Source: Clostridiales bacterium (lineage in GTDB: Bacteria > Bacillota > Clostridia > Mahellales > Mahellaceae). From it: DNA of 32,237 nucleotides. Positions 1 to 32,237 of the stretch are shown piece by piece (positions within the stretch are counted from its first letter, which is position 1; each line of letters starts with the position of its first letter). The stretch spans positions 1 through 32,237 of the forward strand of contig JASGMM010000020.1 of the NCBI GenBank assembly GCA_030156435.1, in the 5' to 3' direction. A program made the translations under genes and the position numbers. A model generated the notes under the pieces. That model searched no databases. It had not been told where the DNA came from and was given only the letters and a program-made list of their open reading frames with translations.

Positions 1-162
1 ATGATGAACCATATTAATTCATATGGGAGAAGGAAACTGAACGATAGGTCACCATACCTTATGTTCAGTTTCCTTCATGGGATAGACGCTCTTGAGAAGC
101 TAGGAGTGGAACTTATCCCAGCAAATGATATAATCCTCAAACCCACGCTTCTAAAAGCATAA
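1..162 (+). CDS. IS30-family transposase, C-terminal fragment (5' end outside window)
   Basis: An open frame runs from the first base to a TAA at 160-162 and gives 53 residues. The sequence has the features I know from the tail of clostridial IS30-family transposases: INSYGRRKLNDRSPY, then a segment around FSFLHGIDALEKLG, then LIPANDIILKPTLLKA. This is the part just after the DDE catalytic core. The rest of the gene lies left of the window, so I cannot tell whether the element is intact. It marks a mobile-element boundary about 0.6 kb upstream of the BREX operon. The family assignment rests on recalled motif similarity, not on a search. Confidence 0.72.
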   Translation: MMNHINSYGRRKLNDRSPYLMFSFLHGIDALEKLGVELIPANDIILKPTLLKA

Positions 163-754
163 ATCCAAGAGCAGGCACCGCGTTAGATGTCACAAGTACC
201 AATATATCGGCATTCTAAAAAGGTGGAAATAACATTTAGAAAAATTCTTGTTATTGCTTACTTTTTATTTCCTATACTCTAAAAACAGGCAGAACCTGCT
301 TATTTCACTTATAATTATATCACATTTACCATAAAACAATGACGAAAATAGTTAAAGTTAAACAATTAAAGTTTTTTGGAAATTATTTTTTCTCTCTGTT
401 AGTGGAACTTACTTCTACAAAGTGGACTTTACTTTTTCATTTCACCCTTGCAATATTAGGGGTAAAACAGAAACATAGAATACATACGAACTGAAGATCA
501 CGTGTTAATACATCTAGAGCAGGTAGAAGGCTGACAATATGGGTATGTTTACCTGCAAACCGGGTATCTTCTTTAGCATCTGTCTTCACATCCATGCTTA
601 TACCAACTTTAAAGATGCTGCCATATCATGCTTTACAGAATGTTCTACATGTGATATTCTTTTGATTGTATAAATATATCTTTATACTTGCTAAGTATGA
701 AATAGGCATTTACATATTAAGATGCATTTAATGACACAAGAGGAGAAGTATATC
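163..754. other. Intergenic DNA between IS30 fragment and BREX operon
   Basis: No convincing gene is visible in about 590 bp. The first 250 bp is AT-rich and probably includes the right end of the upstream IS30 element, but I could not fix its terminal inverted repeat without the left end. On the minus strand, about 440-600 holds a 52-codon open stretch (from ATG near 595) with stops around it. It may be a decayed gene fragment, but I do not recognise it. The BREX promoter should lie in the last 100 bp. Confidence 0.5.
684..698. promoter_or_regulatory. Palindrome upstream of brxA, possible operator
   Basis: ATACTT-GCT-AAGTAT is a perfect 6-bp inverted repeat with a 3-bp centre. It lies 56 bp upstream of the chosen brxA start and just downstream of AT-rich promoter-like DNA (TTGATT near 662). 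The position fits an operator near the transcription start of the BREX operon. No BrxR/WYL-type regulator is encoded in the window, so any cognate factor is unknown. A 6-bp dyad can also arise by chance in AT-rich DNA. Confidence 0.25.
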
Positions 755-1348
755 ATGGAATATAGCGCGGGCATGGTTTCGTGCCTGTTTTGGTTCAATG
801 AAACGCGCAAGACTGCCGAGCTTTTGATGGCAGGCAAAAGCAGAGATGAAATTAAAGAACTTGCTCTAAAGGAAAATATATATCAAGCGAGGTCGGAGGA
901 TAGAAAGCGGCGCATATTCGGCGTGGCTATGAAACGGCTCGACAGCCTGCCGCGCGATGTCATAGCCGCTATTGCCGGGTGGGATGCTGGCGCGGCCAAG
1001 CTACTTGTGCTCATAAGCATAATGAAAACCGATCTTATGTTTTTTGAATTTATGTATGAAGTGTTCAGGCAAGCTGTGATGTTAGGCGAAAAGGAACTGA
1101 GCAGCAGGGCGATCGATGCTTTTTTTGATGAAAAAAGAGCGCAGAGCCAGGAGGTGGCGGGTTGGTCGCAAGTGGCCATAGAGAAGCTTAAACAAACCTA
1201 CGCGAAGATATTGGCAGAAGCCGGCCTATTGAGTATCTCAAAAAATAAGAAGGAGATAATCACGCCGCCTATCGATCACAGGCTGCGCGAGTTGGCTGAT
1301 AAAAATGGCTTAAAACCGTATCTAGACGTAATTACAGGGGAGATTTGA
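755..1348 (+). CDS. brxA: BrxA, BREX DUF1819-family protein
   Basis: First gene of the BREX operon, about 197 aa. BrxA (DUF1819) is a small, mostly helical, DNA-binding BREX component. The N-terminus MEYSAGMVSCLFWFNETRK and the following KSRDEIKELALKENI segment are typical of the family. The frame is open from 722, but the ATG at 755 is preceded at 740-745 by GAGGAG with a 9-nt gap and begins at the conserved YSAG block, so I prefer it over 722 or 731. The gene ends 2 nt before the brxB ATG, which suggests coupled translation. In studied BREX type 1 systems BrxA is not always essential for protection. Family assignment is supported by position at the head of a complete brxA-B-C-pglX-pglZ-brxL set. 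Confidence 0.88.
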   Translation: MEYSAGMVSCLFWFNETRKTAELLMAGKSRDEIKELALKENIYQARSEDRKRRIFGVAMKRLDSLPRDVIAAIAGWDAGAAKLLVLISIMKTDLMFFEFMYEVFRQAVMLGEKELSSRAIDAFFDEKRAQSQEVAGWSQVAIEKLKQTYAKILAEAGLLSISKNKKEIITPPIDHRLRELADKNGLKPYLDVITGEI

Positions 1349-1350
1349 AC

Positions 1351-1926
1351 ATGGATGACATAGCCGAGAGGCTTTCTAAGATAGAAGAAAGAATAACCGA
1401 TGAAAGTTTCCTTAAAAACAAAGGCCTTGGCAATGAGGTGGGCTATTATATATTCGATTACCCACCGGAGTATGAGCTGGATGTGCGTGAGTATGTCGCT
1501 TATCTGAAGGATAAGATAAACAGGTCTGATATGGGTGTAAAGATAGTGGAATTCGATCTTTATGACATTGTCATAGATATGCTCAAAGAGCGGAATTATT
1601 TGGAGAAATGCTTTGAATTTGAAAAAACAAAGGGCATCGATTATGCTTTTGAGGCCATAATGAAGATGCTCAGGCTGACCAGCCCGTCGAACCTGCTCGT
1701 GAATCATATTGTGGCCAATACGCCTCCTCGATCGGTAGTGTTTATAACAGGCGTCGGCAAATGCTATCCGTTTGTACGATCTCATAATGTCCTTAATAAC
1801 CTTCATCAGGTATTGGACAGCGTGCCTGTCGTGATGTTTTTCCCAGGCAAATATTCGGGGCAAGATCTGCGGCTGTTTGGCACTATAAAAGATGATAACT
1901 ATTACAGAGCTTTTAAACTGGTATGA
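1351..1926 (+). CDS. brxB: BrxB, BREX DUF1788-family protein
   Basis: Second BREX gene, 191 aa, the usual BrxB (DUF1788) length of about 190-200 residues. Recognisable family features are the RLSKIEERITDESFL opening, the FDYPPEYELDVRE segment, and the late block VVFITGVGKCYPFVRSHNVL followed by PVVMFFPGKYSGQDLRLF. The frame extends 6 nt upstream to a TTG, but the ATG at 1351 has a GGGGAG ribosome site 8 nt before it. BrxB has no known enzymatic activity. In type 1 systems it is required for both PglX methylation and phage exclusion, probably as part of a complex with BrxC, PglX and PglZ. A 30-bp gap with GGAGG separates it from brxC. Confidence 0.9.
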   Translation: MDDIAERLSKIEERITDESFLKNKGLGNEVGYYIFDYPPEYELDVREYVAYLKDKINRSDMGVKIVEFDLYDIVIDMLKERNYLEKCFEFEKTKGIDYAFEAIMKMLRLTSPSNLLVNHIVANTPPRSVVFITGVGKCYPFVRSHNVLNNLHQVLDSVPVVMFFPGKYSGQDLRLFGTIKDDNYYRAFKLV

Positions 1927-1956
1927 ATAATATGCTACTATCATGGAGGGATTTCA

Positions 1957-4900
1957 ATGCGCATTGCTGATATGTTCGTAAAACCCATCGACAGGGATAT
2001 AAAGGGTGTCATAAAAGTAGGCCAGAGCGATGAACAAAACGTTTACCAAGAACTCGACGAATATGTGGTTACTAAAGAGATGGCCAAACATTTCAGGGAT
2101 TTCTTTGAGAGCTATAACAAAAGCATAGGCGGCTATACCGATAAAATGGGCGTGTGGATTTCCGGCTTTTTCGGAAGCGGTAAATCGCATTTCCTCAAAA
2201 TACTCTCTTATTTGCTGGAAAATAGGGAAGTAAAGGGCAAAAAAGCCATTGACTTTTTCATAGATGACCACAAACTCGATGACCCCATGGTCATAGCCAA
2301 TATACAACGCGCGGCCAGCGTGCCCACCGACGTTATTTTATTTAACATAGATTCTAAGAGCGAGGCCGATGCCAAGTCAAACAAGGATGCCGTATTAGAC
2401 GTTTTCGTCAAGGTATTCAACGAAAAGCTCGGCTTTTGTGCCTCTTTGCCCTTTTTAGCAGAGCTAGAGCGCAAGCTCGTCGAAGAGGGATTGTACGATA
2501 GCTTTAAGCAAAAGTTTGCAGAGATAGAAGGGCGTGAGTGGGATGATGCTCGCGATGACTTCTATTTTATACAAGATGAAGTGGTGGAAGCACTGTCCTC
2601 AATAGACTTTATGAGCAAAGAGGCCGCCAGAAATTGGTGCGAGAAGGCCGAAGGCTCGTATACCATGACGCCTGAGAAATTCGCCGATTTAGTGCGCGAG
2701 TATTGCGAAAGCATGGGAAACGACCAACACGTTGTATTCCTCGCTGACGAGATGGGCCAGTATATTGCCGATGACACCCGCATGATGCTCAATTTGCAGA
2801 CCATTGTCGAAGATCTGGGGACGGCCTGCGGCGGCAAGGCGTGGGTTGTAGTGACCAGCCAGCAGGATATAGATGCTTTGACAAACGTAAAAGGAAATGA
2901 CTTTTCCAAAATTCAGGGCAGGTTTGATACCAGGCTGGCGCTTTCTAGCTCTAACGTGGACGAGGTCATACGAAAGAGAATATTGGCCAAGAACCAAACG
3001 GCATTGGACACCTTAAGGCTGTTATATGACCAAAAAGAGGCTGTTATAAAGAACATTTTGACATTTACTGACGAGATAGAGAAGAAGCTTTTCAGCGGCA
3101 GGGATGAATTCGCAGAGGTTTACCCCTTCATTCCTTATCAATTCAATCTGCTAGGCAATGTGCTAACGGCCATAAGGACACACGGCGCTTCGGGCAAGCA
3201 CTTAGCCGAGGGCGAGCGCTCTATGCTGGCGCTGTTTAAAGAATCGACCATGCGCTTTATGAATGAGCAAGAGGGTGTACTCATTCCGTTTAATGTATTT
3301 TATGATGCGCTGGATAATTTCATAGATCACACGCACAGGATTGTCATAAAACAGGCTGAGGATAACAGCCGGCTTGAGCCGTTTGATGTAGAGCTGCTCA
3401 AGGTACTGTTTATGATAAAATACGTAAAAGAGATAAAAGCCAATGTTGAGAATCTGACGACCCTCATGGTATCGCACATTGACGAGGATCGCATAACGCT
3501 CAAAAAGCAGGTGGAAGGATCGCTGGCCCGTCTGGTATCGCAGACGCTGGTACAAAAAAACGGCGATACCTATATGTTTTTGACAAACGAAGAGCAGGAG
3601 ATAAACAGGGCCATACAGAACGAGGTGGTGGACCCAGGTGAGATAATAAAAGAGGTTTGGAGTATAGTATTCGGGGATATAATAAAGGATGTTAAGTACC
3701 GTTACAGCGCGCGCTATAACTTCCCTTACAATCAAATGGTGGATGGCGTGTACTTTAAAACCGACCCTTCGGCTGAGATAAGCGTTAACATCATAACGCC
3801 TTATAACGAGATAAGCGACAACGATGCGGCGCTCAGGATGCTGTCCGTGCGCGAAAGCTGTGTTATCGTGGCTTTGCCACCAGATACCTCCTTTTTAGAA
3901 GAGATAAGCGACATGCTTAAGATTGAAAAATTTCTCATGCACCAAGGGAGCTCGCTGAGCGGATCATTTGAAAGCATAAAGAGGGCTAAAGGCGATGAAC
4001 GCTTGGAGAAAAGGCAACGCGTCCGCATATTTATTGAAGAAGCGGTCAAAAATGCCGATATCTATGTTAGAGGCGATAAGATAAACACAGCGTCAAAAGA
4101 TGCGGCAAATCGCATTAACGAGGCATTGGGCAAGCTCGTGAATAGCGTCTATAACAAGCTTAGCTATATGGAAACCGAGCCTGACGACTCAGACATAAGA
4201 AGCATACTGAAATTACCGGACGGGCAAATAATGATGAATATTAACAGCGGCAGCATACGCAATAAACAAGCGCTCGATGACGTGCTGAGAGCCGTTGAGC
4301 TAAATGCAATGCATCATATGAAAACGCCCATGAAGTCCATAATGGATACATTTTCCAAAGCGCCTTACGGTTTCGTGGATAAGGATATACAATACTTGGT
4401 GGCTGTTTTATTCAGACAGGGCAAAATAGCGCTAATATTAAACGGCAAGAATATATCGCTTCTGGATACGGACGCTGACGAAATTTTAAAGTATATAATC
4501 AGGCGCGAATATATGGATAAACTTCTCATAGAAAAACGCGTTAGGGCCAGCGCCGCGCAGATAAAATCGGCTAAAGAAGTCATGAAAGAGCTGTTTTCAA
4601 TGCCGATTGTCAGCGATGAAGACGATGCCCTTATAAAAGCCTTTAAAGAAAGAGCCAAAAACAAGATAGCCGACATAGATGAGTACCTTGTGGAATACAG
4701 GGTGGACGATCGTTTGCCGGGCAAAAATGTATTGGAAAAGGCCAAGAGGCTTTTGGAAACTACCATAGATATAGATAATCCTGCGGAATTTTTTAATTAC
4801 GTGGATGAACATAAAGATGATTTGTTTGATATCGCTGAGAGTATAACGCCGATTTTCTCATTCTTCAACGGCGAGCAGAGAAAGATATTTGATAAGGCCT

Positions 4901-5529
4901 TAAACCACATGAATATTTATAATAATAGTAAAAGCTATGTAACAGATAGAGATGTTATGGACATTGCGGAAGAGATAAGGCGCATAGTGGTTATGACTGA
5001 GCCGTATAGTCAGATATTTAGGCTGCCGGATTTGATAAAAAGATTTGATGAGTTATATCTGGGTATTTTGGAGAAAGAGGCCGAGCCGATGCGCAGCGTT
5101 ATTGAAGAAGATCGAAAGTACGTACTGAGCAAACTCGATGAGCCGGCCCTTGCCGATGAGTTCAAAAATAAATTTATAAATGCTTTTGCAGAGCTGACTG
5201 CTAAGCTAGAGAAAGCCAATGACATAGCCTCAGTGAGGAACATAGGCCATGAGAGCGAAGCGCTAAAGAAACGCTGTCTGGATGAAATTGCCCAATATAG
5301 AAAGTATTTAAACGATTTATATAAGAAGGAAAATGGTGGTCCGGCTAAGGTTGCTGATCCTCCTGCGCCACCGGCTGCGAAGGAGATGAAGACCATAAGT
5401 ATAGAGGATATCGTGAGCAGGAATATAACAATAGAGAATAAAGATGATTTAGAAAGATTTATAAGCTCGCTCAAAAACAAGCTGCTTGAAGAATTAAGCG
5501 ACGGCGTTGTGATAAACTTGCTTATATAG
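1957..5529 (+). CDS. brxC: BrxC (PglY-like), BREX P-loop ATPase
   Basis: Protein of 1190 aa, the usual size for BrxC. The ATPase domain is N-terminal: Walker A GFFGSGKS at residues 70-77, Walker B with D264-E265 in VVFLADEMGQ, and a sensor-like VVVTSQQD near 299-306. Long helical regions follow, then a Pro/Ala-rich hinge near residues 1126-1143 and a short C-terminal tail. The N-terminal opening (IADMFVKPIDRDIKGVIKV) is characteristic of the family. BrxC is a core component needed for both host DNA methylation and phage exclusion, most likely as an ATP-driven assembly on DNA. ATG at 1957 has a GGAGG site 8 nt upstream. It is followed 19 nt later by pglX in the same operon. Confidence 0.95.
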   Translation: MRIADMFVKPIDRDIKGVIKVGQSDEQNVYQELDEYVVTKEMAKHFRDFFESYNKSIGGYTDKMGVWISGFFGSGKSHFLKILSYLLENREVKGKKAIDFFIDDHKLDDPMVIANIQRAASVPTDVILFNIDSKSEADAKSNKDAVLDVFVKVFNEKLGFCASLPFLAELERKLVEEGLYDSFKQKFAEIEGREWDDARDDFYFIQDEVVEALSSIDFMSKEAARNWCEKAEGSYTMTPEKFADLVREYCESMGNDQHVVFLADEMGQYIADDTRMMLNLQTIVEDLGTACGGKAWVVVTSQQDIDALTNVKGNDFSKIQGRFDTRLALSSSNVDEVIRKRILAKNQTALDTLRLLYDQKEAVIKNILTFTDEIEKKLFSGRDEFAEVYPFIPYQFNLLGNVLTAIRTHGASGKHLAEGERSMLALFKESTMRFMNEQEGVLIPFNVFYDALDNFIDHTHRIVIKQAEDNSRLEPFDVELLKVLFMIKYVKEIKANVENLTTLMVSHIDEDRITLKKQVEGSLARLVSQTLVQKNGDTYMFLTNEEQEINRAIQNEVVDPGEIIKEVWSIVFGDIIKDVKYRYSARYNFPYNQMVDGVYFKTDPSAEISVNIITPYNEISDNDAALRMLSVRESCVIVALPPDTSFLEEISDMLKIEKFLMHQGSSLSGSFESIKRAKGDERLEKRQRVRIFIEEAVKNADIYVRGDKINTASKDAANRINEALGKLVNSVYNKLSYMETEPDDSDIRSILKLPDGQIMMNINSGSIRNKQALDDVLRAVELNAMHHMKTPMKSIMDTFSKAPYGFVDKDIQYLVAVLFRQGKIALILNGKNISLLDTDADEILKYIIRREYMDKLLIEKRVRASAAQIKSAKEVMKELFSMPIVSDEDDALIKAFKERAKNKIADIDEYLVEYRVDDRLPGKNVLEKAKRLLETTIDIDNPAEFFNYVDEHKDDLFDIAESITPIFSFFNGEQRKIFDKALNHMNIYNNSKSYVTDRDVMDIAEEIRRIVVMTEPYSQIFRLPDLIKRFDELYLGILEKEAEPMRSVIEEDRKYVLSKLDEPALADEFKNKFINAFAELTAKLEKANDIASVRNIGHESEALKKRCLDEIAQYRKYLNDLYKKENGGPAKVADPPAPPAAKEMKTISIEDIVSRNITIENKDDLERFISSLKNKLLEELSDGVVINLLI

Positions 5530-5548
5530 GGGATGGTAAGAAAAGCAT

Positions 5549-8500
5549 ATGATTAACAAAGCAGAAGTGAAGAAATTCGCAGTAGAGGCGAGAAGAAAGC
5601 TTTTATCATCGGTTAAGGCTAAAGCGGGCCTTATAGGCGTAACCGAAAATGGCATAGCCGAGCCCACAACTAAAGGGCAAGGCTATGCTGTCTACCCTAC
5701 TGACGCTGGCATAGAAACCACGCTTGCGGGAAAACAACTGGAACAAAGGGCCAATTTGGTAAAGCGCATAAATGAAATAGCGGGCGGCGACAAAGCGGAG
5801 TATAAAAGGGCTTATGAGAGCGTTATGGAAGAAGCCGCTTACACGTGGTTTAACCGGATAATAGCGGTGCGGTTTATGGAGATAAACGGTTATCTTCCAT
5901 CGGGAATACGCGTGCTCTCCAGCGAAGCGAAGGATAAGATAGAGCCTGATATCGTGACGCTAGCGCCCGACATAGATCTGCCGCTTTCGCCGCAGGAAAT
6001 AGATGAGATAATATCGCTCAAAGCCGCAAACAAATTGGATGAGCTCTTTCGCATGCTTTTTATAAAGCAATGCAATGAGCTGGGCAAATTATTGCCCGGG
6101 CTTTTTGAAAATACGTCATTATATGACAGGGATTATACAGAGATACTGCTCGATATATCATACACCAATGAGGACGGCGTTATACGCAGCCTGCTAGAAC
6201 TTGATGAGAGCTATTTCCTCGATCAGGTGGAGATTATAGGCTGGATGTATCAATATTATATATCCGAAAAGCACGATGAGGTAATAGACATATACGGTGC
6301 CACTGCTGTAAAAAAGGAAGATGTGCCAGCTGCAACTCAACTTTTTACGCCTGATTGGATCGTGCACTATATGATCGACAACTCATTGGGGAGATATTGG
6401 ATGGAACGACATCCCGAGAGCGGATTAGCATCAAAATTAGAATTTTTTATAAATGACCAGATAATGAGTGTTAATGAGAAAACATCGCCTGAGGATATAA
6501 AGGTGCTCGATCCATGCATGGGCAGCGGTCATATACTCGTTTATGCTTTCGACGTGCTTATGCAGATATATGAATCATGCGGGTACACGCAGCGCGATGC
6601 CGCGCGCCTTATAGTTGAGAAGAATCTTTACGGCTTGGATATAGATGACAGAGCATACCAGCTTGCATATTTTGCCGTGATGATGAGAGGCAGGAAGTAT
6701 GACCGGAGGTTTCTTGAAAGAGGGATAACGCCCAACCTGTGTGCTATAAAAGAAAGCGATGGATTGCAGAGGTTCGGAAGCGCTGCCAATAAGTTAAAAA
6801 TTTGCGATCAACATAAAGACACAGCAAACTATTTAATTGATACGTTCAGGGATGCCAAAGAGTATGGGGCGATACTCAACGTTGAGCCTATGGATTACGA
6901 TGGTTTGTTGGAATGTCTGGATGAGATCAGAGCTAACAGCAACTTGGATATCAACTATCAGTCGTGGTTGCGCAATGAATATGATTTGATGCTAGACCTT
7001 ATAAAACAGGCTCAAATCATGTCGCAAAAGTACGATGTAGTGGTGACTAACCCGCCATACTTGAGCAAAATGGATGCTAAATTAAAAGCATTTGTAAATA
7101 AAAATTACAAGGATTATTCGAGAGATCTATTCTCTGTATTTATATATAGGAATTTTGGGTTTTGTAAACAAAACGGATACTGTGCTTTTATGTCACCATT
7201 TGTATGGATGTTTATAAAAACATATGAAGAATTACGCAAATACATTATACGGAATAAAAACATATCGAGCTTAATTCAAATGGAATATTCAGCCTTTGAA
7301 GAGGCTACTGTTCCGTTATGCACCTTTGTCCTGAAAAATGCAAAAGATGACCAAAACGGCATTTATATCAAATTATCGGATTTCAAGGGCGGCATGGAAA
7401 TACAGAAACAAAAAGCACTTGAGGCAATAAGAAATGAAAATTGTGGTTATTATTATAAAGCAAACGCACGAAACTTTGAAAGAATCCCAGGAATGCCTAT
7501 AGCATATTGGGCGACTTATTCTATATTAGCAGTTTTTTCTTATCCTCTTTTATATAAATACACAGTATCAGCGGGGCAAAATGTAACAGGTAATAATGCT
7601 ATTTACCTGCGATATTTTTGGGAAGTAACTAAAAGCAAAGTTGGGCAATACAATAAATGGGTTTTTTATGCTAAAGGTGGAGGCTATAAGAAATGGTTTG
7701 GGAATTTAGTAAATTTAGTTAATTGGATGCCAGAGGCAAGAGAAAGATATGATAGTGTAGTTCGCAAAGAATATTGGTATAAGAAGGGAATAACATGGGG
7801 ATTAGTTACTTCAAGAGTACCGAGCTTTAGAGTATTACCAAAGGGTTCAACTTTTGATAAAGGAGGCTCCTCTATTTTTGTAAAAGATGATAGCAATTTT
7901 AATTATATTTTGGGATTATTGAACAGCAAAGTGTTTTTAGAAATTGTGCAAATATTTAATCCTACTTTGAATTTTCAGATAAAGGATATAAGATCAATGC
8001 CAGTTATATTTTCCGATACCTACAAGCCCCGCATTGATGAGCTTGTTTCACAAAACATAGCTATATCCAAGACTGATTGGGACAGCTTCGAAACATCGTG
8101 GGATTTCAAGAAGCACCCGCTTATAACGTGGAAGACGGATAGCGGGCTGATAAGCGATGCCTTCGACAATTGGGCGGATTTTGCCGAGCGCCAGTTTACG
8201 CAGCTCAAGGCCAATGAAGAAGAGCTAAACCGCATATTCATAGAGATTTACGGCCTGCAGGGCGAGCTAACGCCGGATGTCGAGGACAAGGACGTTACTG
8301 TGCGCAAGGCAGATCTTCAGCGTGATATGCGCAGCTTTATATCGTATGCCGTGGGGTGCATGTTCGGGCGCTACAGCCTGGATGTGGATGGCCTGGCCTA
8401 TGCTGGCGGCGAATGGGATGACAGCAAGTATAAAACCTTCGTTCCTGATAAGGACAACATACTCCCCATAACCGATGAGGAGTATTTCAGCGATGATATA

Positions 8501-9073
8501 GTGGCCCGGTTTGTGGAATTCGTAAAAGCGGCTTACGGTGAGGACACGTTGAGCCAGAACCTTGCCTTTATAGCCTCGGCTCTCGGCAACAAGGGCAGTA
8601 CACCGCGCGAGGTGATACGCAATTACTTTCTCAAGGATTTTTATAAAGACCATGTTAAAATATATAAGAAGCGGCCTATTTACTGGATGTTCGACAGCGG
8701 CAAGGAGAATGCCTTCAAAGCCCTAATATACCTTCACAGGTATGACGAGGATACGGTGGGGCGCGTGCGCGTAGATTATCTGCATAAAGCGCAGGCGGCC
8801 ATAGAGAGCGCCATAGGCCATTGCGACATGGTACTGTCGGGAGATATGGCATCGCCTGCCGACAAGGCCAAAGCGATGAGGCAAAAGGAAAAGCTGGTAA
8901 AACAGCTTGCCGAGACCAGGCTTTACGACCAGGCCATAGCGCATATAGCGCTTCAGAGGATACGTCTGGATTTAGACGACGGCGTGGCAGTAAACTATGC
9001 AAAGTTCCAGGACGTTGAGGTATCCAGCGAGGGCAAAAAACCCATAAAGATCGATTTATTGGCAAAAATTTGA
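5549..9073 (+). CDS. pglX: PglX (BrxX), BREX adenine-specific DNA methyltransferase
   Basis: Protein of 1174 aa, typical of type 1 BREX PglX. The N6-adenine methyltransferase core shows motif I DPCMGSG at residues 321-327 (S-adenosylmethionine binding) and catalytic motif IV NPPY at 501-504. The region after motif IV (about residues 510-830) should hold the target-recognition domain, with the type IIG-like phrase GLLNSKVFLEIVQIFNPTLN. The C-terminal third is a helical domain common to the family. PglX methylates a non-palindromic site in host DNA and marks it as self; it is also needed for phage exclusion. The reading frame is intact, with no homopolymer tract suggesting phase variation. The segment coding for roughly residues 512-820 is markedly AT-rich compared with both ends of the gene. 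The ribosome site (GGGGATGG) is modest. Confidence 0.95.
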   Translation: MINKAEVKKFAVEARRKLLSSVKAKAGLIGVTENGIAEPTTKGQGYAVYPTDAGIETTLAGKQLEQRANLVKRINEIAGGDKAEYKRAYESVMEEAAYTWFNRIIAVRFMEINGYLPSGIRVLSSEAKDKIEPDIVTLAPDIDLPLSPQEIDEIISLKAANKLDELFRMLFIKQCNELGKLLPGLFENTSLYDRDYTEILLDISYTNEDGVIRSLLELDESYFLDQVEIIGWMYQYYISEKHDEVIDIYGATAVKKEDVPAATQLFTPDWIVHYMIDNSLGRYWMERHPESGLASKLEFFINDQIMSVNEKTSPEDIKVLDPCMGSGHILVYAFDVLMQIYESCGYTQRDAARLIVEKNLYGLDIDDRAYQLAYFAVMMRGRKYDRRFLERGITPNLCAIKESDGLQRFGSAANKLKICDQHKDTANYLIDTFRDAKEYGAILNVEPMDYDGLLECLDEIRANSNLDINYQSWLRNEYDLMLDLIKQAQIMSQKYDVVVTNPPYLSKMDAKLKAFVNKNYKDYSRDLFSVFIYRNFGFCKQNGYCAFMSPFVWMFIKTYEELRKYIIRNKNISSLIQMEYSAFEEATVPLCTFVLKNAKDDQNGIYIKLSDFKGGMEIQKQKALEAIRNENCGYYYKANARNFERIPGMPIAYWATYSILAVFSYPLLYKYTVSAGQNVTGNNAIYLRYFWEVTKSKVGQYNKWVFYAKGGGYKKWFGNLVNLVNWMPEARERYDSVVRKEYWYKKGITWGLVTSRVPSFRVLPKGSTFDKGGSSIFVKDDSNFNYILGLLNSKVFLEIVQIFNPTLNFQIKDIRSMPVIFSDTYKPRIDELVSQNIAISKTDWDSFETSWDFKKHPLITWKTDSGLISDAFDNWADFAERQFTQLKANEEELNRIFIEIYGLQGELTPDVEDKDVTVRKADLQRDMRSFISYAVGCMFGRYSLDVDGLAYAGGEWDDSKYKTFVPDKDNILPITDEEYFSDDIVARFVEFVKAAYGEDTLSQNLAFIASALGNKGSTPREVIRNYFLKDFYKDHVKIYKKRPIYWMFDSGKENAFKALIYLHRYDEDTVGRVRVDYLHKAQAAIESAIGHCDMVLSGDMASPADKAKAMRQKEKLVKQLAETRLYDQAIAHIALQRIRLDLDDGVAVNYAKFQDVEVSSEGKKPIKIDLLAKI
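7080..8010 (+). other. AT-rich, compositionally distinct segment of pglX (probable target-recognition region)
   Basis: Base composition drops sharply inside pglX. In hand-counted 60-base blocks, 7501-7560 and 7861-7920 each have 16 G+C, while 6481-6540 and 8581-8640 each have 30. Codon use also changes, with many AAA, ATT, TTA and TTT codons. The boundaries (about 7080 and 8010) are estimated by eye. The segment begins just after catalytic motif NPPY and covers the part expected to read the DNA target, so a horizontal replacement of the specificity region is the likely explanation. Confidence 0.6.
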
Positions 9074-9092
9074 ACGGGAACGGGTGTGACTG

Positions 9093-11621
9093 ATGAGTTT
9101 GAGCACTATACAGGATAAATTGAATAAAAAATTTAAAAGCGAACGGCGCACGCTTGTGTTTTGGTATGATGATAATGCGAGCTTTGCCGATGAGGTGGAT
9201 TCGTTGCAACTCGAGAATGCCAAGCTGCATAAGCTCACAGGAGATAATGCGATTTATACAAAATATCTGCTGGAGTACGAGGATCGCAGTAGCAATTATC
9301 TTATATACGCTCCTTTTTCAAAACCGCCCGAAAAGGATAATCACCTTGCCGACACAGTTCATTACTCCGAGCTATTTTATACAGATAAGGCGGCTATGGT
9401 ATGCGAGGACTTGGGTATACCCGATAAATACAGGGATCAGGTTACACAATATGCAAAATTTTGGAAATCAGGCAACAGAACGGATAGGTTCGCGGCGCTT
9501 GGCATAGAGGAGTACACCCCCGAGGCTATAGAAATAGGCATGTTGGCCGTTGTGGCAGGGGTAAAAGCGACGAATTTTGAAGAGATTTTGAAAAATGTCA
9601 TAATAAGCGGCGGGCTGGATGATAACAAATATCTTTCCGATTTTGACAAACTCGGGCTTACAGGTGCTTTTTGGAGCTTATGCGAAAGATACTACGGCTA
9701 TAATGAGGAAAATCCTACATTGGAGAAGCTTATGGCTTCTTTGCTGATAACCTATACCGATCACCATTTCGAAGGCGAGCTGCCTAAAGCATGGCGGCCA
9801 TTTGTATTGCGCAAGGAAAATGATGTCGCCGTGCTGGTTTCCAATATGATGAACAATGTGCTGTACAGGGAGCAATTCGATGCACTATCCGGGCGCATAG
9901 CGGCAAAGCTTGGGGTTGAGGATCATGTAAAGAGTATGGATCCCGAGAGCTATGCCGAGTGCGATGCGTTTGAGGCTTTCGACCAAAGCATTGTAAAGCA
10001 CATGGCCTCTGTACTTGCGGCCAATGCTCAACCGCTGCCCGAGAGCTATGCCGCTATAATAGAAAATCGCATCGGCAGGAAACATTTCGCGCAAAAATAC
10101 GAGCCATACTATGAAGCTATAAGGCAAGCCGACCGGCTTATAGCTTGCGTCAAAGCTTTCGCAACGGCCAGTGCGCCTGACGCCGATGGGACAATTGCTC
10201 TTTATGCAAAAGAGTGGTCAAAGATCGATCGGCATTACAGGGGCTTTTACACAGCCTTTGATAAAATTTCCGCAGGCGATGACCTGCGCGAGTTAAGAAG
10301 TTTAATAGAGAATATATACGCCAACGATTATTTGGGCAAACTTTCCGTTATATGGTCGGATAAACTTGAAAAAATCGCATCTTTTAGCGACTTGAAAGCG
10401 GCAAAGCAGCCGGACTTCTATATTAAATCAGTTGCGCCCTTGGCGGCGAGCGGCATTACAGCCGTCATAATATCCGATGGCTTGAGATATGAATGCGGCC
10501 AAGAGCTGTGCGAGAGGTTAAATGATAAGGCCAATGCAAAGCCGAAATTGGAGTATATGATATCATCGTTGCCATCCGAAACGCATCTGGGCATGGCGGC
10601 CCTGCTGCCGCACGATTCCATAACGATTAATTGTTCATTTGAGCCGCTGGTAGATGGTTTGCCATGCGTTTCCACAGATCAAAGAGCTGTGATACTTCAG
10701 TCGCATAATCCAAAGTCGGCGGCTTTCACATATAGCGATGTCATGAACATGAGCAGGGAAGATGTGCGCAGGCTGCTTAGCGGCAAAGAACTCATATACA
10801 TCTATCACAATCAGATCGATGCGCGCGGCGATAATGCGCCTACCGAAAATGAGGTTTTTGGTGCGGCAAGGGAATCTGTGGACGAGATAATGGCTATTAT
10901 ACAAAAGCTGACGGTAGACAAGTCCATCACTAAGTATATAATAACGGCCGACCATGGCTTCTTATATAGAAGGGATAAGCTGAGCGAAAGCGACAAGGTA
11001 AACCTGTCCAAACAGGCCAATGCCCGCGTCAACAAGCGCTTCATAATGAGCGATAAGCCGCTTGATGTGGAGGGCGCGTTGTGCTTTTCTCTGGATTATC
11101 TGGGCGAGGGCAATGAAGGCGTATACGTCACGGTGCCCCGTGGGGCCGATGTTTTTAAGGTTGCAGGCGGCGGTCAGAACTATGTGCATGGAGGAGCTTC
11201 GCTTCAAGAAATAGTTATTCCTTTAATAAAAGTGGAAACCGAGTTGTATAAGAAAGAAGTCGGCAAGGTCGACGTGGAGCTGACATCATTGTCGCGCAAG
11301 GTAACCAACCTGATAGTGTATCTGGACTTTATGCAAAAAAATAGCGTCAGCGATACGCTGCGTCCGGTTAAAGTAATAGCATTTTTTGAAACCGAATCGG
11401 GCGAGAGGATATCCGACGAGGAGATAATGGTGGCCGACAAAAGGGAAGCATCGCCTGAAAAGCGCCGTTTCCACGAGAAATTCACCTTCAAAAACAGGCG
11501 TTATCCAAGGGACGAGAAATACTACCTTGTGCTCAAGGACGCTGAAACCGATATGGAGATGCACAGGTATGAGTTTGTAATAGATATAGCATTTGCCGAC
11601 GATTTCGGATTTGAATTGTGA
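9093..11621 (+). CDS. pglZ: PglZ, BREX alkaline-phosphatase-superfamily protein
   Basis: Protein of 842 aa, matching type 1 PglZ. The N-terminal half is helical. The PglZ domain shows the metal-site features of the alkaline phosphatase superfamily: VIISDGLRYECGQEL with D462, a following SSLPSETHLGMAALLP block holding the expected nucleophile region, and ITADHGFLYRRD with D620-H621. The region FKVAGGGQNYVHGGASLQE near residues 688-706 is also typical. PglZ is a signature gene of all BREX types and is required for methylation and exclusion; studied members show metal-dependent phosphodiesterase or nuclease activity. The start at 9093 gives the standard N-terminus but has only a weak ribosome site, suggesting coupling to pglX. 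Stop and brxL start are 13 nt apart. Confidence 0.95.
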   Translation: MSLSTIQDKLNKKFKSERRTLVFWYDDNASFADEVDSLQLENAKLHKLTGDNAIYTKYLLEYEDRSSNYLIYAPFSKPPEKDNHLADTVHYSELFYTDKAAMVCEDLGIPDKYRDQVTQYAKFWKSGNRTDRFAALGIEEYTPEAIEIGMLAVVAGVKATNFEEILKNVIISGGLDDNKYLSDFDKLGLTGAFWSLCERYYGYNEENPTLEKLMASLLITYTDHHFEGELPKAWRPFVLRKENDVAVLVSNMMNNVLYREQFDALSGRIAAKLGVEDHVKSMDPESYAECDAFEAFDQSIVKHMASVLAANAQPLPESYAAIIENRIGRKHFAQKYEPYYEAIRQADRLIACVKAFATASAPDADGTIALYAKEWSKIDRHYRGFYTAFDKISAGDDLRELRSLIENIYANDYLGKLSVIWSDKLEKIASFSDLKAAKQPDFYIKSVAPLAASGITAVIISDGLRYECGQELCERLNDKANAKPKLEYMISSLPSETHLGMAALLPHDSITINCSFEPLVDGLPCVSTDQRAVILQSHNPKSAAFTYSDVMNMSREDVRRLLSGKELIYIYHNQIDARGDNAPTENEVFGAARESVDEIMAIIQKLTVDKSITKYIITADHGFLYRRDKLSESDKVNLSKQANARVNKRFIMSDKPLDVEGALCFSLDYLGEGNEGVYVTVPRGADVFKVAGGGQNYVHGGASLQEIVIPLIKVETELYKKEVGKVDVELTSLSRKVTNLIVYLDFMQKNSVSDTLRPVKVIAFFETESGERISDEEIMVADKREASPEKRRFHEKFTFKNRRYPRDEKYYLVLKDAETDMEMHRYEFVIDIAFADDFGFEL

Positions 11622-11634
11622 AAGGGGCTAATAG

Positions 11635-13665
11635 ATGGACGGTCTATCCGATAAGCTGCTGAACGCCTTCCCCGGCAGGGTTGTGCGCAAGGACCTCACA
11701 AAAAAGCTTAAAGAAGGCGCAAATGTGCCGGTGTATGTGTTAGAATACCTTCTCGGCATGTATTGCGCCTCAGCCGATGAACAGGCTGTGGAGGATGGAG
11801 TGGCCAATGTCAAGAAAATATTGGCTGATAACTTCGTGCGCCCGGACGAGGCTCAGAAGATAATATCCAAGCTGCGCGAGAACGGCAGCCATACCGTTAT
11901 CGATAAGTTGACCGTTAAACTGGATATATATAACGATCGCTATATTGCTGAATTCTCCAACCTCGGCATAAGGGATGTGCCTATATCCGATGAGTACGTC
12001 GCCAAATACGAGAGGTTGCTATGCGGTGGCATATGGTGCATAGTCAATATGGAGTATTTCTATGACGAAAATGACAGGCGGAAATGCCCGTTTATAATAC
12101 GAAGGCTTACCCCCATACAGATGCCGAATTTTGACTTGAATGAGGTGAAAGAGGTAAGAGGGCGCTTTACAAAAGAAGAGTGGATAGACGCCTTGCTGCG
12201 CTCTACTGGACTAGAGCCATCGCGCTTTAGTGAGCGCGTGAAGTGGCTGCATCTGGCGCGCTTGATGCCGCTTGCTGAAAATAACATGAACTTGTGCGAG
12301 TTAGGACCGCGCGGCACTGGCAAATCGTATGTCTACAAGGAGATATCGCCGAACAGCATACTGGTTTCAGGCGGACAGACCACCGTGGCCAATCTATTCT
12401 ATAATATGAGCACAAAGGCGGTAGGCCTGGTCGGCCTATGGGATTGTGTGGCCTTCGATGAGGTAGCCGGCATTAAGTTTAAGGATAAGGACGGCATACA
12501 GATAATGAAGGACTATATGGCGTCTGGCTCATTCTCGCGCGGCAAAGAAGAGAAAGCTGCCCTAGCATCCATGGTTTTTATCGGCAATATAAACCAGAAC
12601 GTGGATGTTCTGCTTAAAACTTCGCACCTGTTTGAGCCGTTTCCGGAAGACATGAATAGTGACAGCGCCTTTTTCGACAGGATGCATTGCTATGTGCCTG
12701 GCTGGGAGATACCAAAATATAGGCCGGAATTCTTCACTGACGAATATGGTTTTATCACCGATTACCTTTCAGAATTCATGCGCGAGATGCGAAAGATTTC
12801 CTACGCCGATGCGTTCGATAAATATTTTAGGCTGGGCAATAACTTAAACCAACGCGATGTCATAGCCGTGCGCAAGGTCGTATCCGCTTTAGTCAAGCTG
12901 ATTTACCCGGATGGGGAGTTTGGCAAAGAAGAGGTTGAGGAAATACTGCGCTTTGCTTTAGAATGCAGGCGCAGGGTAAAAGAGCAACTCAAGCGCATCG
13001 GGGGCATGGAGTTTTACGATGTAAATTTTTCCTATATAGACAACGAGTCGTTCGCTGAGGAATATGTTCCTGTGCCGGAGCACGGCGGCGGCAAACTGAT
13101 ACCCGAGGGCATGGGCAAAGCCGGCCACGTGTATACAATAGGGCGCGGCAAATCGGGCATGATTGGAACCTATAAGATTGAGACGGAGGTGGTCAACGGT
13201 TCCGGTAAATACATCTGCACCGGCATAGGTAATATGCGCGAGGCTAGAGAGGCCTTGGAGACAGCTTACCGTTATCTTAAGGCCAACAGCAAATCAATAA
13301 GCGGCGCTATATCAGTATTGACCAAGGATTTCATGCTGCATGTGCAGGATTTAAATGGGACCGGCATGACCAGCAGCCTTTCACTGGTGGCATTGGTGGC
13401 ACTTTGCTCAGCTGCGCTCAATAAGCCGGTTATCTCCAGCTTAGCAGTGTTGGGAAATTTGAGCATAGGCGGGACCATCACTAAGGTGGAAGACCTGGCC
13501 AATGTGCTGCAAGTATGCCTGGATAGCGGTGCTAGGAAGGTGCTCCTACCGATACTGTCGGCAGCGGATATGGCAACGGTCCCACCCGAGCTCATGGGCA
13601 AGTTCAATATTATCTTTTACCAATCGGCCGAAGACGCGGTGTTCAAGGCTCTGGGCGTGGAGTGA
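11635..13665 (+). CDS. brxL: BrxL, BREX Lon-like AAA+ protein
   Basis: Last BREX gene, 676 aa, the usual BrxL length. The AAA+ domain has Walker A GPRGTGKS at residues 224-231 and an acidic Walker B in LWDCVAFDEVAG. The C-terminal Lon (S16) fold keeps a candidate catalytic pair: a serine in GMTSSLSL (about S580/S581) and the lysine of IGGTITK (K617), which fits the GGxxxK pattern of Lon. Family members form ring-shaped DNA-bound hexamers; BrxL is needed for phage exclusion but not for PglX methylation. An AAAGGGG ribosome site precedes the ATG. Presence of brxL, rather than pglW or brxHI, classifies the locus as type 1. It ends 42 bp from a convergent MerR gene. Confidence 0.95.
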   Translation: MDGLSDKLLNAFPGRVVRKDLTKKLKEGANVPVYVLEYLLGMYCASADEQAVEDGVANVKKILADNFVRPDEAQKIISKLRENGSHTVIDKLTVKLDIYNDRYIAEFSNLGIRDVPISDEYVAKYERLLCGGIWCIVNMEYFYDENDRRKCPFIIRRLTPIQMPNFDLNEVKEVRGRFTKEEWIDALLRSTGLEPSRFSERVKWLHLARLMPLAENNMNLCELGPRGTGKSYVYKEISPNSILVSGGQTTVANLFYNMSTKAVGLVGLWDCVAFDEVAGIKFKDKDGIQIMKDYMASGSFSRGKEEKAALASMVFIGNINQNVDVLLKTSHLFEPFPEDMNSDSAFFDRMHCYVPGWEIPKYRPEFFTDEYGFITDYLSEFMREMRKISYADAFDKYFRLGNNLNQRDVIAVRKVVSALVKLIYPDGEFGKEEVEEILRFALECRRRVKEQLKRIGGMEFYDVNFSYIDNESFAEEYVPVPEHGGGKLIPEGMGKAGHVYTIGRGKSGMIGTYKIETEVVNGSGKYICTGIGNMREAREALETAYRYLKANSKSISGAISVLTKDFMLHVQDLNGTGMTSSLSLVALVALCSAALNKPVISSLAVLGNLSIGGTITKVEDLANVLQVCLDSGARKVLLPILSAADMATVPPELMGKFNIIFYQSAEDAVFKALGVE

Positions 13666-13707
13666 TCTGCGCAATCGCAACGAGCTGGCAATATTACCGA
13701 TAGCTTG

Positions 13708-13980
13708 CTACTTATCGCATTCTTTGCTCAAGAGGCTTTTTCTGGCCTCAATGGTTTCATCGCCTTTTTGGAATAGTTCGACGTACTCGGTTAAAACCTC
13801 AATAGGCAGGCCGGCATTGCGCATGCATTTGATGAATTCTATCCACCTGCAATCTTCTTCAGTATAATCCCTGATCCCGCTGCTATCCCGGTTTACACTT
13901 GGAATAAGTCCTATGCGCTCATAATAGCGCAGCGTATCCGGCGAAAGGCCACATCTCTCGCTTACTTCCGCAATTCTCAT
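13708..13980 (-). CDS. MerR-family transcriptional regulator, short C-terminus
   Basis: 90 aa from the ATG at 13980, which has GGGAG 9 nt upstream; an in-frame ATG at 13989 is too close to that site. The N-terminal winged helix-turn-helix is intact (MRIAEVSERCGLSPDTLRYYERIGLI, followed by IRDYTEEDCRWIEFI). Relatives of this aldo/keto-reductase-linked group are usually about 120-135 aa with a C-terminal coiled coil. Here the frame stops soon after EARKSLLSKECDK, so the dimerisation helix is cut short. The decay lies next to the end of brxL. It diverges from the aldo/keto reductase operon, and both promoters carry MerR-type operators. Binding may be weakened, but this cannot be judged from sequence. 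Confidence 0.85.
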   Translation of the reverse strand: MRIAEVSERCGLSPDTLRYYERIGLIPSVNRDSSGIRDYTEEDCRWIEFIKCMRNAGLPIEVLTEYVELFQKGDETIEARKSLLSKECDK

Positions 13981-14000
13981 ACTTATCATCTCCCGATTGC

Positions 14001-14031
14001 ATTATAACACTTGGAGTAGGCTCTAAGTCAA
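14001..14031 (-). promoter_or_regulatory. MerR gene promoter with 19-bp spacer
   Basis: On the minus strand TTGACT (14031-14026) and TATAAT (14006-14001) are separated by 19 bp. The over-long spacer contains CCTACTCCAAGTG, closely matching the operator of the facing promoter. This is the classic arrangement for a MerR autoregulated promoter. Confidence 0.7.
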
Positions 14032-14049
14032 GGAAAAACATGTTGCCTC

Positions 14050-14080
14050 TTGACATGGAGTACACTCCAAGTAGTATGCT
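14050..14080 (+). promoter_or_regulatory. MerR-controlled promoter of the aldo/keto reductase operon
   Basis: TTGACA (14050-14055) and TATGCT (14075-14080) are separated by a 19-bp spacer. The spacer contains the perfect dyad TGGAGT-AC-ACTCCA at 14056-14069. MerR proteins activate such promoters by twisting the DNA to realign the -35 and -10 boxes. The ACTCCAAGT half-operator is shared with the divergent promoter. Confidence 0.75.
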
Positions 14081-14141
14081 ATGAGTAGTGTTAACCATAG
14101 TTCATAATTAAAGCAAATAAAATCAGAAAGAAGTGGACGCT

Positions 14142-15122
14142 ATGGAGTATGTAAAATTAGGCAATACGGGGTTGGACGTGTCGAGGATATGCTTGGGCTG
14201 CATGGGCTTTGGCGACCCCAATGCATGGGTACATAAGTGGGTGTTGGATGAGGAGCATAGCCGTCCCATCATAAAGAAAGCCATTGAGATTGGCATCAAT
14301 TTCTTTGATACCGCCAATGTCTATTCGATGGGCAAAAGCGAAGAAGTGCTTGGCCGCGCCTTAAATGATTATGCCAATAGAGACGAGATAGTAGTGGCAA
14401 CAAAGGTGTTCAACCGCATGCATGAGGGTCCGAACGGCGCCGGTTTGTCGCGCAAGGAGATCATGAACGAGATCGACAAGAGCTTGAAACGCTTGGGAAT
14501 GGATTATGTGGATTTGTATATCATCCACAGATGGGATTACAATACGCCTATAGAAGAAACGATGGATGCGCTAAACGATGTCATAAAGGCTGGGAAGGCT
14601 AGGTACATAGGCGCATCAGCGATGTATGCATGGCAATTCCAAAAAGCGTTGCACGTGGCTGAAAAGCACAATTGGACGCGTTTTATCTCCATGCAGAACC
14701 ATTATAACCTGATCTACAGGGAAGAAGAAAGGGAAATGATACCGCTGTGTCGCGAAGAAAAAATAGCGATTACGCCCTACAGCCCCCTCGCATCAGGCAG
14801 GCTTGCGCGCGATTGGTCACAAACGACTTATCGCTATGAAACCGATGAGGTGGCTAAATCTAAATACGGTTCTACGGCCGAGACTGACAAGGCCATAGTA
14901 GGCAGAGTGGCCGAGCTGGCGCAAAAGCACGGTGTCCCGATGTCGCAGATTTCACTGGCGTGGCTGTTGCATAAGCAACCGGTTGTGGCTCCCATAGTTG
15001 GTGCAACTAAGGCGGAACATCTAGATGACGCCGCAGCTGCCTTGTCAGTAAAGCTGACGCCTGAAGAGATGGCCTATTTAGAAGAGCCGTATGCGCCCCA
15101 TAGGGTGGTGGGAGCGCTGTAA
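14142..15122 (+). CDS. Aldo/keto reductase
   Basis: 326 aa from the ATG at 14142, which gives the family-typical N-terminus MEYVKLGNTGLDVSRI; a GTG 9 nt upstream in frame is also possible. The NAD(P)H-dependent aldo/keto reductase barrel is complete. The tetrad is visible as D in FFDTANVYSMG (with its Tyr), Lys in VVATKVF and His in YIIHRWDYNTP. A phosphate-binding VGATKAEHLDDA segment lies near the C-terminus. Substrate is unknown; the closest remembered group is the YajO-like sugar/aldehyde reductases. It is the first gene of an operon read from a MerR-type promoter, so it probably reduces reactive carbonyls under stress. That role is inference. Confidence 0.92.
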   Translation: MEYVKLGNTGLDVSRICLGCMGFGDPNAWVHKWVLDEEHSRPIIKKAIEIGINFFDTANVYSMGKSEEVLGRALNDYANRDEIVVATKVFNRMHEGPNGAGLSRKEIMNEIDKSLKRLGMDYVDLYIIHRWDYNTPIEETMDALNDVIKAGKARYIGASAMYAWQFQKALHVAEKHNWTRFISMQNHYNLIYREEEREMIPLCREEKIAITPYSPLASGRLARDWSQTTYRYETDEVAKSKYGSTAETDKAIVGRVAELAQKHGVPMSQISLAWLLHKQPVVAPIVGATKAEHLDDAAAALSVKLTPEEMAYLEEPYAPHRVVGAL

Positions 15123-15200
15123 GCACAGGCATATGGGTGACATGGCAACAATTTAAAGTTGTTTGATGAAAGGGTTAACGATAAAAAGGAGGAATAATTC

Positions 15201-15626
15201 ATGGAAAACAAAGAAGATTTTAGCGAAAAAGTGATTTTCCCCGTGGGACCAAAAGCCCCTGATGATATTGCAAAAAATTTTATAGGCACGGTCTACCTTC
15301 ATGCGCTCGTGCCTTATGACAGCCCATTAAAACACCCTATAAGCCACGTTGTGTTCGAGCCGCGATGCCGCAACAACTGGCATAAACACCCTGGAGGCCA
15401 GATCCTTTTAGTCACCGGAGGAAGGGGCTGGTATCAAGAGGAAGGCAAGGATGCGCGCGAGCTTCACACCGGCGATGTCGTAGAGATATTGCCTGATATA
15501 AAGCACTGGCATGGTGCTGCTGCAGATAGCTGGTTTGCCCACATCGCCATGGAAGCCGATGTACTAGCCGGGCCAACACAATGGTTAGAACCTGTGACCG
15601 ATGAACAATATGATAAATTGAGGTGA
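15201..15626 (+). CDS. Cupin-domain protein
   Basis: 141 aa, with a strong AAAGGAGGA ribosome site before ATG 15201. It is a single-domain cupin. Motif 1 is NNWHKHPGGQILLVTGGRGWY, giving the HxH metal ligands, and motif 2 is HTGDVVEILPDIKHWHGA with the third histidine. Small cupins of this kind are routinely encoded next to AhpD/carboxymuconolactone-decarboxylase-like proteins, as here, where the next gene begins 6 nt after the stop. The reaction is not known; possibilities include isomerase or dioxygenase-type chemistry on a small organic acid or quinone. Coexpression with aldo/keto reductases suggests carbonyl or oxidative stress handling. Confidence 0.88.
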   Translation: MENKEDFSEKVIFPVGPKAPDDIAKNFIGTVYLHALVPYDSPLKHPISHVVFEPRCRNNWHKHPGGQILLVTGGRGWYQEEGKDARELHTGDVVEILPDIKHWHGAAADSWFAHIAMEADVLAGPTQWLEPVTDEQYDKLR

Positions 15627-15632
15627 TATAAA

Positions 15633-15953
15633 ATGGAAAAAGTTACAGCTGGACATGATGCATTAGGCGATTTTGCTCCTAAATTTGCTGAGTTAAACGA
15701 CGACGTTTTATTCGGCCAAGTATGGTCGAGGGAAGATAAGCTCTCGGCGCGAGACCGCAGCATGATTACTGTGACAGCGCTGGTAGCAAGCGGTATAGCC
15801 GATAGCTCACTGAAACATCATATACAAAAGGCCAAGGACAACGGTATAACCAAGGATGAGATGGCCGAGCTTTTGACTCATCTAGCCTTTTATGCGGGTT
15901 GGCCTAAGGCTTGGGCGGCCTTTTACGTAGCTAAAGAGATATATAAGGAGTGA
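15633..15953 (+). CDS. Carboxymuconolactone decarboxylase (AhpD-like) family protein
   Basis: 106 aa. The conserved core DKLSARDRSMITVTALVAS, then KHHIQKAKDNGITKDEMAELL and HLAFYAGWPKAWAAF, is the carboxymuconolactone-decarboxylase/AhpD fold. The AhpD peroxidase CxxC pair is absent, so this is not an AhpD-type disulfide reductase. The conserved histidines remain (KHHIQKA). It follows the cupin after 6 nt and precedes the flavin reductase by 7 nt, so these three are almost certainly cotranscribed. Substrate unknown. Confidence 0.9.
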   Translation: MEKVTAGHDALGDFAPKFAELNDDVLFGQVWSREDKLSARDRSMITVTALVASGIADSSLKHHIQKAKDNGITKDEMAELLTHLAFYAGWPKAWAAFYVAKEIYKE

Positions 15954-15960
15954 AAAAATT

Positions 15961-16518
15961 ATGAGAAAGGATTTTGGGGCAAGGACATGGTTTTATCCGT
16001 TGCCGGTGCTAATTATAGCCAGCTATGATGAAAAAGGCAATGCCAATGCCATGAATGCGGCATGGGGCGGCATATACGATTCCAACCGCGTGGTGCTCAG
16101 CCTTAGCGCGGATCATAAAACCACGGAAAATATCAGGGCCAGAAAAGCCTTTACGATAAGCTTTGGCGATGCCGCGCATGTAGCTGCTTGTGATTATGTG
16201 GGATTAGTTTCCGGCAATGATGTGCCAGACAAATTAAAAAAAGCGGGATTTACTACACATAAGAGCCGCTTTGTGGACGCTCCTGTCATTTGCGAGCTGC
16301 CTATGGCGCTGGAATGCCGCCTGATAAAAATAAATGAGGATGGTAATATAATTGGAGAAATTGTTAACATCAGCGCAGATGAAAGCGTTTTAGGTGAAGA
16401 CGGTTTGATTGATGCGGCTAAGCTGCGGCCGATCTCATTCGACCCGGTGCACAATTATTATTTAGTGCTTGGCGAAAAAGTTGGCAATGCATTTCAAGAT
16501 GGCAATGCCCTGAAATGA
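15961..16518 (+). CDS. Flavin reductase family protein (flavoredoxin-like)
   Basis: 185 aa. It has the FMN-binding split-barrel signature of flavin-reductase-like proteins: WFYPLPVLIIASYDEKGN, NAMNAAWGG and the later KTTENIRARKAFTISF. Such proteins bind FMN and move electrons between NAD(P)H or ferredoxin and an acceptor. TAAGGAGTG near 15945 supplies a ribosome site overlapping the preceding stop. The C-terminal LRPISFDPVHNYYLVLGEKVG segment is typical. It probably provides reducing power to, or works in parallel with, the two aldo/keto reductases of the operon (inference). Confidence 0.88.
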   Translation: MRKDFGARTWFYPLPVLIIASYDEKGNANAMNAAWGGIYDSNRVVLSLSADHKTTENIRARKAFTISFGDAAHVAACDYVGLVSGNDVPDKLKKAGFTTHKSRFVDAPVICELPMALECRLIKINEDGNIIGEIVNISADESVLGEDGLIDAAKLRPISFDPVHNYYLVLGEKVGNAFQDGNALK

Positions 16519-16545
16519 CAAATGGCTGAAATGGAGGAATTAATT

Positions 16546-17391
16546 ATGAAATATGTAACTTTGAACAATGGAATTAAGATGCCAGTGCTTGGCTATGGCG
16601 TATTCCAGATAAGCAGTGAGGAATGTGAGCGTTGCGTACTGGATGCAATCGAGGTTGGCTATCGTGCGATCGATACAGCGCAGGCTTACGGCAACGAGGA
16701 AGCGGTCGGCAATGCCATCTGTAAATGCGGTATACCCCGCGATGAACTATTTATCACCACGAAAGTGTGGATTAGCAATGGTGGTTATGAAAAGGCCAAA
16801 GCTTCGCTTCAGGAATCTTTGCACAAGCTGCAAACAGCGTATATTGACCTTGTCTTAATTCATCAACCGTTCAACGATTATTACGGAACCTATCGTGCGA
16901 TGGAGGAAGCTTACAAAGAGGGCTGGATTCGGGCTATCGGTGTCTCCAATTTCTACCCAGACCGTTTTGTTGACATTTGCAATTTTGTTGAGGTAAAACC
17001 TGCTGTCAACCAGGTGGAAACCCATGTGTTTTATCAGCAGAAAACCGCACACGAATACATGAAAAAATATGGTGCACAACATGAATCCTGGGCACCTTTT
17101 GCCGAAGGGCGCAATAATTTCTTCACCAATCCCGCATTAACCGAAATTGGCAAAAAGTACGGCAAGAGCGTCGCACAGACTGCACTGCGATTCCTTATTC
17201 AGAGCGATGTGGTGGTTATCCCAAAATCCACCCACAAGGAACGTATGATTGAGAATATAGATGTATTTGATTTTGCTTTAGACGAAACAGACATGGCTGC
17301 AATTCAGGCTTTGGACGAGAACAAAAGCCTGTTCTTCTCTCACTATGATCCAGCTATTGTGGAAATGCTGATCGGGCGGCATGGACATTGA
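16546..17391 (+). CDS. Aldo/keto reductase (2,5-diketo-gluconate reductase-like)
   Basis: 281 aa from ATG 16546, which has GGAGGAATTA directly upstream and yields the standard MKYVTLNNGIKMPVLGYGVF opening; the frame is open from 16522 but that gives an unusual leader. The barrel and tetrad are complete: D in YRAIDTAQAYGNEEAVG, its Tyr, Lys in FITTKVW and His in VLIHQPFNDYYG. The late VVIPKSTHKERMIENIDVF segment is the cofactor-phosphate loop. It belongs to a different subfamily from the reductase at 14142, so the operon holds two distinct reductases. Its stop codon overlaps the -35 box of the arsR promoter, which makes it the last gene of the operon. Confidence 0.92.
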   Translation: MKYVTLNNGIKMPVLGYGVFQISSEECERCVLDAIEVGYRAIDTAQAYGNEEAVGNAICKCGIPRDELFITTKVWISNGGYEKAKASLQESLHKLQTAYIDLVLIHQPFNDYYGTYRAMEEAYKEGWIRAIGVSNFYPDRFVDICNFVEVKPAVNQVETHVFYQQKTAHEYMKKYGAQHESWAPFAEGRNNFFTNPALTEIGKKYGKSVAQTALRFLIQSDVVVIPKSTHKERMIENIDVFDFALDETDMAAIQALDENKSLFFSHYDPAIVEMLIGRHGH

Positions 17392-17416
17392 CAAGATTTG
17401 ATTTGGCGCATATAAT
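17388..17416 (+). promoter_or_regulatory. arsR operon promoter (sigma-A type)
   Basis: A consensus TTGACA at 17388-17393 and TATAAT at 17411-17416 are separated by 17 bp. The -35 box overlaps the stop codon of the upstream aldo/keto reductase. The ArsR operator starts 6 bp after the -10 box. Confidence 0.85.
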
Positions 17417-17422
17417 AGTAAC

Positions 17423-17442
17423 ATATCAAATATTTTTGATAT
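17423..17442. promoter_or_regulatory. ArsR-type operator 1
   Basis: ATATCAAA-TATT-TTTGATAT is a perfect 8-bp inverted repeat with a 4-bp centre. It sits between the -10 box and the arsR ribosome site, where bound ArsR would block transcription. The half site is that recognised by many ArsR/SmtB repressors. Confidence 0.85.
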
Positions 17443-17453
17443 GAGGTGATTAC

Positions 17454-17768
17454 TTGCAAACGAAATATGAGGAGCACGCAAAGATATTTAAAGCATTTTG
17501 CGATGAAAAGCGCCTGCGAATACTTGAGCTTCTGCGCAGTGGTGAGAAATGCGCCTGTGTCCTTCTTGAACAGTTGGACCTGGGACAGTCCGGGCTTTCC
17601 TACCATATGAAGGTTTTAGTTGAGTCGGGTATTGTGGAGAGCCGGCAAGAAGGAAAATGGATACACTACAAGATTAGCGAAAATGGCAGCGCTTACGCCG
17701 CTGCTCTGTTGAAAGAGCTGACAACGCCGAACGTATTTTTAGAAGAGAATACCTGCTGCAAACAATAA
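17454..17768 (+). CDS. arsR: ArsR-family metalloregulatory repressor
   Basis: 104 aa starting at TTG 17454, 7 nt after GAGG; there is no nearby ATG in frame. The winged helix-turn-helix is clear (FKAFCDEKRLRILELLRSG, then LGQSGLSYHMKVLVESGIV). C33 and C35 in EKCACVLLEQL occupy the place of the ELCVCDL arsenite-binding motif of ArsR, and an extra CC pair sits at the C-terminus (NTCCKQ). It probably represses itself and the downstream permease operon and releases DNA on binding a thiophilic metalloid such as As(III). Operators lie both upstream of the gene and downstream of it, before the permease. Confidence 0.9.
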   Translation: MQTKYEEHAKIFKAFCDEKRLRILELLRSGEKCACVLLEQLDLGQSGLSYHMKVLVESGIVESRQEGKWIHYKISENGSAYAAALLKELTTPNVFLEENTCCKQ

Positions 17769-17792
17769 AAGCCATCGTCTGAATGGCTTTTA
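17766..17792 (+). terminator. Hairpin after arsR
   Basis: TAAAAGCCAT and ATGGCTTTTA form a perfect 10-bp stem around a 7-nt loop. The stem starts at the arsR stop codon. The U-run is short, so it may act as a partial terminator or attenuator that reduces read-through from arsR into the permease. Confidence 0.6.
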
Positions 17793-17805
17793 TAAAGCAG
17801 AATAC

Positions 17806-17821
17806 ATCAAAATTATTTGAT
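17806..17821. promoter_or_regulatory. ArsR-type operator 2
   Basis: ATCAAA-ATTA-TTTGAT is a perfect dyad and, followed by ATGAGG, is nearly the same as operator 1. It lies between the arsR hairpin and the permease gene. It would give a second ArsR control point for the permease, independent of arsR autoregulation. Confidence 0.75.
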
Positions 17822-17859
17822 ATGAGGTTTTCAAAATTGAAGGTGAGGTTTTCCTCGGG

Positions 17860-18873
17860 ATGCAAATATTAAAAGGAATTTGGGATTTTATTCAATATCA
17901 GATTCTTGGCATGAGATGGCTCGATGAGCTGATCGGAAGTGCCCTTTCTGGCCTGGGACTGGATACATCCACCCGTTTGGGCGGCAGCATCGAGTTTTTT
18001 GCCTACGATGTTATTAAAATCACGATATTGCTGTGCTTATTAATTTTCCTTATCAGTTATATTCAGAGCTATTTCCCACCGGAACGCAGTAAGAAGATAT
18101 TAGGCCGATTCCATGGCATCGGGGCCAACTCAGTCGCGGCCTTGCTTGGTACGGTAACGCCGTTTTGTTCCTGCTCATCTATTCCGCTGTTCATCGGCTT
18201 TACATCAGCAGGGCTTCCTGTTGGGGTGACGTTCTCGTTCCTCATCTCTTCCCCGATGGTCGACTTAGGTTCGCTGCTTCTGCTGATGAGCATTTTCGGT
18301 ACGAAAGTAGCCGTCATCTATGTAATCGTCGGGCTGATTATCGCTGTCATTGGCGGTACGATTATTGAGAAACTGCACATGGAAAAGCACGTGGAAAGCT
18401 TTATTATGACGGCTGGAAGCGTAGACATAGAATCACCCGACCTGACAATGAAGGATCGGCTGGCTTATGCGAAGGACCAGATGCTGTCCACCTTTAAAAA
18501 GGTGTTCCCATATATCCTGATCGGCGTGGGCATCGGGGCCGTTATTCACAACTGGATCCCCGAGGAATGGGTGATCGCGGCGCTCGGCAGTAAAAATCCG
18601 TTTGGCGTAGTATTAGCTACGCTTTTTGGCGTTCCGATGTACGCTGATATCTTTGGCGTCATCCCTATTGCGGAAGCCCTGTTATCCAAAGGGGCCGACC
18701 TCGGCACCGTTCTTTCATTTATGATGGCCGTCACTACGCTGTCTATACCATCTATGGTTATGCTGCGCAAGGCTGTCAAACCGAAACTGTTGGCGCTGTT
18801 CATCGCAATCTGCACCATTGGTATCATTATAGTAGGCTACTTTTTTAACGCTATTCAGGGATTTATTATATAG
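17860..18873 (+). CDS. ArsP/YraQ-like permease (DUF318 family)
   Basis: 337 aa integral membrane protein. Long hydrophobic segments include ITILLCLLIFLISYI, VTFSFLISSPMVDLGSLLLL, VAVIYVIVGLIIAVIGG and a final LLALFIAICTIGIIIVGYFF, consistent with about eight to ten membrane spans. The signature TPFCSCSSIPLFIGF has C103 and C105; this CxC motif defines the DUF318 permeases, of which ArsP exports trivalent organoarsenicals. A charged cytoplasmic loop lies near residues 170-205. ArsR control and the thiol/iron-sulfur partners downstream support export of a thiol-binding metalloid, but the substrate is not proven. The ribosome site AGGTGAGG is 11 nt from the ATG. Confidence 0.87.
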   Translation: MQILKGIWDFIQYQILGMRWLDELIGSALSGLGLDTSTRLGGSIEFFAYDVIKITILLCLLIFLISYIQSYFPPERSKKILGRFHGIGANSVAALLGTVTPFCSCSSIPLFIGFTSAGLPVGVTFSFLISSPMVDLGSLLLLMSIFGTKVAVIYVIVGLIIAVIGGTIIEKLHMEKHVESFIMTAGSVDIESPDLTMKDRLAYAKDQMLSTFKKVFPYILIGVGIGAVIHNWIPEEWVIAALGSKNPFGVVLATLFGVPMYADIFGVIPIAEALLSKGADLGTVLSFMMAVTTLSIPSMVMLRKAVKPKLLALFIAICTIGIIIVGYFFNAIQGFII

Positions 18874-18888
18874 TAGGAGGAACATATT

Positions 18889-19653
18889 ATGGCAAAGACT
18901 TGGTATCCCGTTATTGATTACGCACTATGCACCGAGTGCGGCATTTGCATCACAAGGTGCCCTCACGGCGTCTATGACCCAGCAAAGGCACCATCGCCCG
19001 TTGTAGCAAATCCCGAAGCTTGCATCGACCATTGCCACACGTGCGGTAATCTTTGTCCGGTTGGCGCAATTACTTACGTTGGCGACGATACCGGCTGGGT
19101 ACCTATGAACGGCATGCAGGAATCTGCAGAAAGCTGCTGTTCGTGTAGATGTGAAGCATCTTACGAAAAGAAGATCGCTGTTGATTATCTCTATCTTGAT
19201 TTGCAGACCTGTAACCGTTGCATAGGTACGGATGCAGTGCTCGATGAGGTGATGGCAACGCTTACCCCTGCCTTGAAACTTGCTGGATATGAGGTTGAGT
19301 ATAACAAAATAGAAATGAAAACAGCAGAGCTTGCTAGACAATACCAATTCCTATCATCTCCCACAATCCGGGTAAACGGTCGGGATATATTCCAATCAGT
19401 TGCTGAAAATGGCTGCGATTGCTGCAGCGAAATCAGCGGGGCTGATGTTGACTGCCGGGTATTTGAATACAACGGGGAGAGCTATGAAGTTCCACCAAAG
19501 GAAATGCTAGCAGAAGCCATCCTTCAGGCTGTATTCGGCAGGACTGAATCCGGTTGTTCTTGCGGAAATTATGAGTTGCCAGATAATTTGAAGAGCTTTT
19601 ATGAGGGAAAGAAAATCAAATCCGTATGTTCGTGCGGAGACAATTGCTGTTAA
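18889..19653 (+). CDS. Fusion of 2x[4Fe-4S] ferredoxin domain and DUF2703 domain
   Basis: 254 aa with GGAGG before the ATG. Residues 1-65 form a two-cluster ferredoxin: C14, C17, C20, C24 in LCTECGICITRCPHG and C45, C49, C52, C56 in ACIDHCHTCGNLCPVG. A Cys-rich linker (ESCCSCRCEA, 81-90) leads to a DUF2703 domain from about 98 to 215, with YLYLDLQTCNRCIGT (C108, C111) and a thioredoxin-like SSPTIRVNGRDIF segment, then CDCC. The tail carries CSCG twice and ends in CC. The many cysteines suggest electron transfer plus thiol or metalloid binding. I expected these domains as separate genes, so the fusion is notable. It probably serves the permease beside it. Confidence 0.85.
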   Translation: MAKTWYPVIDYALCTECGICITRCPHGVYDPAKAPSPVVANPEACIDHCHTCGNLCPVGAITYVGDDTGWVPMNGMQESAESCCSCRCEASYEKKIAVDYLYLDLQTCNRCIGTDAVLDEVMATLTPALKLAGYEVEYNKIEMKTAELARQYQFLSSPTIRVNGRDIFQSVAENGCDCCSEISGADVDCRVFEYNGESYEVPPKEMLAEAILQAVFGRTESGCSCGNYELPDNLKSFYEGKKIKSVCSCGDNCC

Positions 19654-19689
19654 ACAACAAAAATATAATAGAAAAGGGGTATAATAAAC

Positions 19690-20034
19690 ATGTCACTATT
19701 CGGAAAGAAAAAGGAAGAAACCACACCCTGCTGCGAGGGAAACTGCGATGCAGAAAGTATGGCAAAGGCCGAACATGCTAAAACCGAGGGCGCGAGCGTG
19801 AAGATACTCGGAAGCGGGTGCGCAAAATGCAACCAGCTTGAGGCGGCAACAAAAGAGGCCCTTAAGCTACTCGGCATGGATACTACCATTGACCATGTAA
19901 CGGATTTCTCACAGATCGCGGCCTATGGCGTCATGACAACGCCTGCTCTAGTCGTGGACGGAAAAGTGGTCTCTTACGGTAAGGTTTTAAGAACAGAAGA
20001 GGTTGTAAAGATTCTACAAAAAGTTAGATCTTAA
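19690..20034 (+). CDS. Thioredoxin/glutaredoxin-like protein (MTH895 type) with Cys-rich N-terminus
   Basis: 114 aa; AAAAGGGG lies upstream of ATG 19690. From residue 36 on it is a compact thioredoxin fold with redox motif CAKC (C44, C47) in KILGSGCAKCNQLEAAT, a cis-Pro loop in GVMTTPALVVDGKVVSYG, and no signal peptide. This is the redox-active disulfide protein 2 / MTH895 group often encoded beside DUF318 permeases. Before it, residues 1-35 contain C14, C15 and C19 in TTPCCEGNCDAESM, which could bind a metal or metalloid. It probably supplies thiols to the ArsP-like permease or the ferredoxin-DUF2703 protein. Confidence 0.88.
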   Translation: MSLFGKKKEETTPCCEGNCDAESMAKAEHAKTEGASVKILGSGCAKCNQLEAATKEALKLLGMDTTIDHVTDFSQIAAYGVMTTPALVVDGKVVSYGKVLRTEEVVKILQKVRS

Positions 20035-20079
20035 CAATAAAAGATGATCGCTTTTAAATAATATGGAGGGTCACGTAGA

Positions 20080-20291
20080 ATGAAGCATTTAGGCACAAAA
20101 GATTTAACGTGGCCTCTCCATAAGTATATGAGTGTATCATGAAAAAATGTGGATTAATTTATGAGGGGACCATAAAACAGGGAGATTGGAATAACCAAGG
20201 TATCTGTGATTATTCAATGTACGGACTTGTCGCAGAAGATTATCATGATAGCTTAGCCTGCTTCCCAAATGAATATATGGATCACTCATAG
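20080..20291 (+). pseudogene. GNAT N-acetyltransferase remnant with internal deletion
   Basis: A GGAGG ribosome site and ATG at 20080 open a frame MKHLGTKDLTWPLHKYMSVS that stops at 20140-20142. MKHLGTK followed by L is the standard start of RimJ/RimL-like acetyltransferases. From 20139 another frame encodes MKKCGLIYEGTIKQGDWNNQ, then GICDYSMYGLVAEDY, which is the end of the same family. The roughly 120 residues in between are missing. The gene is therefore internally deleted and out of frame. It follows the arsR operon without a clear promoter of its own. Confidence 0.75.
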
Positions 20292-20548
20292 GGCCGGCTC
20301 CTATCATACATAGCTTCCTTTTTGGCCGAAGAACAGCCTCCAGCTTTTCAGGTGCTTTCATCGCCTGCCTCACTAAGCATTTCCTTTATGATGCTAAGCT
20401 TTTCAGACTTTGAGGAAGATAAAAAGACGACTTTTCTTCCTTTTCCCATTGCTGTTGCCTGAAACACTGGCTTGATACCAGCCACTTCAATATCCTGGCG
20501 ATTCAGCACATTCTATATCTGTGTGCCATCTACATATGCCTCATCCAT
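20292..20548 (-). pseudogene. Decayed coding remnant, unidentified
   Basis: About 250 bp before the ABC permease stop. The minus strand reads as one mostly open frame (NVLNRQDIEVAGIKPVF, then MGKGRKVVFLSSSKSEKLS and IIKEMLSEAGDEST) interrupted by stops on both sides. The amino-acid pattern looks like real coding sequence, but I do not recognise the family. No start codon with a ribosome site is seen. Confidence 0.35.
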
Positions 20549-21313
20549 TCAAACTTCTTTCTTTTTAAACACCAAAACCGCACCTACCAATAATGCGATT
20601 ATCATCATGGCACATACCATCATTGCGGGTACAAAATCCGATACCTCACCAACGCCTCCTAGTAACGGTAAAGTACCACCGGATAATGTCACCGGGTTAA
20701 ATTTTGCTGTGTTTGGAATTATGCCGATTACGTTTAATGCAACCACTATGCTCAAACAAGTGAGCAAACTGCCGTAGATGTTCCCAAACAATGTGCCGCC
20801 GAAAATCACAATCGAAAGTAGCAACTCACCGAATACCCACGGCGCGACAAATGCGATAGCCGCGTTATGAATGGTGTAGTCGTTCCAGAAATATGCCGTG
20901 TAAGCATAGCAAATTCCAAGGCAAGCAAGATAGGAAACTGTCCATAAAATCGTTGATGCGAAAAATTTTGACAGAATAACAACGTGGCGGTTCAACCCTT
21001 TGGCGAGCAGAATTATAAGCGTTCCTTTCGAGAGTTCGCTCGCCATAATGCCGCTGAACGAAATTGCAAGTACGAGCATACCCGTTTGCCCGACATTCTT
21101 AAAAAACTGTGCCCAAGAATCCATTGCTGTCGGCTCCGGCATTTGTATTACGATTCCACTTGTTTCAAGCGTTTTGAACAATTCCGGCGTAAGTTTTGCA
21201 AATAATGGCGACATCATTCCGAAAATCAGAAAGACGGCAAGCAGGATATGCAGCTTGTATGTAACCACACTTTCGGCAAGTTCCTTTTTTGTAAACGCGA
21301 AGAACTGCTTCAT
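20549..21313 (-). CDS. ABC transporter permease (ABC-2 type)
   Basis: 254 aa from ATG 21313, which overlaps the ATPase stop (ATGA) and has GGAGGCGGTGAA upstream. The frame extends further upstream, but that lies within the ATPase. The N-terminus (MKQFFAFTKKELAESVVTYK) leads to a first membrane span (HILLAVFLIFGMMSPLF), an external loop, and about five more spans, including VLAISFSGIMASELSKGTL, typical of ABC-2 permeases. It pairs with the ATPase at 21310-22125. The exported substrate is unknown; small peptide or antibiotic export or immunity is common for this layout. Confidence 0.9.
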   Translation of the reverse strand: MKQFFAFTKKELAESVVTYKLHILLAVFLIFGMMSPLFAKLTPELFKTLETSGIVIQMPEPTAMDSWAQFFKNVGQTGMLVLAISFSGIMASELSKGTLIILLAKGLNRHVVILSKFFASTILWTVSYLACLGICYAYTAYFWNDYTIHNAAIAFVAPWVFGELLLSIVIFGGTLFGNIYGSLLTCLSIVVALNVIGIIPNTAKFNPVTLSGGTLPLLGGVGEVSDFVPAMMVCAMMIIALLVGAVLVFKKKEV

Positions 21314-22125
21314 TTCACCGCCTCCAAGAGCAGGCTCTCGATTGAACGCTCGCCAACTTCGCATTTTTCGAGAGGTAAACCGTTTGCCGTTAGTACACGC
21401 GCGACTTCATCAGCATCTACTTCTTCAGCAAATTCAAGCGTGACGGACTTTGAGTTTCGTCTAGTTTTCAAACTGTCAATAGAAGTCTCCAAAGCGATTT
21501 TACCTTTGCTCAGAACAGCAACTCGGTCACAAATGCGTTCCACATCAGATAGAATGTGCGTGGAGAATACTACTGTCGTCCTGCCTTTAATCCTCTGCAA
21601 AATGTCCAGAATTTCTTTTCGCCCGATTGGGTCGAGCGCAGAAGTCGGTTCATCGCAAATAAGAAGTTTTGGTTCTCCGAGTAATGCCTGCGCCACGCCG
21701 AGTCGCTGCTTCATTCCTCGAGAAAATCCGGCGATTTTTTTGTTTGCTTTTTCCAATCCTACAAGTTCAAGCAATTCAGATATGCGCGTTTTTGAAACTT
21801 TATCGTCTAACCCTACGATTTCACCGCACAGTTTCAGATAATCTCCCGGGCACATATAACCGTAAAACTCCGGCACATCCGGCAGATAACCGATAAAACG
21901 ATTAGTTTTAGTTGCGCCGAAAGAAACGCGCTCGCCGCAAACATCGATAGTGCCGCCATCGGCTTTCAGCAAGCCGACTATCATTTTCATCGTAGTGGTC
22001 TTCCCTGCCCCATTCACACCGATAAAGCCATAAACGCAATTTTCAGGCACCGTAAACGAAACGCCGTCAATAACCTTTTGCGAGCCGAACGATTTTGACA
22101 AGCCGTAGACTTCAAGCGTGTTCAT
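21310..22125 (-). CDS. ABC transporter ATP-binding protein
   Basis: 271 aa from ATG 22125, which overlaps the preceding stop by one base (TGATG) and has AAAGGTGAT upstream. All nucleotide-binding motifs are present: Walker A GVNGAGKTTTMK, Q-loop region, signature FSRGMKQRLGVAQALL, Walker B LLICDEPTSALDP, and H-loop TVVFSTHILSD. A short C-terminal domain (residues about 220-271) resembles that of the CcmA/YtrB type exporters. It energises the ABC-2 permease translated from the overlapping gene. The operon also encodes a PLDc_N membrane protein and an XRE regulator, the usual gene set of a regulated clostridial exporter. Confidence 0.95.
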   Translation of the reverse strand: MNTLEVYGLSKSFGSQKVIDGVSFTVPENCVYGFIGVNGAGKTTTMKMIVGLLKADGGTIDVCGERVSFGATKTNRFIGYLPDVPEFYGYMCPGDYLKLCGEIVGLDDKVSKTRISELLELVGLEKANKKIAGFSRGMKQRLGVAQALLGEPKLLICDEPTSALDPIGRKEILDILQRIKGRTTVVFSTHILSDVERICDRVAVLSKGKIALETSIDSLKTRRNSKSVTLEFAEEVDADEVARVLTANGLPLEKCEVGERSIESLLLEAVK

Positions 22126-22328
22126 CACTCATCACCTTTCCCAATAGTGAAATACAACACGGGACCTATAATGCCTATGAATATGCTGATAACCAACCAC
22201 AGCGCACGGTTTCCGAAGCGGTATTTATTATGATGCAGGATGTGGATAATTGCCGCGACCATTAACCCAAACTGGATTACGATAATCGGGACAAGAAACG
22301 GGATAAATTGACTGATGTTTTCCGGCAT
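22125..22328 (-). CDS. Small membrane protein, PLDc_N domain
   Basis: 67 aa with two membrane spans (FLVPIIVIQFGLMVAAIIHIL and ALWLVISIFIGIIGPVLYFTIG) joined by a short basic loop (HHNKYRFGNR). This is the phospholipase D-nuclease N-terminal (PLDc_N) module found alone as a small membrane protein in Firmicutes; there is no catalytic domain. It begins 1 nt after the XRE stop, with GGAGG just inside the end of that gene, and its own stop overlaps the ATPase start. It likely belongs to, or modulates, the ABC exporter; function otherwise unknown. Confidence 0.85.
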   Translation of the reverse strand: MPENISQFIPFLVPIIVIQFGLMVAAIIHILHHNKYRFGNRALWLVISIFIGIIGPVLYFTIGKGDE

Positions 22329-22329
22329 T

Positions 22330-23439
22330 TTATTTTCCTCCTATAAAGTCCCGCAATTTGCGGATTAGTTTTGTGAATTCAGGGTTATCGTGCAGGCTGT
22401 CAAACGCAGGGTTAAGCAACACGTCATTGAGCATACTTTCCTTTACAAGCGCGTCCGTCCGAGGCATACTGCTCACGTTTTCCGCGAGCCAGGGGTCAAT
22501 TCTGTCAAAGAACTCGTCGCCGTGCGGCATATATGGGAAAAATCCGTAGATGCAGACATCGACATATTTTCCCAGCATCTCGATCGTGTCAGCATCCTTC
22601 TTGGCGGCTTGACAAATATGCGCTCCCAAAACGTACAAAAGTGCCGCATTGTTCGGGTTTAATTTTCGCATTTGGAATAGTTCCGATAAACTTTCTGCAC
22701 GTTTGAAGGCAGTAATCGCTTTGTCGTAGTTACCGATATTTGCTTGCATATATGAGATTAAACCGCTGAACACGCCCATAATGTTTTGGTAAAGCTCTAT
22801 CTGAATAACTTCAATTGCCTTATCCGGTTTGCCGAGCATTTGGTAGGCTTGTGAAATCAGCGTTCCGGGCAAAATAATAGGTTGCATATTTTCCCCAAGA
22901 GCAGTGAGGATACCTTGCGCATCGCCCATAAGCAAATAACACATGGCCTCGTACATCGGAACGCGGTTTGTGATTAACGGATCGCTACACTCGGTTTTTA
23001 TACGATTGCAAATAGCCACCGCGGATCGGAGCATTTCGTTTTTGCGTTCGGGGTTTCCCGCAAGATTTGCATGGTTAATGTAAAGTTGTACCATTTCAAG
23101 CAGGAATGGATAGCACGAGTAATACTTTTTCACGAGTAACTCGCACTCGGCCATAACTTCTTCAAACGGAGATTCGGCGAACCCTACGGACAGCTTTTTG
23201 TAGATGCGCTTTATTTCGTCTTTGCCGAGTTGTGGAGCATAACCGATTAACTTATCAATGCTGATGTTGAAATATGAAGCAAGCACCGGCAACAAAGTGA
23301 TGTCGGGATAACTTAATCCCCTTTCCCATTTTGACACCGAGGCTTTTGACACTCCGACGAACGCCGCAAGTTCGTCCTGTGTAACGCCTTTTTCACGGCG
23401 CTTAGCGGTAATGATGTCGCCTAAGTTTATATCCTTCAA
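22330..23439 (-). CDS. XRE-family transcriptional regulator with helical-repeat C-terminus
   Basis: 369 aa from a TTG at 23439, which lies 7 nt after GGAGGT and gives MKDINLGDIITAKRREKG. A longer frame to 23490 lacks a ribosome site. Residues about 5-62 are a Cro/C1-type helix-turn-helix (GVTQDELAAFVGVSKASVSKWERG). The remainder is helical, with TPR-like repeats such as CYLLMGDAQGILTALGE and ANIGNYDKAITAFKRAE. Such proteins usually sense a peptide or small ligand through the TPR region. As first gene of the operon it probably controls the exporter behind it, and itself. Confidence 0.9.
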   Translation of the reverse strand: MKDINLGDIITAKRREKGVTQDELAAFVGVSKASVSKWERGLSYPDITLLPVLASYFNISIDKLIGYAPQLGKDEIKRIYKKLSVGFAESPFEEVMAECELLVKKYYSCYPFLLEMVQLYINHANLAGNPERKNEMLRSAVAICNRIKTECSDPLITNRVPMYEAMCYLLMGDAQGILTALGENMQPIILPGTLISQAYQMLGKPDKAIEVIQIELYQNIMGVFSGLISYMQANIGNYDKAITAFKRAESLSELFQMRKLNPNNAALLYVLGAHICQAAKKDADTIEMLGKYVDVCIYGFFPYMPHGDEFFDRIDPWLAENVSSMPRTDALVKESMLNDVLLNPAFDSLHDNPEFTKLIRKLRDFIGGK

Positions 23440-23603
23440 GTTGACTACCTCCAACAAACGTATAATAACAGAAATAAAGTCAATCATCAAGATACTTATA
23501 GTTGATTATTTCGCAATAAATCAACTGTATGGAAACAAACTCTATTCGGGTTTAGTACGTATCACCTTGGCTGGGAAAGCATACACTTTGTCAACGGCGG
23601 TAA

Positions 23604-23747
23604 GCAACACACCGCGCCCTCCTCGGTTGTCTGTGCTTTAATGAAGTGGAAAACATACGAGCTGAGCGTATACAAATACACGGGATTACCGAGGATTTAG
23701 TCAACTCCGCCTTGAAGATCAAGATTATATCAAAGATGACATATTAA
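23604..23747 (+). pseudogene. Unidentified coding remnant
   Basis: A 47-residue open stretch ending at TAA 23745-23747 reads CFNEVENIRAERIQIHG, then ITEDLVNSALKIKIISKMTY. Composition resembles genuine coding sequence, but there is no start with a ribosome site and I do not recognise the family. Probably the 3' end of a lost gene. Confidence 0.3.
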
Positions 23748-23803
23748 GCCGCGTTCCATGCTTTGCTAATTTTTACCATATATTTTATAAAATTGCCTTG
23801 AGG

Positions 23804-23938
23804 CTAATCGTTACCATTAGCTTCAAATTCAGGAGTGTGCAAATCAACCAAGCGGATATCCGTTACCACAGGTATGTTAAAACTATCTATCATACCGACC
23901 GCTCTTTTCTCGTTTGGGCAGTAGGCAGTATTCTTCAT
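23804..23938 (-). pseudogene. Unidentified short ORF, likely gene fragment
   Basis: A 44-codon minus-strand frame begins MKNTAYCPNEKRAVGMIDSF, continues NIPVVTDIRLVDLHTPEFEA and ends at 23804. The sequence is coherent and protein-like, but it has no ribosome site and no recognised family. It may be a fragment of a larger protein. Confidence 0.3.
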
Positions 23939-23975
23939 TTATTGCAAATAACACTTTAAGCAGGCAAATGAGTTT

Positions 23976-24149
23976 ATGACCTTATTCGCTACACTTTTTA
24001 ATTTCTTACGCAGGCATTCGGAACTTGCCTATAGGATACCTGTTACTATTCCGGAACTTGAGCAAATGCCTGATATGCCATCTAAATGGCTGAATCTGCT
24101 CAGGCTATCATATGATTATATAGAAAGTTCGCAGGCTTCAGCGCAGTAA
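23976..24149 (+). CDS. Hypothetical 57-aa protein or gene fragment
   Basis: The frame opens with MTLFATLFNFLRRHSELAYR, continues IPVTIPELEQMPDMPSKWLN and ends ASAQ. It is open for 57 codons with plausible composition but no convincing ribosome site before ATG 23976. Surrounding DNA is decayed, so it may be the tail of a lost gene. Family not recognised. Confidence 0.3.
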   Translation: MTLFATLFNFLRRHSELAYRIPVTIPELEQMPDMPSKWLNLLRLSYDYIESSQASAQ

Positions 24150-24352
24150 TACACATAGTATGTTAAGCCTATTATTAAACACTCTTTAAGTAGCATTGCT
24201 TTGCTATGCCCTTTTTGTAGTTTTTTATTAACTTAACAGCGATTCATAGGCATTTTATAAGGAATTATCTGTTATTCCCTCATATATCTGTATTCAATTT
24301 TCAATGCACAACATGCTTTTTCTGTTAATAACCTCTAATTATCATTTTTTCA

Positions 24353-24770
24353 TTACTTATCTGACACTACCTTCAGGCATTGTACTGACTGCCACAGCCT
24401 GGAGACGGTCTTTGTTTCCAAGACACGCAGTTGCTTTGAAATCTCTATCGTCTGCAAAATCGAGGAAATCTCATCCCACGTTGCGGCACGGGCATCTATT
24501 GCTTCGCCTTCTTGCAATATAACATTGGCGAGGTCAAATTCCTAACAGAACAGCCAGTTGTTATAGAAACTATTGCCACGGCAGTATGTGCTGAATAATT
24601 CGGCATTCCCCCGCATAAGCAGTATTCCGCTTTCCTCTTTTTGCCTCGCGGATTGTAGCTGTCAGACTATCTTCCCCCGCCGTCTCCCAAGTATCACGGT
24701 TTTTATGACGAGCATATAGCTATTTATCACCATGCCGCGCAAAGATGACGGTGAATATGTATGTTTTCAG
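24353..24770 (-). pseudogene. NUDIX hydrolase remnant
   Basis: The minus strand just after the serine hydrolase reads KTYIFTVIFARHGDK, stop, LYARHKNRDTWETAG, then EDSLTATIREAKR; this is the N-terminus and NUDIX box of a NUDIX hydrolase with a stop and a lost GG-rich part. A second frame continues FYNNWLFC, stop, EFDLANVILQEGEAIDARAA, then TWDEISSIL, the late part of the same family. The place of the start codon is CTG at 24770, overlapping the upstream TGA, after GGAGGAG. At least two in-frame stops and one frameshift make it non-functional. It was probably cotranscribed with the serine hydrolase. Confidence 0.65.
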
Positions 24771-26281
24771 TTCTCCTCCTCTATTTCCAGCAGAGCATTG
24801 GCTGTGGTAAATGCCATGTCTTGCAAAATTGGGTCCGCAAGGCCGCCGGATATGGGCAAGGTTCGATCGGCCGTAATGGTCATACCCGTTTCCGTAAAGC
24901 AGAATAGGAATCTTGTGCCAGTGCAGGCATTGAGGTTGCGGATTTCTGCTTCTAGCTTATCCTGCGCCCGCCAGCGGGTATTTGCGGCAAAGGGTTCGCT
25001 ACCGATCATGGTGGTCACAAAACGGCCTCTTGTCCCCAGTTTCAGGTCATAGCTGCGAGCGGTTTCCTGAACATGCAGAGTTGCGCCTTCTGCCTGATCA
25101 AAGGAAAACGACAAGGAAACCAAATTTCCTTCGTCCAAAACAAACCGGCCTGCCCCGGCAATAAGAGTAGTAAAACATGGAAGCGTCTCTTTAGCCAGAA
25201 ACTCCTGCTTTGCAAGCTTTGCCTGCGCTTCAATGACATCTTCGGAAAGCATTTCCGGAAGTGCGAGGTTTTCCAGCGTGAACTGTAGTTTGACCAGAGC
25301 AGTGGGATTTTCAGGCAGCGGTTCGTTGTGCATCTTTGGTAGCAGGCTGTTCCAAAAAACGTCCAGCGCGGCTTGCATGTTCATCTCGCAAGAGGTCATC
25401 ACCAAGGCGGCTTCCTGCTCCGGCATCACAATGCCATATTGTCCAAAAGCACCGTCACCTCGGAAAACACCTTCAGGCTGACACCGCCAGAACTGGTAGC
25501 CATAACCACATTTCCAGTCCGGCAGATCATTTGTGGTATTGGAAATCTGTTTGGACGTGGCACGGTCAAACCAATCTGAGCGCAGCAGCTGTTTGCCCTG
25601 CCAATTGCCCTTACAGCGGACAAATTCTATAAAGCGAGCCATGTCCTCTGTTTTAAGCTTAAAGCCAAAGCCTCCGGCCTCAACGCCGTTGTCCAAAGTA
25701 AAACATTTTGCGTCGGTGATGCCCAAAGGCGCAAACAACCGGGGCTCTAAAAACTGTGTCAAAGTTTGTCCGGTCTTTTTCTGCAAAATGGCGCTTAGCA
25801 TGTTGGTGCCCGCGGTGTTGTATAAAAAATGAGTGCCTGGTTCATAGACAAAAGGCTGATGGAGAAATGCCGAAATCCAGTTTTCAGAGGCATTAAAGAA
25901 ATCAATTTCCTCTTCATGGCCGCAGCCCATCATCAATAAATGAGAAATATTGCATTTCTTTAGATTTTCACTTGGGTTTTCAGGGAGTAAATCTGGAAAC
26001 ATGTCCACCAGCTTTTCATCCAGGGAAAGAATGCCCTCCTGCTCGGCAAAGCCTATGGCCGTGGACGTGAAGCTTTTGCTAAAGGAAAACATGATGTGGG
26101 GGATGTCCGGCGCATAGGGGCGATACCAGCCTTCGGCACAGAGTTTTCCATAGCGCAGCAGCATGAAGCTGTGCACTTCCGCGCCGCATGTACGAAGGTT
26201 TTCCAGCGTCTCCATAATAGCAGATGAGGGAATACCGACAGATTCCGGAGTCACACGTTCAAATATATGGTTCATATGCAT
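24767..26281 (-). CDS. Serine hydrolase, beta-lactamase class C / esterase family
   Basis: 504 aa. The penicillin-binding/class C fold occupies about residues 8-320. The active-site SxxK is S66-F-S-K69 in IMFSFSKSFTS, and the second motif is YNT at 154-156 in FLYNTAGTNML, which fits the YNS/YSN site of this family. A GDGAFGQYG segment fills the third-motif region. The last 180 residues form a beta-rich accessory domain of unknown role. There is no signal peptide, so it is likely a cytoplasmic esterase or amidase rather than a resistance beta-lactamase. The ribosome site AAAGG lies 6 nt before the ATG; a second ATG two codons later is equally usable. A decayed NUDIX gene follows in overlap. 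Confidence 0.9.
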   Translation of the reverse strand: MHMNHIFERVTPESVGIPSSAIMETLENLRTCGAEVHSFMLLRYGKLCAEGWYRPYAPDIPHIMFSFSKSFTSTAIGFAEQEGILSLDEKLVDMFPDLLPENPSENLKKCNISHLLMMGCGHEEEIDFFNASENWISAFLHQPFVYEPGTHFLYNTAGTNMLSAILQKKTGQTLTQFLEPRLFAPLGITDAKCFTLDNGVEAGGFGFKLKTEDMARFIEFVRCKGNWQGKQLLRSDWFDRATSKQISNTTNDLPDWKCGYGYQFWRCQPEGVFRGDGAFGQYGIVMPEQEAALVMTSCEMNMQAALDVFWNSLLPKMHNEPLPENPTALVKLQFTLENLALPEMLSEDVIEAQAKLAKQEFLAKETLPCFTTLIAGAGRFVLDEGNLVSLSFSFDQAEGATLHVQETARSYDLKLGTRGRFVTTMIGSEPFAANTRWRAQDKLEAEIRNLNACTGTRFLFCFTETGMTITADRTLPISGGLADPILQDMAFTTANALLEIEEEN

Positions 26282-26545
26282 GCAAGCCTTTCTAAATTAA
26301 TTATTGATTGTATCTATTTTACCGCATTATCCTCATAAAAGAAAATAGGATTTTTCGTTATTTCAAAGTAACTAATTCTAAATCCAAGTTAGCAGCCCCG
26401 AGTAAATCAGAGTGACGTAGAATTTAAGTCCGGCCTGGCTAAATTGATGAAATGCGTAACAGATACCGTATGCCATTTTCATTCAGCCCTAGCTTTCAAC
26501 CTCAAAACCTCACAGATAGCTTAAACACTGGGCTTTTCTATACAC
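26282..26545. other. Intergenic DNA upstream of the serine hydrolase
   Basis: AT-rich to about 26400, where the serine hydrolase promoter should be (minus strand). No gene, hairpin or repeat of note is seen here. Confidence 0.4.
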
Positions 26546-26662
26546 TCACTCCTCTACCTTTGACATCAAGACCACGCACTAAACGTATGTGGTATGCGGG
26601 AACATATCCAAGCTTTTACCCATCTGTGCAAAGATTTCGATCTGGCAATTTGATACAATGAA
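26546..26662 (-). pseudogene. 3' end remnant of an rlmD/rumA-like rRNA (uracil-5)-methyltransferase gene
   Basis: The minus strand reads EIFAQMGKSLDMFPHTTYV, stop, CVVLMSKVEE, stop. DMFPHT..HVEcVVLMSr is the C-terminal signature of TrmA/RlmD-type 23S rRNA uracil-5-methyltransferases; the in-frame TAG replaces the expected Glu codon. Only the last 35-40 codons survive. The same end sequence recurs at the right edge of the window. The 3' end of rum-type genes is a known integration site for integrative elements in Firmicutes, so this may be an attachment-site scar. Identification rests on motif memory. Confidence 0.55.
26551..26585 (+). repeat. Direct repeat copy 1 (rlmD-tail / possible att site)
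   Basis: Matches 32111-32145 at about 30 of 35 positions by manual alignment, including TTGACATCAA and ACCAC-CACT. Both copies are in the same orientation and encode, on the minus strand, CVVLMS(K/R)VE. They lie 5.56 kb apart and bracket the IS-rich segment. Confidence 0.6.
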
Positions 26663-26848
26663 TGAAGGCAAATCTTAATTGTTTATTTATTCTTTCCGTA
26701 CCATACCTCATTCACTAAGTTTTATACATCGTCCCCATCGTATACACCGATACCCTCTGTAATAACTGCAAGAGTCTGTTCCGTGCCATCCGCACGATAT
26801 AATAAAATTAAAGCGAACAGATGCTGGTTACAGCCATCAACCAAACAC

Positions 26849-26903
26849 AGTGTGAATATCGAAGCATTTAATGCATAATCTCCAAAATTAAGGGGCCAAG
26901 CCG
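26849..26903 (+). mobile_element. End fragment of an IS3-type element
   Basis: GTGTGAATATCGAAGCATTT, then AATGCATAATCTCC, then AATTAAGGGG matches the last codons and right end of the IS3 element at about 30635-30690 (same order: GTGTGAAAATCAAAGAATTC, GTGCATAATCTCC, AATTAGGGGG). The translated tail SVNIEAFNA, stop corresponds to GVKIKEFSA, stop. Only the extreme right end remains, just left of the IS30 element. Confidence 0.6.
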
Positions 26904-26980
26904 GGTCTTTATAGATATAACTTTTGAGGATTTGATACAATTGGCAAGTTGTAAAATAAAATGCCGCAAGGGATAAAAAA

Positions 26981-27010
26981 TTGCAGCTCATGGCAAATCC
27001 GTTGTATAAT
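26981..27010 (+). promoter_or_regulatory. IS30 transposase promoter
   Basis: TTGCAG (26981-26986) and TATAAT (27005-27010) are 18 bp apart. The TATAAT is also the first part of a 10-bp dyad, TATAATGTTT (27005-27014) with AAACATTATA (27028-27037), which ends at the ribosome site AAAGGAG and could limit expression. Confidence 0.55.
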
Positions 27011-27049
27011 GTTTGTACACAAACCAAAAACATTATAAAGGAGTAAACC

Positions 27050-28099
27050 ATGAGCCAAGATTATTATAACATCAACGAGAGGAAAGGTAAACATCTTACA
27101 GAACGTGAGCGGTATACAATTGAAACATTGTTACAAGATGGGAAAGCGCCTTCAGAAATAGCGCTGAAGCTTGGTCGCCATAAGCGAACTATTGAAAGGG
27201 AGGTAAAAAGATGTACTGTTAAGCTCCTCAATAGTGATTTAACCTATCGCGATCAATATTGCGCCGATGCTGGTCAGCGAATACGCGACGAAAAAGGTAA
27301 AAATAAAGGGCCTGATCTAAAAATAGGCAACGATCATAAACTGGCCCAGCATATTGAAGATAGAATTATTAAAGACGAATACTCACCGGATGCAGTGATT
27401 GGGTAAATAAAGGCTAAAGGCCTAAAATTTAAAGCTAGTATCTGTACGAAGACGTTATATAATTACATAGACAAAGGAGTATTTGCTAATATTAGCAACA
27501 AAGACTTACTGGTGAAGAAATACAAGAAGAAAGGCGATTATCGAAAGGTTAAGATAGCCCATAAAAACCTTAAAGGAACTAGCATTGAAGAGAGGCCTGA
27601 AGATATTGAGACCAGGGAAGAATACGGGCATTGGGAAATGGACTGTGTATTGGGCAAACAGGGTGGCAGCGGAGCAGCATTATTGGTATTAAGCGAACGA
27701 AAGAGCCGGCAAGAGATAATAATCAAGATACTATCTAAGACACAAGAATTTGTGGGGAAGGCAATGGATGCCCTCGAAGAAGAATATGGGGAAGAATTCT
27801 GCAAAAAGTTTAAGACCATAACCGTAGATAACGGGAGCGAATTTTTGGATTTTAAGGGTTTAGAGCGCTCTACAACAAGTCCAAGAGTGCAGAGGGTAAA
27901 AATATACTATGCTCGTCCTTACAGCGCATGGGAAAGGGATACGAACGAGAGTCTGAACAAAATGATAAGGCGATTTGTGCCCAAGGGAACAGATATAGGG
28001 AAATTGAGTAACGATGAGATAAAGCGAACAGAAAGATGGCTGAACAATTATCCGAGGAGGATACTGGGTTATAAGACACCTGACGAAATAGCTGGATAA
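27050..28099 (+). pseudogene. IS30-family transposase interrupted by one stop codon
   Basis: About 349 codons in a single frame with one internal TAA at 27404-27406. Before it: an N-terminal helix-turn-helix (HLTERERYTIETLLQDGK, then APSEIALKLGRHKRTIEREV) and SPDAVIG. After it the frame continues IKAKGLKFKASICTKTLYNY, as in intact relatives where a Gln codon (CAA) would stand in place of TAA. The catalytic triad is present: D in HWEMDCVLGKQ, D in ITVDNGSEF, and E in WERDTNESLNKMIRRF. The C-terminus RILGYKTPDEIAG is complete. A single nonsense change therefore seems to have inactivated it; read-through is possible but less likely. Confidence 0.85.
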
Positions 28100-28108
28100 G
28101 TAAACGAT

Positions 28109-28168
28109 GGGGTTCTACCCCAAACCCCGTCCTCGCCGCAAGGCAACCGGCCTGGCATAACAGGCCGG
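28109..28168 (+). terminator. Two hairpins after the IS30 transposase
   Basis: GGGGT-TCT-ACCCC at 28109-28121 and the perfect 8-bp stem CCGGCCTG-GCATAA-CAGGCCGG at 28147-28168 lie just after the transposase stop. No U-run follows, so they may be IS end structures rather than true terminators. Confidence 0.45.
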
Positions 28169-28439
28169 AAGACACCAGGATATATAGTGTATGGACGTCA
28201 AGGGTCAAGATGAACTTGCTTTGCTCGTCCCTGACGTCCACCAGCTACGGACATTGTACGATACATTATATGGGATTGCCATTATTTAGGACGGCATTTA
28301 ATATTACAATTTTCCTAACCACGGAAAGAACCAAAAATGTCTTGACAGCGGGGGCCACCTTATTTTACTATGTAGATAGCATTATACTATTCAAAGATTT
28401 TCAAATTCAGTAGATAGTGAGGGAGAGGTGAATTAATGG

Positions 28440-28916
28440 ATGAAAATCAATAAATTAAACTTCATTATGCTGCTTCTTGCAGTTGCTTTAGGTTTTATCC
28501 TTGGGTGGTTCTTGAAGCCTAGTGGTGAACATGATAAGTGGACTCCGGATAAGATCATTCTTTACTATAATGGAGAACAAAGCCAGGTTACAAAAGTAGA
28601 GCAGCCGCAAACCTTCGATCTGATCCTTCGTTTAATTGTATTTGAAAAAGGAGATATGATGTCAGGAGGAAATCCTCCATTATCTGAAGAAGAAGTCAAA
28701 GAGATGAAAAAATCTGCGGTAGAATATATCTATAATAAACCGATCTCGATACAGATCAATAACGGAGATGGTAAAATCGAGACAATAAAATTCAAATCTA
28801 TCCTTTTTCCAATAGATGAGAAATGGAACGGTGCGGCTTATATACAAACAACCGATTCAACTTACTTGTATTTCGTATCAAGGCCGAGTTTAGATTTCAT
28901 TCTAAGGCATATGTAG
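28440..28916 (+). CDS. Hypothetical membrane-anchored protein
   Basis: 158 aa. An N-terminal hydrophobic segment (residues about 8-26, FIMLLLAVALGFILGWFL) after a basic start (MKINKLN) anchors it, with no lipobox Cys. The rest is soluble and predicted to lie outside the cell; it looks beta-rich with charged turns. The start at 28440 follows GGGAGAGGTG by about 9 nt; an ATG 4 nt earlier opens only a five-residue frame. A candidate promoter, TTGACA at 28342 with TACTAT at 28366, lies outside the IS30 end. It is a lone gene between two insertion sequences, and I do not recognise the family. Confidence 0.75.
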   Translation: MKINKLNFIMLLLAVALGFILGWFLKPSGEHDKWTPDKIILYYNGEQSQVTKVEQPQTFDLILRLIVFEKGDMMSGGNPPLSEEEVKEMKKSAVEYIYNKPISIQINNGDGKIETIKFKSILFPIDEKWNGAAYIQTTDSTYLYFVSRPSLDFILRHM

Positions 28917-29237
28917 ATTTTGACTCTTACGGTTTAATTTTTATAGCTTCCTCGCTACATCGAATGGTTTGATTTAATGCGATTTTTTATGGAGAGGCGA
29001 GCATGATATGCTGGTTAGCATCGCGAAGTCCTTATGTTTAGCGGCTTTCGCGAGTGACCATACCCGCAGGGGCTCCATGTTAAATCGCTCTATCAGCCTG
29101 CCAAACGTAACTTTAACCACTCAGTATAGTGAAGAGCCCTTTTTGCGTGTTATGCAGCTTTGGCCCGTTTCTGCATTCTATCACGTCTTAGTGTATAATT
29201 TTTTATAGTGATTACAGAAGAGTGGGGGAATGTAAGT
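28917..29237. other. Intergenic region with minus-strand coding remnant
   Basis: About 320 bp with no intact gene. The minus strand around 28995-29120 reads VTFGRLIERFNMEPLRVWSL, then AKAAKHKDFAMLTSIS, flanked by stops, which looks like a protein fragment that I cannot assign. No hairpin terminator was seen. Confidence 0.35.
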
Positions 29238-29318
29238 ATGGATAGAACAAAAGTTTTTGGGCATGTTATGCGAAAGCTACATAAGAAGTTTTCTCTTACT
29301 CAAAGTGAATTCTATTAA
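29238..29318 (+). pseudogene. N-terminal fragment of a regulator-like gene cut by IS3
   Basis: GTGGGGGAA and ATG at 29238 open a normal-looking gene start, MDRTKVFGHVMRKLHKKF, then SLTQSEFY, which stops at TAA 29316-29318, exactly where the IS3 left end begins. The LTQSEF phrase suggests the first helix-turn-helix residues of an XRE-type protein. The downstream part is absent on the other side of the IS, so the gene was truncated, not merely interrupted. Confidence 0.45.
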
Positions 29319-29392
29319 GCCCCCTAACGAGATTGGATAACATATCTTAACTATGATAACATATAAATAAGCGTTGGGAGGAGCAAATAATT

Positions 29393-29704
29393 ATGGCACA
29401 AAAACAATATAGTGAAGAATTCAAAGAGCAAATAGTAAAAGAATGCGAAGAAGTTGGCAATGTTGCTATGGTAGCCCGTAGACATAATCTGTCTTCTAAA
29501 ACAATATACGGTTGGACTTATGCTGCTAAAAAGAGAGGTTTTGTTAAACCATTACCTAAAAGTCAGAATAAAAGGCTATCAGAAGCTGAAAAGCGCTTAG
29601 AAACCGTAAGCCAAGAAAATGTTCAATTGAAGAAACTATTGGGCGAAAAAGAGCTTGAGCTTGCCATTTTAAGGGATTTAAGGGATAGCATAAACCCTCG
29701 GTAA
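29393..29704 (+). CDS. IS3 OrfA (DNA-binding part of transposase)
   Basis: 103 aa with GGGAGGAGC upstream of ATG 29393. The N-terminal helix-turn-helix reads YSEEFKEQIVKECEEVGN, then RRHNLSSKTIYGW, and a leucine-rich coiled coil follows (AEKRLETVSQENVQLKKLLG). This is the DNA-binding and oligomerisation part of an IS3 transposase. It ends at TAA 29702, and OrfB lies in the -1 frame with no start of its own, so full transposase requires ribosomal frameshifting near the end of this gene. Confidence 0.9.
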   Translation: MAQKQYSEEFKEQIVKECEEVGNVAMVARRHNLSSKTIYGWTYAAKKRGFVKPLPKSQNKRLSEAEKRLETVSQENVQLKKLLGEKELELAILRDLRDSINPR

Positions 29705-30669
29705 CCGGCAGAGTTGAAGTAGCTAAGAAGTGGATTCCCAAGGGGTATAAGGCAAGCCTTGTACTGAACTTTGTCGGTTTAGCACCATCCACTTATTATG
29801 AGAACATAAACAGGCAAAATAGAGACCAAAAAAATGAAGGAGAAACTGGAGGGAATAAAAACGAACGTCATGGCAGGCCTATACCGGGTTATTCTTTCAC
29901 CTATGATGGTCACAAAATATCGGATGAAGAAATAAAAGAGCGTTTAAGCGAGCTAATATGCTCTGATGGTTATCCGTACGGTTACCGCAAGCTTACGATG
30001 TCATTAAAAGAAGATTACAATATAGTGGTTAATCACAAGAAAGTATATAGATTATGCGAGGAAATGGGTATATTGCGGCCGCAGAGGGTAATAGCATCCA
30101 GGCATCCGAGGCATCTAGCTAAGATGGATACAGTGGATGGTTCAAATCAGCTTTGGGAGATGGATATAAAGTACGGCTATATAGCAGGGACAGATCAGTT
30201 TTTCTTTCAAGTGTCGGTTATCGATGTATATGACCGGTCAATAATAGATTATCATTTGGGATTATTATGCACAGCCAAAGATGCATGCAGGGTGCTAAAG
30301 AGCGCATTAGCGGCAAGAGGGCTCAAAGATATTGCCAGGCTGCCAAAAATAAGGACAGATAATGGCCCGCAATTTATTTCTAAGCTATTCAGCGATACGG
30401 TAGAAGAGCTGAGCATCATACATGAGAGAATACCTATAAAGACGCCCAATATGAATGCTCATATAGAATCATTTCACTCGATACTAGAAGATGAGTGTTA
30501 TAGCCGGTATGAGTTTGAGAGCTTTATGGAAGCATATGGTGTTATAAATGAGTACATGAGATACTATAATGAAAGAAGGAGGCATGGGAGCATAAAATAT
30601 ATGGCTCCAAATAAGTTTTATGAAGCATTCATGAGTAATGGTGTGAAAATCAAAGAATTCAGTGCATAA
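29689..30669 (+). CDS. IS3 OrfB (DDE integrase part of transposase, made by -1 frameshift)
   Basis: The frame is open from 29689 to TAA 30669, about 326 codons, with no ATG/GTG/TTG start and ribosome site at its head. It contains the HTH_21-like region (SDGYPYGYRKLTMSLKED) and an rve integrase core with D in LWEMDIKYGY, D in KIRTDNGPQF and E in HIESFHSILEDECYSRYEF. The tail YNERRRHGSIKYMAPNKFYE is standard. It is expressed as an OrfAB fusion of roughly 425 aa. No internal stop is present. Confidence 0.88.
   Translation, partial: HKPSVTGRVEVAKKWIPKGYKASLVLNFVGLAPSTYYENINRQNRDQKNEGETGGNKNERHGRPIPGYSFTYDGHKISDEEIKERLSELICSDGYPYGYRKLTMSLKEDYNIVVNHKKVYRLCEEMGILRPQRVIASRHPRHLAKMDTVDGSNQLWEMDIKYGYIAGTDQFFFQVSVIDVYDRSIIDYHLGLLCTAKDACRVLKSALAARGLKDIARLPKIRTDNGPQFISKLFSDTVEELSIIHERIPIKTPNMNAHIESFHSILEDECYSRYEFESFMEAYGVINEYMRYYNERRRHGSIKYMAPNKFYEAFMSNGVKIKEFSA
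29692..29698 (+). promoter_or_regulatory. -1 frameshift slippery heptamer
   Basis: A AAC CCT in the OrfA frame fits the X XXY YYZ pattern. Slippage by one base gives AAA CCC and enters the OrfB frame. It lies within the 14-base window where both frames are open, two codons before the OrfA stop. Confidence 0.6.
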
Positions 30670-30686
30670 TCTCCGGAATTAGGGGG

Positions 30687-31988
30687 TCAAGCCGCATCCT
30701 CGCTTTTAGCGACAAAATATGATTGTCCCGGCTGTAAATTTAGTTCTTCACTTGACGCATACCTGCTAAATATTTCGGAAAAACGATTGAACTCATCAGT
30801 TAAAAACAAATTATCACTCTGGGCTTCAATCACATGCGGCCTTAGAGTAATCCAGGAAAAACGGCGTCTAAGCGCGAAGTCCACTACAGCCAAACTACGG
30901 TCAGCAGTATTCATTGTTGCTATTACATATAAATTCTCAGGTAGCTTGGTGATTTTCTTGTTCCCAATTTTTATCACATTCTGCCTGTGCCCCGCATTCT
31001 TTTCAAACAAATAAAATATCGGCCCAAGAACGTTTGACAGGTTAGCTCTATTAATTTCATCAATGATCAATAAAGTCGCTTTGCCTGATTCATGTGCATA
31101 CTCAATAGCGTCCCACAGGATTCCGTAATGCTCTTCATATGATAAATTATCTCCTGTGGTTTTGGGTTTAATTCCATATACAAAATCAGAATATGTCGTT
31201 TCAGCATGAAATTGTTCAAAATAAGTCTTTCCTGTCTCGCCGCTGAAATGCAGCTCACCGATCTTGTTCGCGGTCCATGTTTTTCCTGTTCCAGGGGCTC
31301 CTTGAAGAACTATGAATCTTTCATTTAACAGCTGATGATAGATGGCAGTCTCTGTATAATCATCTAAATCCTTAATTGCCGGAAGATATTTATTAATTTC
31401 GTCTCTCTGCTTTTTGTTATTTCCGACTTTCCTGAAAGTTGCGTAGGTAGCTAACCATTGCCAGACAATTTCAAGCGCCTCTTCTTCTTCACCATTCTGT
31501 ATTTCAACAATCTGACAAGCAGGAAGTACCGTTTGATATTTACCTATAACTTCGCGCAAATCATCAACACCATCTAAATGATTTGTGACGGCCGAAGAAG
31601 TCTCAATATCAGAGAAATCCACCTTAAAGAATTGTTTGCCTGCGTATTTCCCATCACGAAGCCTGGAAAAAAGCCTTCTAAGCCAAGGCAGAGTTGCTAC
31701 GGAGTAATCTTTATTAAATCCAAGAGAGCCAACACCAAGGGCGATAACAAAGTGAGTACATTCCGCGTTCGGAAAAATAACTAAACTGAAATCACTGTAT
31801 GCGCCGATCGGCTCTTCATTAGCATTAACCAACCCAAAATAAGCACCCTTCCTGAAATCTTCTTCTTTTTCTGGATGGATGTTTTTGCGCCATACCGCAT
31901 TCTTTACCTTCCTAGGTTGAGAATCGAAGCAAAAGCCCATGTCCTCGCTTTTTTGTTTTACATTTTCTATGAAGTTTTCTAATTCCAT
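30687..31988 (-). CDS. mcrB: McrB-like AAA+ GTPase, C-terminus truncated by IS3
   Basis: 433 aa from ATG 31988, with AAGGAGG 11 nt upstream. Residues 1-150 resemble the DUF3578 recognition domain of MrcB-type proteins (FVIALGVGSLGFNKDYS). The AAA+ domain has Walker A GAPGTGKT (230-237), Walker B LLIIDEIN (D310, E311), the McrB signature MNTADRS (359-365) and an arginine finger region RRRFSW. The frame ends at TGA 30687-30689, which is the terminal trinucleotide of the IS3 right end, after GQSYFVAKSEDAA. The last helical part of the AAA+ lid is therefore lost. The nuclease partner mcrC, expected next, is absent. As a modification-dependent restriction system it is most likely dead. Confidence 0.8.
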   Translation of the reverse strand: MELENFIENVKQKSEDMGFCFDSQPRKVKNAVWRKNIHPEKEEDFRKGAYFGLVNANEEPIGAYSDFSLVIFPNAECTHFVIALGVGSLGFNKDYSVATLPWLRRLFSRLRDGKYAGKQFFKVDFSDIETSSAVTNHLDGVDDLREVIGKYQTVLPACQIVEIQNGEEEEALEIVWQWLATYATFRKVGNNKKQRDEINKYLPAIKDLDDYTETAIYHQLLNERFIVLQGAPGTGKTWTANKIGELHFSGETGKTYFEQFHAETTYSDFVYGIKPKTTGDNLSYEEHYGILWDAIEYAHESGKATLLIIDEINRANLSNVLGPIFYLFEKNAGHRQNVIKIGNKKITKLPENLYVIATMNTADRSLAVVDFALRRRFSWITLRPHVIEAQSDNLFLTDEFNRFSEIFSRYASSEELNLQPGQSYFVAKSEDAA

Positions 31989-32057
31989 AATTGAAACAGC
32001 CTCCTTTGTTTGCCTAAATATATTTTTTGTCCATGCTCTTCGCTAATATAACTTCCC

Positions 32058-32090
32058 AGCCTTGACATCCATCCTCGACACTTAACAGCC
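32058..32090 (+). repeat. Degenerate third copy of the rlmD-tail repeat
   Basis: CTTGACATCCATCCTCGACA, then CTTAACAG resembles the repeat at 32111-32145 (about 24 of 31 positions matched by hand), in the same orientation and 58 bp to its left. It could be an older attachment-site scar in tandem. Confidence 0.35.
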
Positions 32091-32099
32091 GAAAAACAT

Positions 32100-32237
32100 C
32101 TATCTTAGTGCCTCAACCCTTGACATCAATACCACACACTCAACGGTATTACCTTTGTCCCACAAAAGTTCCTGTACTTCATGCCCATCTTTATACACGG
32201 GGAAGTTAAAGGATATCGATTTTAAAGGTACCTCTGC
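32100..32237 (-). CDS. C-terminal fragment of unidentified protein ending in rlmD-like tail
   Basis: The minus strand is open from the window edge to TAG 32100-32102, giving 45 residues, AEVPLKSISFNFPVYKDGHE, then VQELLWDKGN, TVECVVLMSRVEALR. The last part matches the RlmD-type tail at 26546. The upstream part is unlike RlmD and could belong to an integrative element joined at the same site, or to a recombinase-type C-terminus; I cannot decide. The 5' end lies outside the window. It reads towards mcrB, 111 bp away. Confidence 0.45.
   Translation of the reverse strand, partial: AEVPLKSISFNFPVYKDGHEVQELLWDKGNTVECVVLMSRVEALR
32111..32145 (+). repeat. Direct repeat copy 2 (rlmD-tail / possible att site)
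   Basis: Same-orientation partner of 26551-26585, about 30 of 35 positions identical by hand. It contains CTTGACATCAATACCACACA, the reverse complement of codons for CVVLMSR. Confidence 0.6.

Follow-up and report, generated by a model that had tools for sequence, protein, structure and literature searches.

PglX is the large methyltransferase of BREX operons, and in the stretch of DNA analyzed here the gene for this protein changes base composition abruptly near its middle. The stretch, which we call the window, comprises 32,237 nucleotides of contig JASGMM010000020.1 from a Clostridiales bacterium. The question raised by this locus is whether the part of pglX that specifies the DNA target has been exchanged while the rest of the BREX operon was kept, as an earlier note on this DNA had proposed from its composition.

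Layout and base composition of pglX

All six type I BREX core genes (brxA, brxB, brxC, pglX, pglZ, and brxL) are present in the window and in order, as assigned with PADLOC and Pfam. The window PglX aligns with the solved E. coli BrxX and Salmonella PglX over nearly its entire length, and the alignment and motif positions locate within it the hallmarks of these proteins, namely, an NPPY motif, a target recognition domain (TRD), a spacer, and a BREX-specific C-terminal region. Below, we distinguish a backbone, formed by the two ends of pglX, from a central cassette that contains the second half of the methyltransferase domain (MTc) and the TRD. Elsewhere in the window, an ArsP-like permease, a DUF2703/4Fe-4S protein, and a thioredoxin-like protein lie in a row at 17860-20034, in what looks like an ordinary metalloid-handling cluster. 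The features of the BREX locus are as follows:

722-13665, + strand: complete type I BREX operon (PADLOC and Pfam; best PADLOC E-value per gene at most 1e-62)
722-1348, + strand: brxA (PADLOC/Pfam)
1345-1926, + strand: brxB (PADLOC/Pfam)
1957-5529, + strand: brxC (PADLOC/Pfam)
5549-9073, + strand: pglX, BREX N6-adenine methyltransferase of 1174 aa (open frame; PADLOC PglX E = 0; Pfam Eco57I and N6_Mtase)
9093-11621, + strand: pglZ (PADLOC/Pfam)
11635-13665, + strand: brxL (PADLOC/Pfam)
5549-7048, + strand: N-terminal part of the pglX backbone, with the N-terminal domain and the SAM-binding half of the methyltransferase domain (GC3 0.49; nearest-relative set)
7028-7060, + strand: 5′ conserved block KYDVVVTNPPY, with the catalytic NPPY at 7049-7060; left exchange edge (position; breaks in relatives)
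7055-8081, + strand: AT-rich cassette that we read as exchanged, given as the outer limits of both change-point intervals, best fit 7073-8012 (change-points, shuffle test, AU tests)
7061-7471, + strand: module 1 (MTc), second half of the methyltransferase domain, class A (identity; separate movement from the TRD in E. coli)
7268-7327, + strand: loop SLIQMEYSAFEEATVPLCTF, short class A form, aligning with the base-6 loop 587-601 of E. coli BrxX (alignment with known-target enzymes; PMC11842806)
7472-7510, + strand: hinge block NFERIPGMPIAYW, boundary of methyltransferase domain and TRD, second junction (position; E. coli PK5074 chimera junction in the matching block)
7511-8020, + strand: module 2, the TRD, putative reader of bases 1-4 (relatives; limits by alignment with solved BrxX/PglX)
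8072-8107, + strand: 3′ conserved block TDWDSFETSWDF, right exchange edge (conservation of 0.76-0.77, preceded by a run at 0.30-0.50)
8082-9073, + strand: C-terminal part of the pglX backbone, with the spacer and the BREX-specific C-terminal region (GC3 about 0.61; nearest-relative set)

From about 7040 to about 8040, the GC content of pglX is only 0.27-0.35, as against about 0.45 before this stretch and about 0.50 after it. Third codon positions show the strongest effect, with a GC3 of 0.49 before the middle, 0.26 within it, and 0.61 after it; the surrounding BREX genes have GC3 values of 0.48-0.60. A three-segment maximum-likelihood fit places the change-points at 7073 (2-lnL interval 7055-7088) and 8012 (7997-8081), and its log-likelihood gain is 44, whereas 500 shuffles that swap synonymous codons within pglX and leave the protein and the codon usage unchanged reach 18 at most. 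The GC3 difference between the middle and the flanks, −0.26, corresponds to z = −8.9 against 5000 such shuffles. Because the pattern is absent from the synonymous shuffles, AT content and codon choice both shift beyond what the amino acids demand, in agreement with the AT-rich segment of altered codon choice that the earlier note had drawn at 7080-8010. The left composition edge sits on the catalytic NPPY (7049-7060), directly after which the note had put the segment, and the right edge coincides with the end of the TRD. One point of layout needs correction: the segment begins within the methyltransferase domain and takes in that domain's second half as well as the TRD.

The composition mosaic is therefore real in the window, but it is typical of the family. 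Across 101 homologues, the same segment averages 0.11 lower GC3 than its flanks; the window, at −0.27, ranks seventh of 102 for the GC3 drop and fourth for the GC drop. Of the E. coli and Acinetobacter alleles examined, nearly all have an AT-rich middle. With the drop being family-wide, AT content was ruled out as the sign of a recent event, and because the segment is AT-rich in most relatives, composition alone is no proof of exchange. One explanation that would make composition uninformative is that selection or silencing acting on the DNA or RNA maintains the AT-richness in all hosts, whether or not exchange occurs. The AT-rich middle in most homologues across several phyla would be expected from this, and a long-resident cassette would remain AT-rich. 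We regard the explanation as possible but rather doubtful in light of how the homologues follow host composition: poorly conserved flank columns track conserved flank columns in GC3 with a slope of 0.92, whereas the slopes are 0.42 for the MTc and 0.29 for the TRD. The middle of pglX thus adapts to host GC3 less than the flanks do, which fits circulating cassettes that change hosts frequently but dates no single event, and selection is still compatible with these slopes.

Ancestry of the backbone and the cassette

Exchange is established by ancestry and not by composition. In the window, brxB, brxC, pglZ, and the N- and C-terminal parts of PglX (PglX-N and PglX-C) have one common set of nearest relatives, the MTc has a second, and the TRD has a third. 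The nearest loci for brxB, brxC, and pglZ are L038, L009, L016, L013, and L011, to which L105 is added for PglX (in the order L038, L105, L011, L009, L013, L016 for PglX-N and L038, L009, L105, L011, L016, L013 for PglX-C). Nearest to the window MTc, at 69-71% identity, are L030, L112, L076, L022, and L106, none of them backbone relatives, while the TRD is closest to those of L012 (58%) and L024 (49%). On the backbone tree, the window belongs with full support to a group of seven rows, and its six sisters, with membership taken from the nearest-row lists, are L038, L105, L013, L016, and the two L009 genes. In this order, the sisters fall into MTc classes C, D, B, D, D, and E, and the window into class A. 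Grouping the window with these six sisters is rejected by the AU test on the cassette data (p = 1e-67), and grouping it with the ten nearest class A rows is rejected on the backbone data (p = 8e-7), p-values that are nominal in that the groups were picked after the identities had been viewed; the log-likelihood gaps exceed 230 units. The backbone and the cassette of the window pglX have different ancestry.

An equal, gradual divergence along the whole gene, which would have spoken against exchange, was not found. This incongruence in the window, combined with the sharp homology breaks that we find in relatives, E. coli, and Acinetobacter (see below), bears out the proposal that the specificity region is exchanged and the remaining BREX genes are kept. 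As the best known backbone match to the window is only 64% (N) or 76% (C) identical and the nearest modules only 58-72%, the window's own exchange event is undatable. The same backbone was present in none of the three genomes from the genus, family, and order searches, which yielded no second strain with the window's pglX, and a near-search of E. coli with this gene came up empty, which is unsurprising given how distant that host is.

We consider it very probable that pglX is a mosaic, in which a fixed backbone evolves with the BREX operon and a 1.0-kb cassette, from the NPPY codons to the start of the C-terminal spacer, is replaced by recombination. The fixed part would consist of the N-terminal domain, the SAM-binding half of the methyltransferase domain, and the C-terminal part, all co-evolving with the remaining operon. 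Ordinary homologous recombination, acting in the conserved flanks as well as at the NPPY, hinge, and DWDSFETSWDF blocks, would replace the cassette, and the MTc and TRD would also swap separately, joined at the conserved hinge block, to give target combinations. We infer that homologous recombination in conserved blocks is the simplest route because the scanned window proteins include no recombinase, no repeats bracket the window cassette, and no silent pglX copy was found in the genome, which is 99.6% complete.

Programmed switching, in which a dedicated recombinase would flip the cassette with a local silent pglX copy, has a precedent in lactobacilli, where full and partial pglX genes lie in opposite orientation with an integrase (PMC7513527), and tandem pglX pairs exist in loci L070 and L009. 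For the window we hold it to be quite unlikely, given the lack of a recombinase in the scanned proteins and of flanking repeats, and given that, besides a shorter methyltransferase, the genome has only one other PglX-type gene, which is 49-50% alike and sits in a BREX locus of its own. The separate locus (contig C45 of the window's genome, G000; L087:6551-17300) is type I-like, with brxA, brxB, brxC, pglX, and pglZ. Among the four ORFs scanned after pglZ there is no match to BrxL, and one of them (310 aa) resembles mad3/mad8 of MADS. The L087 PglX has a class D MTc and an AT-rich middle too.

A search for donors of the cassette found none in viral contigs, and its phage matches are only distant (at most 33%). 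The best plasmid match to the cassette, from Acinetobacter towneri, is 49.5% identical. We did not retain direct cross-phylum transfer from this species, for which the evidence is weak, as its backbone is about equally alike (42-45%). A methyltransferase of about 856 aa occurs in all three genomes of the genus (G000:C47:59211-60617, G001:C1:2133458-2134876, and G002:C59:3007-4356); its post-NPPY part is 32-33% identical to the window cassette, and by this resemblance it is possibly a distant relative of the cassette pool.

Homology breaks and separate modules in relatives

Over all pairs, N-terminal identity follows C-terminal identity (rho 0.63) and is unrelated to TRD identity (rho 0.01). 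In the 117 pairs with alike flanks, the 5′ break falls mostly 4-13 or 147-157 codons past the start of NPPY, with a minority of pairs breaking at +27 to +38, at +95 to +115, or upstream of NPPY. We note that a visible break marks the end of homology, which is not necessarily the crossover point. The upstream case is L149, a plasmid of Acinetobacter sp. YH16040_T, where the breaks lie about 97-115 codons before NPPY, unlike the usual NPPY and hinge sites; the exchange there perhaps included the BrxX-specific insert that precedes NPPY.

The same breaks appear within species. When the pglX of E. coli HS was used as the query, coverage of at least 80% was reached in only 4 of the 351 matching E. 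coli records, and with the p101EVA gene in only 4 of 57; the reader appears to be exchanged so often that few E. coli copies carry the HS or p101EVA segment. DNA identity among the fetched E. coli pglX alleles is 86-100% in the flanks and 44-56% in the middle, and Acinetobacter plasmids have the same pattern of alike flanks and unrelated middles. Modular exchange is thus marked both by differing phylogenies of middle and backbone in the window and by alleles of one species, in E. coli and in Acinetobacter, that share flanks and differ in the middle. In E. coli LR-29-1 (L148:3001-4695), a shortened pglX is followed by several insertion-sequence remnants, and this BREX locus is probably broken.

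Two loci carry a pair of pglX genes. The ends of the two genes in L070 are 99% and 95% identical and the middles 37-38%, so that the difference between them is confined to the cassette; the L009 pair follows a similar pattern. Between the genes lies an ORF of 791 aa in L070 (8001-17883), where the backbones are nearly identical and the cassettes unrelated, and one of 250 aa in L009 (8001-16059), where the backbones are similar and the cassettes again unrelated. Loci of this kind may read two targets simultaneously.

That the halves of the cassette also move apart from each other is seen in the pglX of E. coli PK5074 (L138). Its first 1977 nt equal L137 with 3 mismatches, and its remaining 1718 nt equal L144, also with 3 mismatches; L137 is the E. 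fergusonii-type gene, with a protein accession identical to that of pEFER, and L144 is the gene of E. coli NMBU_W05E18. The switch falls in the block encoding DDFKKIPGSPIAYW, which matches the window hinge NFERIPGMPIAYW at 7472-7510. This clean chimera at the hinge shows that the MTc and TRD are exchangeable separately. On the TRD tree, a weak tree owing to the short, divergent TRD, the MTc class changes 40 times, as against 41.9 with shuffled labels, which is consistent with the MTc classes reassorting freely over TRDs. The suggestion of the earlier note that the swap takes place within one large methyltransferase holds as far as the single chain is concerned, but the unit consists of two modules, one of which is half of the catalytic domain.

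If no exchange had occurred, phage-driven selection would have to make the middle evolve very rapidly, with the flanks under constraint. Diversifying selection is expected on target-reading parts, and within BrxX the TRD varies most (PMC11842806). In close pairs, however, codon identity at residues that have not changed is 0.8-0.97 in the flanks and only 0.35-0.6 in the middle, where these codons are saturated, so that rapid amino-acid evolution alone is insufficient. Alike cassettes also occur on unlike backbones, and fast evolution would not assemble the PK5074 gene from long, nearly exact stretches of two other alleles. We therefore judge this explanation highly improbable. An assembly artefact that joined two different pglX genes, conceivable in a draft genome of 104 contigs in which an abrupt composition change would look alike, is barely credible, because the reading frame is open throughout, the catalytic and hinge motifs are intact, and the break is located where complete E. 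coli genomes and isolates break too.

Target reading and comparison with known systems

Published structures allow the two modules of the exchanged cassette to be related to the bases that they read. In the E. coli BrxX-DNA complex, the TRD reads bases 1-4 and loop 587-601 of the methyltransferase domain reads base 6; the E. fergusonii enzyme has a shorter base-6 loop and reads T at this position (PMC11842806). Engineering of Salmonella PglX mapped specificity to positions of the TRD and of loop 591-600, and self-mark and phage target both take their specificity from PglX (PMC11341690). Both loops (BrxX 587-601 and PglX 591-600) fall inside the MTc module. The short class A loop, ATVP.C, is found in the window, pEFER (GCTAAT), and Acinetobacter NEB 394 (GTAGAT), and the class B loop, SGEVVQ, in E. 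coli HS (GGTAAG) and Salmonella (GATCAG). The MTc class agrees with base 6 in four of four enzymes with known targets (A with T, B with G), a small set of two per class, in which three of the four had been compared previously in the literature. Because its loop is class A, the window PglX is predicted to have the target NNNNmAT, in which, as expected for type I BREX, it would methylate only one strand of a non-palindromic site; a methylome paper on Clostridia contained no usable PglX motif.

Since PglX sets the specificity of both, swapping either module would, judging from the published structures and motifs, alter the self-mark and the phage target together. We lean slightly toward a two-part BREX code within one protein, in which the MTc sets the last base and the TRD the first four, and in which the two reassort via the NPPY and hinge blocks, such that one end of the target could change at a time. 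Module classes of the MTc and TRD could then allow target prediction from sequence, and the natural E. coli pair with a common TRD and a different base-6 module makes the code directly testable. For BREX, a common form of defense, the finding is that the operon very probably stays in place and only its reader is exchanged.

Intragenic TRD exchange in Type III Mod, TRD shuffling in HsdS, and the lactobacilli pglX pairs with an integrase are known already, and the literature also notes variable BrxX TRDs, divergence between E. coli and Salmonella pglX, and phase variation of pglX. In the literature searched, which comprised papers open without subscription, we found no description of natural PglX module exchange, of the NPPY and hinge boundaries, or of a two-part code. 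The Mod proteins of Helicobacter pylori, where TRDs are exchanged by recombination at the DNA for conserved methyltransferase motifs, resemble PglX in that the target-reading part of a single-chain methyltransferase moves between alleles or genes (PMC3983042). In Mod, however, a single TRD moves. PglX has two modules that move separately, of which one makes up half of the catalytic domain; it is a BREX enzyme and lacks a nuclease partner. The reassortment of two specificity modules into combinations of half-targets is shared with HsdS, the S subunits of Type I and Type IIG systems (PMC3077401). In those systems specificity resides in a subunit of its own, HsdS, whose two TRDs are homologous to each other and flanked by repeats (PMC3077401), while the PglX modules are dissimilar, lie in one methyltransferase, and have no flanking repeats in the window.

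In the inverted pglX pairs of lactobacilli, as in the exchange proposed here, a second cassette could replace the expressed one (PMC7513527), but that layout includes a local inverted partial copy and a recombinase gene, neither of which was found in the window. A Levilactobacillus brevis plasmid (L136:7014-14087) likewise carries a pair of oppositely oriented pglX genes separated by a tyrosine recombinase; the MTc identities of this pair to the window are 62% and 36%. A further comparison is with the engineered E. coli BrxX and Salmonella PglX, which involve the same protein and the same regions, the TRD for bases 1-4 and the base-6 loop (PMC11842806, PMC11341690). Those are laboratory point changes and loop grafts (PMC11842806, PMC11341690), unlike the natural exchange of whole modules at NPPY and the hinge. 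Three of the BrxX loop hybrids lost defense (PMC11842806), and the natural alleles suggest module boundaries where these published grafts failed.
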